Source of the DNA: Halioglobus sp.
GTDB lineage: Bacteria; Pseudomonadota; Gammaproteobacteria; Pseudomonadales; Halieaceae
Length of the DNA stretch: 64,000 nucleotides
Assembly (NCBI GenBank): GCA_029287595.1
Contig: JARFQU010000023.1
Coordinates: 1-64,000 of the forward strand
Reading direction: 5' to 3'
In this document: piece after piece, positions 1 through 64,000 of the stretch
How positions within the stretch are numbered: the first letter of the stretch is position 1
How the letters are laid out: each line of letters starts with the position of its first letter
Notes under the pieces: generated by a model
What the model saw: the letters and a program-made list of their open reading frames with translations, nothing else
Databases searched by the model: none
Told to the model about the DNA's origin: nothing
Position numbers and translations under genes: made by a program

Positions 1-2
1 TT

Positions 3-122
3 GTCAATCCGGCGTTTCCAGAGGGCATCATGCTGGCGATCCTGTTTGCCAACCTGTTTGCTCCGCTGATGGATCACTTTGTGGTGCAGGCCAATATCAA
101 ACGGAGACTCGCCCGTGTCTAG
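3..122 (+). CDS. nqrB: NqrB C-terminus (partial, 5' end outside window)
   Basis: This is the last 39 codons of NqrB, the large membrane subunit of the Na+-translocating NADH:quinone oxidoreductase; the rest lies before the window. The visible tail contains the helix-end sequence [19 protein letters not shown], which is typical of NqrB C-termini, and ends in TAG. The stop overlaps the GTG start of nqrC by 8 bases, so the two are translationally coupled. The assignment rests on this tail and on the following nqrCDEF genes. The flavin-bearing threonine and the quinone site are outside the window. Confidence 0.9.
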
Positions 123-888
123 TAATGACAGTATCAAGAAAACCCTGATCGTTGCGTTCTCGCTATGCATTGTCTGTTCGGTGATCGTTTCCACCGCTGC
201 GGTGCTGCTGAAGCCAACCCAGGAGATCAACAAGACACTTGACCGCAAACGCAATATTCTCGCAGCAGCGGGCATGCTGCAGGAAGGCGTTAGCGTGGAG
301 GATCAATTCGCCCAGGTCACTACCCGCGTTGTGGACCTGCGCACGGGCACCTTCAGCGATACTGTCGACCCCGAGAAATTCGACCAGCGCAAGGCCGCCA
401 AGGATCCGGCAGAATCGATGGCGCTGAGTGCCGCGCAGGATCAGGCAAAAATATCCCGTCGTGAAAACTATGCCCTGGTGTACCTGGTGGAAGACGGACA
501 GGGCGATATCGATAAAATCATCCTGCCGATTCACGGTTACGGGCTGTGGTCGACGCTTTACGGGTTTATCGCCCTGGAGGCCGATGGTAATACCGTGGCC
601 GGACTGGGCTTTTACGAACACGGCGAAACCCCCGGCCTGGGTGGAGAGGTGGACAATCCCCGCTGGAAGGCGGTGTGGCCTGGCAAGGAAGTGTATCGCG
701 ATGATGAGGTCGCTATCGGCTTGATAAAGGGAGCCGTAGACCCCTCGAACGCCAGCGCGGCCTGGCAGATTGATGGCCTGGCCGGGGCTACCCTTACAGC
801 CAGGGGCGTTACCAACCTGGTGCAGTTCTGGCTGGGTGAAAATGGCTTTGAGCCGTTCCTTAATAACTTGAAATCAGGGGAGGTCTGA
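115..888 (+). CDS. nqrC: Na+-NQR subunit C
   Basis: NqrC (257 aa) carries a covalently bound FMN in the Na+-translocating NADH:quinone reductase and passes electrons between subunits. One N-terminal membrane helix (about residues 9-30) is followed by a periplasmic FMN-binding domain. The flavinylation motif reads DGLAGATLT, with the acceptor threonine near residue 226. The usual motif has Ser before GAT, and here it is Ala. The GTG at 115 was chosen because it gives the normal family length and overlaps the nqrB stop; a TTG further upstream would add 12 unusual residues. The FMN is attached by ApbE, encoded downstream. Confidence 0.95.
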
Positions 889-890
889 GA

Positions 891-1553
891 ATGGAATCTG
901 TCAAAGAAACCCTGACGGGTCCGATATTCAAAAATAATCCCATTGCGCTGCAGATTCTGGGAATCTGTTCCGCCCTGGCGGTAACGTCCTCCTTGCAGGT
1001 GACCCTGGTGATGTGTGTAGCCCTCACCGTGGTGACCGCATTCTCCGGTTTGTTCGTGTCAGTCATCCGCAACCACATTCCGGGCAGTATCCGAATTATC
1101 GTGCAGATGGTTATCATCGCGTCCCTCGTTATCGTGGTGGACCAGTTCCTCAAGGCCTATGCCTACGCTATCAGCAAACAGCTGTCGGTATTCGTCGGGC
1201 TGATTATTACCAACTGTATCGTCATGGGTCGTGCGGAAGCCTTCGCCATGAAAAACCCGCCGATGGCCAGTTTTATCGACGGTGTCGGTAACGGGCTGGG
1301 TTACAGCGTGGTGTTGATCGTAGTCGCGGTGATACGCGAGCTGTTTGGTGCTGGCAAGCTAATGGGCTTTGAGATACTGCCGCTGGTGACCGATGGCGGC
1401 TGGTACAACCCCAACGGCCTGCTGCTGTTGCCGCCCAGTGCCTTTTTCCTGATCGGCCTGTTTATCTGGGCACTGCGCAGCTTCCATAAAGAGCAGGAAG
1501 AGGCGCCTGACTTCAAGTTGGCGAAACATACGCCGGTGCAGGAGGGCGCGTAG
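891..1553 (+). CDS. nqrD: Na+-NQR subunit D
   Basis: NqrD (220 aa) is a six-helix integral membrane subunit of the Na+-pumping NADH:quinone reductase. With NqrE it forms a pseudo-symmetric pair that holds an Fe centre in the membrane and takes part in Na+ translocation. The protein is almost entirely hydrophobic, and a conserved Cys lies in the half-helix segment [15 protein letters not shown] (about residues 103-117). It starts two bases after nqrC stops, behind a GGGGAGG ribosome site. Length and motifs are normal for the family. Confidence 0.96.
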
Positions 1554-2162
1554 ATGGAATACTATCTGAGCCTGTTTATTCGCTCCATATTCATTGACAA
1601 TATGGCGCTGGCCTTCTTCCTGGGTATGTGTACCTTCCTGGCGATTTCGAAAAAGGTCCAGGCGGCCATTGGCCTGGGTATTGCGGTCATCGTGGTGCTG
1701 ACCATTACCGTCCCGGTGAACAACCTGATCTACAACTACCTGCTGGCGGATGGCGCCCTGGCCTGGGCGGGTCTGCCGGATATGGACCTGAGTTTCCTGG
1801 GCCTGTTGTCCTATATCGGGGTGATCGCGGCAATTGTCCAGATCATGGAAATGTTCCTCGACAAGTTTGTGCCAGCGCTTTACAACGCCCTGGGAGTATT
1901 CCTGCCACTGATTACCGTGAACTGCGCCATTCTGGGTGCCTCCCTGTTTATGGTCGAGCGAGACTACAACTTCGTCGAAAGTATGGTGTTTGGCGCCGGC
2001 TCCGGTGTGGGCTGGGCCCTTGCCATCGTGGCTCTGGCTGGCATCCGCGAGCGACTGAAGTATTCGGATGTACCGGACGGCCTGGAGGGCCTGGGCATTA
2101 CCTTTATTATCGTTGGCTTGATGTCACTGGGCTTTATGTCCTTTGGCGGCATCGACATCTAG
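1554..2162 (+). CDS. nqrE: Na+-NQR subunit E
   Basis: NqrE (202 aa) is the membrane partner of NqrD in the sodium-pumping complex. It has six predicted helices and the paired conserved Cys region [13 protein letters not shown], which corresponds to the Cys segment in NqrD and helps bind the intramembrane iron centre. The ATG follows the nqrD stop directly. Residues 1-25 begin with the family sequence [20 protein letters not shown]. Nothing is unusual in length or composition. Confidence 0.96.
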
Positions 2163-2178
2163 GCGAGACTGAACTTAT

Positions 2179-3402
2179 ATGGATATGACAATTGTTTACG
2201 GCGTCAGCATGTTCACGGCTATCGTGTTGGTGCTGGTAGCGATTATTCTCGCCGCCCGCTCGGCGCTGGTCAGTAGTGGCGACGTCAGCATCGAAATCAA
2301 TGGTGAGCGCACCATAACCGTCCCTGCTGGCGGCAAATTGCTGCAGACCCTGTCAGAGGCCGACCTCTTCCTGCCCTCTGCATGCGGTGGCGGCGGTACC
2401 TGCGCCCAGTGCAAGTGCGTTATCAGCGAGGGCGGCGGTTCCATGCTGCCGACCGAAGAGTCGCACTTTACCCGGCGCGATGCCGCGGAAGGCTGGCGCC
2501 TGAGTTGCCAGGTCGCGGTGAAGCAGGACATGAAGATCGAAGTGCCGGAGGAGGTTTTCGGCGTCAAGCAGTGGGAATGCACCGTGGAGTCCAACCCCAA
2601 TGTCGCTACCTTTATCAAGGAGCTGACCCTGCGCCTCCCGGAAGGCGAAAGTGTGGATTTTCGCGCCGGTGGCTATGTGCAACTGGAATGCCCGCCCCAC
2701 CACGTGAAATACAGCGATTTTGATATCGAAGAGGAGTACCGGGGCGACTGGGAGCACTTCGGCTTCTTCAAGCTGGAATCGGTGGTCAAGGAAGATACGA
2801 TCCGCGCCTACTCCATGGCGAATTACCCCGAAGAGAAGGGTGTAGTCAAATTCAATATCCGCATCGCCACACCACCTCCCGGTAGTGAGGGTATCCCCCC
2901 CGGGATCATGTCCTCCTGGGTGTTCAACCTGAAACCCGGCGACAAGGTGAAGGTTTACGGTCCGTTTGGGGAGTTTTTCGCCAAGGAAACAGATGCCGAA
3001 ATGGTCTTTATTGGTGGTGGTGCCGGTATGGCACCCATGCGTTCCCATCTGTTTGACCAACTGAACCGACTGCACACCAAGCGTAAGATTTCTTTCTGGT
3101 ACGGCGCCCGTTCCCTGCGTGAAATGTTCTATGTGGAAGATTACGACAAGCTGGCCGCAGAGAATGAGAATTTCGAGTGGCACGTGGCCCTGTCCGACCC
3201 CCAACCGGAGGACAACTGGGAGGGGCTCACCGGCTTCATCCATAATGTCCTGTATGAGGAATACCTGAAGGATCACCCGGCCCCTGAGGATTGCGAGTAC
3301 TATATGTGCGGACCGCCAATGATGAACGCCGCGGTTATCCAGATGCTGACAGAGCTGGGTGTGGAACCCGAGAATATACTGCTAGATGACTTCGGCGGAT
3401 AA
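2179..3402 (+). CDS. nqrF: Na+-NQR subunit F, NADH dehydrogenase
   Basis: NqrF (407 aa) is the NADH-oxidising entry subunit of the Na+ pump. An N-terminal membrane helix (about residues 5-27) is followed by a plant-type [2Fe-2S] ferredoxin domain with Cys69, Cys75, Cys78 and Cys110. After that comes an FAD-binding domain (RAYSMANYP near residue 213) and an NADH-binding domain ([12 protein letters not shown] near 277, [10 protein letters not shown] near 376). It is the last structural subunit gene of the operon. A strong intrinsic terminator begins seven bases after its stop, inside the following apbE reading frame. Confidence 0.97.
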
Positions 3403-4429
3403 TCGACCAAGCCACTCAACAGAGTGGCTTTTTTGTATTGTCCTGGTGCTTGTGTTGTCCGCCTGCGGCGGTCAGCGAGGGCCGCTGCAACTGGCGGGCA
3501 ACGCCATGGGCACCAGCTGGCACCTGAGCTATATGGCGCCGGCTGTCGCCGTAGACCGATCTCTTGTGCAGGCTGGTGTAGAGGCGCAGCTGGAGCAGGT
3601 AGAGCAGAGTATGTCCACCTACCGGGACGACTCTGAAATCAGCCGCTTCAACCGCGCACCTGTCGATACCTGGTTTACGGTGAGCGGCGAATTCTACAGT
3701 GTGTTGTCTGCCGCCCTGGCAGTGGGGCGTGACAGTGCCGGGGCATACGACGTAACAGTGGCACCACTGGTTGATTTGTGGGGTTTCGGACCCTCCATGG
3801 GCGAGGCAGTACTGCCGGGCGGCGAGGCAATCAAGGCGCTGTTACCACTGGTGGGGCAACAGCAACTGCGCCTGGATGGCGAGGCTCTGCGGATCCGGAA
3901 ACCGGTTGCGCTGACGCTGGACTTTTCCTCGTTAGCCAAGGGCTTTGCCGTGGATCAGGTTGCCAACTGGCTGCTCTCGCAGGGGATCGATCGCTTCCTG
4001 CTGGAGGTGGGCGGAGAGATGCGTATGTCAGGGCTGAGCCACCGTGGCGATCCCTGGCATGTCGCCGTAGAACAACCCGACAGCGCTACGCGCGATGTGG
4101 CTGCAGCGCTGAGCGTGACCGACCGCGCGGTAGCGACCTCGGGGAGTTACCGCAACTATTTTGAAATGGACGGTCGGCGGTACTCCCACAGCATTGACCC
4201 ACGCACGGGTCGCCCGGTAATTCACGACCTGGTCTCGGTGACAGTTATTCACAACAGTGCCATGATGGCCGATGCCTGGGCCACCGCGCTCATCGTGCTG
4301 GGGGCGGATCAGGCGATGGCAGTGGCGCGAGAGCAGGGATTGGCGGTATATTTCATGCGGCGCAACGAGATGGGTTTGCAGCACAGCCACACGACGGAAT
4401 TTGTACCTTTTCTTGCGGTCGAACAGTAG
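3386..4429 (+). CDS. apbE: FAD:protein FMN transferase (lipoprotein)
   Basis: ApbE (347 aa) attaches FMN from FAD to the threonines of NqrB and NqrC on the periplasmic side, using Mg2+. It begins with a short signal peptide and a lipobox ending LSAC at about residue 27, so it is an anchored lipoprotein. Family motifs include [21 protein letters not shown], the [12 protein letters not shown] segment, [13 protein letters not shown] and the metal-binding region near [10 protein letters not shown]. The ATG at 3386 overlaps nqrF by 17 bases; no better in-frame start precedes the lipobox. An intrinsic terminator falls inside the signal-peptide codons (3409-3434), so expression is probably lower than that of the pump subunits. 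Confidence 0.95.
3409..3434 (+). terminator. Intrinsic terminator after nqrF, inside apbE
   Basis: A perfect 8-bp stem, AAGCCACT (3409-3416) with AGTGGCTT (3423-3430), has a 6-base loop and runs into TTTT, giving six consecutive T from the last two stem bases. This has the form of a Rho-independent terminator. It sits just past the nqrF stop codon but within codons 9-16 of apbE. Confidence 0.8.
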
Positions 4430-4459
4430 CAGGGCGGCAGCGCCCCGGAGAACACGAAG

Positions 4460-4693
4460 ATGACATTATTCCTGGTGAGTATGCTGGTTATTGGCCTGGT
4501 AATGGCGATCATGGCCGTGGGGGTGATCATGGGTCGCGCGCCTATCAAGGGTTCCTGTGGTGGCATGGGCGCCCTGGGTATCGACACCACGTGCGATCTC
4601 TGCGGTGGCGACCCGCAACGCTGTGACGAGGAAACCCGTGAGGGTGAGGTTGGCAAGTCCAACCCGGGCCTCTATTACCCCGCAGATCGCTAG
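4460..4693 (+). CDS. nqrM: NqrM, Na+-NQR maturation protein (DUF539)
   Basis: NqrM (77 aa) is needed for assembly of the Na+-NQR complex, probably by delivering iron to the NqrD/NqrE centre. It has one N-terminal membrane helix (about residues 2-24) followed by a Cys-rich tail with Cys33, Cys45, Cys48 and Cys55. This matches the known pattern in which Cys33 is critical. It follows apbE by 30 bases in the same direction, as in many Na+-NQR operons. Confidence 0.93.
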   Translation: MTLFLVSMLVIGLVMAIMAVGVIMGRAPIKGSCGGMGALGIDTTCDLCGGDPQRCDEETREGEVGKSNPGLYYPADR

Positions 4694-4711
4694 GCAGGGG
4701 ATGTACAACGC

Positions 4712-5974
4712 TTGAGTAACCCGGGCCAGGCTATTGCCAACTACGCACCGTTTATCGGCCTGCGTTACAGTTTCAGTCGCAAGCGCAATCGCTTTACCTC
4801 GGTAATCGCCCTGGTGTCCATGCTGGGTATGGTATTGGGGGTTGCCAGCCTGATCACGGTACTGTCGGTAATGAACGGTTTTGCCGGTGAATTGCGCGGT
4901 CGCATTCTCTCCCTGGTGGCCCACGGTTATGTGCAGGGCGACGCCGCGGGAATCCGCCAGTGGCGCGAACTGGCGCAACAGCTGCAGGCGCACCCTGAAG
5001 TCCTCGCCGTTTCACCCTATATCAGTAGCAAGGTCATCTTCGGCAACGGTAGCGTTTTGCGTGGCGCGGTACTGACAGCCATTGACCCGTCCATGGAAGA
5101 GAACGTATCGGGTATCCCGCAAGCGATGTTATCGGGATCCCTTGATAGCCTGGACGCAGATACCTTCAGCGTGGTGCTGGGTGCCACCCTGGCGCGTATG
5201 TTGGGGGTGCAGGTGGGCGATCGCATTGAAGTGACCCTGCCGCGTCTGACGGTAACGCCCCTGGGGATATTTCCCCGCAATAAGAAATTGACGGTCTCCG
5301 GCGTGTTTGAAATCGGTGCGCAGCAGGATGTCTACCAGGCCTATGTCTCTTTGGCCGGCGGACAGAAACTGTTGGGCAAAAAGGACGTGGTAGAGGGTCT
5401 GCAGGTGCGCACTGATGATCTGTTCGCTGCCCCCGCGATCATGTCCGATCTGGCGCGTTCGCTGTCGGCGGGCTATACGGTCAAGGACTGGAGCCAGACA
5501 CAGGGTTCACTGTTTGCCGCCGTGCGCCTGGAAAAGGTCATGGTGAGCCTGCTGTTGCTCAGCGTCGTTGCCGTGGCAGCGTTTAACATAGTCTCTACCC
5601 TGGTTATGTCCGTGGCAGAGAAACGTCGCGATATAGCCGTGCTGCGCACCATGGGCGCCCGCGCTGGTGGCGTTATGGCTATCTTTATTGCCCATGGCCT
5701 GGGGCTGGCAACTGTGGGCATTGGTATCGGTTGTGTGCTCGGTGTCATGCTGGCCACCAATATCTCCGGTATCACCCTGTTTATGGAAAACCTGTTGGGC
5801 GTGAAATTGTTTGATCCCTCCGTTTACTTTATCAGCGCCTTACCCTCTGACCTGCAGTGGGGAGATGTTACCGCCGTGGTCCTGGCTTCCCTGGCCCTGA
5901 GCCTGCTGGCTACCCTTTACCCGGCCTGGCGGGCGGCGTCCATTGCACCTGCAGAGGTGTTGCGTTATGAGTAA
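4712..5974 (+). CDS. lolC: Lipoprotein-releasing system permease LolC
   Basis: LolC (420 aa) is one of the two membrane subunits of LolCDE, the ABC machine that extracts mature lipoproteins from the inner membrane and hands them to LolA. It has an N-terminal helix (about residues 30-55), a large periplasmic domain and three C-terminal helices typical of the MacB/FtsX class. The start is a TTG at 4712 behind an AGGGG site; the next in-frame ATG would cut into the conserved N-terminal segment ALVSMLGMVLG. It overlaps lolD by 8 bases. LolC and LolE resemble each other, and the assignment follows the gene order C-D-E. Confidence 0.93.
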   Translation: MSNPGQAIANYAPFIGLRYSFSRKRNRFTSVIALVSMLGMVLGVASLITVLSVMNGFAGELRGRILSLVAHGYVQGDAAGIRQWRELAQQLQAHPEVLAVSPYISSKVIFGNGSVLRGAVLTAIDPSMEENVSGIPQAMLSGSLDSLDADTFSVVLGATLARMLGVQVGDRIEVTLPRLTVTPLGIFPRNKKLTVSGVFEIGAQQDVYQAYVSLAGGQKLLGKKDVVEGLQVRTDDLFAAPAIMSDLARSLSAGYTVKDWSQTQGSLFAAVRLEKVMVSLLLLSVVAVAAFNIVSTLVMSVAEKRRDIAVLRTMGARAGGVMAIFIAHGLGLATVGIGIGCVLGVMLATNISGITLFMENLLGVKLFDPSVYFISALPSDLQWGDVTAVVLASLALSLLATLYPAWRAASIAPAEVLRYE

Positions 5975-6647
5975 CGCGGTATTGGTGTGCGAAGCGCTGG
6001 GGCGTGTCTACGAGGACGGAGAGCATCGCGTGGCAGTGCTGGAGAACGTCAACTTCAGTCTCCCTGCCGGTGACAAGGTCGCCATTATTGGGGCCTCCGG
6101 TTCAGGTAAATCGACCCTGCTAAACCTGTTGGGCGGGCTGGATAATCCCAGTACCGGACGCGTGCTGATGAGTGGACAGGATCTGGCGTCACTCGCGGAA
6201 CCCGCCCTGTGTCGGCTGCGCAATGAGCAACTGGGCTTTGTCTACCAGTTTCACCACCTGCTGCCGGAGTTCGACGCCCGGGAAAATGTCGCGATGCCCT
6301 TGCTCATCCGTGGCTTGCCCCGGGCCAAAGCCTGGCTCAAGGCGCAATCCATGCTGGAACGTGTGGGTATGGGCCCACGCATGACGCACAGGCCGGCACA
6401 GCTATCGGGAGGTGAGCGACAGCGGGTCGCTATTGCCAGGGCGCTGGTGGGTGAGCCCGCCTGTGTGCTGATGGACGAGCCTACCGGCAACCTGGATCCC
6501 CACGCGGCATCACAGGTATTGGCATTGATTGACGAACTGGGCGAGGAGCAGGCGTCTTTCGTGGTGGTCACGCATGACCCGGCGATCGCGGCACATATGA
6601 ATCGCACCGTGGAACTGCGTGACGGTGGCCTGTGGCCTCTGGTATGA
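5967..6647 (+). CDS. lolD: Lipoprotein-releasing system ATPase LolD
   Basis: LolD (226 aa) is the cytoplasmic ATPase of the LolCDE lipoprotein exporter. It shows a Walker A GASGSGKST at residues 42-50, a Q-loop FVYQFHHLLPEF with the LolD-type pattern, a signature LSGGERQRVAIARAL, a Walker B VLMDEPTGNLD and a switch His in VVTHD. The ATG at 5967 was preferred because it overlaps the lolC stop and gives the normal length. It ends in an ATGA overlap with lolE. Confidence 0.96.
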   Translation: MSNAVLVCEALGRVYEDGEHRVAVLENVNFSLPAGDKVAIIGASGSGKSTLLNLLGGLDNPSTGRVLMSGQDLASLAEPALCRLRNEQLGFVYQFHHLLPEFDARENVAMPLLIRGLPRAKAWLKAQSMLERVGMGPRMTHRPAQLSGGERQRVAIARALVGEPACVLMDEPTGNLDPHAASQVLALIDELGEEQASFVVVTHDPAIAAHMNRTVELRDGGLWPLV

Positions 6648-7888
6648 GGCGTAAAGAGCGCCTGCGCATGGCGCTGCGCTACACCTTCGCCATGGGCAGG
6701 GGCAACCTCTCTACCTTCCTGTCATCCCTGTCCATGTTGGGGCTGGTGCTGGCGATTGGCCTGCTCATCGTGGTGTTATCGGTGATGAACGGCTTTGACA
6801 AGGAGATGCGCGAGCGCATTCTGTCCCTGGTGCCCCACATCACCATTTACTCGCACTTGCCTATAGCGCAGTGGCGCGAGCCCGCCGCTGTTATTGGCGC
6901 CCATCCCGCGGTGCTGGAGATTGCGCCTTTCACCCACTTCGACAGCCTGTTGCTGCGCGGTGGCGATATTGAAACCGCCAGGGGTATAGGCCTGGACGTG
7001 GAAGATGCGGCGGTTACAGGTCGTATGCTGTCGGCTATTGGCGAGGAGGCGATCGCCGAGTTTCGTGAGCGCGAGGACGCCCTGGTGCTGGGCGTGGGAC
7101 TGGCCGGGAAACTGGGTGTCGTCCCCGGTGACCAGCTCACACTTATCGTGCCTGGTAATGGTCGTGAGGATACGCTTAGCGCCGCACATTTCGAGACCGT
7201 GCGCTTGACCGCAGTATTGGATACCGGGACCGAGCTTGACCAGGCGGCGGCCCTGGTTCACCTGCAATTGGCATCCAGGATCGCGGGCCTGGACGGTGCG
7301 GTGAGCGGGCTGCGGGTGACTACCAATGATATTTTTGCGGTACAGCGCATCGCCTGGGAGCTGATACAACAGCTGGAACCCGGTTACTACAGCACCAACT
7401 GGATGATGACCCACGGCAACCTCTATGCGGCGATCCAGTTATCCCGGGACCTGGTGTCCATCCTGTTGTTTTCCATCATTGCCGTGGCTGCGTTTAACGT
7501 GGTGTCCTCGCTGGTGCTGGTGGTATTCGACAAACGCGGAAATATCGCCATCCTGCGCACCCTGGGTGCTTCGCCGGGTGATATCGCCTGGATATTTATT
7601 CTGCAGGGCGGCATGATCGGCCTGGTGGGTGTTGTTCTCGGCGCGGTACTGGGTGCCCTGGGTAGTTTGGCGGTACCTGGCCTGGTAGCGGGTCTGGAAC
7701 AATTACTGGATATGCGTTTTCTCAACACCGACGTGTACCCGGTCTCCTTCCTGCCCGTCGATTTGCGCCTGAATGATATCCTGGCCGTCGCATCGGTGGC
7801 CTTTCTTATGTGCCTGTTGGCGGCTATTTACCCGGCACGTCGTGCCGCCGCGCTGGCCCCGGCCATGATCCTCAACCAGGATCGTTGA
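6644..7888 (+). CDS. lolE: Lipoprotein-releasing system permease LolE
   Basis: LolE (414 aa) is the second membrane subunit of the LolCDE exporter, with the same one-plus-three helix plan as LolC and a periplasmic domain in between. The N-terminal helix holds GLLIVVLSVMNGFDKEMRERIL, the family hallmark also found in LolC. The start ATG at 6644 overlaps the lolD stop as ATGA. The last 17 bases overlap the end of the oppositely transcribed DUF2062 gene, with no terminator between them. Confidence 0.93.
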   Translation: MRRKERLRMALRYTFAMGRGNLSTFLSSLSMLGLVLAIGLLIVVLSVMNGFDKEMRERILSLVPHITIYSHLPIAQWREPAAVIGAHPAVLEIAPFTHFDSLLLRGGDIETARGIGLDVEDAAVTGRMLSAIGEEAIAEFREREDALVLGVGLAGKLGVVPGDQLTLIVPGNGREDTLSAAHFETVRLTAVLDTGTELDQAAALVHLQLASRIAGLDGAVSGLRVTTNDIFAVQRIAWELIQQLEPGYYSTNWMMTHGNLYAAIQLSRDLVSILLFSIIAVAAFNVVSSLVLVVFDKRGNIAILRTLGASPGDIAWIFILQGGMIGLVGVVLGAVLGALGSLAVPGLVAGLEQLLDMRFLNTDVYPVSFLPVDLRLNDILAVASVAFLMCLLAAIYPARRAAALAPAMILNQDR

Positions 7889-8411
7889 GCTTTTTCGCGG
7901 CGCGTCGCAGTTTGCGCTGGTGCCAATGGTGCGCCACCCGCCAGCGCCACAGCACGCTGATCACGAAATACCCGGTACTGCCAAAAAACAGACCGCAGAT
8001 CAGGCAGCCCAGTAAAAATGGCTTCCAGATCGTCTGCAAACTGTGGGACAGCCAGTAAATACTCAGTTCGAATTCAACATCCTTCAGCGGTACATCGACG
8101 AGCATAGCGCCGACCCGGTAGGCCATATAGAAAACGGCCGGCATGGTGACAGGATTGGTGATCCAGACCAGTCCAACTGACAGCGGCAGGTTGCAGCTCA
8201 ACAGTACCGCCATGGTCGCCGCAACTATCATTTGCCCGGGAATGGGCATGAAGGCCACAAACAGGCCGACAAAGAAAGCCATGGAGGCGGAATAGCGGTT
8301 GATATGCCACAGGTTGGTCGCATAGACCCAGTCTCCGAGCAGGCGCAGGGATTTGATCTTCCGCATTCTGGCAGGACTGGGGACAATGGATTTAAGCGTT
8401 TTCTTGGGCAT
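7872..8411 (-). CDS. DUF2062 membrane protein
   Basis: This 179-aa protein belongs to the DUF2062 family, small inner-membrane proteins of unknown function found next to comEC or lol genes in many gammaproteobacteria. Conserved family segments are SMAFFVGLFVAFMPIPGQM (about residues 43-61) and GLVWITNPVTMPAVFYMAYR (about 80-99). Three to four membrane segments are predicted, and the C-terminus is basic. It is transcribed leftward, diverges from comEC, and its 3' end overlaps lolE. I cannot assign a role. Confidence 0.85.
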   Translation of the reverse strand: MPKKTLKSIVPSPARMRKIKSLRLLGDWVYATNLWHINRYSASMAFFVGLFVAFMPIPGQMIVAATMAVLLSCNLPLSVGLVWITNPVTMPAVFYMAYRVGAMLVDVPLKDVEFELSIYWLSHSLQTIWKPFLLGCLICGLFFGSTGYFVISVLWRWRVAHHWHQRKLRRAAKKLNDPG

Positions 8412-8558
8412 TTTTTACTGGTCAGATATGACGTGTCATTCCCTGGAGTCATGTGATTGACTGGCTTTCGTTATACCACAGGATTCCCGCCATAAGGGCG
8501 AACCTGCCGCCGGCGGTATTATGCCTATTATTGGCCGGCTTCACTAGGGAGCCATGTG

Positions 8559-10853
8559 ATGCGCTCATGGATGAGTGGCCTGGTAGTGGGCATCATCTCG
8601 GTGGGGTGGTGGCCCGCGTTGCCGGGGAATTTTTTCACCCTCCTGGCGAGTCTGGCAGGCGTGTTATCGCTGCGGCAGGGACAGCGGGGCGCGAAATGCT
8701 TCTCAGGGCTATTGCTCGGTTGTGCGCTGGGCATGGCCCATGGCAATGCACTGTTACAACACCGACTGCCGGAGAGTTGTGTCGGCAGCGCGCTGACACT
8801 ATCGGGCGAGGTGGTATCGCTGCCCCGACGCAGCCAGATGCCTGACGGCACCCCGCGGCAGCGGTTTGAATTACTTGTGCGGAATTTGCAGCCCCTGCAT
8901 TGCGCAGGCCCCAGGCGCGTATTGTTGTCCTATTACGGACCGCAGGCAATGGTACCCGGAGAGCATTGGCGTTTTGTGGTGCAGCTGAAAAAGCCCTGGG
9001 GCCTCGCCAATCCCGGCTCCTTCAACCTGCAGTCCTGGTTTGCCCAGACGGGTATCGATGCGCGGGGCACGGTGCGTCGTGACCAGGCCCGGCAGATCAG
9101 TGCTGCCAATCCTTTCTATCAGGCCCACCACCGCGCTCGCGCACGGATCAGCGAACGCATCTCCGGTCTGCCCTTGGACGCCGATGTGCGCGCAATACTG
9201 CAGGCTCTTACTGTAGCGGACAAAAGCGGTATCGACAGTCGGCTCTGGTCGCTGCTGCAGCAGTTTGGAGTGAACCACCTGCTGGTGATTTCGGGCCTGC
9301 ACATAGGTCTGGTCGCGGCCGCAGCCTATCTGATCGGTGGGTCGCTGCAACGTCTGGGAGCCTGTATGGGCGCCAACCGCAGTTTGCCTGGTTTATGCGC
9401 GCTGCTGATGGCCGGTGCCTACGCGGCGCTGGCGGGTTTTTCACTGGCCACGCAGAGGGCGCTGTATATGCTCGCTGCCTTTATCTTTGCGGATCTGTTG
9501 GGCCGGCGCGGTAGGGCTTCGGGCAATTTGTTGCTGGCGGCTGCGCTGGTGCTGGGTCTTAACCCCCTGGCAGCCCTGGGCAGTGGTTTCTGGCTTTCCT
9601 TCGGGGCGGTGGCCGCGCTGCTGTGGCTGGGACAGTGGCAACGCGGCGCCGGTCGTGTGCGGCGAGTCGCCGGGACACATGTGTTTATGGCGTTGCTGAT
9701 GCTGCCGCTGGGGGCCTGGTGGTTTGCCGGAGGGAGCCTGGCAGCGGCACCGGCCAATTTGTTGATGATTCCACTGCTGGGCGTCTGGGTCGTCCCCGTG
9801 GCCCTGTTGGCCAGCGTTTGTTTTCTTCTGGGCAGTTCCATGGAACTGCTATTGTGGCAGGTCGCTGCGTGGCCATTGCAACACATCCTGCCTGTGGCCC
9901 GGTGGCTGGACCAACTTTCTCCGGGTTGGATGTATTGGCATCTGCAGGGTGGGGCGGTAGCGATTTTCCTGGCGGCCTGTGCGGTTCTGCTGCTGGTGAT
10001 ACCGGGAGCAAAGCGCTTGCGTTTGATAGCAGCGCTATTCCCACTGCCACTGGTATTACCGCATGATCCTCGCGAACCTTTACCACAGGAGCACACCAGG
10101 GTGACGGTTCTCGATGTGGGGCAGGGCACCGCCGTGTTGCTGCAGGCTGGGGGTCGGGTGCTTCTGTATGACACCGGGGGCGGGGACCCCGCGGGCAGCA
10201 ATATGGCGCGTTCAGTGATCCTGCCATTATTGCGCCGGCGCGGCGTAGATAGTCTGGATACGCTTATTGTCAGTCATCCGGACCTGGATCACGCGGCGGG
10301 TGTACGCGATGTCCTGAGATTGCTGCCCGCGGCCAGGCAGCTTTATGGCGGCGCCCAGGGCGCGATGCCACAGGGTCGTCCCTGCCTGGCCGGTGAGTCC
10401 TGGTCCTGGCCCGGCGGCCAGATCTTCCAGATACTTTCACCTGCAATGGAGACCGCTTTGCCCAGCAACAACGCCTCCTGTGTTCTGTCGGTGGAGATTG
10501 ACGGCTACCGGCTGCTGCTGCCCGGAGACATCGAGGGCAGCAGGGAGCGGCAACTGGTGCGCTATTGGGGCGAGGGCCTTCTCAGCGACTGGTTGCTGGC
10601 GGCCCACCATGGCAGCAGGACCTCTTCGTCGCAAACCTTTCTGAAAATGGTGCGGCCTGACCTGGTAGTACTCAGTCACGGCTACGCCAATCGTTTCGGC
10701 CACCCCCATCCCCTGGTAATGCAGCGATTACAGGTAGCGGCGGATACCGTTATCGGCACTGCCGCAAGTGGGGCGCTGGAATTCACCGTCGTACCGGGAC
10801 AACCTTTATCGATAAGTTCCTATCGCCAGGAATTGCGCCGCTACTGGATGTAA
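8559..10853 (+). CDS. comEC: DNA internalization protein ComEC/Rec2
   Basis: ComEC (764 aa) forms the inner-membrane channel that takes up single-stranded DNA during natural transformation. The order is an N-terminal DUF4131/OB region (about residues 25-180), a polytopic competence domain (about 200-490) with the segment NHLLVISGLHIGLVA, and a C-terminal metallo-beta-lactamase domain. That domain begins at VTVLDVGQGTAVLLQ, carries the metal-site motif SHPDLDHAAGV and a later AAHHGSRTS. The ATG at 8559 follows an AGGGA site; a GTG three bases earlier is also possible. The gene is intact, but no pilus genes are in the window. Confidence 0.94.
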   Translation: MRSWMSGLVVGIISVGWWPALPGNFFTLLASLAGVLSLRQGQRGAKCFSGLLLGCALGMAHGNALLQHRLPESCVGSALTLSGEVVSLPRRSQMPDGTPRQRFELLVRNLQPLHCAGPRRVLLSYYGPQAMVPGEHWRFVVQLKKPWGLANPGSFNLQSWFAQTGIDARGTVRRDQARQISAANPFYQAHHRARARISERISGLPLDADVRAILQALTVADKSGIDSRLWSLLQQFGVNHLLVISGLHIGLVAAAAYLIGGSLQRLGACMGANRSLPGLCALLMAGAYAALAGFSLATQRALYMLAAFIFADLLGRRGRASGNLLLAAALVLGLNPLAALGSGFWLSFGAVAALLWLGQWQRGAGRVRRVAGTHVFMALLMLPLGAWWFAGGSLAAAPANLLMIPLLGVWVVPVALLASVCFLLGSSMELLLWQVAAWPLQHILPVARWLDQLSPGWMYWHLQGGAVAIFLAACAVLLLVIPGAKRLRLIAALFPLPLVLPHDPREPLPQEHTRVTVLDVGQGTAVLLQAGGRVLLYDTGGGDPAGSNMARSVILPLLRRRGVDSLDTLIVSHPDLDHAAGVRDVLRLLPAARQLYGGAQGAMPQGRPCLAGESWSWPGGQIFQILSPAMETALPSNNASCVLSVEIDGYRLLLPGDIEGSRERQLVRYWGEGLLSDWLLAAHHGSRTSSSQTFLKMVRPDLVVLSHGYANRFGHPHPLVMQRLQVAADTVIGTAASGALEFTVVPGQPLSISSYRQELRRYWM

Positions 10854-10864
10854 GTTGCTGCGGT

Positions 10865-10893
10865 TTCTCACCCTCGCAGCCTGTGCGTATAAT
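10865..10893 (+). promoter_or_regulatory. Probable promoter of the exbB-kdsB run
   Basis: A perfect -10 box TATAAT lies at 10888-10893, just after the comEC stop and 33 bases before the exbB GTG. The matching -35 position (10865-10870, TTCTCA) is weak. Transcription would start near 10900 and could serve exbB-exbD-msbA-lpxK-kdsB. Confidence 0.5.
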
Positions 10894-10926
10894 GACCCGA
10901 TTAGAACAACAGCAAGGGGCGTTACT

Positions 10927-11550
10927 GTGCTTGAACTATTGGCCGCAGGTGGTTGGATAATGGTACTGATAATGATCAGTTCCGTGGTAGTGCTGGCTAT
11001 CTGCATCGAGCGGCTTTACACGCTCAATCCGAAGAAAATTGCGCCGCCGCACCTGCTGGCCACCGTGTGGAAGCAGCTCAAGGCGGGGGAAATGGACGCC
11101 AATCGTCTGCGTACCCTGAAACAGTCGTCGCCCCTGGGTCGGATTCTCGCGGCGGGCCTGGGCAACGCCTATCACGGGCGGGACGTGATGAAGGAAAGCA
11201 TTCAGGAGGCCGCAGGACATGTGGTGCACGATCTGGAGCGCTATCTCAACCCACTGGGCACCATCGCGGCGATAGCTCCGCTGTTGGGCTTGCTGGGTAC
11301 CGTGGTGGGCATGATCAAGGTATTTGCCGAGATCATGACCCAGGGCACAGGTAATGCCAGCGCACTTGCCGGTGGTATCTCTGAAGCACTGATTACCACC
11401 GCTGCCGGTTTGACTGTCGCTATACCGGCGCTGGTGATGCACCGGTATTTTACCGGTCGCATCGACGGGATCGTGATTGAACTGGAGCAGGAAACCATCA
11501 AACTGGTGGACGCCCTGCACAGTGAAGAAAATACGGAAGCACGTTCTTGA
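10927..11550 (+). CDS. exbB: ExbB/TolQ/MotA family proton channel
   Basis: This 207-aa inner-membrane protein belongs to the MotA/TolQ/ExbB family, which forms proton channels that energise envelope processes. Three membrane helices are visible (about residues 9-30, 110-135 and 155-180), with the family segment LGTIAAIAPLLGLLGTVVGMI. The GTG at 10927 follows an AAGGGG site and starts the conserved N-terminal sequence LELLAAGGW; longer reading adds residues unlike the family. It overlaps exbD. ExbBD pairs placed before msbA-lpxK recur in Pseudomonas relatives, where the partner is not firmly known, so the symbol gives the family only. Confidence 0.88.
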   Translation: MLELLAAGGWIMVLIMISSVVVLAICIERLYTLNPKKIAPPHLLATVWKQLKAGEMDANRLRTLKQSSPLGRILAAGLGNAYHGRDVMKESIQEAAGHVVHDLERYLNPLGTIAAIAPLLGLLGTVVGMIKVFAEIMTQGTGNASALAGGISEALITTAAGLTVAIPALVMHRYFTGRIDGIVIELEQETIKLVDALHSEENTEARS

Positions 11551-11984
11551 AATTTCGCCGTCAGCGCAGGGAGGAGGTTGGTATCAACCTGACGCCGCTG
11601 ATCGATGTGGTGTTCCTGCTGCTGATTTTTTTTATGGTATCCACCACCTTTACCCGGGAAACCCAGTTGAGCGTCGATCTGCCCGAAGCCGAGGGCAAGC
11701 CCAGGCCGGAGGTACAGAAGCAGATCGAGATACTGATTGATGAGGCTGGTCAGTATCGGGTTAATGGGCAGGGCCTGGTCGACAGCCGCATGCGCACCCT
11801 GCAGGCCGCCATTTACAAGCTATCTGCGGGGGATACCACCTTGCCTATGGTAATTACCGCTGACGCCCAGGCGGCTCACCAGGACGTGGTCATGGCGATG
11901 GACGCTGCCGGGCAGATGGGCTTTGTGCACCTTAGTATCACTACCCGACAGCCCGCCGGACAACGGAGTCCCAGGGGACAATGA
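11547..11984 (+). CDS. exbD: ExbD/TolR family protein
   Basis: This 145-aa protein is the ExbD/TolR partner of the preceding channel. It has one N-terminal membrane helix (about residues 15-35) with the proton-path aspartate in NLTPLIDVVFLLLIFFM, followed by a periplasmic domain. The start is TTG at 11547, overlapping the exbB stop as TTGA; no ATG is available before the conserved helix. Its stop overlaps the msbA ATG as ATGA. Tight coupling with msbA-lpxK suggests a link to lipid A export or envelope energisation, which is inference. Confidence 0.9.
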   Translation: MKFRRQRREEVGINLTPLIDVVFLLLIFFMVSTTFTRETQLSVDLPEAEGKPRPEVQKQIEILIDEAGQYRVNGQGLVDSRMRTLQAAIYKLSAGDTTLPMVITADAQAAHQDVVMAMDAAGQMGFVHLSITTRQPAGQRSPRGQ

Positions 11985-13828
11985 CCACCAGGCCCCGGGC
12001 GATGTACAGCAGTACCCGCCGGCAGGGCAAACTCAACGACTGGGAGATTTACCTGCGGCTGTTGGGCTATGTCGTTCCCTATTGGTATTTGTTTGCGCTC
12101 AGCCTGCTGGGCTACCTGGTTTATTCTTTGGGCAATGTACTACTGGCGGATACGATGCAGTTCCTGCTGGATGCCCTCAATGACACCAGTGATGTGGCCA
12201 ACGGTATCGTCTCCGGTGTGGCTTATCGTCTGTTCTACTCGCCCGACATGGGGCGCCTGGAATTCGCCCGGGTCGCCGTACCGTTAGCCATCGTGCTGCT
12301 GACCCTGACCCGGGCGCTGGGCTTTTTTGTCGGTACCTATTTCATGAATCACGTGGCTCGTCACCTGGTGCACGAACTGCGCTGTGAGTTGTTCGACAAG
12401 ATGCTGGTTGCGCCCAGTGCTTATTACGACGCCCACAGCCAGGGTGTATTGATCTCAAAAATCACCTTTAACGTGGAACAGGTCACCGGTGCTGCCACCA
12501 AGGCGTTAAAGATCCTGGTGCGCGAAAGTCTGACCGTAGTCGCCCTGTTCAGTTATATGCTCTACCTCAATTGGCGGCTGTGCCTGGTATTTGTTGCTGT
12601 GGCGCCCCTGATCGCCCTGGTGGTGCGAGTGGTGGGCCGGCATTTCCGGCGTTACAGCCGCCGCATCCAGGCCTCGATGGGCGACGTGACCCAGGTGTCC
12701 AATGAGACTATCGGGGCCTATCGCGAGGTGCGCATATTCGGTGGACAGTCGCAGCAGCGGGAGCGTTTTCGCCATGCCAGTGACTACAACAGGGTTCAGA
12801 GCCTGAAATTGGCTTTTGCTGATGCGGTGAGTACGCCGGTACTGCAGACCTTGCTCGCCCTGGCACTGGCGGCGCTGGTATGGTTTGCCCTCAGCCCTGA
12901 TATTCTCGCGGGCTTCTCCGCCGGTTCCCTGGTGGCGTTCCTGATTGCGGCTGGGCAATTGGGTAAGCCGATGCGGCAGTTGAGCGGCATACAGAGCGTG
13001 TTACAACGCGGCCTGGCTGCGGCCGAGGATATTTTTGCGCAACTGGACCTGGAAGACGAAATCGATACGGGTACTCACAGCGCATCGCGGGTTAACGGAC
13101 ATATCGCTATTGCCGACCTGTCTTTCTCCTACCCGGGAACGGATCGTGTGGCGCTGCGAAACCTGTCGCTGGATATACCCGCCGGCAGCACCCTGGCCCT
13201 GGTCGGGCGCTCAGGCAGTGGCAAGAGCACCCTGGTACAGCTGATTGCACGATTCTACCGCCCCGACAGCGGACAGATACTGTTGGATGGGGTGCCGATC
13301 GATGATTACCGGCTGGCCAATCTGCGCAGTCATATCGCCCTGGTTTCCCAGGAGGTCACCCTGTTTAACGATACGGTGTATAACAATATCGCCTATGGCG
13401 CTCTGGCTGATGTGCCGCGGGAGAGAATTGATGAGGTTGCCCGCCTGGCCTGTGCTGATGTTTTCATCGCCAGGTTGCCAAATGGCATTGACACGGTATT
13501 GGGTGATGACGGCGGGGGACTTAGCGGTGGCGAACGGCAGCGTGTCGCTATTGCCAGGGCGATACTCAAGGGTGCTCCGGTGCTGATACTGGATGAGGCT
13601 ACTTCGGCGCTGGATAACGAATCGGAGAATTACATCCAGCAGGCGCTGGACAATATCATGCGCCAGCGTACCACCATTGTTATCGCGCACCGCTTGTCCA
13701 CGGTGGAGAAAGCCGATTGCATCGCAGTCATGGATGCGGGCACTATTGTCGCGATCGGTACCCATGATGAATTGCTGCAGCGCGGTGGCATTTACGCGCA
13801 GCTGTATCACCGGGAGTTCAGTGATTGA
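11981..13828 (+). CDS. msbA: Lipid A export ABC transporter MsbA
   Basis: MsbA (615 aa) flips lipid A-core across the inner membrane. Six membrane helices fill the first ~330 residues, followed by the nucleotide-binding domain with Walker A GRSGSGKST, signature LSGGERQRVAIARAI, Walker B VLILDEATSALD and the H-loop IVIAHRLST. The protein is about 30 residues longer than E. coli MsbA, mainly at the N-terminus and in the first periplasmic loop. It overlaps exbD at its start and lpxK at its end. Confidence 0.94.
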   Translation: MTTRPRAMYSSTRRQGKLNDWEIYLRLLGYVVPYWYLFALSLLGYLVYSLGNVLLADTMQFLLDALNDTSDVANGIVSGVAYRLFYSPDMGRLEFARVAVPLAIVLLTLTRALGFFVGTYFMNHVARHLVHELRCELFDKMLVAPSAYYDAHSQGVLISKITFNVEQVTGAATKALKILVRESLTVVALFSYMLYLNWRLCLVFVAVAPLIALVVRVVGRHFRRYSRRIQASMGDVTQVSNETIGAYREVRIFGGQSQQRERFRHASDYNRVQSLKLAFADAVSTPVLQTLLALALAALVWFALSPDILAGFSAGSLVAFLIAAGQLGKPMRQLSGIQSVLQRGLAAAEDIFAQLDLEDEIDTGTHSASRVNGHIAIADLSFSYPGTDRVALRNLSLDIPAGSTLALVGRSGSGKSTLVQLIARFYRPDSGQILLDGVPIDDYRLANLRSHIALVSQEVTLFNDTVYNNIAYGALADVPRERIDEVARLACADVFIARLPNGIDTVLGDDGGGLSGGERQRVAIARAILKGAPVLILDEATSALDNESENYIQQALDNIMRQRTTIVIAHRLSTVEKADCIAVMDAGTIVAIGTHDELLQRGGIYAQLYHREFSD

Positions 13829-14808
13829 TGGCAGGCGCTGCACAGTCGCTGTCGGATGCCTGGTATAGCGAGGCCTGGTGGCTGTGGCTGTTGCGTCCCG
13901 CCGAGGTCCTGTTTCGCATGCTTGCTGCCGCGCGACGCTGCTGCTATCGGTTCGGCTTATGCCGGACATATAAACCCCCTGTGCCACTGGTGGTGGTGGG
14001 TAATATCACCGTGGGCGGTACGGGCAAAACTCCGGTAGTTATCGCCCTGGTAGAGGCGCTGGCTGCCCTGGGCCTGCGCGCGGGAGTGGTCAGCCGTGGC
14101 TATGGAGCGACTGCTAAACGCTTCCCTCACGTGTTGGATGAGCACAGTGTATTGGCAGATTGCGGTGATGAGCCCCTGTTGATTTATCGCCGTACCGGTT
14201 GTCCCTGCGTGGTGTCACCGGACAGGGTGCAGGCGGTGCGTACGCTGCTGAGTTTGTTCACGGTGGATATCGTGCTCAGTGATGATGGTCTGCAGCACTA
14301 CGCTCTGGATCGCGATATGGAAATCGCACTGCTGGATGCCGATGCCAGGTTGGGTAACGGGTTCTGCCTGCCCGCTGGGCCCCTGCGTGAGCCACCCGGT
14401 CGCCTGGATACGGTTGACTATGTGCTCTACCGCGGCAGTGATGACCCTGACTCGGGGGTACAGTATGACGCCGATGCGCTGGTTAACGTGCGCACGGGCG
14501 ACCGCGTGGCTCCGTCGCCCGGGCGGTTGGGGGCCCAGGTCAGCGCAGTTGCGGGCATTGGCCAGCCACGACAGTTTTTTACTGCGCTGGAGACACTGGG
14601 TTTCACGCTGCGACCGCGCGTATTTCCCGATCATCATGTATTCACGGCAGCAGATTTCCACGGCCTGGAAGACCGGCCTGTTATCATGACGGAAAAGGAT
14701 GCGGTAAAATGCCGCGACATTGCCGGCAGTAACACCTGGTACCTCAGCATCGGGGCACAATTGCCGCTACAAGTGGTCGCTGCTGTGACACAACTGGCCA
14801 AACATTAA
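13828..14808 (+). CDS. lpxK: Tetraacyldisaccharide 4'-kinase
   Basis: LpxK (326 aa) phosphorylates the 4' position of the lipid A disaccharide precursor at the inner membrane. An N-terminal hydrophobic region is followed by the P-loop VGNITVGGTGKTPVV (about residues 52-66) and the family segment LSDDGLQHYALDRD. The ATG at 13828 shares one base with the msbA TGA stop; a TTG immediately before it is less likely. kdsB follows after 18 bases, completing a set for lipid A and Kdo. Confidence 0.95.
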   Translation: MAGAAQSLSDAWYSEAWWLWLLRPAEVLFRMLAAARRCCYRFGLCRTYKPPVPLVVVGNITVGGTGKTPVVIALVEALAALGLRAGVVSRGYGATAKRFPHVLDEHSVLADCGDEPLLIYRRTGCPCVVSPDRVQAVRTLLSLFTVDIVLSDDGLQHYALDRDMEIALLDADARLGNGFCLPAGPLREPPGRLDTVDYVLYRGSDDPDSGVQYDADALVNVRTGDRVAPSPGRLGAQVSAVAGIGQPRQFFTALETLGFTLRPRVFPDHHVFTAADFHGLEDRPVIMTEKDAVKCRDIAGSNTWYLSIGAQLPLQVVAAVTQLAKH

Positions 14809-14826
14809 GCGCAACTGGGGAGCACC

Positions 14827-15591
14827 ATGTCATTCACCGTTGTAATACCCGCCCGCTATGGCTCGACCCGCCTGCCCGGCAAGCCGTTACTGGATATCGC
14901 CGGCAAACCGATGGTCCAGCGGGTCTGGGAGCAGGCCAGTCGCAGTGCCGCCTCCAGACTGGTTATCGCCACCGACGACACCCGTATCAGGGACGTCGCC
15001 CAGGGCTTTGGTGCACAGGTCTGCATGACGTCCTCGGAGCATCCCTCGGGCACCGATCGCCTGCAGCAGGTTGCCCGTGAGATGGGCTGGGATGACGAGC
15101 AAATCGTGGTCAACGTGCAGGGCGATGAGCCGCTGATACCACCAGCGGTGATCGACCAGGTGGCAGCCAATCTCGCCACTAGGCCACAGGCCGGGATGGC
15201 GACCCTGTGCGAGCCGCTGGAGACACTGGAAGAGCTGTTGAATCCCAATGCGGTCAAGGTGGTAGCGGACCGGGAGGGCATGGCCCTGTATTTCAGCCGG
15301 GCACCGATTCCATGGCCCCGGGATGCCTTCGCGCAATCCCGTGAGGCGATGCCGTCGGAAGGGCAGTGGCAGCGTCATATTGGCATCTATGCCTATCGCA
15401 CGCGCTTTCTGCATCAGTACGTCACCTGGCAGCCCGCCCCACTGGAACTGCTCGAAAGCCTGGAGCAGCTGCGGGCCCTTTACAACGGTGAGCGTATTCA
15501 TGTGGCCCCGGCGGTGCAGCCGGTACCTGGTGGTGTCGATACGCAACAGGATCTGGACGCCGTGTGTGCCAGCCTGGGCGCGGCCGGTTAA
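14827..15591 (+). CDS. kdsB: CMP-Kdo synthetase
   Basis: KdsB (254 aa, 3-deoxy-manno-octulosonate cytidylyltransferase) activates Kdo with CTP for transfer to lipid A. The nucleotide-binding start [15 protein letters not shown], the [12 protein letters not shown] segment and the HIGIYAYR segment are all present and the length is normal. A GGGGAG ribosome site precedes the ATG. It is the last gene of the exbB-to-kdsB run; 147 bases separate it from ilvE. Confidence 0.96.
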
Positions 15592-15738
15592 AGGAACCTC
15601 CGGCACGGCCATTGCCTTATCCGTGGTCCGGCTGTGGCAAATTTCACTGATTTTTTGACTCGAAATGAACCGTTTTTTAGCGGATCAGGTTATTATGGAC
15701 GGCTAATTTAATCCCCCTCGCAGGAAGAGATAGTTCAC

Positions 15739-16737
15739 ATGGCAGCGTTTGGCACAGAGTTTACCGGGCAGATGGTCAGTAGCCACTACGAGAACGGACA
15801 GTGGTCCGATCTGCAAGTGGTGCCCGTGGCTCCATTTTCGCTGCACCCTGCGACACATGTGCTGCACTATGCCAGCGAGTGCTTCGAGGGTCTCAAGGCC
15901 TATCGTCAGGAAACAGGTGAGGTGCACTTGTTCCGACCCGACCGGCATATCGCGCGGATGACCAACAGTGCCGCACAGTTGCTGCTGGAAATTCCCGGGC
16001 AGGCGGAACTGGAGCGCTCCCTGCATATGGCCGTGGCTGCTGTAGTCGATGCTATTCCCGCTTACCCGGGTGCCCTTTACCTGCGTCCCACGCTGCTGGG
16101 TACCGAGCAGGATATCGGTGCGGCGGCGCGGCCTTCACAAAAGGTTCTTTATTATGTTCTGACCTCTCCGGTGGGAAATTACTTTGCCGGAGGCCTCAAA
16201 CCGCTGCGGGTCAAAGTCGATGACCAGGCCATGCGCTGCACCCCCGGATTTGGCGAGGTCAAAACCGGCGGTAATTACGCCGCGGCCATGCGGCATGTGG
16301 TGCTGGCGCAGCGCGAATTGGGTGCGGACCAGGTACTGTTCGCGCCCGGTGGCAATGTTCAGGAAACCGGCGCGGCGAATTTCGTGTTGATCGAGGGCAA
16401 TGAACTGTTGACCAAGCCGCTCGATGGCTCGATTCTGCCTGGTGTTACGCGAGATAGCATCCTGACACTGGCCAGGGATGCCGGTCTCAAGGTCACCGAG
16501 CGGGATTTCAGTGTGGCAGAGCTGCTAGAGCGCGCACCACAGGGAGAGGCCGCCCTCACAGGCACCGCGGCCGTGCTCACCCCGGTGGGTGCTTTTCTGC
16601 ATAACGGCAGCGAAATTACCGTTGGTGATGGCCAGATGGGGCCCTGGTCCGCCAGCTTGCGGGAGCAGTTGTGCGCCATTCAAAGTGGTGCGGCAGCGGA
16701 CCCCCACGGCTGGCGTGCGCCACTGCAAGTGAACTGA
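15739..16737 (+). CDS. ilvE: Branched-chain amino acid aminotransferase
   Basis: This 332-aa PLP enzyme of fold type IV interconverts branched-chain amino acids and their 2-oxo acids using glutamate. The PLP lysine lies in FGEVKTGGNYAAAM (about residue 175). Other family marks are SECFEGLKAYR, LYLRPTLLG and the PLP-phosphate site region TGTAAVLTPVG. It resembles the class of about 330-360 residues more than the shorter E. coli type. It lies between kdsB and the phosphatase-murB pair, which are adjacent in Pseudomonas. An AGGAAGAG site precedes the ATG. Confidence 0.92.
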   Translation: MAAFGTEFTGQMVSSHYENGQWSDLQVVPVAPFSLHPATHVLHYASECFEGLKAYRQETGEVHLFRPDRHIARMTNSAAQLLLEIPGQAELERSLHMAVAAVVDAIPAYPGALYLRPTLLGTEQDIGAAARPSQKVLYYVLTSPVGNYFAGGLKPLRVKVDDQAMRCTPGFGEVKTGGNYAAAMRHVVLAQRELGADQVLFAPGGNVQETGAANFVLIEGNELLTKPLDGSILPGVTRDSILTLARDAGLKVTERDFSVAELLERAPQGEAALTGTAAVLTPVGAFLHNGSEITVGDGQMGPWSASLREQLCAIQSGAAADPHGWRAPLQVN

Positions 16738-16786
16738 TACGGGCTGCAATGCCTGTCACGTGCTCTGCATGGCCGGGCACCTCGCC

Positions 16787-16832
16787 CGATGAATATAGAT
16801 CTGCATGGGCTGCATCGGATCTATATTGATCG
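16787..16832. repeat. 15-bp inverted repeat, operator-like
   Basis: CGATGAATATAGATC (16787-16801) and GATCTATATTGATCG (16818-16832) are inverted copies matching at 14 of 15 positions, with a 16-base spacer that itself holds TGCA twice. The centres are 31 bases apart, about three helical turns. There is no T-run, so it looks more like a protein-binding site or cruciform than a terminator. It ends 36 bases before the phosphatase start codon. Confidence 0.6.
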
Positions 16833-16868
16833 TCGTAACTTAACAGCAGATTGGGTGATAGACCTTTC

Positions 16869-17360
16869 ATGGTAAAGCCAGTGGTATCAGTGCTATTTTG
16901 CTGTCTGGGCAATATCTGTCGCTCCCCCACCGCGCACGGTGTATTTGAGTCCAAAGTAACAGAGCTGGGAATGGCTTCACGCATTTACACTGACTCCTGC
17001 GGCACCGGTGGGTGGCATGTCGGAGAGCCCCCTGATTCCCGCGCGACTAACGCGGCGCGCCAGCGGGGTTACGATTTAAGTTCATTGCGGGCCAGGCAGG
17101 TACAGGCCGATGATTTTCAGCGCTTCGATTACATCCTCGCAATGGATCACCAGAATTTGCAGGACCTCACGGCCATGTGCCCGGGAAACTACACGGGCCG
17201 GCTTAGCCTGTTTCTGTCCTTTGCCGAGGGGGCCCGTGAGGAAGAAGTCCCGGATCCGTATTACGGCGGTGCGCATGGGTTTTCTCATGTGCTGGACCTG
17301 GTAGAGGCCGCCAGCGATGGCTTATTACGGGAGATCGCCCGTGCGCATCCTGCACGGTGA
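16869..17360 (+). CDS. Low-molecular-weight protein tyrosine phosphatase
   Basis: This 163-aa cytoplasmic enzyme belongs to the LMW-PTP family, which removes phosphate from phosphotyrosine (in some bacteria, phosphoarginine). The active-site loop CLGNICRS starts at nucleophile Cys12 with Arg18, and the general-acid aspartate lies in VPDPYYGG near residue 129. The ATG at 16869 was chosen because it starts just before the conserved first strand; an upstream TTG would add six residues. It overlaps murB by about 20 bases. The pairing kdsB-phosphatase-murB is conserved in Pseudomonas, but no kinase partner is in the window. Confidence 0.92.
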   Translation: MVKPVVSVLFCCLGNICRSPTAHGVFESKVTELGMASRIYTDSCGTGGWHVGEPPDSRATNAARQRGYDLSSLRARQVQADDFQRFDYILAMDHQNLQDLTAMCPGNYTGRLSLFLSFAEGAREEEVPDPYYGGAHGFSHVLDLVEAASDGLLREIARAHPAR

Positions 17361-18360
17361 GGCTTTACAGCCTTTTAACAGCCTGGCCCTCCAGGCGAGT
17401 GCCGATGCTCTGGTCACCGTCGCGACCACCGAGGAACTGCTGGCGGCCTGCCGCTGGGCGCAACAGCGAGATTTGTCGGTGGTGCCGTTAGGGCAGGGCA
17501 GTAACGTGGTGCTGGCGGGTGACCTGAATGCGCTGGTCGTGCTTCAGCAGATTCCGGGCATAGAGCTGATCGACCAGCGCGGTGATACCGTTACACTGCG
17601 CGTAGGAGCGGGCGAGGATTGGCATTCACTGGTGCAGTGGAGCATGGAGCAGGGGCTGTATGGCCTGGAAAACCTCGCTCTGATCCCCGGCACGGTCGGT
17701 GCGGCCCCGATACAGAACATCGGCGCGTATGGCGTGGAGTTAAAATCTTTTGTACACGCGGTTCACGCTATTGCGATAGCTACCGGCGAACAGGTTTCCC
17801 TCAGCGCCAGCGAATGCGAATTCGCCTACCGCTATAGCGTGTTTAAGGGACGGCTGCAGGATCGGCTGGTTATTACCGCCGTTGATTTGCGCCTGTCCCG
17901 TAGGGCTGACATTCATATTGCTTATCCGGCGCTCGCAGCACAGTTGGCCGACTTCCCGGGCAAGGAGATAACGCCGCAGCAGGTGTTTGCGGCGGTGGTC
18001 GCTATTCGCAGCAGCAAGCTGCCGGACCCGGCGGTGTTTCCCAATGCGGGAAGTTTTTTTAAAAACCCCCAGTTGCCAGCGGCACAGGCCAGTGCACTGG
18101 CGGCCCGTTTCCCGGATTTGCCTGGCTACCCGCAGCCCGATGGTAGCGTGAAATTTGCAGCGGCCTGGATGATAGAGTACTGCGGTTGGAAAGCTTATCG
18201 CGAGCAAGACCTTGGCGTGCACCCGGAACACGCCCTGGTGCTGGTTAACTACGGTAATAACGACGGTCGGCAGTTGTTGGGTCTGGCCGGGCGTATCGCC
18301 GCCTCAGTGCGGGAGACCTTCGGTATCGAGTTGCATATCGAACCGCGGGTTTACGGTTAG
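17341..18360 (+). CDS. murB: UDP-N-acetylenolpyruvoylglucosamine reductase
   Basis: MurB (about 339 aa) is the FAD enzyme that reduces UDP-GlcNAc-enolpyruvate to UDP-MurNAc in peptidoglycan synthesis. The FAD-binding segments PLGQGSNVVLAGD and LIPGTVGAAPIQNIGAYG, the substrate tyrosine in YRYSVFKG, the catalytic Ser in NAGSFFKNP and the final acid in HPEHALVLVN are all seen. This is the longer E. coli-type MurB. The start is uncertain: GTG at 17341 fits the family N-terminus best; an ATG at 17317 would add eight residues and lengthen the overlap with the phosphatase gene. Confidence 0.93.
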   Translation: MRILHGEALQPFNSLALQASADALVTVATTEELLAACRWAQQRDLSVVPLGQGSNVVLAGDLNALVVLQQIPGIELIDQRGDTVTLRVGAGEDWHSLVQWSMEQGLYGLENLALIPGTVGAAPIQNIGAYGVELKSFVHAVHAIAIATGEQVSLSASECEFAYRYSVFKGRLQDRLVITAVDLRLSRRADIHIAYPALAAQLADFPGKEITPQQVFAAVVAIRSSKLPDPAVFPNAGSFFKNPQLPAAQASALAARFPDLPGYPQPDGSVKFAAAWMIEYCGWKAYREQDLGVHPEHALVLVNYGNNDGRQLLGLAGRIAASVRETFGIELHIEPRVYG

Positions 18361-18364
18361 TACA

Positions 18365-20206
18365 GTGACAGACTTTGATCACAAAGCCTACCTGCAGGCA
18401 CTGACTACCCGGCCCGGGGTTTACCAGATGTACGATGCGCAGCAGAAATTGCTCTACGTGGGTAAGGCGCGCAACCTGAAAAATCGGGTAGGCAGCTACT
18501 TTCGCGCCAGCGGCCTGACTGAGAAGACCATGGCGCTGGTATCGCGTATTGCGGATATCCAGGTGACGGTAACCTCGACGGAAGTTGATGCCCTGCTGCT
18601 GGAACACAACCTGATCAAGAATCACCAGCCGCCCTACAACATCCTGTTGCGCGATGACAAATCCTATCCTTATATCCTGTTATCCACCGAGGATGAGTTT
18701 CCCCGGCTGAGCCTGCACCGCGGCACCCGCAGACGCAAGGGCAGCTACTTCGGCCCCTATCCCAGTGCCGGTGCGGTGCGTGAATCCCTGCATTTCCTGC
18801 AGAAAGTATTCAAGGTGCGCCAGTGTGAGGACAGCTACTTTCGCAATCGCTCCAGGCCCTGCCTGCAACACCAGATCAACCGCTGTACCGCCCCCTGTGT
18901 CGACCTGGTGAGCCGCGAAGAGTATGGCCGGCAGGTGGAAAACACCGCTATGTTCCTGAAAGGCAAGTCCAGCGAACTGATGGCCAGCCTGGCGGATGAT
19001 ATGGAGCAGGCGGCTGCCGCTCTGGAGTATGAAAAAGCCGCGGTATTGCGCGACCAGTTGGCGCAGTTGCAGCATGTGCAGGCCAGCCAGGGTATCGAGG
19101 GTGTAAAAGGTGACCTGGATATTCTCGCCGCAGCCGTTGAGGGTGGCCGCGCCTGCGTACAGGTATTGTTTGTGCGCGGTGCACGGGTACTGGGTAGCAA
19201 AACCTACTATCCGCCACTGAAGCTGCAGGAAAATCCGGCAGAGGTGCTGGCGGCCTTTATTCCCCAGTATTACCTGGGCAACCAGCGGGTGATCCCGCGT
19301 GAACTGATAGTAAATGCCTTGCCAGAGGATGCCACCACGCTGGTTGCGGCGCTCACCGTCCAGGCCGAGCGCAAAGTGACGTTGCGCGCCCGCGTGCGTG
19401 AGGCACGGGCACGCTGGCTGCGCCTGGCGGTGCAAACCGCAGAGACCAACCTGCATTCACACCTGGCGGGCCGTCAGAATATCCTGGGGCGCCTGCAGTC
19501 CCTGCAGGATTTACTGGGCCTGGCCGAGTTGCCAGAGCGCATGGAGTGCTTTGATATCAGCCACAGCTCAGGGGAGGCGACGGTTGCATCCTGCGTGGTG
19601 TTTGACCAGAACGGCCCGCGCAAATCCGATTACCGCAAATTCAATATCGAGGACATTATCGGTGGTGACGATTACGCCGCCATGCAGCAGGCCCTGGAGC
19701 GCCGCTACAAACGTCTGCAGGCCGGGGAGGGCGCCATGCCTGATGTCCTGTTCATCGATGGTGGCAAGGGGCAGGTCACCCAGGCGATGTCGGTACTGGG
19801 GGAACTGCAGATTGAAGGCGTGGAAGTTATCGGGGTGGCCAAGGGCGTTACCCGCAAGGCCGGCTTTGAAACCCTGGTGGACGGCAAAACCGGGCGCGAG
19901 CAACAACTCCCCGGTGATAGCCCTGCGCTGCACCTGATCCAGCAAATTCGGGATGAAGCCCATCGCTTTGCCATTACCGGACACCGCGCACGCCGTGATA
20001 AGTCCAGGCGGCGTTCCACGCTGGAAAACATCCCTGGCGTAGGCGCGAAACGGCGTCGGGAACTGCTGCGGCATTTCGGCAGCGCCCAGGGCGTAGAGAA
20101 CGCCAATATCGAAGAGTTGCAGAAAATCTCCGGAATAAGTGCCACAATGGCACAACAGATTTACGACCACTTGCACAATATTCCGGTGCAGGACGACAGG
20201 AACTGA
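18365..20206 (+). CDS. uvrC: Excinuclease ABC subunit C
   Basis: UvrC (613 aa) makes both incisions around UvrAB-recognised DNA lesions. The domains are an N-terminal GIY-YIG nuclease (PGVYQMYD...LLYVGKARNLKNRV), the UVR motif that contacts UvrB (about residues 203-237), the RNase H-like C-terminal nuclease (ECFDISHSSGE, VLFIDGGKGQ) and two helix-hairpin-helix units at the end (NIPGVGAKRRRELL, ISGISATMAQQI). The GTG at 18365 was chosen because it starts four bases after the murB stop and gives the usual length. Confidence 0.95.
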   Translation: MTDFDHKAYLQALTTRPGVYQMYDAQQKLLYVGKARNLKNRVGSYFRASGLTEKTMALVSRIADIQVTVTSTEVDALLLEHNLIKNHQPPYNILLRDDKSYPYILLSTEDEFPRLSLHRGTRRRKGSYFGPYPSAGAVRESLHFLQKVFKVRQCEDSYFRNRSRPCLQHQINRCTAPCVDLVSREEYGRQVENTAMFLKGKSSELMASLADDMEQAAAALEYEKAAVLRDQLAQLQHVQASQGIEGVKGDLDILAAAVEGGRACVQVLFVRGARVLGSKTYYPPLKLQENPAEVLAAFIPQYYLGNQRVIPRELIVNALPEDATTLVAALTVQAERKVTLRARVREARARWLRLAVQTAETNLHSHLAGRQNILGRLQSLQDLLGLAELPERMECFDISHSSGEATVASCVVFDQNGPRKSDYRKFNIEDIIGGDDYAAMQQALERRYKRLQAGEGAMPDVLFIDGGKGQVTQAMSVLGELQIEGVEVIGVAKGVTRKAGFETLVDGKTGREQQLPGDSPALHLIQQIRDEAHRFAITGHRARRDKSRRRSTLENIPGVGAKRRRELLRHFGSAQGVENANIEELQKISGISATMAQQIYDHLHNIPVQDDRN

Positions 20207-20211
20207 CAGAC

Positions 20212-20784
20212 TTGCCGATCAATATTCCCAATTCCCTGACCATCATGCGAATTCTGCTGATCCCGGTGCTCGTGGTGGTGTTCTACTTGCCGTTCAAAAA
20301 CCACCTGCTGGTAGCCGCGGGTATATTTGCTGTGGCGGCAGTGACCGACTGGTTTGATGGTTACCTGGCCCGGAGACTGGGGCAAATGACGGCGTTTGGC
20401 GCCTTCCTGGACCCGGTGGCAGACAAGTTGATGGTCGTTATCGCCTTGGTGTTACTGGTGGAGCGCCACGATACGCTGCTCTTCACCCTGGCCGCCTGCG
20501 TCATTATCGGTCGGGAGATCGTGATTTCCGCGCTGCGAGAGTGGATGGCAGAACTGGGAGAGCGGACCTCGGTGGCCGTGTCCTATATCGGCAAAGTCAA
20601 AACCGTATTCCAGATGGTCGCCATCACGGCGCTACTGGCGATCGACCCCGCGCGCGACGGTAACTGGATGCTGGCCCTTTGCTACCTGGTGCTGTATGCG
20701 GCGGCAGTACTCACCTTGTGGTCCATGATGATCTACCTGAAAGCCGCTTGGGGCGTTATCAAAGACAGGGATAACCCCTTATAA
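20212..20784 (+). CDS. pgsA: CDP-diacylglycerol-glycerol-3-phosphate phosphatidyltransferase
   Basis: PgsA (190 aa) makes phosphatidylglycerophosphate, the committed step to phosphatidylglycerol and cardiolipin, in the inner membrane. The CDP-alcohol phosphotransferase motif D-x2-D-G-x2-A-R-x8-G-x3-D-x3-D is complete in DWFDGYLARRLGQMTAFGAF followed by LDPVAD. The start is TTG at 20212, giving the family N-terminus PINIPNSLTIMRI. As in E. coli, it follows uvrC and precedes tRNA-Gly and tRNA-Cys. Confidence 0.95.
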   Translation: MPINIPNSLTIMRILLIPVLVVVFYLPFKNHLLVAAGIFAVAAVTDWFDGYLARRLGQMTAFGAFLDPVADKLMVVIALVLLVERHDTLLFTLAACVIIGREIVISALREWMAELGERTSVAVSYIGKVKTVFQMVAITALLAIDPARDGNWMLALCYLVLYAAAVLTLWSMMIYLKAAWGVIKDRDNPL

Positions 20785-20818
20785 TTCATAAACTTGCGCT
20801 GATATTTTCCGCTTTCGG

Positions 20819-20846
20819 TTGACATCCCGGCGATAACACATAGAAT
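20819..20846 (+). promoter_or_regulatory. Sigma-70 promoter of the tRNA operon
   Basis: A perfect -35 box TTGACA (20819-20824) and a -10 box TAGAAT (20841-20846) are separated by 16 bases. They are followed by the GC-rich discriminator GCGCC, a usual mark of stringently controlled stable-RNA promoters. It lies after pgsA and before the tRNA-Gly region. Confidence 0.8.
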
Positions 20847-20899
20847 ATGCGCCTTTCCAACGTGTGCAGAGTTTGAACAGGTTGGATCAGGCAGCAAGT

Positions 20900-20945
20900 G
20901 CGGGAACAGCTCAGTTGGTAGAGCGCAACCTTGCCATGGTTGTGG
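20900..20945 (+). pseudogene. Broken tRNA-Gly copy (5' half)
   Basis: These 46 bases match the first 46 bases of the intact tRNA-Gly (21003 onward) with only three or so mismatches, covering the acceptor 5' strand, D arm and anticodon arm with a GCC anticodon. The match then ends: there is no T arm, no 3' acceptor strand and no CCA before the next copy, 103 bases away. It cannot form a tRNA and reads as a truncated duplicate inside the same transcript. Confidence 0.75.
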
Positions 20946-21002
20946 CGGGGCGCGCAGCCTCGACGGTTCCGGCGACCACGGCGGTGGATAAACGCGAAGT
21001 GT

Positions 21003-21078
21003 GCGGGAATAGCTCAGTTGGTAGAGCGCAACCTTGCCAAGGTTGAGGTCGCCGGTTCGAACCCGGTTTCCCGCTCCA
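21003..21078 (+). tRNA. tRNA-Gly(GCC)
   Basis: This is a 76-base cloverleaf. The acceptor GCGGGAA pairs with TTCCCGC, the D arm is GCTCAGTTGGTAGAGC, the anticodon stem CAACC/GGTTG holds loop TTGCCAA with anticodon GCC, and the T arm is CCGGTTCGAACCCGG. The end TCCA includes an encoded CCA. It closely resembles E. coli glyW and lies after pgsA in the same way. Confidence 0.95.
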
Positions 21079-21160
21079 ATTCGATTCGCATCTAACCAGT
21101 GCGATGAACGTGGGATTGACGTGATGCGGTGATGATCACAGAAATTCCATCCCCCCTGAA

Positions 21161-21234
21161 GGCTCGGTGGCAGAGTGGTCATGCAGCGGACTGCAACTCC
21201 GTGTACGCCGGTTCGATTCCGACCCGAGCCTCCA
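21161..21234 (+). tRNA. tRNA-Cys(GCA)
   Basis: This is a 74-base cloverleaf. The acceptor GGCTCGG pairs with CCGAGCC, the anticodon stem GCGGA/TCCGT holds loop CTGCAAC with anticodon GCA, and the T arm contains GGTTCGATTCC. The end TCCA encodes CCA. It is the second intact member of the tRNA operon. In E. coli a tRNA-Leu(TAA) follows, but here that gene is about 19 kb away. Confidence 0.95.
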
Positions 21235-21426
21235 ACTAAAATCATTAAAAACAAATACTTACGTTACACTTCTAGAATCTTTAGCAACCTTTTGGCCGTT
21301 TCAACACAATCCTGACGCAATCGACCGTTTACCGCTTTATCCCGCCCGTGGCCTCGGGGCGCATTTCCATAGAGTCTAGGCACCGTCCGTTGTATATTAC
21401 CGACAAAGTCATCGACAAATCATCAT

Positions 21427-21837
21427 ATGATTCTTTCTCAGGGGGTTAGAGACCTAACTCAACAACTCTTAAGTTTTGGGTTTGTCGGTATCCTGGCAAC
21501 ACTTGTAAATGCAGTTGTCTACCATCTGATTATGTTAACGGGCGATTTTTCGTCACTCATGAGCAACTTTTTCGCGTTTTGCCTGGCGTTTACAGTTTCA
21601 CTATTTGGTCAGTTTTTCTGGACCTTCAGCGCAGAGCGACGTCGTTTGGATAGTATTGGTACAGCGCTGCTGCGCTTTTTACTGGTCTCACTGCTCGGCC
21701 TGGTAATTAATTCTTTCCTGGCATTCACAGTGGTGGATTATATGCTGTTACCCCACCTGTACTACATTGCTTTGATGATTTTTTTTACGCCGCTTGTACT
21801 TTTTACAGGTAACAAATTATGGGTATTTAAATCATAG
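21427..21837 (+). CDS. GtrA-like membrane protein
   Basis: This 136-aa protein has four membrane helices and the GtrA/DPMS3 family plan, with the segment FVGILATLVNAVVYHL near the N-terminus and the typical end TGNKLWVF. GtrA proteins are thought to flip or help move undecaprenyl-linked sugars for modification of surface polysaccharides. The gene is visibly richer in A and T than its neighbours. It is followed two bases later by a polytopic membrane protein gene, suggesting a glycosylation pair. No GtrB-like glucosyltransferase is in the window. Confidence 0.8.
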   Translation: MILSQGVRDLTQQLLSFGFVGILATLVNAVVYHLIMLTGDFSSLMSNFFAFCLAFTVSLFGQFFWTFSAERRRLDSIGTALLRFLLVSLLGLVINSFLAFTVVDYMLLPHLYYIALMIFFTPLVLFTGNKLWVFKS

Positions 21838-21838
21838 A

Positions 21839-23305
21839 AATGTTCGGGAAGTCCTCGTCGTCCATGTACAAAAATTCGCACAGCATCATAAGCTATGCGC
21901 TCATAGCGGCGCTCGTAATAGTTGGTGTGTTAACTGCGGCTTCTTATATAGATTTTTCTGGTTGAGTAGCGTTGACTTGCCAAAGGGAGATCATTGGCGT
22001 TATTTGGCAGGATTGATCAAGTACATGAATGGTCAAAGTTCTTTGTGGCATTTTCTGAGTAGTGATTTTTATACCCTGTCTCATAGCCACATCGTTACTC
22101 TAGGCGTGGTACTTGGAAACTATTATTTATTTGATTTGCGTTACGACTTGGAAGCATACATAGGGCTGTTGTCTGTAATAGTGCTTGCGATATTTGTCAG
22201 TTACCAATTTTTCATCAATCACTTAAATAGTTCTTCGCCACTAATTCTGGGCAGTGCGCTGCTTGCATTAATTACTGTGCTCTTCAGTCCACATAACGTG
22301 GTGAGTTGGTCTTTGGTGTTATTCGAATACTTTTATCTGCTGTGCGCTGTGCTAGCGCTTTATTGGTATGAGAAGCTCCCAGTCCAGGGATGGGGTCGAA
22401 GCTGTTTTTTCATAGCCATGCCCTTCTATTTCTATTTGGGTGATGCGATGGGAGCTTCAGCCATTTTAAGTATGGCAGTGTGGACTGTACTATTCGCCAG
22501 GGACACTCACTGGCGTCACCTGGCGGTTAGTCTTGTGATTGTTGGAATATGTGTTTATAGCGCAAGTGTGCTGTTGCCAGATATGCGTCCTCATACTAAA
22601 GTTGGCAAGTTGGATGCCTTGGAGTACCTGGTCTCCCACCCGCTGCAAACGATACAGTTTATTCTCAATCTATATTCCCAGGGTTTGGTGGCTTACCAGT
22701 ATGTTGCTAAACTTTTTCCCGAGAACGGGGCTCTCGTCCAGCAGTTAATTGGCCTTCTATTGTTATCTTTTCAGTTGAGCGCTGTATTCGTTGCTGTTAG
22801 ATTTCGCCACCTCGTCTCCGGTCAACTGCCGCTCCTTTTGATTATTTTTACAGCAATTTCTGCGGTGGGCATCCTATTGTCACGTTTGCCGGAATTCGGT
22901 CCCACATACGGCGTCAATTACGCATTCGGACTGCGGTATGTAAGATTATTTCAACTTGGTATGGTTGGGGCGCTCTGGATTTATTTTTCTATATGGATCA
23001 ATTCGACGGATAAAAATCTGCTCTCGCACCTGGGCCTGAAACTCGCGATGATTATTGTTTTCGTATGCTTGCTTGTCAGTTCCTATTATTCGCACCAATA
23101 CTTTTGGAATTTGATTCCCTCGACTCAGAGGCATAACGAAAGAGTAGTCATCATGTTTAAACGTGCCGCAAATGGGTCGGATATCGACTTGGGAGCGGCG
23201 GACCCTCGCTGCGCCAAAAATTTCTGTGACAAACAACTGGCATTCTTAAAACAGCAACGCCTGAGCATTTTTAGAGAAGAGCATCCACTTGATGCCAGCA
23301 AGTAG
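21839..23305 (+). pseudogene. Polytopic membrane protein, one-base frameshift near 5' end
   Basis: From the ATG at 21839 the first 40 codons read as a short polar head and one membrane helix (SYALIAALVIVGVLTAASYI), then hit TGA after DFSG. The next frame continues open for about 450 codons to 23305 with roughly ten more membrane helices. The join falls at a run of five T (21953-21957); one more T would give IDFFWLSSVDLPKGD and a single reading frame of about 488 aa. The product resembles multi-helix glycosyltransferases or serotype-conversion proteins in layout, but I recognise no family motif. The gene is AT-rich and follows gtrA. The frameshift may be a sequencing error, a true mutation or a phase-variable tract. 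Confidence 0.6.
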
Positions 23306-23339
23306 AAATATCATGAGGACTCGCATGCTCCGGAGACAA

Positions 23340-23357
23340 GATCACCAAGTGGTGATC
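23340..23357. repeat. 18-bp perfect palindrome
   Basis: GATCACCA (23340-23347) and TGGTGATC (23350-23357) are perfect inverted copies around AG. It lies 34 bases after the membrane-protein stop with no T-run. It could be a weak 3' hairpin or a binding site. The rest of the gap 23306-23463 shows nothing else I can name. Confidence 0.4.
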
Positions 23358-23463
23358 ATCGGAAGCGCTACAGTTTGTCAGCGAGCTTCCACGCATTACC
23401 ATCGGGTGAATACATGGGCTGTTACTTCCGGGCCTGTTGGGGGTGTGACAAATTTGCGAAGTA

Positions 23464-23793
23464 TTATTCGCCCACCTGCTGGCGCACACAAAAATCATCG
23501 GAAACTTTTTGAGATTTTTCCTCGATACCTATCCCGTACAGGTTTGTTCGAGATTGATAGACGGGAAACCACAGCACATAGACCCCGGGCTCTGAGGTTT
23601 TCTCGGAATCAAGAACTCCCTCGACACGTGCATAGTGACCGTAGAATGCGTGGGCCTGGTCGGTAGGCGTTATGCAGTCGCCGGGCTTGTACTTGGAGCT
23701 GTATACCCTCCCGGGGTAATCGAATTCCGCCAGGGCAGGGGAGGTGAGTGCCGCCAGGATGACAGCTGCAATCAGCGGTTGGTATTGCTTCAT
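23464..23793 (-). CDS. Small secreted protein, unknown
   Basis: This 109-aa protein has a clear signal peptide (about residues 1-22, ending SPALA). The mature part of about 87 residues has two Cys (in GDCITPTD and DDFCVRQQ) that could form a disulfide. It is probably periplasmic. I recognise no family. Its ATG overlaps the stop of the upstream aldolase gene by one base (TAATG), with a GAGGAAAAG ribosome site inside that gene, so the two are translationally coupled. Confidence 0.65.
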   Translation of the reverse strand: MKQYQPLIAAVILAALTSPALAEFDYPGRVYSSKYKPGDCITPTDQAHAFYGHYARVEGVLDSEKTSEPGVYVLWFPVYQSRTNLYGIGIEEKSQKVSDDFCVRQQVGE

Positions 23794-24503
23794 TATTCTT
23801 TTCCTCGAAAAGTCTGGTCCGATTTCTTATCGGGTGTTGATTCTGTGCGTGGCTTTTGCTGGCCATAATCTGCAAAGGCTGTCAGCACCTCGTCCATCTG
23901 CTGACTATCCAGTAACCGCGGGCCGCCGATGGCCAGTGTGCCCCAGTAGCATTGGGCCTGCTCCTCTACCAATTCCGCGAGTTTCAGCGCCCGCTCAAGG
24001 TTTTTCCCTGTGGCCAGCTGCCCATGGTTGGCCAGCAGGCATGCTTGGGAACCGGACAATGCCTGCAAATTGGCCTGTGACAGCTCCTGGCTGCCGAAGG
24101 TAGCATAATCCGCCAGAGGAATTTCGTGGCTACCCGCGGCGGCGACCATGTAATGTACGGCCGGGATGGATTTATGAGCACAGGCAAGAATCGTGGCATA
24201 GGGCGAATGGCAATGCACTATCGCGTTGACTTCCGGCTTTTCCCGGTAGACATCCGCATGCATCTGCCACTCGCTCGAAGGTGTCAATTGATCCTCGGCT
24301 ACCTGGCCATCGAGGTCCATGGCTACAATCTGTTCCGATAGCAGCAGGGCCGGATTGATACCGGTTGGCGTGATCAGCATCCCTTCGATGGTACGCACTG
24401 AAACATTCCCGGATGTTCCAATATTGAGTTTTTTCTCAACCAGGGCTTGCATAGTCTTTACTACAGACCGTCGTTGCTTATCGTCTTCTGTCATTGCGCT
24501 CAT
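23793..24503 (-). CDS. Class II aldolase/adducin family protein
   Basis: This protein (about 236 aa) belongs to the zinc-dependent class II aldolase family that includes fuculose-1-phosphate aldolase and ribulose-5-phosphate 4-epimerase. The early segment NIGTSGNVSVR is the phosphate-binding loop. The catalytic Glu is in SSEWQMH, two zinc His are in VHCHSPYA and the third is in LANHGQ. The ATG at 24503 was chosen to begin just before the conserved domain; an ATG at 24494 is also possible. The substrate is not evident. It is coupled to a small secreted protein downstream and lies beyond a hairpin from the P450 gene. Confidence 0.85.
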   Translation of the reverse strand: MSAMTEDDKQRRSVVKTMQALVEKKLNIGTSGNVSVRTIEGMLITPTGINPALLLSEQIVAMDLDGQVAEDQLTPSSEWQMHADVYREKPEVNAIVHCHSPYATILACAHKSIPAVHYMVAAAGSHEIPLADYATFGSQELSQANLQALSGSQACLLANHGQLATGKNLERALKLAELVEEQAQCYWGTLAIGGPRLLDSQQMDEVLTAFADYGQQKPRTESTPDKKSDQTFRGKE

Positions 24504-24598
24504 CAGGATGTGCCGGCACCCGGCATGGGTCGGGCATCCGCACAATATAGCCATTGGTCACAGGTGTGCGCAAGCACCGAAGCGGCGAGGGAGTAGCG

Positions 24599-24621
24599 GC
24601 CTGGCCCGGAAGGGGCCAGGC
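24599..24621 (-). terminator. GC-rich hairpin after the P450 gene
   Basis: A perfect 9-bp stem GCCTGGCCC/GGGCCAGGC with a 5-base loop lies 14 bases past the CYP153 stop on its transcript. No T-run follows, so it is a weak or Rho-assisted terminator or an mRNA end stabiliser. Confidence 0.4.
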
Positions 24622-24634
24622 GCGAACCAGTGTT

Positions 24635-25879
24635 TTAGAGGGGATGCACCCTCACCGGGAGGGAGGTGTAACCCCGTACGAAGTTTGATTTAACCCGCTC
24701 CGGTTCGCCCACAACCTCCACGTGGCTGAAGCGCCGCATGATCTCCTCCCACAGTATGCGCAGTTGCATCTCCGCCAGGCGGTTGCCCATGCATCGGTGT
24801 ATACCGAAACCGAAGGATATATGGTGGCGGGGATTGGCGCGGTCGATGATGAATGAGTCGGCGTTGTCGATAGCGGATTCATCCCGGTTACCCGACAGAT
24901 ACCACATGACCACCTTGTCTCCCTGCTTGATCTGTTTGCCCTGGAAGATCACGTCGTGCTTGGCGGTGCGACGCATATGTGCCAGCGGGGTCTGCCAGCG
25001 AATGATCTCAGAGACCATGCCGGGAATCAGGCCATGGTTGGCCCGCAGTTTGTCGTACTCAGCCGGGTTTTGATTCAGGGCCAGTATGCCCGCGGTGGCG
25101 GAATTGCGGGTGGTGTCGTTGCCGCCAACTATCAACAGGATGATATTGCCCAGGAATTCCATGGGCCTGTCCACCAGGTCGGCGGTGTTGGGGTCGCGCT
25201 GTAACAGCGAGATCAGCTCGAAGCCGCCGTCGTCGCGCCCCTTGCGCTCGTGCCAGATGCGAGTGAACGTTTCCAGGCAATCCATCAGGGCGGGTATGCG
25301 CTCCTCGGGCGATGTGTCGCCGCCAGCGATTTCCGGCGAGCCTGTAGCCATATCCGACCAGTAAGTCAGCTTACTGCGTTCCTCAAAGGGGAAGTCGAAC
25401 AGTGTGGCGAGCATCTGTGTGGTGAGGTTGATGGAAACGTCATCCACCCAGTTGAACGTCTCTCCCACAGGCAGGTTATCCAGGATTTCCACCACCCGGG
25501 AACGGATCAGGGGTTCCATCTGTGCCAGATTCTGTGGAGCTACCACTGGCTGCGCCGCGCGGCGTTGTACATCGTGCTTGGGAGGGTCCATGGCGATGAA
25601 CTGTTCCACTCTCATGTCATCTGTCAGGTCGCCAATGATGATCGTGGGCTCGGAAGAGAACACCTCGTAATTGCTGTCCACGGCAACGATATCGTCGAAA
25701 CGGGTGATAGACCAGAACGGACCAAAAGGGCTTTCCGCCTGGTAGTGCACCGGGTCTTCCTCCCTCAGTCGGGCAAAATAGGGGCGCCAGGCATCCTGCT
25801 CCAGCAAGCGAGGGTCACTGAAGTCAATCTGCTCCAGGGGTGCAGTCAATGGGTCGGGTAGCTGTTGTGGTTGATTCAT
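24635..25879 (-). CDS. Cytochrome P450, CYP153 family (alkane terminal hydroxylase)
   Basis: This 414-aa soluble P450 resembles the CYP153 family, which hydroxylates the terminal carbon of medium-chain alkanes and fatty acids. Visible marks are MDPPKHDVQRRAA (C-helix), the I-helix oxygen site GGNDTTRN, the ExxR in SEIIRW, and the heme loop FGFGIHRCMGNRLAEMQ with Cys363. The C-terminal VVGEPERVKSNFVRGY matches CYP153 proteins closely. It is the second gene of a two-gene operon behind a [2Fe-2S] ferredoxin, 29 bases apart. Electrons would come through that ferredoxin, but no ferredoxin reductase gene is nearby. The divergent AraC regulator probably controls it. Confidence 0.9.
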   Translation of the reverse strand: MNQPQQLPDPLTAPLEQIDFSDPRLLEQDAWRPYFARLREEDPVHYQAESPFGPFWSITRFDDIVAVDSNYEVFSSEPTIIIGDLTDDMRVEQFIAMDPPKHDVQRRAAQPVVAPQNLAQMEPLIRSRVVEILDNLPVGETFNWVDDVSINLTTQMLATLFDFPFEERSKLTYWSDMATGSPEIAGGDTSPEERIPALMDCLETFTRIWHERKGRDDGGFELISLLQRDPNTADLVDRPMEFLGNIILLIVGGNDTTRNSATAGILALNQNPAEYDKLRANHGLIPGMVSEIIRWQTPLAHMRRTAKHDVIFQGKQIKQGDKVVMWYLSGNRDESAIDNADSFIIDRANPRHHISFGFGIHRCMGNRLAEMQLRILWEEIMRRFSHVEVVGEPERVKSNFVRGYTSLPVRVHPL

Positions 25880-25908
25880 TTTGAAGACCTCGTTGGGTTC
25901 GCCGGTGG

Positions 25909-26229
25909 CTACATCTGGTATTCAGGAAGGCGTATCACCATGCCGTCCATTGCGTCTGATACCTGTATCTGGCAACTCAGCCGCGACGTCTCGGTGCGAT
26001 CCGGGCGCATGCCCAGCATGGATTCCTCCATCGGGTCGGCAGTGCCGGCAAGCTCGCTCCAGTCCTCGGCGATAAAACAGTGGCAGGTGCCGCAGGCGCA
26101 TGCGCCGCCGCAGTCGGCATCAATCCCGGGTACGCTGTTGGACAGCACGTTCTCCATCAGGGAGATACCGCTCTGGACTTCAATGGTGTGATCCTGGCCG
26201 TTGTGTTCAATGACAGTGATGGTGGGCAT
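25909..26229 (-). CDS. [2Fe-2S] ferredoxin, putidaredoxin type
   Basis: This 106-aa ferredoxin should pass electrons to the CYP153 P450 encoded just downstream. Cluster ligands follow the adrenodoxin/putidaredoxin spacing C-x5-C-x2-C-x36-C at Cys40, Cys46, Cys49 and Cys86. Two extra Cys (44 and 51) lie in the binding loop. The ATG at 26229 was chosen for its strong AGGAGG site and standard length; reading further upstream would run through the promoter. Its leader contains the candidate AraC-dependent promoter. Confidence 0.93.
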   Translation of the reverse strand: MPTITVIEHNGQDHTIEVQSGISLMENVLSNSVPGIDADCGGACACGTCHCFIAEDWSELAGTADPMEESMLGMRPDRTETSRLSCQIQVSDAMDGMVIRLPEYQM

Positions 26230-26260
26230 GGCTGTTTCCTCCTGTGAGTTGATGAACACC

Positions 26261-26289
26261 AGTGTAGCGTCCAGGTTTTGCCATGTTAT
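26261..26289 (-). promoter_or_regulatory. Candidate activator-dependent promoter of ferredoxin-P450
   Basis: Reading leftward, a weak -35 (ATAACA, 26284-26289) and a -10 (TACACT, 26261-26266) are 17 bases apart. They place the transcription start about 25 bases before the ferredoxin ATG. The -35 touches the proximal AraC-type repeat at 26289, the arrangement of a class II activator promoter. Confidence 0.45.
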
Positions 26290-26324
26290 GTTATTTATTG
26301 CCAACTACCTGTTATTTGTTGACA
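26289..26324. promoter_or_regulatory. Tandem 15-bp operator, AraC-family type
   Basis: TGTTATTTATTGCCA (26289-26303) and TGTTATTTGTTGACA (26310-26324) are direct repeats matching at 13 of 15 positions, with a 21-base period (two helical turns). This is the classic half-site layout for AraC-family regulators. The pair lies between the divergent ferredoxin-P450 operon and the AraC-type gene. Confidence 0.7.
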
Positions 26325-26359
26325 ATGGGCGACCTCGGCATCGCTTGGAGTTGTTCCTG

Positions 26360-27376
26360 GTGGACAGTTATTTTATTCCCAGTAGTTATTCGCGCATCGT
26401 GGCCCGGGAGTTGGGGCTACAGGAGAAAGAGCTGCCGCGCTTGCTGCGTAAGACCGATCTGCCAGTTGAAATCCTGATGCCCGGTGACGAAACCCGCCTG
26501 ACCGGACGGCAGCAATTGCAGGTTTTGGACAATGCCCAGGGCATGCTGGCCAGACCGGAACTGGGCTTGCGCCTGGGACGCCAGTTACAACCCTCGGCTC
26601 ACGGGCCTTTGGGTTATCTCGCCATGAGCAGTCCCGACGTGATTAGCTCCCTCGAAGCCCTGCGGGACTTTTTGCCCGCGCGCCTGCCGGTGGTGAAACT
26701 GGATTTGGACCTGCAGGTTGACTGGCTGTGCTGCTCGCTGGAGATAAAACTGGAGGCGAACCCGGAAGAGCAGCGAATACTGCAGGAATCCTTCGCCCTG
26801 GTGATCCAGTCTTTTGTGGAGGCCATATTGGGTCGACAGGTAACGGAAGCGCAGATTGAAATGGCCCACCCCCGGCCGGCCTACCATGCTGTGTATGCCG
26901 ACTACATGCACTCACCGGTTGATTTTGCCTGTAGCGGGAATCGTTACCTGCTCCCGGCGAACCTCGCCCGGGTGTCTAACGTCTCTGGGGATCCCGAGTC
27001 GTATGCCCTTGCCCAGAATCTCTGTCTGAAATTGCTGGAACAGGTACCACCCACTGCAGTGTCCACTGCCGACCGGGTGCGGCACATCCTGTTGATGCGT
27101 ACTCCCGGCTCGGTAACCGAAACCGACGTCGCTAGAGCGATGTATATTTCCAAGAGGACCCTGGCGCGCCGACTGGAGCAGGAGGGAAACAGCTATCGCC
27201 AGATACGTGAGAAGTTACTGGCGGAAATGGCAGCTCGACATTTGCAGGAATCAGGCATGTCTGTTGAAGCCGTTGCGGCCCTGCTGGGGTATAACGACGC
27301 AGCGGCGTTCCACAAGGCCTTCCGGCGCTGGTATGGGCAGAGCCCGGGGCAATTTCGTCGGATCACAGTCGCCTAG
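26360..27376 (+). CDS. AraC-family transcriptional regulator
   Basis: This regulator (about 338 aa) has an N-terminal sensory domain of the arabinose-binding-like class used by OruR/ArgR-type and alkane regulators. Its C-terminal AraC DNA-binding domain (about residues 235-338) has two helix-turn-helix units: TETDVARAMYISKRTLARRL and MSVEAVAALLGYNDAAAFHKAF. The GTG at 26360 was chosen because it follows a GGAG site, starts the conserved SYFIPSSYSRIV segment and leaves the tandem operator outside the coding region; earlier starts would read through the operator. It probably activates the divergent ferredoxin-CYP153 operon, and perhaps itself. Confidence 0.87.
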   Translation: MDSYFIPSSYSRIVARELGLQEKELPRLLRKTDLPVEILMPGDETRLTGRQQLQVLDNAQGMLARPELGLRLGRQLQPSAHGPLGYLAMSSPDVISSLEALRDFLPARLPVVKLDLDLQVDWLCCSLEIKLEANPEEQRILQESFALVIQSFVEAILGRQVTEAQIEMAHPRPAYHAVYADYMHSPVDFACSGNRYLLPANLARVSNVSGDPESYALAQNLCLKLLEQVPPTAVSTADRVRHILLMRTPGSVTETDVARAMYISKRTLARRLEQEGNSYRQIREKLLAEMAARHLQESGMSVEAVAALLGYNDAAAFHKAFRRWYGQSPGQFRRITVA

Positions 27377-27386
27377 CGTCCTGGCC

Positions 27387-28829
27387 TCAGCCATTCTTGA
27401 GCGCGCCGTAGGCGGCCAGTGCCGACTCCCGGGCCTGTGTGTGGTCCACGATGGGTAACGGATAAGTACTGCCCAAGTGGACTCCAGCCGAATCCAGGAT
27501 CGCCGCTGGTGCGTCCCAGGGATTGTTGAGATAGCGATCAGGCATGGCCGCCAATTCCGGCACCCAGTGGCGGATGTACTCACCCTGGGCATCGAACTTC
27601 TGCCCCTGCAGTATCGGGTTGAAAATGCGGAAGTAGGGTGAGGCATCGGCGCCCGACCCCGCAACCCATTGCCAGCCGCAGCTGTTATTGGCCAGGTTGG
27701 CATCCAGCAGGGTATCCCAGAACCATTTAGCCCCTACGCGCCAGTGAATCAGCAGGTGTTTGGTGAGAAAAGAGGCGACGATCATACGCACCCGGTTGTG
27801 CATATAGCCCGTGTGCCACAACTCGCGCATGCCCGCATCCACCAGGGGATAGCCAGTCTGGCCTCGTTGCCAGGCCTGTAAACCCTGGTCGTTCGACATC
27901 CACGGAAAGTGTGCAAAACGTTCCTTGAACGGTTGTGCGTCCAGTTCGGGAAAGTGGTGTAGCAGATGATGCGAGAATTCCCGCCAGCCCATCTCGCTGA
28001 GAAACTTGGCCACCTGGGTGTCCAACCGGGGCCTGGTGGCTGCAGTCTGGCGCGCGCTGTGCCACAGCTGTCGCGGAGAAATTTCGCCGTAGTGCAGGTG
28101 TGGTGATAATCGGGTGGTGCAATCCAGGGCCGGGTGGTTGCGGCCCTCGCTATAGTTTTCTATGCCGTTGTGCAGAAAACTTTGCAGCTTTTTCGCTGCA
28201 CCCTGGCTTCCGGGTTGCCATTGGTCGGTCCAGGCCGCCGCCCAATCCGGTTGCCTGGGACGCAGCCCCAAGTCGTCCAGTGGGACACTGTGGAGCACAC
28301 CCTGCAGCCAGGTTATTGACTCGGGCACCGGCCTGGGTGCAGCCGGTTCCGGCATTTTCAGGCAATGTTTCCAGAATGGTGTGAAGACTTTGAAGGGCAG
28401 TCCGCTCTGATTACTGATCTGCTCCGGTTCGAACAACAGGTTGCCCCCATAGCGTTTCAGCGTCACGCCGGCGGCATCCAGGTCATCATGCAATTGCTTT
28501 TCCAGTGCAGCGGCCCAGGGTTCGTAGTGGCGGGAGCAGTAAACCTCTGCAGCCCCCGTCTCCTGTATCAGCTTCTGCAGTTCTGCACCGGTGTTGCCGC
28601 TGCGCAGCACCAGGGTGCCACCCGCGCCAGCGATATCCCTGCCCAGGGCAGCCAGGCTGTGATGCAGCCACCAGCGGCTCGCGCCTCCAGGAGACCATTC
28701 CCCCGGGGCCTGGTCGTCCAGAATGTAACAGGGAATTACCGGGTGGCCTGTTGCAGCCGCGGCGATCAGCCCAGGCAGGTCGTGGGTGCGCAGATCCTGG
28801 CGATACCAGTAGATAATAGGAGCGTTCAT
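27387..28829 (-). CDS. phrB: Deoxyribodipyrimidine photolyase (class I)
   Basis: This 480-aa flavoprotein repairs UV-induced cyclobutane pyrimidine dimers using light. An N-terminal antenna-binding domain starts IIYWYRQDLRTHDLPGL, and the C-terminal FAD domain has ARPxx-like TRLSPHLHYGEIS, WREFSHHLLHHFP, the WxTGYMHNRVRM equivalent LWHTGYMHNRVRMIVASF, and NNSCGWQWVAGSGADASPYF. Length and motifs fit class I CPD photolyases rather than cryptochromes. It lies ten bases from the convergent AraC gene and heads a group of light/stress-associated genes to its right. Confidence 0.94.
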   Translation of the reverse strand: MNAPIIYWYRQDLRTHDLPGLIAAAATGHPVIPCYILDDQAPGEWSPGGASRWWLHHSLAALGRDIAGAGGTLVLRSGNTGAELQKLIQETGAAEVYCSRHYEPWAAALEKQLHDDLDAAGVTLKRYGGNLLFEPEQISNQSGLPFKVFTPFWKHCLKMPEPAAPRPVPESITWLQGVLHSVPLDDLGLRPRQPDWAAAWTDQWQPGSQGAAKKLQSFLHNGIENYSEGRNHPALDCTTRLSPHLHYGEISPRQLWHSARQTAATRPRLDTQVAKFLSEMGWREFSHHLLHHFPELDAQPFKERFAHFPWMSNDQGLQAWQRGQTGYPLVDAGMRELWHTGYMHNRVRMIVASFLTKHLLIHWRVGAKWFWDTLLDANLANNSCGWQWVAGSGADASPYFRIFNPILQGQKFDAQGEYIRHWVPELAAMPDRYLNNPWDAPAAILDSAGVHLGSTYPLPIVDHTQARESALAAYGALKNG

Positions 28830-28995
28830 GGCAATAATACGCGCGCCGGGCCGCGAAAGATCAGCTTGAGTAGCATTTTAACCGTCCCTGCCTGCGAATG
28901 TATGGTATGAATGAATGGACGAATGGTGGTGGGAAGCTTTGTAATTTTCCCGGTGCTGCCAGATAATGCCGGCAAACTTGCAAGAGGCACAACCA

Positions 28996-29445
28996 ATGAG
29001 TGTGACCAGTAAAGGGCCCTGGTCGGCTGAGCAGATCGATCAATTCCTGCAGGACAGTGTTTTCCCAATGCGTCTGGCCTGCGTGGGCGACGATGGCTTC
29101 CCCCGGGTGGTATCCGTTTGGTTCCAGTACGTGGAAGGTACATTTTACTGTGTATCCCACCGCGCCTCCCAATTGGTGGCACTGTTGCGCGACAATGACA
29201 AGGTTGGTTTCGAGGTCGCGCCAAATCTTCCCCCGTATTGCGGGGTGCGGGGGCAGGGCATTGCAATTTTGAGCAACGAGGGAGCGGGCGATGTGTTGGA
29301 GGGGCTGCTGCAACGCTACCTTGGTGGTGCAGAGTCGAGGCTGGGGAACTGGTTGCTGTCACGCCGTGATGAAGAGCTGTTGATCAGCGTAAAGCCCCGG
29401 CGAATTTTCAGTTGGGATTATCGCGAGCGTATGGATGAGAATTAA
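28996..29445 (+). CDS. Pyridoxamine 5'-phosphate oxidase-like flavin-binding protein
   Basis: This 149-aa protein has the split-barrel FMN-binding fold of the PNPOx-like superfamily. It shows the early strand MRLACVGDDGFPRVVSVWF and the segment GTFYCVSHRASQLVALLRDNDKVGFEV, both usual there. Such proteins act as FMN or F420-dependent reductases or as heme-handling proteins; nothing here fixes the substrate. The ATG at 28996 with an AGAGG site is preferred over one ten codons earlier. It diverges from the photolyase gene and is convergent with the sirtuin gene. Confidence 0.8.
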   Translation: MSVTSKGPWSAEQIDQFLQDSVFPMRLACVGDDGFPRVVSVWFQYVEGTFYCVSHRASQLVALLRDNDKVGFEVAPNLPPYCGVRGQGIAILSNEGAGDVLEGLLQRYLGGAESRLGNWLLSRRDEELLISVKPRRIFSWDYRERMDEN

Positions 29446-29485
29446 ACTGCCCCTGGTGTTGCGTATTGCACGCCCTCGGGCGTCT

Positions 29486-30325
29486 TCAGCACAGGGCAGC
29501 CCTCTGGCTCGCCACCTTCTCCAGCAAAGGACCGCAGTCGGATTTTAATTTTAGCTGCGCAATATCGTCGGCGCGTGTCGTTCCAGGGTTGATAATGGCT
29601 ATGGGTTTGCCCAGTTCGGCAGCCCTCCTGCAGAAGCGAAAACCCGAAAAAACCTGCAGGGAACTGCCTATCACCAACAAGCCATCCGCCCGCGCTACGG
29701 CGTCCATGCAGGATTCTACGCGCGGCTTCGGCACCGTACCGCCAAAAAACACCACGTCTGGCATGATTACGCCTTTGCAGTCGCTGCAGCTGGGGACGCG
29801 CATGGCGGCGATGTACTGTTCTGGCAGCTCGACATCCCCGTCGGGGCGTGGCGACGACTGCGTGCATTGCTGACTCTTCTGGCCGGACATCTGCTTCTGG
29901 ATAGCCTCTCGGGAATGCATTGCCCCGCACTCCAGGCAGCGCACCCTGTCCAGACGGCCATGCAGGTCAATGACTTTGCGACTGCCAGCGCGCTGGTGCA
30001 GCCGGTCTACATTCTGTGTGATCAATGCTTCCACGCTGCCCTGTTGTTCCAAGGTGGCGAGCGCATGGTGGGCTATATTGGGTTGGGCGTCGCGTACACC
30101 CGGCCAGCCGCGCAGTGAGCGAGCCCAGTAGCGTTGCCTTCTGGCCGGCTCCTGCAAGAACTCCTGGTGTTTGATAGGCTCACTGTGCTGCCATTGCCCT
30201 TGCTGATCGCGGTAGGTGGGGATCCCTGAGGCCAGGCTGATGCCCGCACCGGTGAGCACCACAAGCCGTGGGCAGGCGTGCAGGAACTCATCCAGGCGTT
30301 CGATGTCATTTGGGTGTATGTTCAT
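29486..30325 (-). CDS. NAD-dependent deacylase, SIR2 family
   Basis: This 279-aa sirtuin removes acyl groups from protein lysines using NAD+. NAD-binding motifs GAGIS (26-30) and TQNVDRLH (103-110), the catalytic His122 and a zinc site of Cys130, Cys133, Cys180 and Cys183 are present. The RYWARS segment and C-terminal layout resemble the class II (SIRT4-like) group. A stretch of about 30 extra residues lies between the two zinc Cys pairs. The gene sits in the photolyase neighbourhood; its target is unknown. Confidence 0.9.
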   Translation of the reverse strand: MNIHPNDIERLDEFLHACPRLVVLTGAGISLASGIPTYRDQQGQWQHSEPIKHQEFLQEPARRQRYWARSLRGWPGVRDAQPNIAHHALATLEQQGSVEALITQNVDRLHQRAGSRKVIDLHGRLDRVRCLECGAMHSREAIQKQMSGQKSQQCTQSSPRPDGDVELPEQYIAAMRVPSCSDCKGVIMPDVVFFGGTVPKPRVESCMDAVARADGLLVIGSSLQVFSGFRFCRRAAELGKPIAIINPGTTRADDIAQLKLKSDCGPLLEKVASQRAALC

Positions 30326-30424
30326 AACGGCATTATACGCGCGAAAGTGCAGCTGGGATGACCTGGCAACACTGATCCGATCTGCATGCAGGGCGTAGAA
30401 ATACTAACTATCCAGGGAGAAGGC

Positions 30425-31315
30425 ATGCACGTTCTAATTACCGGTGGTACCGGCTTTATAGGGTCTGCATTAAGCGCCGAGCTACTAGCTGCGGATCACG
30501 AAGTGACTGTGCTGACTCGCCAGCTCATTGAGCCACGCGGTGCTTTGCGCTACGTGCAAAACCTCGAGGAGATAGATGATCGCGCCCGGATTGATGCGGT
30601 GATCAACCTGGCGGGTGCCTCCCTCGCGGGTCGTCGCTGGAGCCCGGCCTACAAACGCGAAATCCTCGACAGTCGCCTCGAGACGACCACGGCTGTGCTA
30701 CAACTGCTGCGGCGCCTTGATTCCACTCCCGGGACCCTGCTGAATGCCAGTGCCATTGGCTATTATGGGCACCACGGCGATGAGAGACTCACCGAGGACG
30801 GGGCTGTGACCCCGGGCTTCGCACAGGACCTGTGTCGGCAGTGGGAGTCTCTTGCGCAACAGGCCAGTGCTATGGGGGTAAGGGTTTGCCTGTTGCGCCT
30901 GGGCGTCGTATTGGATGCCGGTGATGGTGCATTTGTCCAGATGGCGCAACCTTTCCGTATGGGTATAGCGAACTGGATGGGGGACGGCAGGCAGTGGTTG
31001 AGCTGGGTGCACCGCAAGGATGTGATTGCGGCTATTTTGTTCCTGCTGCAGCAGGTTGGATTAACGGGACCTTTTAATCTCACGGCACCCCAGCCAATCA
31101 CCAGCCGCGACTTCTGCGCCGCGATGAAGCGTCATACGCGCACCTTGATCACCGCGCCGGTGCCGGGCTTCGCCATGCGCTTGCTGGTAGGAGAGATGGC
31201 CAACGAGCTGTTGCTGCAAGGCCAGAGGGTCATACCGGCTGCCCTGGAGCAAGCGGGCTTTGAGTTCAGCTATCCTGATATCGATAGCGCGCTGGATGAC
31301 ATCCTGGGGACTTAA
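30425..31315 (+). CDS. TIGR01777 family NAD-binding epimerase-like protein
   Basis: This 296-aa protein is an extended short-chain dehydrogenase of the TIGR01777 (SDR39U1/YfcH) family. It begins with the dinucleotide site HVLITGGTGFIGSAL and ends in a DUF1731 domain (about residues 245-293, with RVIPAALEQAGFEFSYP). The enzymatic role is unsettled, but the family is often found with photolyase genes. The ATG at 30425 with a GGGAGAAGG site was chosen. Its last four bases overlap the convergent DUF523-DUF1722 gene. Confidence 0.88.
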   Translation: MHVLITGGTGFIGSALSAELLAADHEVTVLTRQLIEPRGALRYVQNLEEIDDRARIDAVINLAGASLAGRRWSPAYKREILDSRLETTTAVLQLLRRLDSTPGTLLNASAIGYYGHHGDERLTEDGAVTPGFAQDLCRQWESLAQQASAMGVRVCLLRLGVVLDAGDGAFVQMAQPFRMGIANWMGDGRQWLSWVHRKDVIAAILFLLQQVGLTGPFNLTAPQPITSRDFCAAMKRHTRTLITAPVPGFAMRLLVGEMANELLLQGQRVIPAALEQAGFEFSYPDIDSALDDILGT

Positions 31316-32268
31316 ACCAGGTTGCGCAGCTGCAGTTCATCAGGGTATGGCGCCATAAATACCTGGCTGTCGATATAGGCGTTTGGACTGTTGGCGAAAT
31401 GGTGCTTGAGCATGGTGATTGGAACCACCAGGGGGATCTGCCCCAGTCGGTACTGATCTATCAAGGCTTTCAGTCGCTGCCGCTCAGGCCCCGGCACATC
31501 CCTCTTCAGGTAACCCGACAGATGGTACAGCACATTGCTGTGACTGCGGCGCGTGGCCCGTTGGGTCAAGGCCGCCATCAAAGTGGATACAAACTGTTCG
31601 GCCAGTGCGGAGATGTCCCTTTTTCCAGCGTCCGCCAGCATGCGCCCCAGGGCTTTGTAACTGGGTACGTGATGCGCCATTGCCAGGTACTTGTAGCGAC
31701 TGTAGAAGTCTATAAGGTTGCGAGCACTCAAGCCCCGGGCAACGAGCTGCTTCCAATCGTGATAGGCATAGGCGCGGGTCACGAAGCTCTCACGCAGGCC
31801 GGGGTCATTGAGGCGGCCATCATCTTCCAGTGGCAGCAGTGGATCCAGCCTGGCCAGGGCGACGGCGAAGACTCCCTGTTGGTCGGAGGCGATAGTGTGG
31901 CCGTTTTCCCCATAACGCTTCACACGCTCATAACCGCAACTGGGGCTGCCCTTTACCAGGATGTAGGCACACAGTTCGGGTGCCAGTGACAGTACCGTAT
32001 TGGCGTAGGCGGTCAACTTGTCGGTAAAGTCATTGTTGTGTGTATCAACGTCCAGCGCTCTCACCTGGGTTTCAGAGCCGACCAGGTGAATAGGGGGGCG
32101 CGGTACCCCCATGCCGGCGCCCATTTCCGGACAAAACGCACGCATTTCGAAGTTGTCCGCAAGCCCGCGCACATATTGATTGGGGCTTTTGGTCTGGCCG
32201 TTATAGCGCACCGCATTGCCAGCCAGGCAGGAGCCTATCCCCATGACGGGTTTTGCTTGCTGTGTCAT
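31312..32268 (-). CDS. DUF523-DUF1722 (YbgA-like) protein
   Basis: This 318-aa protein fuses a DUF523 domain (residues 1-150, with SCLAGNAVRYNG and KGSPSCGYERV; conserved Cys suggest a thiouracil-desulfurase-like metal or sulfur site) to a DUF1722 domain (about 190-310, with SRYKYLAMAHHVPSYKALGR). E. coli YbgA, encoded next to phr, is the DUF1722 half. Here too the gene lies in the photolyase neighbourhood, 80 bases downstream of the sigma factor gene in the same direction. The function is unproved. Confidence 0.88.
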   Translation of the reverse strand: MTQQAKPVMGIGSCLAGNAVRYNGQTKSPNQYVRGLADNFEMRAFCPEMGAGMGVPRPPIHLVGSETQVRALDVDTHNNDFTDKLTAYANTVLSLAPELCAYILVKGSPSCGYERVKRYGENGHTIASDQQGVFAVALARLDPLLPLEDDGRLNDPGLRESFVTRAYAYHDWKQLVARGLSARNLIDFYSRYKYLAMAHHVPSYKALGRMLADAGKRDISALAEQFVSTLMAALTQRATRRSHSNVLYHLSGYLKRDVPGPERQRLKALIDQYRLGQIPLVVPITMLKHHFANSPNAYIDSQVFMAPYPDELQLRNLV

Positions 32269-32347
32269 GTGCTTGTGTTCCTGTTACGCGTGCATGCCCT
32301 GAATGACAGACGTTACCTCCCCGGGGGCCGCCGTGCAACTACCGGAA

Positions 32348-33634
32348 TCAGGCGGGTTCGCTGTCCAGATATGCAGCGAACACCCGCTTGTTGCGACTGA
32401 GTTTCTCCAGCGCTGAACTCTCCAGTTGCCTGACCCACTCGCGACTCACGGCCATCTGCTGTGCAATTTCGGCGCGCGTCTGTGGGCGCTGCTGGTCCAA
32501 CCCCCAGCGGCTGATAACAACGCGTTGCTCAGCCGGATCCAGTCGATCGATTTCACCCAGCAGGAAGTGCTTCAGGGATTCCTGCTGGGCTTCGCTCTCC
32601 GGCGTGGCGAAAGGTCCACCCGGGGTACTGTCCAGGAGGGTGTTGTTTTCATCATCATCGAAGCGCGGTGTATCCAGGGAAATGGCCCTGTTGCGCAATT
32701 GCAGCAGTTCGTGTGTCTTCTTTGGGGAAAGCCCCAAATCCTGCCCCAGCCTGGCATCACCCGGGGCCCGTCCATCTTCAGTGAGAAGCTCCGCACGGAT
32801 GCCATAGAGTTTTCCCAGTTGTTCCTGGATGTGGCCGGGGTAACGTATCAGGGCACCTGTGTCCTGGGCGCACCGGCGAACCGATTGTGCTATCCAGTTG
32901 TAGGCATAGGTACTGAAGCGGTAGCCGCGTTCAAAGGAGAATTTCTCTGCCGCCCGTATAAGGCCCAGGGTTCCCTCTTGCACCAGATCGAGGAATGATA
33001 CGCCTTTGTCGCCGAACCCACCCGCGATCGAGAACACCAGGCGCATATTGTGCGAAACGAGCGTATCCCTGGCGCTGATGTAGCAATGGACGTGCTTTGC
33101 CAGGCGTTGTCGGCCTATCGCGTCCAGGTCCTGGCGCAGTGGCCCGTCTACTTTCGACCACTGTGCTTGCCAGGCGAGCAGGGCGCCGGCAACGCCGCCT
33201 GGGCCCGCCTTCCCGGGTTGGGACAGCAGGCTCTCCGCAAGGCCCACGGCGAGGGTAGCGGGTAGCGCCAGATCTTCTACCAGTTGGGCATCCGTAGCGT
33301 GAGTAGTGGACTGTGGTGTTGCCAGAGAGTCCAGAGCAGCGGCGCTCTTTTCTCCCTGCAGGTCAGCCAGCTCACGACGTAAGAGGAAATAGTGTTCGCG
33401 ATTGGCAAAGCGCCCTATCTCCGGCGGGCTCTCCGAGCAGGCCCGCGCCCAACGGGACAGGTAGGCACGACAGGTGGTGTCAGCCAGCATCGACAGCTGT
33501 AATTGCCACACGGCTTCCCATTTTTCACGATCCAGGTGTTGCTCGCGTTCCGGGGTCAACAGTGGAAAGCGCTTCGCCTCTGAGAACAGCCTGTCCAGAT
33601 CCTTGTCGTCCGTGTCCAGAAATAACTTGCTCAC
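32348..33634 (-). CDS. Alternative sigma factor, RpoD/RpoS-related
   Basis: This 428-aa sigma-70 family protein has a clear region 2 (about residues 193-258: LVSHNMRLVFSIAGGFGDKG, LDLVQEGTLGLIRAAEKFSF), a region 3 and a region 4 ending in the helix-turn-helix TRAEIAQQMAVSREWVRQLE. The first ~190 residues are unlike region 1 of RpoD or RpoS. In region 2.3-2.4 the usual ATWWIRQ is YAYNWIAQ, changing residues that open the -10 box. It is therefore neither RpoD nor a standard RpoS. It is divergent from a MerR-type gene and next to photolyase-associated genes, suggesting a light or oxidative-stress regulon. Confidence 0.85.
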   Translation of the reverse strand: MSKLFLDTDDKDLDRLFSEAKRFPLLTPEREQHLDREKWEAVWQLQLSMLADTTCRAYLSRWARACSESPPEIGRFANREHYFLLRRELADLQGEKSAAALDSLATPQSTTHATDAQLVEDLALPATLAVGLAESLLSQPGKAGPGGVAGALLAWQAQWSKVDGPLRQDLDAIGRQRLAKHVHCYISARDTLVSHNMRLVFSIAGGFGDKGVSFLDLVQEGTLGLIRAAEKFSFERGYRFSTYAYNWIAQSVRRCAQDTGALIRYPGHIQEQLGKLYGIRAELLTEDGRAPGDARLGQDLGLSPKKTHELLQLRNRAISLDTPRFDDDENNTLLDSTPGGPFATPESEAQQESLKHFLLGEIDRLDPAEQRVVISRWGLDQQRPQTRAEIAQQMAVSREWVRQLESSALEKLSRNKRVFAAYLDSEPA

Positions 33635-33721
33635 CTGTACTCTCCCTTTGCATTCAATAGGTTGTACGCGCTAATCAGCAGTCTCGGACAGCTTTTCAGA
33701 GGGTTTGTCCAAATACTCCCG

Positions 33722-33738
33722 GGTCAAAACCTGGTCAA
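33722..33738. repeat. GGTCAA direct repeat in the sigma/MerR gap
   Basis: GGTCAA occurs at 33722-33727 and 33733-33738, an 11-base period (one helical turn). On the other strand this reads TTGACC twice, like two -35 elements pointing toward the sigma gene. It could be a regulator site or overlapping promoters. Confidence 0.35.
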
Positions 33739-33795
33739 GAAATCCATTCGCGCCCCGGTACCGTATCAATCCCAAGCAACTACAGAGGTTTCGTC

Positions 33796-34809
33796 ATGCA
33801 GCAAGCAATACTTGAACCCCGGCCCCTTTATGGCATCGGCACCGTCGCACGACTTACGGGCCTGAAACCCGACACCCTGCGGGTATGGGAGCGCCGTTAC
33901 GGTCTCGGAGCCAGCCACAAATCCCAGACCGGGCGCCGGCAGTACACGCAGTCCGACCTGGAGCACCTGCAGCTGGTGGCAGCACTCGTGTCCTCCGGTT
34001 CCCGCATAGGAGAGATAGCCTCATCAGAGCGCAAGACTCTGGAAGTGCTGCTGCGGGGTCGTCCTGCCAAGGCCTCGAACGCGCAACCGCTGCCTGTCGC
34101 AAAGCCCCGGGCCATATTCATCGGGGAGGGTTTGTGCGATTGGCTGGACGAGCACCAGGGTTGCCTGGCCAATGTGGATGCGCACCTGGCGCGCTTTTCT
34201 CTGGCGGACTCAGAACAGGACATCTTCGAGAATATAGAGGGAATCGACTGCCTGGTGGTGCAATGTGTCACGCTGGCCAGCGCCCAGTTGGGCAAAATCC
34301 AGAAGCTGGTGGATAAATTGCAGCCGGGTAAGGTAATTGTCTGCTACCAGTTCTGCAACGAGCGCTGGCTCAAAGAGATAGAGACCTCGGATATACGGGC
34401 GGTCGAATTTCCCCCGGATCCAGCGTATCTGGCATTCGAGATCAATAATTGCGCAGCCGATGCCGAAGTCAGGCAGGGGCAGTTCAACCTGGGGGAGTTG
34501 GTCGAGTCCAAGCCGCGACAGTACTCCGAGCAGGAACTGTCTGCCGCGCGCAGGCTGCAGTCCACCCTGGACTGCGAGTGTCCCAAGCACATTACCGACC
34601 TGGTCCGGGCCCTGGCAAACTTTGAAGAATATTCGGCCAGTTGCTCGGTGGAGAACTGGCGTGATGCTTCGATCCATGCGTGTATATACGCCTATACCGG
34701 GCAGGCTCGCTGGCTAATGGAAAGAGCGTTATCAGCGGTCCTGGAGGGCCGGACAGCAGATTTCTCTGTAGAACTGCAGAAGTTAAAGCAGGCGGAAGCC
34801 GCGGCATAG
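33796..34809 (+). CDS. MerR-family regulator with divergent C-terminal sensor domain
   Basis: This 337-aa protein begins with a MerR helix-turn-helix (residues 11-80: YGIGTVARLTGLKPDTLRVW, ERRYGL, TGRRQYTQSD) of the kind in the CarA/CarH/LitR light regulators. About 250 residues follow with a Rossmann-like stretch (PRAIFIGEGLC; DCLVVQC; KVIVCYQFC) where those proteins bind B12. The cobalamin motif DxHxxG is not seen; the nearest string, DEHQG, is one residue short. It may sense something else or only interact with protein. It is divergent from the sigma factor gene. Confidence 0.82.
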   Translation: MQQAILEPRPLYGIGTVARLTGLKPDTLRVWERRYGLGASHKSQTGRRQYTQSDLEHLQLVAALVSSGSRIGEIASSERKTLEVLLRGRPAKASNAQPLPVAKPRAIFIGEGLCDWLDEHQGCLANVDAHLARFSLADSEQDIFENIEGIDCLVVQCVTLASAQLGKIQKLVDKLQPGKVIVCYQFCNERWLKEIETSDIRAVEFPPDPAYLAFEINNCAADAEVRQGQFNLGELVESKPRQYSEQELSAARRLQSTLDCECPKHITDLVRALANFEEYSASCSVENWRDASIHACIYAYTGQARWLMERALSAVLEGRTADFSVELQKLKQAEAAA

Positions 34810-34924
34810 ACTGGCGCGGCCCTTTGGCCACTGCTGGTAGCAGCCCACAGGTTACACTGGTAGCCAATAGGGATAGAATGTGGTGAGAGTTCCCAGCACG
34901 GGACGTTTTCCATAGGAGTCAGCT

Positions 34925-35092
34925 GTGTCCAGAACCGGACGTGCAGTGGGTATCGCGCTCACGGCAGCCATGTTTGCTTTCAGTACCTACATGTACATGA
35001 ACAGTGGCGACTGGGTGGCCGCTGTATTTGCCCTGGGGAGTCTGGCATACGGGCTCTTTTTCCTTCAGGCCAGCGGGGAATCCTCATCGTGA
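34925..35092 (+). CDS. Small membrane protein, unknown
   Basis: This 55-aa protein starts at GTG behind an AGGAG site and has two hydrophobic helices (about residues 7-22 and 29-48, the second AAVFALGSLAYGLFFL), so it is probably a small inner-membrane protein. Its TGA stop overlaps the GTG start of the next lipoprotein gene (GTGA), showing translational coupling. I recognise no family. Confidence 0.6.
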   Translation: MSRTGRAVGIALTAAMFAFSTYMYMNSGDWVAAVFALGSLAYGLFFLQASGESSS

Positions 35093-35547
35093 ATCAAATG
35101 AGAAGGCATGCATGCTGCGTGATGGTGCTGCTTATGGTATCTGCCTGCGCAACGGTTATGCCGTCCCTGGATCCGCCCAAGGTGACGGTAGACAGTGTCG
35201 AAAGTATTCCCGGGAACGGAGGCGCCCCGCGTTTCAGGATCAAATTGCGTGTCGCCAACCCCAACCAGCAGACCCTGGACATCGCAGGTATCAGCTATGG
35301 CATCGAGATATTAGATGAGGAGCTGATTAGCGGGGTGACTAACGATGTGCCTGAGATCGCAGGTTATACCGAAGAAGTGGTTACCCTGGAGGCCAGCTTG
35401 CAGGTTTTTCAGTTGGTGCGCTTGCTGACCAAGCTGGGGCGTACATCGACAGAGCCACTGCAATACAAGTTTAGCGCCAAGATCGACTTTAACGGGCTGG
35501 TACCCACCCAGCGCATCGAGGAGACGGGCGAACTCGCCCTGAACTGA
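35089..35547 (+). CDS. LEA14-like lipoprotein
   Basis: This 152-aa protein has a signal peptide and a lipobox VSAC (about residues 17-20), then a single LEA14/WHy-type beta-sandwich domain with RFRIKLRVANPNQQTLDI as its mark. Related bacterial lipoproteins are envelope proteins of unknown role. The start is a GTG coupled to the preceding 55-aa gene. It ends three bases from the convergent transporter gene, with no terminator between them. Confidence 0.75.
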   Translation: MNQMRRHACCVMVLLMVSACATVMPSLDPPKVTVDSVESIPGNGGAPRFRIKLRVANPNQQTLDIAGISYGIEILDEELISGVTNDVPEIAGYTEEVVTLEASLQVFQLVRLLTKLGRTSTEPLQYKFSAKIDFNGLVPTQRIEETGELALN

Positions 35548-35550
35548 TCT

Positions 35551-36903
35551 TCAGCCCCACAAAGACTGGGCAAAAATAGCCAGGATAATGACCGGGCAGA
35601 CAAACCTTACATACCCTGGCCAGATCTTCCAGAACAGGCTGTGTTCCACCTCAGGGCTGCCTTTTCGCACCTCCTGCAATACCTTGTCACGGTGCCACAC
35701 CCAGCCGGCATAAATGCAGAACATAAAGCCCAGCAGCGGTTGGCTATAGCGCGTGGTAAATGCGATGACTAAACCGAACAGTGTTTCGAAGTTCAGCAGG
35801 ATGGTGGCGCTGGTAACGGCAATGGCCGCGCCTATGGTACAAACAGCCAATTTTCTGCCCAGGCCGTGCTCTTCGATGACATAGGCCACCGGCACCTCCA
35901 GCATGGAGATGGAAGAGGTCAGGGCGGCGATCGCCATGAGAAAGAAAAAAGTGAAGGACACCACAATCCCGGCCAATCCCATGGTCTTGAACAGTTCGGG
36001 GAGCACGGTGAAAATAAGCGTATCTTCAGAAATCAGTGCGCCTGTTGCGGTATAGATCTCCACGCCGTTATGCAGGGCGACATACATTGCCGGCAGCACC
36101 AGGAAACCCGCCAGGACCGCGATAGAGATGTCCACCAGGGTAACCAGGCCGCCTACCACGGGCAGGTTTTCCTCGTCGCTGATATAAGATCCATAGATCA
36201 GCATGGTGCCAACACCCAGGGAAAGCGAAAAAAATGCTGATCCCATTGCCGCGATAATCAGCTTGGGGCTCAGGGCGCGATCAAAATCAGGCAGCAGGTA
36301 AACCTTCAAGCCCTCCATCGCGCCGTCCAGTGTAAAGACATATAACACCAGCAGAACCAGTGTCACCAGCAGCAAGGGCATCAGGCGCGCTGACCAGCGC
36401 TCTATGCCGTCGCGCACTCCGGCGGAGATGATAGCGACGGTCATCACCATGAAGGCGCACATGAACAGGATATTACGCGGCATACCAAAGGACACCAGCC
36501 ACTGGGCGAAATCCTGCATGCCGAACAGTTGCGCGAGTGATGACAGGCAAAAAGCTATCATCCAGCCGGCAACAATGGCGTAGAAACTGAGAATCAGGCT
36601 GGCGACAATAAAACCGATAATACCGACGGTGGCACCGATGTTGCGTGAAATCGGAGCGGAGGAAACCATCCTGAGTGCATTTACAGCGTTTGCATGGGCG
36701 TGACGCCCGATAATCAACTCGGCCATTAAGGCCGGGTAGGCGAGAGTGAAAGCCAATACCAGGTAAACCAGCAGAAACGCTGCGCCACCGTTGCTGGCAG
36801 CCTGGGTCGGAAAGCCCCAGATATTGCCCAGCCCGACTGCGCTGCCCGCGGCGGCCATTACAAAGCCGAAACGCGAGCTGAATTCTCCTCTACTGGATGC
36901 CAT
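35551..36903 (-). CDS. Sodium-dependent transporter, NSS/SNF family
   Basis: This 450-aa inner-membrane symporter belongs to the neurotransmitter:sodium symporter family, which takes up amino acids or related compounds with Na+. Helix 1 carries the sodium and substrate-site sequence FVMAAAGSAVGLGNIWGFP (about residues 14-32). About eleven helices are predicted, as in other bacterial members such as MhsT. The substrate cannot be read from the sequence. Use of a Na+ gradient fits with the Na+-NQR pump in this genome. Confidence 0.9.
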   Translation of the reverse strand: MASSRGEFSSRFGFVMAAAGSAVGLGNIWGFPTQAASNGGAAFLLVYLVLAFTLAYPALMAELIIGRHAHANAVNALRMVSSAPISRNIGATVGIIGFIVASLILSFYAIVAGWMIAFCLSSLAQLFGMQDFAQWLVSFGMPRNILFMCAFMVMTVAIISAGVRDGIERWSARLMPLLLVTLVLLVLYVFTLDGAMEGLKVYLLPDFDRALSPKLIIAAMGSAFFSLSLGVGTMLIYGSYISDEENLPVVGGLVTLVDISIAVLAGFLVLPAMYVALHNGVEIYTATGALISEDTLIFTVLPELFKTMGLAGIVVSFTFFFLMAIAALTSSISMLEVPVAYVIEEHGLGRKLAVCTIGAAIAVTSATILLNFETLFGLVIAFTTRYSQPLLGFMFCIYAGWVWHRDKVLQEVRKGSPEVEHSLFWKIWPGYVRFVCPVIILAIFAQSLWG

Positions 36904-36972
36904 GAGGCCCCCTTGTTATTTCATTGTTATTCCCGGCTGAGTTTATCATGAACCCGAGGCATCACAGCCACC

Positions 36973-39900
36973 TTAATTGGCGAGAGTGGCCTGGCACGGT
37001 TGTATACCTTTATCAGATGCCTGGCCGCCCTGGCCGAACAGTCGCATGGCGATCTTTGGAATCAACAGCAACGCCTGGGCGGAAGCATCCGCCGCTGCGC
37101 TAATAGGGGAAATGGTCGGCCGCGGGTTGCTCATGTCACCCCTTAGCCTGACTTCAGACGGAATCTGGAACGATCTGGAACGGGAAAGCGGTACGATGGT
37201 GAGATCCATCTTCTGCCTCGGTAAATCAAATACACCCTTGCCGGTGGCCAGCATTCGCGCGGTCTCTATGTAGATGCTGTCGGTGGTGGCAACTCCGTCC
37301 TCCAGTTGAAACCTGGCCATGGTGCAATCCAGGTGGGTTGATTTTTCCAGTGCCGCCCCGGAATAGATCCACGCCAGAAGATCGGTTGCAAGAACATCGT
37401 ATGCCGCACCCCGGATTACCGTGTTTTCCAGTGCGACAGCCACGCTACCGTCGAGACTTGCCAGCAGTGCTGCCGTATCCCGGCCTGTAGCAGATATGCC
37501 ACCTCGGGCAGTCATTGTCCCTGTGATATCACTGGGAGCGCCCATGTCCCTGGACAGGGTAAACAGGGGTATTGCCAACACTTCGCCCGCCAGGCTGACG
37601 AAAGGCGGTGACGCGTTCAGATCGATAATACCGCGGATTTCCGCCAGCGCATCGTCGTAGACGATGCTGAACTGGCGCAATGTGTAGCGCCTGTCACTGC
37701 CGGTGACATGCATATTGAGGCTGTCGATATTGGTGTTTTCCCCGGTAACGCCATCGATCTGCACCTGAACATCAACAGGATACTCAGGCGCCTGCTCCAG
37801 CAGTTTTTCGAGCAGGGTTTTCGGTTCGCTGTCGATGAGTTCGGCTGGCGCGTAGTCCTCGCCGGACTGTGCTTGCAAGCCGAGATCTGCCAGATACAGT
37901 TGGGGTGTATTGATCTGCGCCTCGACCCCGGTAACCCTGCTGTCCCGATACCCTACGGTAAACTCTGCGGACAGGTCAGTCTTGCCCGTCAGCGTACGCA
38001 AGGACAGATCGATATCCTGCGGCGTGGTTTCTATTGCTAACGTAGCATCAGTTGCGGCAATGCGCAGTCCTGTCAGTGCTTCAAGCAGGTCCTGGTCCCG
38101 TATCGAGATATGTGCGTCCAGGTCCGCGGTGGTAAGCCCGGTGAGATCGTCTATATTGCCATCGCCTGAAGCTTCTATTGGTCCCCCGGGTGGTGTGGTG
38201 TGGAATTTTAGCCCACGCACCTGCCACTGCTCTTTTTCATCGGCGATGGTAAAGCTGGCGTTTAGATAGCCCAGGGTTCTGGGAAACTGGAAGTCGGACA
38301 TCAGGGCCGTCAGTGAGTGCCGAATGTCTACGCCCTCCAGCGTATTTTTCAGGCGCACCCCACTGCCGTTGGCGATATCTCGCACACTACCCCGGGACTG
38401 TAGATGAAAGTCATCGCCATCGATAGCCAGGGCGATATCGCTGAGCCCGGCCAGGTTTCCCTGCTGCCGCAGGCTGGCCACCATATGCACTGCGCCCAGT
38501 ACCGGGATTTCCCGCTCTACATATTGCGAGAGGACGCTGGTATCGCTAAGGGTGATATCCACGTGAGCAGACGCAGCCTGTAGCGTACGCTCTTCAGTGC
38601 CCGGCGTATATTGTGCCCTGATATCTGAGATGCTAGCGGTCATGTCAGGAGTGTTCGCCGTTATTTCGCCGCTGGTAACCTGAATGTCGCTGCCGCTGCC
38701 GCGCAGGGCGAGGCGGGCACTGATTTCATGGTGAGGTGGAATCGCTAATTTCTCTATGGGCGGAAGATGCTGGCTGTCCGGCGTAAAGGCACTGACATTG
38801 AGATCCAGACCTTTTATGGAATTCAATCCTACCGAGGCCGTATTGGCGATTTCACTGATAGCACCTTCAACCCGCAGCGAAAGCGCGTTTTTGCTACCCA
38901 TTTCCAGGAGTATATTACTCAAACTGATAGTCTCAGTGCTGCCGCGTGTAATCCAGCTCGCTCGCCAGGGACCCGGATCATATGGGATTTGCCCCAGCCA
39001 GGGCGCCATTACCTCCAGGGATGGCCCGTGCGCATCAACCCGAATTTCGTTGTCCGAAGCCACTGCGGAGCCTTCGTGAAGAGATTCCAGCTTGCCACTG
39101 ATATTCACACCGAGACCCTGTTCGCTTTGCGTAATGAGGATGAAATCTTCAATCCTCGGATCTTCAAGTGAACCCGATAAATTGACACTCGCCTGGGCAC
39201 GTCCCAGCTCGGCAATATCCATGTCCAGCCAGTTCACCAGGTATTTGAGGGAGTCCATCTCGCCGGCCGCGATCAGTTCGATCTGATTTTCCCCCGAGAG
39301 TGTGTAGTGCAGTTCGCCGGCAGCCTCGAAACCGTAGGAGGGCATATTGTCCAGGGTCATGCTGGCGTCGGATAGGGTAAAGCCTTTGCTATCGCCGTGC
39401 AGGCGCGCCGCAATTTGCAGGGAGCCCTGTAAAACAATGTCACTGTTGACACCTTTGAGGAATTCGCTGATATCGCGATAGCTGGCCAGTGCCGAAAAAT
39501 CATAGGTAAATGCCGTTGCTCCACCGGAAACAACGCCTTCAAGTGTCACTTTGCTGTCGCTCGCAACGGCGTGAAAACTGGATCTTAACTCCAGCCTTTC
39601 GATCCGCTCCTCGCTGGAAAACGCCAATATATCCAGTGTGGCCTGCAGTGGCTCGCCGTCGTAGTCCGCCAAAGCACTGGCCTGGAAGTGCTCCTCTTCA
39701 AGACGGGCCCCCATGACGTCCTTAAGCGGGAAAATCCAGGTGTTTTCAGCGGCAGTGATCAGGTGTACCTGGCCGATGGCTAATTTCTCAGGCAGCCAGT
39801 CGGCCAACTGCAACCATGTTTGGGGCTCGGGGTTACTGGTTTCATTATTTTCAGATACATAGATCGACAACTGGGTAGCGCTCAGTGATGTATTACGTAA

Positions 39901-40182
39901 GCGTCCCGATACAATGTCGTGGAGTGTTGTTGCTACGTCCAGGCCGATGACGCTGAACAGCGGCGGCCCCTGCGTATCCTTGGGGATGAGGTGCAGTTCA
40001 TCTGCCCTCATCTCACCGCCGTACAGGTTGATGACAGGGTTTTTCAGTTCCAGGCGCAGTTCGGTAAATGTCGCCACTGCCCACTGGGTGAGGCCCAGCA
40101 CCGCAGCTGGCGAGCGCAGAGCAAAGGCGCCAATTACCAGCAGCAGTGGCAGCGCGGCTAAGCTGATATAGAGTCTTCGCAT
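36973..40182 (-). CDS. AsmA-like giant envelope protein
   Basis: This protein (about 1069 aa) has one N-terminal membrane helix (about residues 3-24) and then a very long periplasmic part of repeating beta-strand blocks. It ends in an AsmA-type C-terminal region (DLPRQKMDLTIVPLSRSRSF followed by LRGDMSNPRPTISP). AsmA/TamB/YhdP-type proteins are thought to form hydrophobic grooves that carry phospholipids between the membranes. The ATG at 40182 places the signal anchor at the N-terminus; a longer reading adds 25 unlikely residues. It stands alone, between the transporter gene and tRNA-Leu. Confidence 0.82.
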   Translation of the reverse strand: MRRLYISLAALPLLLVIGAFALRSPAAVLGLTQWAVATFTELRLELKNPVINLYGGEMRADELHLIPKDTQGPPLFSVIGLDVATTLHDIVSGRLRNTSLSATQLSIYVSENNETSNPEPQTWLQLADWLPEKLAIGQVHLITAAENTWIFPLKDVMGARLEEEHFQASALADYDGEPLQATLDILAFSSEERIERLELRSSFHAVASDSKVTLEGVVSGGATAFTYDFSALASYRDISEFLKGVNSDIVLQGSLQIAARLHGDSKGFTLSDASMTLDNMPSYGFEAAGELHYTLSGENQIELIAAGEMDSLKYLVNWLDMDIAELGRAQASVNLSGSLEDPRIEDFILITQSEQGLGVNISGKLESLHEGSAVASDNEIRVDAHGPSLEVMAPWLGQIPYDPGPWRASWITRGSTETISLSNILLEMGSKNALSLRVEGAISEIANTASVGLNSIKGLDLNVSAFTPDSQHLPPIEKLAIPPHHEISARLALRGSGSDIQVTSGEITANTPDMTASISDIRAQYTPGTEERTLQAASAHVDITLSDTSVLSQYVEREIPVLGAVHMVASLRQQGNLAGLSDIALAIDGDDFHLQSRGSVRDIANGSGVRLKNTLEGVDIRHSLTALMSDFQFPRTLGYLNASFTIADEKEQWQVRGLKFHTTPPGGPIEASGDGNIDDLTGLTTADLDAHISIRDQDLLEALTGLRIAATDATLAIETTPQDIDLSLRTLTGKTDLSAEFTVGYRDSRVTGVEAQINTPQLYLADLGLQAQSGEDYAPAELIDSEPKTLLEKLLEQAPEYPVDVQVQIDGVTGENTNIDSLNMHVTGSDRRYTLRQFSIVYDDALAEIRGIIDLNASPPFVSLAGEVLAIPLFTLSRDMGAPSDITGTMTARGGISATGRDTAALLASLDGSVAVALENTVIRGAAYDVLATDLLAWIYSGAALEKSTHLDCTMARFQLEDGVATTDSIYIETARMLATGKGVFDLPRQKMDLTIVPLSRSRSFQIPSEVRLRGDMSNPRPTISPISAAADASAQALLLIPKIAMRLFGQGGQASDKGIQPCQATLAN

Positions 40183-40270
40183 CTGGTGTATGCAGGGCCT
40201 TGTGATGCTGCGATTGTAGCATGTCAATTTAGCCGCAGGTCTTTGCGGATGTTTCACGCAAAAGAAATTA

Positions 40271-40279
40271 TGGTATGAT
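40271..40279 (+). promoter_or_regulatory. Extended -10 promoter of tRNA-Leu
   Basis: TGGTATGAT at 40271-40279 is an extended -10 element (TG-n-TATGAT) with no good -35. It is followed by a GC-rich stretch and lies about 40 bases before the tRNA-Leu gene. Confidence 0.55.
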
Positions 40280-40320
40280 TCTGCCGCCTCGTATCAGGGG
40301 CCTTCAGAAATTTCCATCCT

Positions 40321-40407
40321 GCCCGGGTGGTGAAATTGGTAGACACAGGAGACTTAAAATCTCCCGGCCTAACGGCTGTACCGGTTCGATTCCGGTCCCG
40401 GGCACCA
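40321..40407 (+). tRNA. tRNA-Leu(TAA)
   Basis: This is an 87-base class II tRNA. The acceptor GCCCGGG pairs with CCCGGGC, the anticodon stem GGAGA/TCTCC holds loop CTTAAAA with anticodon TAA, the variable arm is long (CGGCCTAACGGCTG region), and the T arm contains GGTTCGATTCC. The end ACCA encodes CCA. In E. coli this tRNA follows tRNA-Gly and tRNA-Cys; here it is separate. Confidence 0.95.
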
Positions 40408-40599
40408 AAAATTCAGTGCTGAAAATAATCTTATAACCAGGGTTTGCTCAAAATGATTAGCCTGGGCAATCCGGGCTAACTATTCTGGCGCACATTTACT
40501 CATAAGCTGGGGCAGACCAGCTATTGAAGCAGCGCCCCTGGGGAAATCCCCTGGCAGCTCCGCTGGCGTCCTTGCTATACCGCGCAATTTAAAGTAGGG

Positions 40600-40623
40600 T
40601 ATCAAACAGTTGGATATCAAACA
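40600..40623. repeat. TATCAAACA direct repeat before marR
   Basis: TATCAAACA occurs at 40600-40608 and 40615-40623, a 15-base period, ending 26 bases before the MarR start. It is a candidate autoregulatory site. The rest of the gap from tRNA-Leu (40408-40599) shows nothing I can name. Confidence 0.4.
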
Positions 40624-40649
40624 TATATGGCCATAAGGGAACGCTGCAA

Positions 40650-41141
40650 ATGACCCGGGAAAACCCACAACTGGGCAATCTGGACAAAATGTTGGGGGTA
40701 GAGCTGCGTATTGCACAAATTCTCGCTGATAGGCTTTTTACCTCTTCGCAGCAACTGCGTATGGCCCCCGGTCACTACACGGTGCTGTCTCTTATCAAGC
40801 TGAATCCGGCCATCAACCAAAGCAAACTGGCGCATTGCATGTACCTGGACCGGTCGAGCATGGTGCCCATCCTCGACCAACTGGAAAAGAAAGGCTGGAT
40901 TGAGCGGAAACGCCCACCCAATGACCGACGTTCACATGCGCTGTACCTGACCAGCGCTGGACGCGCCGCGTTAAAGCATGCCGATCGGGAGGTTCATAAG
41001 CTGGAAGATTCCATCGCAGCCAAAATGGGCCACGATGACTGCGCTAGCTTACTCGCCCTGATCAAGAAATTTCAAACTGCACTACTGGCAATACAGATTG
41101 CTGATACTAATAAAGAGACCGCTAATGACAACAAACACTGA
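40650..41141 (+). CDS. MarR-family transcriptional regulator
   Basis: This 163-aa protein has the winged helix-turn-helix of MarR regulators: recognition region INQSKLAHCMYLDRSSMVPILDQL and wing IERKRPPNDRRSHALYLTSAG, which includes the conserved D-R-R. Such proteins usually repress a nearby operon and release on binding a small aromatic ligand. An AAGGGA site precedes the ATG. Its end overlaps the start of the PrnB-like gene, so it is probably the first gene of that operon and its controller. The ligand is unknown. Confidence 0.9.
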   Translation: MTRENPQLGNLDKMLGVELRIAQILADRLFTSSQQLRMAPGHYTVLSLIKLNPAINQSKLAHCMYLDRSSMVPILDQLEKKGWIERKRPPNDRRSHALYLTSAGRAALKHADREVHKLEDSIAAKMGHDDCASLLALIKKFQTALLAIQIADTNKETANDNKH

Positions 41142-42300
41142 GACATTCGACCGCTGGATCCGCAGTGATTTCGTTCACCTCAATTCAGCGCTGGAGGAGC
41201 TGTACTTCGCAAGTGACAATCCCGAGGATGTTGAAGGTACCGGCGAGGAAATCAAAAAGCAGCTGGTGGAGGACGGTAAAACGCATATAGTTGAGCTCCT
41301 GAAGGAGGGTAATACGGACGAAGGTTTCGATGCCGGCTTTGATCTGCTGGGGAATGTTGGCTTTTACATGGCAGCCTGCCGGCGCCATGAAATTACTGAG
41401 CCTTCCCGCGAGACAAAGTCTCCTCTGGTAGAAGCATCAGCCCTCTCCATGCAACTTGGTGCCTCACTTGGGGTGGTGCCACGCTTTGCATCTGCTCACC
41501 TGGAAACCCACAACAAGGCTGTTAACGGAGTGTATAAGACATTCACTTCACTGGAAGACGAAGCAACCTTTATAGATTACAACACCCGCGCCGCCTTATC
41601 ATATATCCGCGCCTCTGAAGCTCTGCTGCGCACGCTACCACTGGGTGTCTCTCACCCCATCACGGCAGATTTGCTGAAAGCCGCTACCGCCGCCCTACAG
41701 GATGTGATCAGCTCCAATACTGAATTGTTCGAAAAATTGGATGTAGACCGCTTTTTCTACTGCGTGCGGCCCTACTATAAAACCCACCGAGTGGGTTTGC
41801 GCGAATACCGCGGTGCCAACGCGGGTGACTTCGCCGGTATCAACGTGATCGACCTGTTGCTTGGTTTGTGCCGTGCCGACGACCCCTATTACTCCCAGCT
41901 ACTGGTAGACAAGTTCCTGTTCATGACGCCGCAGGATCAGCTTGTACTGCGAGACTGCATGCGCCAGGAGAGTCTCCTGGACGCATTTTTGGTTGAACGG
42001 GAGAGCAATAGCAGTGAGGCATGGTTCCAGCGCAACGCGGCACTTTTCCTGGAGGCCTGCGAAGCGCATGGACTCACCGCCTTGCAGCATCATGAAAAGT
42101 TGGTGGCAAAATTCATTGAAGACCCCGCATTCTCAAAAGGATTGATGGAGCGCAAGGGTCTTACCGCCAGCGGTCCGCCCTTACCGGTGCTCTTGAAGTC
42201 GCTGCGCAAGCTGGCCGACCTGCGCTCAGCGGCCGAGCGCGACGACATTCCCAGCCGATACAGGGAGATTCAGTTGTTGCGAGAAAGCCTGACCTCTTAG
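41125..42300 (+). CDS. PrnB-like protein (DUF1864, indoleamine dioxygenase superfamily)
   Basis: This 391-aa protein resembles the PrnB/DUF1864 family, a heme-binding branch of the indoleamine/tryptophan 2,3-dioxygenase superfamily. PrnB rearranges 7-chlorotryptophan in pyrrolnitrin synthesis; other members, such as a Shewanella protein of known structure, have unknown reactions. The conserved core is RFFYCVRPYYKTHRVGLREY followed by RGANAGDFAGINVIDLLLG (about residues 209-247). His322 or His323 in TALQHHEKLVAKF is a candidate heme ligand by position, which is inference. The ATG at 41125 overlaps the end of marR. A kynureninase-like enzyme follows, suggesting a tryptophan or indole pathway. 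Confidence 0.7.
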   Translation: MTTNTETFDRWIRSDFVHLNSALEELYFASDNPEDVEGTGEEIKKQLVEDGKTHIVELLKEGNTDEGFDAGFDLLGNVGFYMAACRRHEITEPSRETKSPLVEASALSMQLGASLGVVPRFASAHLETHNKAVNGVYKTFTSLEDEATFIDYNTRAALSYIRASEALLRTLPLGVSHPITADLLKAATAALQDVISSNTELFEKLDVDRFFYCVRPYYKTHRVGLREYRGANAGDFAGINVIDLLLGLCRADDPYYSQLLVDKFLFMTPQDQLVLRDCMRQESLLDAFLVERESNSSEAWFQRNAALFLEACEAHGLTALQHHEKLVAKFIEDPAFSKGLMERKGLTASGPPLPVLLKSLRKLADLRSAAERDDIPSRYREIQLLRESLTS

Positions 42301-42324
42301 GCGCAAATAAGGGAGTATTCAGTC

Positions 42325-43437
42325 ATGAACGAAAGCCACAAGTCGCTTTTTGTTCCGTCAGAGGGCATCTACCTGTTGAACCACTCCGTCGGACGACCTC
42401 CGGTGACTACCAGGGATGCCTGGGTAGAGAGTTTTCTGGAGCCATGGGAAAACGCCGGCGAGAATGTATGGCCGCGATGGCTGGAGACAATCGATAACTT
42501 CAGGAATGCGATCGCCGTTTTGCTGAACGGCCATGTCGCGGACTTCTGCCCCCAGGTCAACCTTTCCAGCGCTCTGACCAAGATCCTCTCGGGCCTGACG
42601 CCAACTGACTCACGACGAACAATTCTCTACACGGAAGAGGATTTCCCCTCCATTGCCTTTGTTTTACAACAGGCGGTGAAGCAAGGCTACAGGATCAAGG
42701 CTATTCCAGGGCAGCTGGACACATTGGATCCTGACGTCTGGAGCGAGCAATTGTCAGGCGACGTGTGCCTGGTCCTTGTCACGCATGTGCAATCCAACAC
42801 GGGGCGACAGGTTCCGGTGACCGACATCTGCGCGCTGGCACAGCATCGGGAGATTGTTTCGGTGATAGACGTTGCACAATCGGTGGGCGTTGTTCCTATT
42901 GACCTGTGCGTCTGGAAAGCCGATTTCGTTATAGGGTCCTGCGTTAAATGGCTGTGTGGCGGCCCGGGAGCAGGCTTCCTTTGGGTGGCACCCCATCGCC
43001 TATCCACATGTGAGCCTACGGACGTTGGTTGGTTCTCGCATGAAGATCCATTTGAATTCGATATACACAATTTCCGCTACGCAAAGGATGCTCTTCGTTT
43101 CTGGGGTGGAACACCTTCTGTGGCTCCTTATGCTACTGCCGCGAACAGTATTCGTCTTATACACCAGATTGGGGTAGATACTATCCGGACCCACAACCTG
43201 AGTCTGACAAGACAGATCATCGAGGCTGTTGATGTCAATTGCATGATTACACCCACGCAGCCGAAACAGCGAGGTGGGACAGTTGTTCTGCATTATCGAG
43301 AGAAACAGCTGGATGCGGTATGCTCCCGCCTGAAGCATGCAAGAGTGGACTTTGATGTACGATCAACCGGGATCAGGATGTCGCCCCATATTTATAACGA
43401 TTTAAGTGAAATCGAGGCAGTGGTTGATTTACTGTGA
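42325..43437 (+). CDS. Kynureninase-like PLP enzyme (class V aminotransferase fold)
   Basis: This 370-aa enzyme has the fold-type I class V aminotransferase layout shared by kynureninase, cysteine desulfurases and isopenicillin-N epimerase. The PLP-binding segment VIDVAQSVGVVPIDL and the lysine in GSCVKWLCGGPGAGFLWV (about residue 205) are clear. The latter is close to kynureninase in form. There is no desulfurase-type Cys loop. It follows the PrnB-like gene by 24 bases in the same operon. Cleavage of an oxidised tryptophan-like product is a reasonable guess, not shown. Confidence 0.8.
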   Translation: MNESHKSLFVPSEGIYLLNHSVGRPPVTTRDAWVESFLEPWENAGENVWPRWLETIDNFRNAIAVLLNGHVADFCPQVNLSSALTKILSGLTPTDSRRTILYTEEDFPSIAFVLQQAVKQGYRIKAIPGQLDTLDPDVWSEQLSGDVCLVLVTHVQSNTGRQVPVTDICALAQHREIVSVIDVAQSVGVVPIDLCVWKADFVIGSCVKWLCGGPGAGFLWVAPHRLSTCEPTDVGWFSHEDPFEFDIHNFRYAKDALRFWGGTPSVAPYATAANSIRLIHQIGVDTIRTHNLSLTRQIIEAVDVNCMITPTQPKQRGGTVVLHYREKQLDAVCSRLKHARVDFDVRSTGIRMSPHIYNDLSEIEAVVDLL

Positions 43438-43494
43438 CACAGAATTCTGAACACTCCCGATAAGTGGGTAAGTCTGGGCAATCGGACCACAAGA

Positions 43495-43617
43495 ATGGCT
43501 TGGTTCTACACCGTTGATGGGGAACTGGAAAATAAACAACCGATCTCATTCGAAATTAAACAGGTTTTCGACGATTTCAATTCAGGAATTAAAGTTTTGG
43601 CTCCCCCCGAGATGTGA
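43495..43617 (+). CDS. Possible 40-aa peptide, unknown
   Basis: An ATG-started frame of 40 codons begins MAWFYTVDGELENKQPISFE. The composition is protein-like, with an aromatic start somewhat like GYF-type domains, but there is no ribosome site of note. It may be a remnant of a larger gene. The rest of the gap 43438-43821 shows no other gene, RNA or repeat I can support. Confidence 0.25.
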   Translation: MAWFYTVDGELENKQPISFEIKQVFDDFNSGIKVLAPPEM

Positions 43618-43821
43618 CACTGCTATGTCTATTCTGAGGTGAAAGCCGACCTGGCCTAACGTCTCCCTTCGCAACTATTAAGGGGCATTAGCAGCAATAA
43701 AATATCAGTAGTGCCAGAGCCTGCCAGGGGTTGTCCTGTCAGGCGATTTCAGCCACTATAACTCGGAATGCAACGGCTACGGGCTGTTTGAATACAGGTA
43801 ACCAGTGCCAGGAATGCTGCT

Positions 43822-44229
43822 ATGAAGACCTCCTACCTCGTCCTTTCTCTCTCCTTTTTTCTCCCTCTTGTAGGCGAAGCACAGGAACAGGTCTACAAGA
43901 CGACTGATGCGCAGGGCAACACGGTATTTACCGATTCCCCCCCCACGGAAGAGGCGGAACGTGTGGAATTGGGATCACCCAATATCGCCGATTCGGTAGA
44001 AGTCCGGCCGCAGGAGACGACTGCCGCTCCACGGGAAAAACCAACTCCTGTTGTGGCAGAATCGCCCCAGGGGACCCCTGTGTACATCGGGGGCGATGAC
44101 GATCTTCGGGAGGATATCTACGAAGAGCACAGGAAACGCGAGTTACTTGATCGCGCTACCGACGTCGAAAAGCCGGCGCATTTGCCTGCCAACAGGCCCG
44201 CGCCGCGTCCGGCTCACGGAAAAAGATAG
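43822..44229 (+). CDS. DUF4124 secreted protein
   Basis: This 135-aa protein has a signal peptide (about residues 1-20, ending GEAQ) and a DUF4124 domain (VYKTTDAQGNTVFTDSPP, residues 25-42). A Pro- and Glu-rich, probably disordered tail ends in basic residues. DUF4124 proteins are periplasmic and common in gammaproteobacteria, with no known activity. It stands alone before the dehydrogenase run. Confidence 0.82.
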   Translation: MKTSYLVLSLSFFLPLVGEAQEQVYKTTDAQGNTVFTDSPPTEEAERVELGSPNIADSVEVRPQETTAAPREKPTPVVAESPQGTPVYIGGDDDLREDIYEEHRKRELLDRATDVEKPAHLPANRPAPRPAHGKR

Positions 44230-44441
44230 GTCACACCAAGAGCTTTGCTGGCGCTTCATAGGCAGGCCAAGCTGAATGCAGGCTCCATGCTGAGAGCTTC
44301 TATGGATTATCTAGACTTGGTTTTTCGTTGCGTTTGTTGATCAGCAGCTTGAAAGTTGAGGCAATGTATAACCCCCGGTCAGGTGGTGATTGGGAGTATA
44401 CGAGACCTGTCAGGTTTCGAGATTAAGTTGGGAGGTGAGTG

Positions 44442-45290
44442 ATGGCAGGACACGTGGCCCTGGTGACGGGTGCAAGCCGCGGTATCGGCAAGGCTATTGC
44501 CCTTGCCCTGGCGCAGGGCGGTTATGATATTGTCGCTACCGCCAGGACGTTGCGCGAGGGCGAGGGCCGTGTCGGCGCGCCGTTTAAAGCGGACCAGCGC
44601 GAGGTGGCCGTGCCGGGTAGTCTGGAACAAACTGCAGCACAGATACGGGCTATGGGGCGAAAATGTCTTATCTTGCAGATGGATATGCTCGACCGGTCCA
44701 GTCTGGATGCGGTAGTGAGCCAGACGATGGCTACCTTCGGGCGCATCAATGTATTAGTCAATAACGCTATTTACCAGGGGCCGGGTCTGATGTACCTGCT
44801 GCCCGAAGTCGAGATGCAACAACTCGAAAATATTATGCAGGGCAACCTTTATAACCAGCTGTACCTTACCCAGCTGGTGTTGCCAGTGATGCTGGAGCAA
44901 GGTGGTGGTATTGTCATTGATATGACGTCCGGTTCGGCACAAATCGCGCCCCCGGCGCCGGCAGACAAGGGTGGCTGGGGTTTTGCCTACGCCGCGTCAA
45001 AGAGCGCCTTTCACCGGCTGGCGGAATTTATTAACATCGAATACGCCCAAAAAAATATTCGCGCCTACAATATAGATCCTGGGTACACGGTGACCGAGGC
45101 GAGTAGGGCGCTGTTTGGTAATAATGAAGCCACCGCCGGTCATTTCAAGGCCAACCATCCCGAAGATACTGCGGCGGTGGTGCGTTGGCTGGTATGTGCG
45201 GATACCAGCGGCGAGTACAGCACTCGCACCGTGTACACCCCGACGTTTTTTAGCAAGCATGAGATCCAACCCGAGGATGTGGAGACCTAG
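44442..45290 (+). CDS. Short-chain dehydrogenase/reductase
   Basis: This 282-aa oxidoreductase is a classical SDR with the cofactor site TGASRGIG (residues 10-17), the LVNNA motif and the catalytic Ser in DMTSGSAQ with Tyr-x3-Lys in YAASKSAF. An insertion of about 20 residues after strand 2 (around 40-60) is longer than usual. A GGAGG site sits 6 bases before the ATG. It begins a four-gene run ending at 47516, probably one operon, for oxidation or reduction of an unknown lipid- or steroid-like substrate. Confidence 0.88.
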   Translation: MAGHVALVTGASRGIGKAIALALAQGGYDIVATARTLREGEGRVGAPFKADQREVAVPGSLEQTAAQIRAMGRKCLILQMDMLDRSSLDAVVSQTMATFGRINVLVNNAIYQGPGLMYLLPEVEMQQLENIMQGNLYNQLYLTQLVLPVMLEQGGGIVIDMTSGSAQIAPPAPADKGGWGFAYAASKSAFHRLAEFINIEYAQKNIRAYNIDPGYTVTEASRALFGNNEATAGHFKANHPEDTAAVVRWLVCADTSGEYSTRTVYTPTFFSKHEIQPEDVET

Positions 45291-45734
45291 ATGAGCATTT
45301 CTGCGGAAGATCATGTGTCAATCCAGCGACTTATGTATCGTTATGCGCGCTGTGCTGACACCAGGGACTATGCTGGCTTTGCCATGGTTTTTTGCGAGGA
45401 TGCCGTATTCGATTTCATGGGCAACGAGGTGACACCCTATGGTGCCATCGAGCAGATGATGCATGCCCTTGACAAATACACCGCCACGCTACACCAGGTG
45501 CAGAACGTATTTTACGAGGTTGATGGCGATTCTGCCGAGGGAGAAACCTATTGTGTCGCCTCCCATTTGTTCTACGACGAAGACGGAACGTCGAAGATCG
45601 ATATGGGTATTGTTTATCGCGACCGATTGCACCGCGGTGCCGAGGGCTGGCGAATCGCGCGCAGAGTTTTTGATCTACTATGGACACAGACTACACCCGT
45701 TGATGATCCGGGTACGGTCTCCGGAAAATCCTGA
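45291..45734 (+). CDS. SnoaL-like (NTF2-fold) protein
   Basis: This 147-aa protein has the NTF2/SnoaL-like cone fold of small isomerases, dehydratases and hydroxylase beta subunits. The helix-1 pattern IQRLMYRYARCADTRDYAGF, the FCEDAVFDF strand and the terminal WRIARRVFDLLW are typical of SnoaL_4 members found with SDRs in steroid or aromatic breakdown clusters. It starts directly after the SDR stop. An isomerase or dehydratase step is likely; the substrate is unknown. Confidence 0.78.
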   Translation: MSISAEDHVSIQRLMYRYARCADTRDYAGFAMVFCEDAVFDFMGNEVTPYGAIEQMMHALDKYTATLHQVQNVFYEVDGDSAEGETYCVASHLFYDEDGTSKIDMGIVYRDRLHRGAEGWRIARRVFDLLWTQTTPVDDPGTVSGKS

Positions 45735-45746
45735 CGGGATGACATA

Positions 45747-46646
45747 ATGAAAGTACTGATAGTAGGTGGCACCGGCCTTATCGGCGGCGAGGCGGCCATG
45801 CATTTGCAGCAGCAGGGGCATGACGTCACCATCATGGCGCGCAAGCCAAGTGCGGCCCCCGGTCTGGCGGCTATGGATTTTATGCAGTGCGATTATGCTA
45901 ACGACGATTGCAGTGACGGTCGCTTACAGGGATTCGACTGGTTGGTTTTTTCGGCCGCTGCGGATATCCGCAACCTCCCCAGGGACGGCTCGGTAACACC
46001 TGAGGCTTTCTACCGGAAATATAACGATGAAGCGGTTCCGGAGTTCTTCCGGGCGGCACGCAATGCGGGAATCACCCGAGCGGTATACATTGGTACCTTC
46101 TATCCCCAGGTTGCCCCGCAGCAGATTGGTGTCTGCCCCTACGTGACCTCCCGACATAATACCGACGTCAGCTTACGCGCACTTAGCACGGAGCAGTTCA
46201 ATGTTTGCAGCCTGAACGCGCCCTTCGTGTTGGGCCATATTCCCGGACTGGTGGTGCCGCACATTGACGCGTTGGTGAGTTACGCCCGAGGTAACATGCC
46301 GGAAATGCCGATATTTGCACCCAGGGGCGGTACCAACCATATAACGTCACGCTCACTGGCCCAGGCGGTTGGCAACGCGCTGTTGCGAGGCGAGTCCGGT
46401 AAGCCGTACCTAATTGGTGACGAGAATCTTAGCTGGAAACAATTCCTCGAGGCTTGGTTTAGCGCAGTGGGAAATCCACAGGACCTGGCGGTGACTGACG
46501 ACGAGCACCCTTTGTTTCCTAATGTCATCCTGTTTGCCGGTGCGGGAGCTACCGTCAGCTACGAGCCACCGGCGGATGAGGTCGCTTTGCTGGGCTATGA
46601 GCGCGGCTGCATAGCTGCGATGATAGACGAAATTATTGCCCTATAG
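45747..46646 (+). CDS. NAD(P)-dependent epimerase/dehydratase family protein
   Basis: This 299-aa protein is an extended or atypical SDR. The N-terminal site VLIVGGTGLIGGEAA (residues 3-17) binds NAD(P), and the second strand ends in an Arg-Lys suited to NADP. A clear Tyr-x3-Lys pair is not obvious; the region around YIGTFYPQVAPQQ replaces the usual motif, so catalysis may differ from epimerases. It is the third gene of the dehydrogenase run, 12 bases after the SnoaL-like gene. Confidence 0.75.
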   Translation: MKVLIVGGTGLIGGEAAMHLQQQGHDVTIMARKPSAAPGLAAMDFMQCDYANDDCSDGRLQGFDWLVFSAAADIRNLPRDGSVTPEAFYRKYNDEAVPEFFRAARNAGITRAVYIGTFYPQVAPQQIGVCPYVTSRHNTDVSLRALSTEQFNVCSLNAPFVLGHIPGLVVPHIDALVSYARGNMPEMPIFAPRGGTNHITSRSLAQAVGNALLRGESGKPYLIGDENLSWKQFLEAWFSAVGNPQDLAVTDDEHPLFPNVILFAGAGATVSYEPPADEVALLGYERGCIAAMIDEIIAL

Positions 46647-46655
46647 GAGAAACTC

Positions 46656-47516
46656 ATGTCTGCAAGCGAACGGTCGATAGCGGAGCCATTTCGGGGCAAA
46701 GTGATATGGATTACCGGAGCCTCGTCAGGTATTGGCGAGGCCTTGTGTGGTGAGTTTGCCCGCGGTGGCGCACGTCTGGTCCTGTCCGCTCGCAATGAGT
46801 CAGAACTCAAGCGTGTGCGCGACAACTGTGTCGCGGCGGGGAGCCAGGCAGAAGACCTGCTGGTCCTTCCCCTGGATGTGGTGGATTTCGCGGCGATGCC
46901 TGGCGCAGTGACTCAGGTTGAGGAGGCCTTCTCCGGTATCGATATGCTGATTAACAATGCCGGCATGTCGCAGCGATCCTTCTGCGTGGACACCGAACTG
47001 GATGTATACCGCACCCTGCTGGAGGTCAATGTATTGGGCCAGATCGCGCTGACAAAGGCAGTCCTGCCGGTGATGATGGCGCAGGGCTCCGGACATATCG
47101 CCGTGACTGCCAGTGTTGCGGGTAAGGTGGGCGCGCCCATGCGTACCGGCTATTGCGCAGCCAAGCACGCGGTCATGGGATTTTTTGACTCACTGCGCAC
47201 CGAGGTGGCCTACCTGGGTATCCAGGTAAGCACTATTGTCCCGGGGTTTATCCGTACCAATATCGCCAGGAATGCACTCACCGCAACGGGAGAGGCCACC
47301 GATATGGAGGAAGCCGATATCGAAGGGGGCATGGATGCAAATGAATGCGCCCGGGTGGTGATTCAGGGGCTGGCAGAGGGTGTGAAAGAGATCGCTGTGG
47401 GAGAAGGCCCCGAGATGGCGTTGCTTGACCTGAAGCGCAACGACCCGGAGCAGACTTTCAGTCTGCTGGAGGGCGCTGCCGCGGAAGCGAGAGCGGGTCG
47501 CGGCTTTAGCCAGTAA
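46656..47516 (+). CDS. Short-chain dehydrogenase/reductase (DHRS7-like)
   Basis: This 286-aa classical SDR has cofactor site TGASSGIGEAL (about residues 20-30), NNAGMS, the Ser in TASVAGKVG and Tyr-x3-Lys in YCAAKHAVMG. The layout after the active site (LGIQVSTIVPGFIRTNIARNAL) is like the DHRS7/retinoid-steroid group. It closes the rightward run and ends six bases from the convergent SDR gene, with no terminator seen. Confidence 0.87.
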   Translation: MSASERSIAEPFRGKVIWITGASSGIGEALCGEFARGGARLVLSARNESELKRVRDNCVAAGSQAEDLLVLPLDVVDFAAMPGAVTQVEEAFSGIDMLINNAGMSQRSFCVDTELDVYRTLLEVNVLGQIALTKAVLPVMMAQGSGHIAVTASVAGKVGAPMRTGYCAAKHAVMGFFDSLRTEVAYLGIQVSTIVPGFIRTNIARNALTATGEATDMEEADIEGGMDANECARVVIQGLAEGVKEIAVGEGPEMALLDLKRNDPEQTFSLLEGAAAEARAGRGFSQ

Positions 47517-47522
47517 ATCTCA

Positions 47523-48431
47523 TCAGATACCGGGGTCTACGCCAGTCATTTCGATAGACAGATCCCACAGCCGGGCTGCGAGTTCGGGGTCGCGGCTCCT
47601 GTGGGTCGACCGCGCATGGGACGCGGGCCCGGCCGTTTCCCGACGTTTGTTTGGCCCCAGGTATTCCCCCCCCTTGATGTCCTCCCCGGTGGCCGCATAT
47701 AAAGTGGGCCAAGCACCCTGATCCGCGCTGTTGAACAGGGGTTTCATCAGCGGCGTTGCAGCCTTGAGTAGTCCCGGTAGGTAGCGGGAGAGTTCCGTAT
47801 CGGCAATGCCGGGGTGGCAGGCAACTGAAATCGTGGACTGGCCCGCGGCCTCAAGCCGCCTTTGCAATTCATAGCTGAACAGCAGGTTGGCCAGTTTACT
47901 CTGCGCATAGCGGCCGGTAGCGCTGTATTTCTTTTCCGCGTTGATATCGTCGAAAAAGATTTTACCGGCTTTGTGCGCGATGCTGCTGGTGTTCACCACG
48001 CGTGAGCCGGCCACGTCTGAAAGCTTTTCCAGCAGTAGTCCGGTCAGGGCGAAGGGGCCCAGGTGGTTGACCCCGAACTGGGATTCGAAGCCGTCAGTTG
48101 TCAGTTCGTACGGCGGTACCATGATGCCGGCGTTATTGATCAGTACGTCGATCTTGCTCTCTGCCTGCAACTGCTGCGCGCAGGCTTTGACAGACTCGAG
48201 GCTGCCTAGATCCAGTGGCACATAGGCCAACTCGGCATTTTTGTGCAAGCCGAGAATACGCTCCATGGCTTTATTGGCTTTTTCCTCAGAGCGGCAGGCG
48301 ATGACGACCCGCGCACCCTTGCCGGACAGGACACGTGCTGTTTCGAATCCCAGACCAGTATTGGCGCCGGTGATTACGAAGGTCTTGCCGGCTTGGCTGG
48401 TGACGTCCTGTTCAGTGAATCCCTTTTTCAT
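47523..48431 (-). CDS. Short-chain dehydrogenase, retinol dehydrogenase-like
   Basis: This 302-aa SDR has cofactor site TGANTGLGFETA (about residues 21-32), NNAGIM and Tyr-x3-Lys in YAQSKLANLL. The GANTGLG form and the following VVIACRSEEKA (Arg for NADP) are typical of retinol dehydrogenase/WWOX-like SDRs acting on lipophilic alcohols or ketones. It is the only leftward gene of the dehydrogenase group. The 277 bases upstream (48432-48708), shared with the divergent acyl-CoA ligase, hold two CTATTCCA copies near 48551-48576 and nothing else clear. Confidence 0.87.
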   Translation of the reverse strand: MKKGFTEQDVTSQAGKTFVITGANTGLGFETARVLSGKGARVVIACRSEEKANKAMERILGLHKNAELAYVPLDLGSLESVKACAQQLQAESKIDVLINNAGIMVPPYELTTDGFESQFGVNHLGPFALTGLLLEKLSDVAGSRVVNTSSIAHKAGKIFFDDINAEKKYSATGRYAQSKLANLLFSYELQRRLEAAGQSTISVACHPGIADTELSRYLPGLLKAATPLMKPLFNSADQGAWPTLYAATGEDIKGGEYLGPNKRRETAGPASHARSTHRSRDPELAARLWDLSIEMTGVDPGI

Positions 48432-48708
48432 GGCATTGCTACTCGTTGCTATTTGGTTGTCAGGAAATGGGTTGGAGGAAACTACAGCTGGTTGATTTTA
48501 CACGCCAGAGGCGCAGGACGACAGCACCAATTATCCGCTAAATAGCCCCTGTCTATTCCACCCCGACTATTCCAATCCAATCCTCCCCGTTTTAGTATCG
48601 ACCCCTTTTAAGACTCTTCGGCCGCAGCGGATGGCACCGGCTGAGGGTTACATCAACAGGGCCGCTTCAGACACTCTACGAGTGGTCAATACAATAAGGA
48701 TATAAAAT

Positions 48709-50262
48709 ATGTTGGTTCACCATTATCTCGAATACTATGCACGGAACACCCCGGGCCTGACCTGCATTACCCAGGGGGATGCAACGATGAGCTACGGCGA
48801 ATTGAATGCCGCGGCCAACAGATTGGCACACGGGTTTCTGGATCTCGGCGTGGAGCGCGGACAACGGGTCGCGGTGCTGGGAGAAAACAGTATCGAGCAT
48901 TGTGTGCTGTTCATGGCGGCAAGCAAGGTCGGAGCGGTTGCCGTGCCCCTCAATTATCGCCTCGCGCCCGCCGAATTGGCTTTTATCATTGAGGATGCCA
49001 ACACCAAAGCGCTGCTGATTCTGGATGGTATGGAGTCTTTGCTGGCGGCGTTGCGAGAGCGACTGCCCGCTGACACCGCGGTAATCACCCGCGACCAGCC
49101 CGATAGCCTGCAATTGAACAGTTGGTGCGATCAGTTCCCTGCGACTGCGCCCGCGGTTGAAGTACAGCAGGAGGATGCCTATCTGCAGCTGTATACCAGT
49201 GGTACCACCGGCAATCCCAAGGGAGTGGTGAGTTCCCATGGCAATATTCTGACCCTTACGATGATGAATGTCGTTGCTGCCCCGGCCAGACCGGACCAGG
49301 GTTCGGCCGGTATTGTTTGCGCTCCGCTCTTCCATATAGGAGGCGCGGGCTCTGCTATCGCCGGGATATTTAATGGGCAGCACATGTTGTTACACAGGGT
49401 CTTTGATCCCACGCAGGTAGTCGCTGAATTGGAGAACTATCCGGTGAGCGCGATCTTCCTGGTCCCGGCCATGATCATGGCAGTCCTGCAATTGCCCGAT
49501 ATCGAGCAGCGTGATTTCACCAATTTGCGGCAGATATTCTACGGTGCATCCCCTATCTCTGAGACCGTTTTAAGACAAGCGCTAGAGGTATTTCAGTGTG
49601 ATTTCATCCAGATGTACGGTATGACGGAAACCACCGGCACGGTGGTTAACCTCTCTCCTGAGGATCATCGCGTGGCGCTGGCAGGTAAGCCTGAGCTATT
49701 GCGCTCCTGTGGTCGGCCCTCGGTTGGCGCGCAGATCAAAATTGTAGATATGGAGGGCATGGACGTGGCCACCGGCGATGTCGGCGAGATATGGGTCAAG
49801 TCTGATACCAATATGCTGGGGTATTACAATTTACCGGAGGCAACGGCCGCCAACCTGACGGACGGCTGGGTGCATACCGGCGATGCCGGCTACCTGGACG
49901 AGGGAGGCTATCTTTATCTGAAGGACAGAATCAAGGACATGGTGGTCAGCGGTGCGGAGAATATCTATCCGGTCGAAGTGGAAAATGCGGTGGCCAAACA
50001 CGAGGCGGTGGCGGACGTGGCTGTTATCGGTGTGCCCGATGATAAGTTCGGCGAAGCGCTGCTGGCCTTTGTGGTGACCAAGCCGGGAATGACGCTGACA
50101 GTTGAGGAATTGATCGAATTTTGCCGCGAGAAGATTGCGGGATACAAAATTCCGCGGCAACTGAAAGTTGTGGACGAGTTACCGCGCAACCCCTCGGGGA
50201 AAATCCTGAAAAAGATCCTTCGCGAGCCTTACTGGAAGGGGCAAGGCAGGGGCATTGGGTAG
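48709..50262 (+). CDS. Acyl-CoA synthetase (AMP-forming)
   Basis: This 517-aa enzyme of the acyl-adenylate family activates a carboxylic acid to its CoA thioester with ATP. The P-loop-like motif YTSGTTGNPKGVVSSHGN, the adenine motif YGMTETTG, the hinge region LKDRIKDMVVSGAENIYPVEVE and the C-terminal catalytic Lys in NPSGKILKK are all present. It resembles the FadD3/long-chain type. The acid is not evident. Together with the SDR group it suggests breakdown of a lipid-like compound. The ATG follows an AAGGA site. Confidence 0.92.
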   Translation: MLVHHYLEYYARNTPGLTCITQGDATMSYGELNAAANRLAHGFLDLGVERGQRVAVLGENSIEHCVLFMAASKVGAVAVPLNYRLAPAELAFIIEDANTKALLILDGMESLLAALRERLPADTAVITRDQPDSLQLNSWCDQFPATAPAVEVQQEDAYLQLYTSGTTGNPKGVVSSHGNILTLTMMNVVAAPARPDQGSAGIVCAPLFHIGGAGSAIAGIFNGQHMLLHRVFDPTQVVAELENYPVSAIFLVPAMIMAVLQLPDIEQRDFTNLRQIFYGASPISETVLRQALEVFQCDFIQMYGMTETTGTVVNLSPEDHRVALAGKPELLRSCGRPSVGAQIKIVDMEGMDVATGDVGEIWVKSDTNMLGYYNLPEATAANLTDGWVHTGDAGYLDEGGYLYLKDRIKDMVVSGAENIYPVEVENAVAKHEAVADVAVIGVPDDKFGEALLAFVVTKPGMTLTVEELIEFCREKIAGYKIPRQLKVVDELPRNPSGKILKKILREPYWKGQGRGIG

Positions 50263-50343
50263 TAGAGCCTGCCGCTATTTTTTCAGCCTTGGCGCTGCTA
50301 TGCTGCGGGTCTGTTTTTTTACAAACTATTTTGAGGTAAGAGC

Positions 50344-50970
50344 TTGAAGCAGGCACTGGTCAACATGCTGACGATGCAGCACAACATGAATACCCGGGTC
50401 CACGAAAACTGGATCGAACAGGATTTTGAGTGGTATCGCGCAGCATGGATCGAGTGCGGCGAGTTGATCGAACACTACGGTTATAAGTGGTGGAAAAAGC
50501 AGCAACCAGACATAGAGCAGGTGCGCCTGGAAGCGATCGATATCTGGCACTTTGGCCTCTCTGCATTGTTCAAACCGGGCAAGGATATAGACCAGATAGC
50601 CACGGAAGTCGCCGAGGAACTGGCATCGCATCAACCCAGCGGGGCGGGTGTGCGCGAAGCCACAGAAGAACTGGCACTGCATTGCCTCCAGACCAGGGGT
50701 TTTTCTCCCGGCCGTTTTTGGGACCTGATGCTCGCCTCGGGATTGGATTTTGACAGCCTCTACACCGCCTATGTGGGCAAAAACGTATTGAATTTCTTTC
50801 GCCAGGACCATGGCTACAAGGACGGTAGCTATATCAAGAACTGGGCGGGGCGGGAGGATAATGAACACCTGGTGGAATTGGTGGCGGAGCTGGATAAAGA
50901 CGCTGAAAATTTTGCCGACCAGGTCTACCAGGCGCTGGTCACTCGTTATGCCGGGCTTACCCAGGCCTAG
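50344..50970 (+). CDS. dUTP diphosphatase, dimeric all-alpha type
   Basis: This 208-aa protein belongs to the all-alpha NTP pyrophosphatase superfamily, dUTPase_2 group, which hydrolyses dUTP to dUMP. Mg-binding acids fall in WIECGELIEHYGYKWWK (ExxxE region) and LEAIDIWHFGLSALF (ExxD). It is unrelated in fold to the trimeric Dut usual in gammaproteobacteria. The TTG at 50344 follows GAGGTAAG and is preferred; an ATG seven codons later is possible. It lies five bases before the next gene. Confidence 0.82.
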   Translation: MKQALVNMLTMQHNMNTRVHENWIEQDFEWYRAAWIECGELIEHYGYKWWKKQQPDIEQVRLEAIDIWHFGLSALFKPGKDIDQIATEVAEELASHQPSGAGVREATEELALHCLQTRGFSPGRFWDLMLASGLDFDSLYTAYVGKNVLNFFRQDHGYKDGSYIKNWAGREDNEHLVELVAELDKDAENFADQVYQALVTRYAGLTQA

Positions 50971-50975
50971 ATACT

Positions 50976-51875
50976 ATGGAGGCGGGCGATAACAAACTAT
51001 CGACAACGGCACTGGCTCAGAAATTAAATATCCCCGTGCAACAGTTGTTCGCTACCCTGCAGGACTATGGCTGGATTCTGCGCTCCGGTAAAACCTGGAC
51101 CCTTACCCCAAAGGGCGAGTACGAAGGGGGCAGTTACCGCACCAGTAAGCGTTATGGTCGTTACATCTTGTGGCCGGCGCAATTGGATCACCATCCCTTG
51201 TTGGCTGCTATTGAATCCAATAAGCGCATTACAGCCGCATCCATGTGTCGCTATTATCCACGCCTGCACGCGCGGCAGATCAATCGCGCGCTGGCAGAGC
51301 TCGGGCTGCAGCATCACAGCATCCTGGGCTGGGAATTAACTGCGCTGGGTAAAACACTGGGCGGGCAACAGGAGGAAAGCGCCAACAGTGGCGCATTTTA
51401 CGTGACCTGGCCGCACGAGATTATCGATCACCCGGTGATTCATAGAGAGCTAACCCGGCAGTCAGACCAGATTCAGGCGCCAGAGCCTGTCGCGGATACC
51501 AGTGCGGAACCTGATCTTTTTGCTGCGCCCAGTGCAGAGTCTGTATCCTTTAATGGCATCGATGGTCACCAGGTGCAAACAGGTTTGCAGACCCGGGTGT
51601 GTAACTGGCTATACCTGGCCCAGCTGGCACACGCCTACCAACGGGCACTGCCCATAGAAGAATTAATACTAGCGGATTTCTATGTTCCGGAGGGCAGCGT
51701 GTATATCGATTGTTGGGAAGCCGATATACCTGCCCTGGAGCTTTCCGCGAAACTCCACAAGCGGGAAATTTACAGGGAAATGGGTCTGCGCAATATCGAG
51801 ATCAATGCGCGTGATGTGGAGCAGCTGGATGAGGTTCTGGGCAGGGGCCTGTTGGCCTTTGGTCTGCGTTGCTGA
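50976..51875 (+). CDS. Winged-helix repeats plus PD-(D/E)XK-like domain, unknown
   Basis: This 299-aa protein has two or three helix-turn-helix-like units in its first half: TTALAQKLNIPVQQLFATL with GWILRSGKTWTLTPKGE, and a second around RQINRALAELGLQ with GWELTALGK. They recall phage KilA-C/antirepressor domains. A Ser/Ala-rich linker (about 150-185) leads to a C-terminal domain with YVPEGSVYIDCWE and KLHKREIYREMG, whose acid/acid/lysine spacing recalls PD-(D/E)XK nucleases. It follows the dUTPase gene by five bases. A DNA-binding nuclease-like role is inference. Confidence 0.6.
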   Translation: MEAGDNKLSTTALAQKLNIPVQQLFATLQDYGWILRSGKTWTLTPKGEYEGGSYRTSKRYGRYILWPAQLDHHPLLAAIESNKRITAASMCRYYPRLHARQINRALAELGLQHHSILGWELTALGKTLGGQQEESANSGAFYVTWPHEIIDHPVIHRELTRQSDQIQAPEPVADTSAEPDLFAAPSAESVSFNGIDGHQVQTGLQTRVCNWLYLAQLAHAYQRALPIEELILADFYVPEGSVYIDCWEADIPALELSAKLHKREIYREMGLRNIEINARDVEQLDEVLGRGLLAFGLRC

Positions 51876-51887
51876 GTTGATGCCCGA

Positions 51888-52982
51888 TCAGCGTCGTCGC
51901 AGCATGACGCCGCACTCCATGTGTTCCGTATAGGGAAACTGGTCGAACATTGCGAAGTGCTCGATGCGGTGTGTATTGCACAAAGTTTTCAAATTTTCAG
52001 CCAGGGTAGTGGGGTTGCACGAGATATACAGAATGGTGGGAAAACGCGCTGCCATTGCCGTTGTATATTGATCCAGGCCCGCGCGAGGTGGGTCAACAAA
52101 AATCGTGTCCAATTGATACTCCCCCAGTGGCCTGGGCAGTTTTGCCAGGCGCCGGAACTCTCGCTCGCCGTTCATTGCCTGGGTGGCTTCTTCGGCGGAC
52201 AGTCTGATAACCTCTATATTGCTGGCCGCGTTGGCCTGAATGTTTTCCCGGGCTGCGCGCACCGAGCTTTTGGAGAGTTCAGTGGCGATGACGTGGTCGA
52301 AATGGGCCGCAAGGGGCAAGCTGAAGTTGCCGTTGCCACAATATAATTCGAGTAAGTCACCAGACAGCGACTGCGCTTTATCGCATGTCCAATCGAGCAT
52401 GTGCATGTTGACTGTCGCATTGGGTTGGGTAAACGCCTGCTCGTATTGTCGGTAATGATAACTGCGACCATTTACCTGTAGTGTCTCCTGAACATAGTCA
52501 CGCTCTATCGTCCACTTCTGTTTGCGGCTGCGCCCCACCAGCACAATATCAAGATCCGCAGCCAGCCGGGTTGCGGCCCGGTGCCAGTCGTCTTCCAGCC
52601 TGCGGTGATACACCAGAGTGACCAGGGTGTTACCGGCCAAGGTGCTGAGAAATTCTACCTGGAATAACTTGAGTCGCAGCGCAGGGTTATCCCTGAGTTG
52701 CGCGATAAGCTCCGGCATCAGTGACTGGATAGCGGCACAGGCGATGGGAAAGTCGACGATGGGCACCGGCGTCTTGCGATCTTCCGGGCGAAACATCACG
52801 TAGTCCAGGTTGTCACCGTCATGCCAGACTCGAAATTCCGCGCGCATACGAAACCCGATGGGTGGTGAGACAAATATCTCCGGCTCAGGCGGGGAGTAGG
52901 GTGCTAGCAGCGCCTTAACCCGCTGGGCTTTTTCATTAAGCAGTTCGCTGTAGCGTGAGGGCTCGACGCGGGACAGGGGCAT
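51888..52982 (-). CDS. trmA: tRNA (uracil-5-)-methyltransferase
   Basis: TrmA (364 aa) makes m5U54 in the T loop of tRNAs with S-adenosylmethionine. The SAM site is LLELYCGNGNFSLPLA, followed by FVDPPRAGLD. The nucleophile Cys322 is in ISCNPTTL and the proton-removing Glu356 in HMECGVML. Length matches E. coli TrmA. Its ATG overlaps the ybiB stop as ATGA, so it is the last gene of a leftward tRNA-modification run. Confidence 0.95.
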   Translation of the reverse strand: MPLSRVEPSRYSELLNEKAQRVKALLAPYSPPEPEIFVSPPIGFRMRAEFRVWHDGDNLDYVMFRPEDRKTPVPIVDFPIACAAIQSLMPELIAQLRDNPALRLKLFQVEFLSTLAGNTLVTLVYHRRLEDDWHRAATRLAADLDIVLVGRSRKQKWTIERDYVQETLQVNGRSYHYRQYEQAFTQPNATVNMHMLDWTCDKAQSLSGDLLELYCGNGNFSLPLAAHFDHVIATELSKSSVRAARENIQANAASNIEVIRLSAEEATQAMNGEREFRRLAKLPRPLGEYQLDTIFVDPPRAGLDQYTTAMAARFPTILYISCNPTTLAENLKTLCNTHRIEHFAMFDQFPYTEHMECGVMLRRR

Positions 52983-53986
52983 CAGTCCAGCCTCGAGCGA
53001 TCACGCTGCTGCCAGAGTGCGCCGGCCTGTTGCCTGGCAGAGGCGATCGTGCGTTGCGGCTCCAGTAACAGTAGGGCCGCGGCCGCGGTTGCCAGCGTTG
53101 CGTCAAGGCCATAGCCATGCTGCTGGCTGCCCCGCCACAGTTCCTGTAACGGCAGTGTCGAGAGGTCGCCGGCTACACTGTTGACGCGCTCCGAGCGGCT
53201 GCGCTGAAGTTGCTGCTCTTCTCGCTGACCATTGCTCAGCAAGTAGAGCCGGGTATCGGCCTGGGGTTTTATTTCCACTTCGCCACTATCGCCCTTGAAT
53301 ACCAGCGATCTGTGTTGTCCCATCAGGATGTCGGTCTCCTGGTGTAGCGCTGCGTAGGCGGGGTGAAAAACACTCTGGATACTGGCGCTTGCATTAATCG
53401 GGTTGATCATACGTGCCAAAGTGTTGACCGGTGAGCGCAGGCCCAGCAGGGGACGCAGTTGCATCATTTCATGCAGTGGCGGACAGATATGCCGCAGCGG
53501 TAAATAACTGAGGCGGTCGTCTGCCAATTGCTTGCCTACATCCTTCCAACTGCTTGCCACTGGCAAGCCCAGTTGCCCCAGTGCGTCTTCGGTGTAGAGC
53601 CGGCCCTGGGTATGGCCATCAGAGCCGTGAATGAAAATACGGTACCCTGCCTGGGCCAGCAGCAGTATCGACAAAATGAACCAGGGGTGCTGGTGCCGCT
53701 TGCCGGCGTAGCTGGACCAGTCCAGGTCCGCGGTTAAGCCTGGAGGCGGCCCTTGCATTGCTTCGCGACAGGCGCTCACGAACCCGGCGAGCTCCTCACC
53801 GGTTTCTTCCTTGACGCGCAACAGCATCAGGAACGCGCCCTGTTGCAATGGCTGGACTTCGCCTCTGAGTATCATGCCGAAAGCGGATTCAGCTTCTTCT
53901 TGCGTTAGCGAGCGCGTGCCGGTTTTGCCCTTTCCGAGAGTTCGTATATACGGTGCGAAGGGGTGCTCGGGGGAGGGCTGCTCCAT
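52982..53986 (-). CDS. ybiB: YbiB-like (TrpD2 family) nucleic-acid-binding protein
   Basis: This protein (about 334 aa) has the anthranilate phosphoribosyltransferase fold of the TrpD2/YbiB family. Those proteins have lost the enzyme activity and bind DNA or RNA; E. coli YbiB is linked to the SOS response. The N-terminal helical part (SLTQEEAESAFGMILRGEV) and the glycine-rich segment FIHGSDGHTQGRLYTED are seen. The start is uncertain: ATG at 53986 or TTG at 54019, which overlaps tusE. It lies between tusE and trmA. Confidence 0.85.
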   Translation of the reverse strand: MEQPSPEHPFAPYIRTLGKGKTGTRSLTQEEAESAFGMILRGEVQPLQQGAFLMLLRVKEETGEELAGFVSACREAMQGPPPGLTADLDWSSYAGKRHQHPWFILSILLLAQAGYRIFIHGSDGHTQGRLYTEDALGQLGLPVASSWKDVGKQLADDRLSYLPLRHICPPLHEMMQLRPLLGLRSPVNTLARMINPINASASIQSVFHPAYAALHQETDILMGQHRSLVFKGDSGEVEIKPQADTRLYLLSNGQREEQQLQRSRSERVNSVAGDLSTLPLQELWRGSQQHGYGLDATLATAAAALLLLEPQRTIASARQQAGALWQQRDRSRLD

Positions 53987-54009
53987 TGGAGCGTTGTCGG
54001 CCGGTGCCG

Positions 54010-54327
54010 TCACAGGCAATTTTCCGGTTTGGGCAGGCCTGCAATCTTGCTGCCAAGCTTGGCGGGCGAGCCGGGGAACAGCGACATCAGGTAAATACTG
54101 CGCCCCTTTTCTTTCCCGAGCTTTACCGCGCAGTATTTTACCAGCGCACGCATCGCTGGTGAGCTGTCGAACTCGGCGTAGTAGTCGCGCAGCAGATTCA
54201 GTAGCTCCCAGTGCGCCTGTGTGAGTTCAATGCCTTCTCCCGCAGCGATCTGCTGGGCCACGCTCGGTTCCCAGTCGTCCAGGTCGCGCAGGAAGCCCTC
54301 CTTATCGAATCGATCCGCGGGTAACAC
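54010..54327 (-). CDS. tusE: Sulfur relay protein TusE/DsrC
   Basis: TusE (105 aa) receives persulfide sulfur from TusBCD and hands it to MnmA for 2-thiouridine at tRNA position 34. The C-terminal arm PKPENCL ends with the active Cys104 as the penultimate residue. The second Cys of dissimilatory DsrC is absent, so this is the tRNA-thiolation type. Segment TQAHWELLNLLRDYYAEF is typical. It lies five bases after tusB. Confidence 0.95.
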   Translation of the reverse strand: MLPADRFDKEGFLRDLDDWEPSVAQQIAAGEGIELTQAHWELLNLLRDYYAEFDSSPAMRALVKYCAVKLGKEKGRSIYLMSLFPGSPAKLGSKIAGLPKPENCL

Positions 54328-54331
54328 TGTT

Positions 54332-54622
54332 TCAGTACCAGGCGAGTTGGCGAGGGTAGCGCGCGGTCAGCGCGACAAATCCCGTCATATCGGTGATCGT
54401 CACAGTATCGGGTGTCGCGATAATACCGGCGGCTCGTGCATCCTTGTCCAGTGCATACAACTGGGCGCCACAACGCAGTATCGCCTCGCAGGCTGGCGTT
54501 GCCCCTCGCACACAGTACACCCCATCACCCAGCAGCAGCAGGGCATCACCGGGGGCGATAGCAGCCAGGCAGTCGCGAAAGGCTGCACTGTTGGGGGACG
54601 CGTTCAGTGTATGCAGAACCAT
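54332..54622 (-). CDS. tusB: Sulfur relay protein TusB/DsrH
   Basis: TusB (96 aa) is the smallest subunit of the TusBCD hexamer in tRNA 2-thiouridine synthesis. The sequence LHTLNASPN near the start and LLLLGDGVYCV are typical of DsrH proteins. It lies three bases from tusC and five from tusE, so the four tus genes form one transcription unit. Confidence 0.92.
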   Translation of the reverse strand: MVLHTLNASPNSAAFRDCLAAIAPGDALLLLGDGVYCVRGATPACEAILRCGAQLYALDKDARAAGIIATPDTVTITDMTGFVALTARYPRQLAWY

Positions 54623-54624
54623 AT

Positions 54625-54999
54625 TTAGAAACCCAGCAGGTGGTCGTTGCGAGACAACAATTGCTGTATCTGGGCCTGGTCGAGGAATTGCCCGGCAATG
54701 GGTGTGTCGTATGTGGCAATTCGATACTTTGCTGCCGAAGCAGCGTCCACATAGACCGAGTCAATATCATATAAGGGTAGGGAAGCCAGCAATTTGCCGA
54801 CATTGTTAACCCCGATGGCAGCGCTGTCCTGGTCGGGCATCAGGTGTAATACGCCATCGCCCAGGAACAGAATATCTATCGCTTGCTCGAAAGCGGCCAT
54901 CGCCATGGCGGCATCCAGCGCCGCCCGGGCCAAACTGGAACCGTAGGGCGTATGCCTGATTACGACCAGTGTTTTTTTGCCGGTAACCGTCACGCTCAC
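54625..54999 (-). CDS. tusC: Sulfur relay protein TusC/DsrF
   Basis: TusC (124 aa) belongs to the DsrF family and is part of the TusBCD complex. The segments IRHTPYGSSLARAALDAAMAM and ILFLGDGVLHL match the family. There is no active Cys, as expected for this subunit. Its start overlaps the tusD stop by four bases. Confidence 0.93.
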   Translation of the reverse strand: MSVTVTGKKTLVVIRHTPYGSSLARAALDAAMAMAAFEQAIDILFLGDGVLHLMPDQDSAAIGVNNVGKLLASLPLYDIDSVYVDAASAAKYRIATYDTPIAGQFLDQAQIQQLLSRNDHLLGF

Positions 55000-55388
55000 C
55001 CCCCGAAAGTAACCAGCCGGTCAGAGTTAGCGGTGGCATCAACCAGCTCTCCAAGGCCTGACAGGGTAAAGGCGGGGTGGACGCTGGCGCAGGGCTTTTC
55101 ATGCCTGGAAGCCTCGGTAGCGTCCAGTTGGCCGCGCCTGATGGCGGAGGAAATGCACAACACCAACTCTACCTGCTGCTGTTCCGCCAGGTCGATCCAG
55201 GGGCCAAGCCGGTCAGTTTCATCTTGCGGGAACACAGCCAGGTCTGTACCGGCGTAGCACCCCGCATCAAAGAAAAAAACGCGCCTGACGGTGTGGCCAG
55301 CAGCGAGTACCGCCTCAGCGAAGGCAGCAGCAGTTTGCGCACCTTGTCCCGAGACCGGCGAAGAAAGTACCAGCAGGGAATAGATCAT
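54996..55388 (-). CDS. tusD: Sulfur relay protein TusD/DsrE
   Basis: TusD (130 aa) is the sulfur-carrying subunit of TusBCD. It takes persulfide from TusA on Cys78 (in LVLCISSAIRRG), the position known from E. coli. Start segment YSLLVLSSPVSGQGAQTA is typical. It begins 67 bases after the yccA stop, with an intrinsic terminator between them, so the tus run should have its own promoter. I could not place one clearly. Confidence 0.94.
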   Translation of the reverse strand: MIYSLLVLSSPVSGQGAQTAAAFAEAVLAAGHTVRRVFFFDAGCYAGTDLAVFPQDETDRLGPWIDLAEQQQVELVLCISSAIRRGQLDATEASRHEKPCASVHPAFTLSGLGELVDATANSDRLVTFGG

Positions 55389-55402
55389 GGCGGCATGGAC
55401 CC

Positions 55403-55434
55403 AAAAACAAAAAACCCCGGTAGAAGCCGGGGTT
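55403..55434 (-). terminator. Intrinsic terminator of yccA
   Basis: An 8-bp stem AACCCCGG/CCGGGGTT (55427-55434 with 55413-55420) has a 6-base loop and is followed, reading leftward, by six T and then GTTTTT. It lies 20 bases past the yccA stop. Confidence 0.85.
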
Positions 55435-55454
55435 CCAGTGTTTTGCGATCCCGA

Positions 55455-56129
55455 TCAGTCATCGCCGCCCAGTGCTGTAAGCAAGTGCAGCAGGTGGATG
55501 AACAGGTTGTAGATATCCAGGTACAGAGACACTGTAGCGCGGATGTAGTTGGTCTCACCACCGTTGATAATACGGCTGGTATCGAACAGGATCAGGCCGG
55601 ACATGATCATGACCACTGCCGCTGAGATCGTCAGCGAAAGGGCCGGAATCGCCAGGAAAATATTGGCTATCATGGCGACCACCGCGACCAGCAGGCCGAC
55701 CATCAGGAAGCCGCCCATGTAGGAGAAATCCTTGCGTGTGGTCAGCGCATAAGCCGACAGTCCGAAGAACACGATCGCCGTTCCGCCTAGCGCCTGCATC
55801 ACCAGGCCGGGGCCGTTGGGCATGGCCAGGTAATAATTGAGCATGGGGCCGATAGAGGCGCCCATGACGCCAGTAAAGGCGAAAATTGCGATCAGACCCT
55901 TGCTGCTGTCAGCCAGACGATTGACAACGAATAGAAGTCCAAATCCAACCAGGGCCAGCACCAGGCCAGCGCCGTGTCCCAGTCCCATAGACATGGAAAT
56001 GCCCGCAGTGAGGGCGCTGAACAGCAGTGTCATGCCCAGCAGCATGTAGGTGTTCTTCAGCACCTTGTTGGTGCTCAGGACCGACTCTACGCCGACAGTA
56101 TTCATGTTGTACAAACTTTTGTCTTGCAT
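55455..56129 (-). CDS. yccA: Bax inhibitor-1/YccA family membrane protein
   Basis: This 224-aa inner-membrane protein belongs to the BI-1/YccA family. E. coli YccA is a substrate and modulator of the FtsH protease. Seven helices are predicted from about residue 25, and the last segment NLFIHLLHLL is typical. The pH-sensing aspartate region LILFDTSRIINGGETNYIRA is present. As in E. coli, it lies beside tus genes. A GGAG site precedes the ATG. Confidence 0.9.
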   Translation of the reverse strand: MQDKSLYNMNTVGVESVLSTNKVLKNTYMLLGMTLLFSALTAGISMSMGLGHGAGLVLALVGFGLLFVVNRLADSSKGLIAIFAFTGVMGASIGPMLNYYLAMPNGPGLVMQALGGTAIVFFGLSAYALTTRKDFSYMGGFLMVGLLVAVVAMIANIFLAIPALSLTISAAVVMIMSGLILFDTSRIINGGETNYIRATVSLYLDIYNLFIHLLHLLTALGGDD

Positions 56130-56179
56130 CGTTTACTCCAAAAAGCAGCGCACGGATTGTGCTAACAATTCTCCGACAG

Positions 56180-56206
56180 ATAATACGCTCTAAAGTTCCG
56201 CTTCAA
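56180..56206 (-). promoter_or_regulatory. Possible promoter of yccA
   Basis: Reading leftward, TTGAAG (56201-56206) and TATTAT (56180-56185) are 15 bases apart, shorter than ideal. They lie about 50 bases before the yccA ATG. No gene is seen in the rest of the gap up to tRNA-Ser. Confidence 0.4.
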
Positions 56207-56385
56207 GCGACTGATTTACAGGCATTTTATCTGAGTGGCCGGGTTTTCATTAGCCATGTAAAAGCTAACGCCCCGATCCAACGCCAACTATAACGGATTT
56301 ACGGCAAAGAGCTCAACAACACACGCTGTAGGGTTAATGCCCATCAGGCGCGGGCAAATAGCAGACAGCGGCATATGTCCACGAG

Positions 56386-56417
56386 AAAAAAGGGGGCGCC
56401 CGCATGGACTCCCCTTT
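56386..56417 (-). terminator. Probable terminator of tRNA-Ser
   Basis: Reading leftward, AAAGGGG (56411-56417) pairs with CCCCTTT (56389-56395) around a GC-rich 15-base loop and runs into six T (56386-56391). It lies about 18 bases past the tRNA-Ser 3' end. Confidence 0.6.
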
Positions 56418-56434
56418 CAACTGGCATCTGAATA

Positions 56435-56524
56435 TGGCGGTGGGCGTAGGATTCGAACCTACGGAGGGGATAAACCCTCAACGGTTTTCAAGACCGCCGC
56501 TTTCGACCACTCAGCCAGCCCACC
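56435..56524 (-). tRNA. tRNA-Ser(TGA)
   Basis: This is a 90-base class II tRNA on the minus strand. The acceptor GGTGGGC pairs with GCCCACC, the anticodon arm loop is TTGAAAA with anticodon TGA, the variable arm is long (GAGGGTTTATCCCCTC), and the T arm contains GGTTCGAATCC. The end GCCA encodes CCA. It lies between rne and yccA with its own promoter and terminator signals. Confidence 0.95.
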
Positions 56525-56572
56525 GGATACTTACATTGTCTGTCGCCTGCAGCACTGCTTCAGGCAGGCGTG

Positions 56573-56600
56573 ATTATACAGTTCAGCAAAGTGGACACAA
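56573..56600 (-). promoter_or_regulatory. Promoter of tRNA-Ser
   Basis: Reading leftward, a perfect -10 TATAAT (56573-56578) is preceded at 16 bases by TTGTGT (56595-56600). It starts about 50 bases before the tRNA-Ser 5' end and 36 bases after the rne stop. Confidence 0.6.
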
Positions 56601-56635
56601 GGGCTCGAGCGCCCCTGTGGCCACATTCATGGGCC

Positions 56636-59419
56636 TCAGGACTGACCTGCGGCCTGGGCCATCTCCGCTTCGGGCAGCGGGCCCCTGGGGTCATTGCTGG
56701 CACGCGGGGCAACCTTGCCACCAGGCTCTACCGCGGGTGCCACGGTGTCGCTAAACAGCTGCAGGTGGCTGGTGACAATTTCCAGATCACGGACCGGTCG
56801 CGCCTCGACCCGGGGGTCGTTGATCGCTCGCCCGCCAGCAGTCAAGCCGGTGGTGTCGATCTCGGCAACATGCTGCTCCCGCTGCGGGGCAGCAGGTACA
56901 GGCGTTTCCACAACGGCAGCGGCTACCTCAGCTGTCTCGGCAGGCGCTTCTTCCGCGGCTACTGCAATGGACGCCTCATTTGCAGCCGTGACATCAGCAA
57001 CCTCTGCAACGGGTTCCGCTGCCTCGGCTTCTGGCGCAGCTTCAGGAAAAGCTGCCGCCTCAGACACAGTATCAGCCGTTACCACGGGGTGTTCAGTCGG
57101 GGGTTCAGGTGCGATATCTGCAGGTGCAGGGGCGGCTGCGACAACGGCTTGCGGGGTAGCTTGTGACTGGTCTACCTGGGTATCAACTGCAGTTTCACCC
57201 TTGTTCTCGGCGGCCGGCCGACGTCCGCGGCTGCGGCGCCGACGTGGAGACTCTCCGCGCTTCATATCGCTGGGGCGCTTACGGGGCTTGTTGTCGCTAC
57301 CGGTACCGGTAAGTTCCTCGACGCCGTCCACCTGCAGGTTAGTATCGGCAGGCTCCGCTGCAGTTTCTGGCTTGCTGCGCTGCCCACCGTCGCGTTCACT
57401 GCGACGACGCCTTTGCTGTTCGCGATTATCACCGCGGCCATCGGCACTGTCGCGCCGCTGACGTTTTTCCGCCGGCTTGCCGTCGTCTTTACTGCGATTT
57501 TCGTTACTGCGGTTGTCCTGGGAGCGTGACTGCCGGGCACCGTCCCCACCATCACTGCGTGTACGATTGCGATTTCTGTTGCGGTTGCGGTTTCTGTTGC
57601 GGTTGCCTTCGGACCTGTTGCCCTGTCCCTGCGGTTTTTGACCGGATTTGGCCGTGGTCTTGGGCTCTTCCGCGGGAGCCTGTTCCGTCTCCGCAGTGCC
57701 TCCCAAGGCAGACCAAAGTTTGGACAGCAGGCCGGCTTTTGGCTTGGGTGCTACTTGTGGCTTGCTGGGAGCTGCTTCACTGGCCGGCGCCTTCTCAACC
57801 GCCTGGGGAGAGGGACCCTTTTGCCGAACAGCTTCCACCGCCGCTTTTTGCACCGGGATATCCGCCTTGTGGCTATCGGTGATGGCGTCGACATCTGGCG
57901 CCGCAAGTTCAATTTTGTAGCTGGTTTCGTGGTCGCCGACGACCTCGTCATCGCGCAGGCGCTGGACTTCGAAGTGTGGGGTTTCCAGGTTCGGGTTCGG
58001 GATAACCAGCACCCGCGCCTTGGTAACCTGTTCTATTTCACCGAGCGCCGAGCGCTTCTCGTTCAGCAGGTAGGCTGCCACATCGACAGGCACGATGGCC
58101 CGAACCTCCGCGCTGCGATCCTTGATCGCTTCTTCTTCCAACAGGCGCAGGATAGAGAGTGCCAGGGACTTGGTGTCGCGAATGGTTCCCTGTCCGGTGC
58201 AGCGCGGACATACAATAGCGCTGGTTTCACCAAGGGAGGGGCGCAGTCGCTGCCGGGACATTTCCAGCAGACCGAAACGGGAGATACGGCCAACCTGGAC
58301 CCGGGCGCGGTCTACCTCAAGGGCATCGCGCATGCGGTTTTCCACGGCGCGCTGATTGCGTGCCGCCAACATGTCGATAAAGTCGATGACGACAAGGCCA
58401 CCCATATCCCGCAGGCGCAACTGCCTCGCCACTTCATCGGCGGCTTCCAGATTGGTCTGCAGAGCGGTCTGCTCGATATCGCTACCGCGTGTAGCCCGGG
58501 CAGAGTTGATATCGATGGAGATCAACGCCTCTGTGGGATCTATGACGATAGAGCCACCTGAGGGCAAGCGCACCTCCCGCTGAAAAGCCGTTTCGATCTG
58601 GCTCTCGATCTGGAAGCGGTTGAACATCGGAATGGAGTCTTCGTAGAGTTTGATACGGTTCTGGTATTGCGGCATCACCAGTCCGACGAAGTCAGAGGCC
58701 TCGCTAAAAGCGTCCGGCGAGTCGATAAGCACCTGGTCGACATCGTCGCGCAGGTAGTCGCGTACCGCGCGCACGATTACATTGCTTTCCTGAAACAGTA
58801 ATGTGGGGGCTTTGACCTGGTCATTCGCGGTAGTGATGGCCTCCCACAATTGCAGTAGGTAATTCAGGTCCCACTGCAGCTCCTGTGAACTGCGGCCAAC
58901 ACCGGCAGTGCGAATAATTACGCCCATGCCGTTGGGGATTTCCAACTCGTTAAGCGCGTCGCGCAGTTCGTTGCGGTCATCACCTTCGATACGGCGGGAA
59001 ATGCCGCCGGCGCGGGGATTGTTGGGCATCAGCACCATGTAGCGGCCGGCAAGGCTGATGAAGGTCGTGAGTGCGGCGCCTTTATTGCCGCGCTCTTCCT
59101 TATCCACCTGGATGATAACCTCGGTGCCTTCTTTCACCACATCCTTGATCATCAGGCGTCCGTTGCCATTTTCGGGCTTACGGTAGAAGTACTCCCTGGC
59201 GATTTCTTTCAGCGGCAGAAAGCCGTGGCGATCGGCGCCGAATTCGACGAAGGCCGCTTCCAGGCTGGGCTCAACCCGGGTAATTTTGCCCTTGTAGATA
59301 TTGGATTTTTTCTGGATTCGAGTACGGTTTTCGATATCCAGATCGTATAGACGCTGGCCGTCGACCAGAGCCACACGCAACTCTTCGGGTTGCGTTGCAT
59401 TGATTAATATTTTTTTCAT
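56636..59419 (-). CDS. rne: Ribonuclease E
   Basis: RNase E (927 aa) starts mRNA decay and processes rRNA and tRNA. The catalytic half (to about residue 510) has the S1 RNA-binding domain ([21 protein letters not shown]), the DNase I-like Mg site ([15 protein letters not shown]) and the zinc link CPRCTGQG. The C-terminal half is the disordered degradosome scaffold: an Asn-Arg dipeptide tract near residues 603-616, further Arg-rich RNA-binding stretches, an Ala/Glu/Pro-rich part, and two NDPR motifs near 867-870 and 909-912. NDPR motifs are linked to degradosome contacts in Pseudomonas. The 569-bp gap to rluC provides a long leader, as expected for a gene that autoregulates. Confidence 0.96.
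57567..57602 (-). repeat. 18-bp tandem repeat in rne
   Basis: Two 18-base units, TTGCGATTTCTGTTGCGG (57567-57584) and TTGCGGTTTCTGTTGCGG (57585-57602), match at 17 of 18 positions and encode the alternating Asn-Arg tract of RNase E. Unit number changes would keep the frame. Confidence 0.75.
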
Positions 59420-59988
59420 AATGTGCCATAAGCCTTGTTGCAGCAGGCCTGGCGGGGCAGGAATCAGATGTTAAAGCCGGCACAGGGGCCGTTTACAGCG
59501 GGTAATTACCTGCGGTATGTGAGCCTGCGGCCCAGATACAACCTGGTTTTTCCGTTTGCGGCGTCGAGGTGCCTGGTCTACGCCAATCATCGCCAATGCG
59601 ATGACTTCGCAACGTCAGGTGGGAAAGATTAGTGGTCTTGTTCCCGCCTTTTTGCTAGTGTCGCAGCACCTTGGACCCGCGACGACGTTGCACTATTTCA
59701 ATAACTGATTCTGTGTCCCGGCAGTACTCGCTGCTCGGTTAAAATATATTGCCGGCCTGTAAACAATCGGGCGCGCAGAGCTTATTTCTCTCGCACCGTC
59801 CGGTATGCCGGCATCCGTTGTTGTCAGTGTGTGATTGTGCTGGCGGAACCGTGCATTTCGTAGGCAGGTCCAAAAAGTCGCCAGGGGTGGTATTGGTCAC
59901 CGGCGCCGTCTCTGTCCGCGGGCGGGTGCAATCACACGGCGCAGACTATAGCAGCTAATGGTAGAAAGTTAAATGAATTCCACGACTT
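59420..59988. promoter_or_regulatory. Divergent rne-rluC intergenic region (rne leader)
   Basis: No gene is supported in these 569 bases. By position it must contain the rne and rluC promoters and the rne 5' leader, which in E. coli folds into an RNase E-sensing structure. An AT-rich core (TTAAAATATATTG, 59739-59751) is the best promoter-like spot, but I could not assign complete -35/-10 pairs to either strand. Confidence 0.5.
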
Positions 59989-60945
59989 ATGTCTGAAAGC
60001 AGACCGCGCTCCGTAAATCAGGGGGTACGTTTTCTGGAGATCGACGTTGATTCCTCCGGTCAACGGCTCGATAACTACCTGACGCGTGTGCTTAAAGGTG
60101 TGCCCCGCACGCGACTATACCGCGCTTTGCGCAAGGGAGAAGTGCGCGTTAACAAGGGTAGGGTACGCCCCGATTACCGCCTCGTCGCTGGCGACATGGT
60201 GCGTATCCCGCCGCTACATCAGCCCGAACCTGGCGCACGGCCTACTATCCCGCGGTACTGGTCAGAAATGCTGACCCGCCGCCTGGTGTACGAAGATGGC
60301 GACCTGCTGGTACTGAACAAGCCTTCCGGGCTTGCCGTGCATGGCGGGAGCGGACTCAACTTTGGATTGATCGAGTGCCTGCGACAGATGCGCCCGGAAG
60401 ACCGCTACCTGGAATTGGTGCACCGGCTAGACCGCGACACGTCGGGGTTGATCCTGATTGCGCGTCGCCCGGCGATACTGCGTGAGCTGCACCGCCAACT
60501 GCGCGAAAAGCACGTCGACAAGCGCTATCTTGCCCTGGTGGCCGGCTCGTGGCCAAAAAATCAGCGTATGGTAGAGGCGCCACTGCAAAAGAATGTGCTG
60601 CAGTCCGGGGAACGGATGGTGCGGGTTAACCAGGAGGGGAAGAGGGCGGTCACGGAATTCTCCATTGTGGAGCGGCTGCAGGGCGCTACACTGATCGAGG
60701 CCCGGCCGATCACCGGGCGCACTCACCAGATCAGAGTGCACGCCCAGCACGCGGGTTTCCCTCTGTGCGGGGACGAAAAATACACTGATGAGCGCACCGC
60801 CGGATTCGCCCAGCGGCTGGGCATCAAGCGCCTGTTCCTGCATGCACGAAGCCTGAGCTTTTCCCTACCCGCAGTAGGGCGACTGGAGCTTGAGGCCGGG
60901 CTGGATAATGACCTAGAAATGGTCTTAGATAAGCTTCGTAAGTAG
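59989..60945 (+). CDS. rluC: 23S rRNA pseudouridine synthase RluC
   Basis: RluC (318 aa) makes pseudouridines at 955, 2504 and 2580 of 23S rRNA. An N-terminal S4 RNA-binding domain (QRLDNYLTRVLKGVPRTRLY) is followed by the RluA-family catalytic domain with the nucleophilic Asp in VHRLDRDTSGLIL and the substrate loop RPITGRTHQIRVH. Divergence from rne is the same as in E. coli, which supports RluC over RluD. It is convergent with maf, 13 bases apart. Confidence 0.93.
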   Translation: MSESRPRSVNQGVRFLEIDVDSSGQRLDNYLTRVLKGVPRTRLYRALRKGEVRVNKGRVRPDYRLVAGDMVRIPPLHQPEPGARPTIPRYWSEMLTRRLVYEDGDLLVLNKPSGLAVHGGSGLNFGLIECLRQMRPEDRYLELVHRLDRDTSGLILIARRPAILRELHRQLREKHVDKRYLALVAGSWPKNQRMVEAPLQKNVLQSGERMVRVNQEGKRAVTEFSIVERLQGATLIEARPITGRTHQIRVHAQHAGFPLCGDEKYTDERTAGFAQRLGIKRLFLHARSLSFSLPAVGRLELEAGLDNDLEMVLDKLRK

Positions 60946-60958
60946 TTGCTATATATTA

Positions 60959-61537
60959 TTATTGCAGCGGATCCATTCCTGCGTTGAGCAGCAGCCGCGT
61001 GAGCGAAATCAGTGGCAGGCCCTCGAGACTGGTGGGGTCATCGCCCTGTAGCCGGGCAAACAGCGCTACCCCGAGGCCTTCACACTTGAAACTGCCGGCA
61101 CAGTCATAGGGTTGCTCCCGGCTCAAATAGCTCTCGATACGGTCTTCGCTAAGTATTTGAAAGTACACGCTAAAATGTTCCACGTGGAACCACTCCTGCC
61201 GTTCAGGTCCGCCCACCAGGGCGATTCCAGTGTAAAAACGCACCTCTTTGCCGGAGCTGGCCAGGAGCTGTTCCCGCGCTTTTTCACGGGTGCCGGGCTT
61301 GCCCATGATACGCCCTTCGAGTGCCGCGACCTGGTCGCTACCGATGACCCAGTCACCGGGTTTGCGCGCGGCGACATCCCTGGCCTTGGCTAGTGCCAGG
61401 CGCTGGGCCAGGGCGTCCGGTAGCTCGCCAGCCAGGGGAGACTCATCGGTGTGTGGCGCCGCGCAGCTAAACGGCATCTGCAGTCGACGCAGCAGCCTGT
61501 CGCGATAGGGGGATGTAGAGGCGAGAATCAGCGCCAT
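60959..61537 (-). CDS. yceF: Maf-like nucleotide pyrophosphatase YceF
   Basis: This 192-aa Maf/HAM1-fold protein hydrolyses non-canonical nucleotides; E. coli YceF acts on 7-methyl-GTP. Seen are LILASTSPYRDRLL at the start, the acidic TDES site, IGSDQVAALEG and GKPGTREKAREQL. Location between rluC and yceD matches yceF in E. coli. It is divergent from yceD. Confidence 0.93.
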   Translation of the reverse strand: MALILASTSPYRDRLLRRLQMPFSCAAPHTDESPLAGELPDALAQRLALAKARDVAARKPGDWVIGSDQVAALEGRIMGKPGTREKAREQLLASSGKEVRFYTGIALVGGPERQEWFHVEHFSVYFQILSEDRIESYLSREQPYDCAGSFKCEGLGVALFARLQGDDPTSLEGLPLISLTRLLLNAGMDPLQ

Positions 61538-61597
61538 GAACAGCTCCTGTTGTTACTGTGGATATGTGAGTGAACTGTTTGTATTTTAAAGATTTTT

Positions 61598-61626
61598 TTG
61601 ACAAAGGGGGAATCGGCACCTATGAT
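61598..61626 (+). promoter_or_regulatory. Strong sigma-70 promoter of yceD-rpmF
   Basis: A perfect -35 TTGACA (61598-61603) and a -10 TATGAT (61621-61626) are exactly 17 bases apart. Transcription should start at about 61632-61635, essentially on the yceD ATG (61635), leaving no room for a ribosome-binding site. Confidence 0.8.
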
Positions 61627-61634
61627 GCGCGCCT

Positions 61635-62174
61635 ATGTTGACTGAGCCCCTCCCGAGCACGCTGGATCTTCGCAAGGCAGCAGCGCGTGGTGTCAGTGTC
61701 AAGGGGACGTTAAAAGCACTGGATTTGCAGCGTTTTCGGCCCCTTCTGGCGGATGACGACGCACTTGTCCAGGCAGAATTAGCGTTCTCCCGGGATGAGG
61801 AAAACCGCTTCCTGGTAACAGTGTTGGTAGCGGTGGAGGTGCAGGTGATCTGCCAGCGGTGCCTTGAGCCCATGGCGTTGTATCTCGAAGGCGAGAATAC
61901 GTTGGCGATCGTGTGGACCGATGAGCAGGCCGCGCAATTGCCCAGGCACCTCGAACCGCTGATCGTCAACGAGGAGGCTTACAGTCTTTGGGATGTAGTG
62001 GAAGACGAGTTGATATTGGCATTGCCGCCTTTCAGCTACCACCCACTGGAAGAGTGTAAACAGATACAGATAGAGTCGGATTTTTCCACATCGCTACCGG
62101 ATCAGGAGGCAGGTGAGGAAAAGCCCAACCCGTTTGACGTGCTGGCGCAATTGAAGCCCGGCAATAAACATTAG
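61635..62174 (+). CDS. yceD: YceD (DUF177), 23S rRNA accumulation protein
   Basis: YceD (179 aa) belongs to DUF177, needed for normal 23S rRNA levels in E. coli and plants, and nearly always precedes rpmF. The conserved pair of Cys in VICQRCLEPM (about residues 73-76) and the late VEDELILALP segment are present. The ATG at 61635 aligns with E. coli YceD at LPSTLDLRKAA, so the start is probably right, even though the promoter makes the mRNA almost leaderless. Confidence 0.92.
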   Translation: MLTEPLPSTLDLRKAAARGVSVKGTLKALDLQRFRPLLADDDALVQAELAFSRDEENRFLVTVLVAVEVQVICQRCLEPMALYLEGENTLAIVWTDEQAAQLPRHLEPLIVNEEAYSLWDVVEDELILALPPFSYHPLEECKQIQIESDFSTSLPDQEAGEEKPNPFDVLAQLKPGNKH

Positions 62175-62183
62175 GAGTTAGCC

Positions 62184-62366
62184 ATGGCTGTTCAAAAAAG
62201 CAAGAAGACGCGTTCTCGTCGAGGTATGCGTCGTTCGCACGATTCACTGTCCGGGTCTACGCTGTCCGTAGATCAGACTTCGGGTGAAACCCATCGCCGT
62301 CACCACGTGACAGCCGACGGCTTTTATCGTGGTAAGAAAGTGGTCGAAACCGGTGTGGACGATTAA
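62184..62366 (+). CDS. rpmF: 50S ribosomal protein L32
   Basis: L32 (60 aa) starts [19 protein letters not shown] and ends [15 protein letters not shown], standard for the bacterial protein. It lacks the zinc Cys ribbon, as is usual in gammaproteobacteria. A strong AGGAG site precedes the ATG, nine bases after yceD. A hairpin about 85 bases downstream probably ends much of the transcript. Confidence 0.97.
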
Positions 62367-62422
62367 CCCAGGCTACTAACCGAAGCTATAAGACAACTCG
62401 GCAGCGGCTGGCATTGTCCCCG

Positions 62423-62439
62423 ACGGTTACAGTAACCGT
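62423..62439. repeat. 17-bp perfect palindrome upstream of fabD
   Basis: ACGGTTAC (62423-62430) and GTAACCGT (62432-62439) are perfect inverted copies around one A. The compact odd-length form suits a dimeric regulator such as a TetR-type fatty-acid repressor, though none is in the window. A separate hairpin lies ten bases further on. Confidence 0.45.
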
Positions 62440-62449
62440 TATCCAAAAA

Positions 62450-62471
62450 TGCGGAGGCTTCAGCCTCCGCA
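62450..62471 (+). terminator. Hairpin terminator after rpmF
   Basis: GCGGAGGC and GCCTCCGC (extendable by AT pairs on both sides) form an 8-10 bp stem with a TTCA loop, followed by a mixed T/C tract (GCTCGTTCTTCCCC). The weak T-run suggests partial termination before fabD. No gene is seen in 62367-62625. Confidence 0.6.
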
Positions 62472-62625
62472 GCTCGTTCTTCCCCCTACTAGTAACACCA
62501 TCAACATTGCGCTGGCGAACTCTCATTTGCCCGAGAAACGGTGAGCGGCCAACTGATCTACACTATGTCGAGATGCAGCCTCAGTCCGCATCTAGCCTAT
62601 ATTGATCGCAAACAGGAAACAGACC

Positions 62626-63594
62626 ATGTCAGACAACACCCTCGCATTCGTCTTTCCCGGCCAGGGTTCGCAAAAAGCAGGAATGCTGGCGGCGGCCCAC
62701 GAGCGCTTTGCCGCTGTGCGCGACACATTCGCAGAAGCTTCCGACGTGCTGGGCTATAACATGTGGGACCTGATCCAGAACGGTGAGCAGGACGCGCTGA
62801 ACATGACCGAGACCACCCAGCCGGTGCTACTGAGCTCCAGCGTGGCCTTGTGGCGCGCCTGGCAGGCGTCTTCCGGGGCCTCGCCCGTGATCATGGCCGG
62901 CCACAGCCTGGGAGAGTTTTCTGCCCTGGTTTGTGCCGGGGGGCTGGAGTTTACCGATGCCGTACAATTAGTGCGACTGCGTGGCTCTTTTATGCAAAGT
63001 GCGGTGCCGGTAGGTGAGGGGGCGATGGCGGCGATTATCGGCCTCGATGATGAAACAATAAACGGTATCTGCGATGACGTGGCGCAGACGTCGTCCCAGG
63101 TAGTCTCGGCGGTAAACTTTAATTCACCCGGGCAGGTGGTCATCGCCGGGCATACCGCAGCTGTAAATCAGGCTATCGACGCACTGAAAGCGGCGGGAGC
63201 GAAGCGCGCGCTGCCGTTGCCGGTGAGCGCGCCTTTCCACACCGCGTTGATGCAGCCCGCAGGCGAGCGCCTGGCGCAGGCCATAGCCGACATCCCAATC
63301 GCCCAGCCGACGATACCGGTGGTACACAACGTGAATGCCGCCTGTGAATCCGACCCGGAGAAGATCCGCGCCTTGCTGGTAGAGCAAATCTACAGCCCGG
63401 TGCAGTGGACACGTTGCATGCAGACAATAGTGTCCAGGGGCGCGACTGCGGTGGTGGAGTGCGGTCCTGGCAAGGTCCTGAGCGGACTCACCCGGCGCAT
63501 TGACAAGTCACTGAGCAGTTATGCACTGGAAGAGCCCGATGACTTGTCGAGCGCAGTGGCAGAATTGGATCAATCAACGGGGGAGAGCGAGTAA
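62626..63594 (+). CDS. fabD: Malonyl-CoA:ACP transacylase
   Basis: FabD (322 aa) transfers malonyl groups from CoA to acyl carrier protein for fatty acid synthesis. Motifs are FPGQGSQKAGM near the N-terminus, nucleophile Ser94 in GHSLGEFSA, the conserved Arg in RLRGSFMQ and the catalytic His in SAPFHTALM. The ATG at 62626 with an AGGAAACAG site was chosen. The stop overlaps the fabG start as TAATG. plsX and fabH, which E. coli has just upstream, are not here. Confidence 0.95.
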   Translation: MSDNTLAFVFPGQGSQKAGMLAAAHERFAAVRDTFAEASDVLGYNMWDLIQNGEQDALNMTETTQPVLLSSSVALWRAWQASSGASPVIMAGHSLGEFSALVCAGGLEFTDAVQLVRLRGSFMQSAVPVGEGAMAAIIGLDDETINGICDDVAQTSSQVVSAVNFNSPGQVVIAGHTAAVNQAIDALKAAGAKRALPLPVSAPFHTALMQPAGERLAQAIADIPIAQPTIPVVHNVNAACESDPEKIRALLVEQIYSPVQWTRCMQTIVSRGATAVVECGPGKVLSGLTRRIDKSLSSYALEEPDDLSSAVAELDQSTGESE

Positions 63595-64000
63595 TGGACG
63601 AGCAAGCAAAAGTGGCGCTGGTCACGGGCGCCAGCCGTGGCATCGGTAGGTCGATTGCAGAGGCCTTGGCAGGCAGCGGATTTATCGTGGTGGGTACAGC
63701 GACGAGTGACGCTGGCGCACAGAGTATCACACAGTACCTGCAGGCTGCGGGTAACAGTGGTTGTGGTATGACTCTGAAAGTGGGGGATGAAGAAAATATC
63801 AGTGAGGTAATCAAGACTATTGCCGAGACCTATGCAGCTCCCCTGGTCCTTGTTAATAATGCCGGCATCACCCGCGATAATATTCTGATGCGCATGAAAA
63901 CTGACGAGTGGGACGATGTAATAGATACCAACCTTAGTGCCCTGTACCGCGTCAGCAAAGCCTGTTTGCGTGGCATGACCAAGGCGCGCTGGGGGCGGAT
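63594..64000 (+). CDS. fabG: 3-oxoacyl-ACP reductase (partial, runs off the window)
   Basis: The first 135 codons of FabG, the NADPH-dependent reductase of fatty acid elongation, are present. The NADP site TGASRGIGRSIAEAL (about residues 11-25), LVNNAGITRDNILMRM and TNLSALYRVSKACLRGM are typical and distinguish it from other SDRs. It is coupled to fabD by a one-base overlap. The active-site Ser, Tyr and Lys lie beyond the window end. Confidence 0.94.
   Translation, partial: MDEQAKVALVTGASRGIGRSIAEALAGSGFIVVGTATSDAGAQSITQYLQAAGNSGCGMTLKVGDEENISEVIKTIAETYAAPLVLVNNAGITRDNILMRMKTDEWDDVIDTNLSALYRVSKACLRGMTKARWGR

Follow-up and report, generated by a model that had tools for sequence, protein, structure and literature searches.

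Genes and direct repeats of the CYP153 locus

The locus lies in a window of 64,000 nt, i.e. the whole stretch of DNA analysed. It comprises an fdx-CYP153 gene pair, a divergently encoded CypR-like araC gene and, in the intergenic region between them, a pair of similar 15-mers. In window positions the genes and features are:

24635-25879, minus strand: CYP153-type cytochrome P450 (predicted); its PDB matches are P450 alkane hydroxylases
25909-26229, minus strand: fdx, 2Fe-2S ferredoxin, first gene of the operon (Pfam PF00111, E 3.5e-9)
26261-26266, minus strand: -10 of the fdx-CYP153 promoter, TACACT; half-site 1 is exactly 22 bp away
26284-26289, minus strand: ATAACA, a non-conserved hexamer at the -35 position of the fdx promoter
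26289-26303, plus strand: predicted operator half-site 1, TGTTATTTATTGCCA, the one nearer to the fdx promoter (proximal); conserved in related loci
26298-26326, plus strand: candidate regulator promoter from a promoter scan, with -35 TTGCCA (26298-26303), 17 nt and -10 GACAAT (26321-26326)
26310-26324, plus strand: predicted operator half-site 2, TGTTATTTGTTGACA, the distal one, at a 21-bp spacing to half-site 1
26360-27376, plus strand: CypR-like AraC-family regulator, GTG start, GGAG at 26347-26350, PF12625 and PF12833

The P450 shares full-length similarity with solved CYP153 enzymes (8b2p, E 5e-166; 3rwl, CYP153A7, E 7e-153) and is predicted to be a CYP153-type alkane hydroxylase. In the regulator an Arabinose_bd sensor domain is combined with an AraC HTH domain. 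Among NCBIfam models NF053784 (CypR) fits it best, with 361.5 bits, 200 bits ahead of all other models. Since this score is under the equivalog cut-off of 500 bits, the regulator is named CypR-like here. Its gene is oriented divergently from fdx-CYP153, as is that of CypR.

Inspection of the sequence confirmed two 15-bp direct repeats, as the earlier note had described them: TGTTATTTATTGCCA and TGTTATTTGTTGACA are identical at 13 of 15 positions and have a period of 21 bp, the spacing of AraC/XylS-type tandem operators. No other 15-mer of the window recurs at spacing 21 with 13/15 or more bases identical. Across 5000 dinucleotide-shuffled versions of the intergenic region a 13/15 pair at spacing 21 never arose, and one at any spacing from 16 to 60 was found in 0.46%. 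The family consensus of the half-site is GGTYATTTnTTGMCA, which reads TGKCAAnAAATRACC towards fdx. Allowing up to 3 mismatches, the tandem consensus matched one site in the own genome and none in the reversed control. Single half-sites were not enriched genome-wide in the own genome (67 compared with 51 for reversed controls at up to 2 mismatches), and the only other exact half-site lies at the start of a glycogen-synthase-like ORF. A wider regulon in this genome was rejected on account of the single tandem site and the unenriched half-sites. Extension of the half-site by the AT following repeat 2 was likewise rejected, because these bases are missing after repeat 1. A partial third repeat is found at 26269-26283 (TTTTGCCA) with a spacing of 20.

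Predicted promoters at the repeats

On the minus strand the fdx promoter consists of ATAACA (26289-26284), a 17-nt spacer and TACACT (26266-26261). The leader that follows, measured from the expected start to the ATG at 26229, is about 25 nt long. All of these elements agree with what was first claimed, including the weakness of the -35, which the proximal repeat abuts or overlaps. The distance between repeat and -10 is fixed: of the 18 close loci, 17 have a TANNNT hexamer that starts 22 bp past the operator and the eighteenth has it at 23, and no offset besides 22 recurs in more than one of these loci. In all 11 CYP153 loci that are more distant, a hexamer of the form xAxxxT is found at offset 23. 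Agreement of the -35 position with TTGACA averages 1.7 of 6 bases across the 18 close loci, which is chance level. A fixed -10 together with a non-conserved -35 is the layout expected of an activator-dependent class II promoter.

The plus strand holds a second pattern. The last six bases of repeat 1 are TTGMCA; after a further 17 bp comes GMCAAT, made up of the end of repeat 2 and the two bases behind it. This arrangement is conserved and represents a sigma-70-like candidate promoter aimed at the regulator. Repeats serving binding only should be alike, and these are not: T10/T11 is retained in 62/64 cells of repeat 1 versus 24/64 of repeat 2, and a T two bases past the repeat occurs in 23/32 cases after repeat 2 versus 8/32 after repeat 1. 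This asymmetry points to a regulator promoter embedded in the repeats. Bound regulator may then occlude its own promoter. As a correction to the first reading, the operator looks two-sided, with the fdx promoter on one side and an apparent regulator promoter on the other.

The well-formed TTGCCA-17-GACAAT promoter and the conservation of its extra bases also fit an explanation in which the repeats serve mainly autoregulation and the fdx promoter is controlled otherwise. We regard this as very improbable, because the fdx -10 keeps a single offset from the operator and because of two relatives of the window's own genus (L041 and L042) in which the regulator is located downstream of, and convergent with, fdx-CYP153. 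Both retain the operator upstream of fdx, 60-odd bp from the fdx start, and have none upstream of the displaced regulator gene. The operator thus belongs to the target operon. Loss of the repeats from close relatives that keep the gene pair, named in the earlier note as an argument against an operator, was looked for and did not occur.

Distribution of the tandem site and its recognition

CypR-like genes were detected in 78 related genomes, with the same tandem site between regulator and fdx. A motif-free scan, in which self-similarity was scored at 45 spacings in 33 related intergenic regions, gave 21 as the best spacing in 29 of them. Of the exceptions, one region favoured 22 and another 42; this last region contains three copies in 21-bp steps. 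With two mismatches allowed, the consensus had 31 matches in 390 genomes of the order and none in the reversed control, counts that are not independent as the compared loci are related. CypR-like genes adjoin 27 of these matches. The remaining four represent one recurring second site in a single genus, about 16 kb from the CYP153 cluster, where the operator is located between two AMP-binding genes of the acyl-CoA ligase type (L056, L059, L080 and L081, from four genomes); within 1.5 kb of these copies no regulator gene was found.

In a search of 398 genomes across the phylum the matches were confined to the own order. Marinobacter sp. NP-4 has a 27/30 match, and weaker sites are present in M. 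adhaerens (23/30) and Acinetobacter radioresistens (24/30). Among 3000 shuffled upstream regions, 23/30 was reached in 0.1% and 25/30 in none. A scan of the genome contigs with a single protein query gave just one remote match.

The operator also precedes alkB. In one family of the order (L049, L072, L073 and L077) it lies between a CypR-clade regulator and an AlkB-type gene, whose product has the FA_desaturase fold and matches the solved alkane 1-monooxygenase AlkB (8f6t, E 4e-27). A -10 hexamer is present at offset 22 in all four cases, and L077 carries three operator copies in 21-bp steps. At a further locus (L054, 3839-5844) a CypR-like gene with an operator is divergent from a PF10118 metal-dependent hydrolase gene rather than from fdx-CYP153. 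In genome G030 (L045, G030:C19, 1463-5938) two fdx-CYP153 operons flank one CypR-like gene; the divergent operon alone has an operator, the second has none. A 52-residue C-terminal CYP153 remnant occupies the equivalent position in L050. The double operon and the remnant suggest an old duplication around the regulator, of which different copies were lost in different genera.

Operator base 4 is T in both repeats in 7 loci including the window, and not T in both in 30. Regulator residue 319, located in the recognition helix of the second HTH (HTH2), is Lys in exactly these 7 and Arg in the other 30, an agreement of 37/37 that corresponds to about three inferred co-changes. When all regulator columns were ranked by association, residue 319 came first and residue 316 of the same helix second. 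The seven Lys319/T4 loci are distributed over three clades, and when 464 control sets of equally sized clades were examined, no column split any of them perfectly. An Arg facing the G that pairs with C4 is a classical contact. This covariation is the strongest evidence that the CypR-like regulator family reads the predicted operator. The window regulator alone has His at residue 318 (27311-27313), where other operator-bearing regulators have Arg, and both repeats of the window operator start with T rather than G. This may be another covariation, seen in one genome.

The query has about 20 AraC-type matches in the genome, and similar tandem sites also lie upstream of PF12625 regulators that are more distant (L030, L033 and L035-L037), so a different AraC-family protein of the cell might bind the repeats in place of the adjacent one. 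There is little chance of this, given that base 4 and residue 319 of the linked regulator change together without exception, that 27 of the 31 operator matches adjoin a CypR-like gene and that the own genome has a single tandem site. The sites of the more distant AraC regulators are spaced at 21 or 22 bp and match at 25-27/30, which is why the operator type may extend to the whole subfamily. That a functionless repeat arose by chance in a locally A+T-rich intergenic stretch is scarcely conceivable, since no shuffle yielded it at spacing 21 and its conservation over many genera, with zero reversed-control matches, already contradicts chance.

Proposed mechanism and relation to known systems

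The comparison strongly supports reading the repeats as an AraC-type tandem operator next to a class II promoter, on the grounds of the period, the -10 offset, the non-conserved -35, the linkage to fdx and the covariation. With a probability of roughly 0.87, the tandem repeat is the predicted operator of the adjacent CypR-like regulator and mediates class II activation of fdx-CYP153 as well as autorepression. Two regulator monomers would sit head to tail on the two 15-bp direct repeats. The proximal monomer would end at about the -35 of the fdx promoter, which seems to have no working -35, and would recruit RNA polymerase to the fixed -10. With ligand present, ferredoxin and the CYP153 alkane hydroxylase would be made. 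Bound regulator should repress itself, because the -35 and -10 of its candidate promoter lie within these two sites. Binding, activation and autorepression themselves are what we infer from a sequence comparison that covers the repeats, their period, the fixed -10, the missing -35, the regulator/target linkage and the protein-DNA covariation. Medium-chain n-alkanes are the presumed ligand class, taken from published relatives only.

We incline slightly towards a broader view, in which two copies of GGTYATTTnTTGMCA at 21 bp would be the switch that AraC-type alkane regulators throughout the order have in common, whether the genes they control are those of CYP153, AlkB or fatty-acyl activation. 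Recognition would follow a one-residue code, in which HTH2 Lys319 or Arg319 specifies T or C at base 4, and the regulator promoter would be built in. The site provides a concrete, searchable predicted operator for a family of alkane sensors with poorly defined binding sites, and indicates that P450-type and AlkB-type alkane oxidation can have one regulatory site in common. With residue 319 and base 4 it also offers one residue-base pair whose exchange could test recognition. Prediction of alkane regulons in environmental genomes and construction of alkane biosensors are potential uses.

AraC of E. coli, acting on araI1-I2, uses direct repeats with a 21-bp period for class II activation, and its own gene is divergent and autoregulated. 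The window locus shares the period, the class II layout and the divergent regulator gene, but shows no sign of distant looping sites, and its half-site sequence is unrelated. XylS binds Pm of the TOL plasmid at two 15-bp direct repeats 6 bp apart, each with a box A and a box B, next to the -35 (PMC5481539). The window repeats have the same geometry, and TGKCAAnAAATRACC has the same layout, whereas sequence, ligand and subfamily differ, the window regulator having a PF12625 sensor domain. AlkR/alkM of Acinetobacter and other AraC-type alkane regulators likewise control alkane hydroxylases, and the predicted operator precedes alkB-like genes in L049, L072, L073 and L077. Between alkR and alkM, however, an inverted repeat has been described (PMC8784404) in contrast to the direct repeat found here.

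The closest relative is CypR acting on Pfdx. CypR of Dietzia and Alcanivorax has been reported as an activator of CYP153 with C8-C18 n-alkanes (PMC8784404). Hence this kind of regulation is already known, and the view of the sensor as largely uncharacterised does not hold. In A. borkumensis SK2 (Alcanivorax borkumensis) and Dietzia sp. DQ12-45-1b, as in the window, an AraC-family gene is divergent from fdx-CYP153, and there it encodes an n-alkane-responsive activator (PMC8784404). CypR is also the best-scoring NCBIfam model for the window regulator, which nevertheless stays under its cut-off. The Dietzia operon includes a ferredoxin reductase gene that the window operon lacks, and the characterised Dietzia locus has only a weak operator match (20/30, within chance) and no clear copy. 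Clear copies were also absent from the actinobacterial loci L087, L089 and L090 (Dietzia, Rhodococcus and Mycolicibacterium plasmids). Their araC-fdx intergenic regions share a loosely similar short element, TGTnAaTTnGGCTCA, just before the regulator, which is possibly a diverged half-site. To the known CypR control our analysis adds an operator consensus, the covariation between residue 319 and base 4, a candidate regulator promoter within the repeats and the occurrence of the operator at alkB as well, for none of which a prior description was found in the open papers searched, a scope outside which the primary Dietzia and Alcanivorax CypR reports fall.
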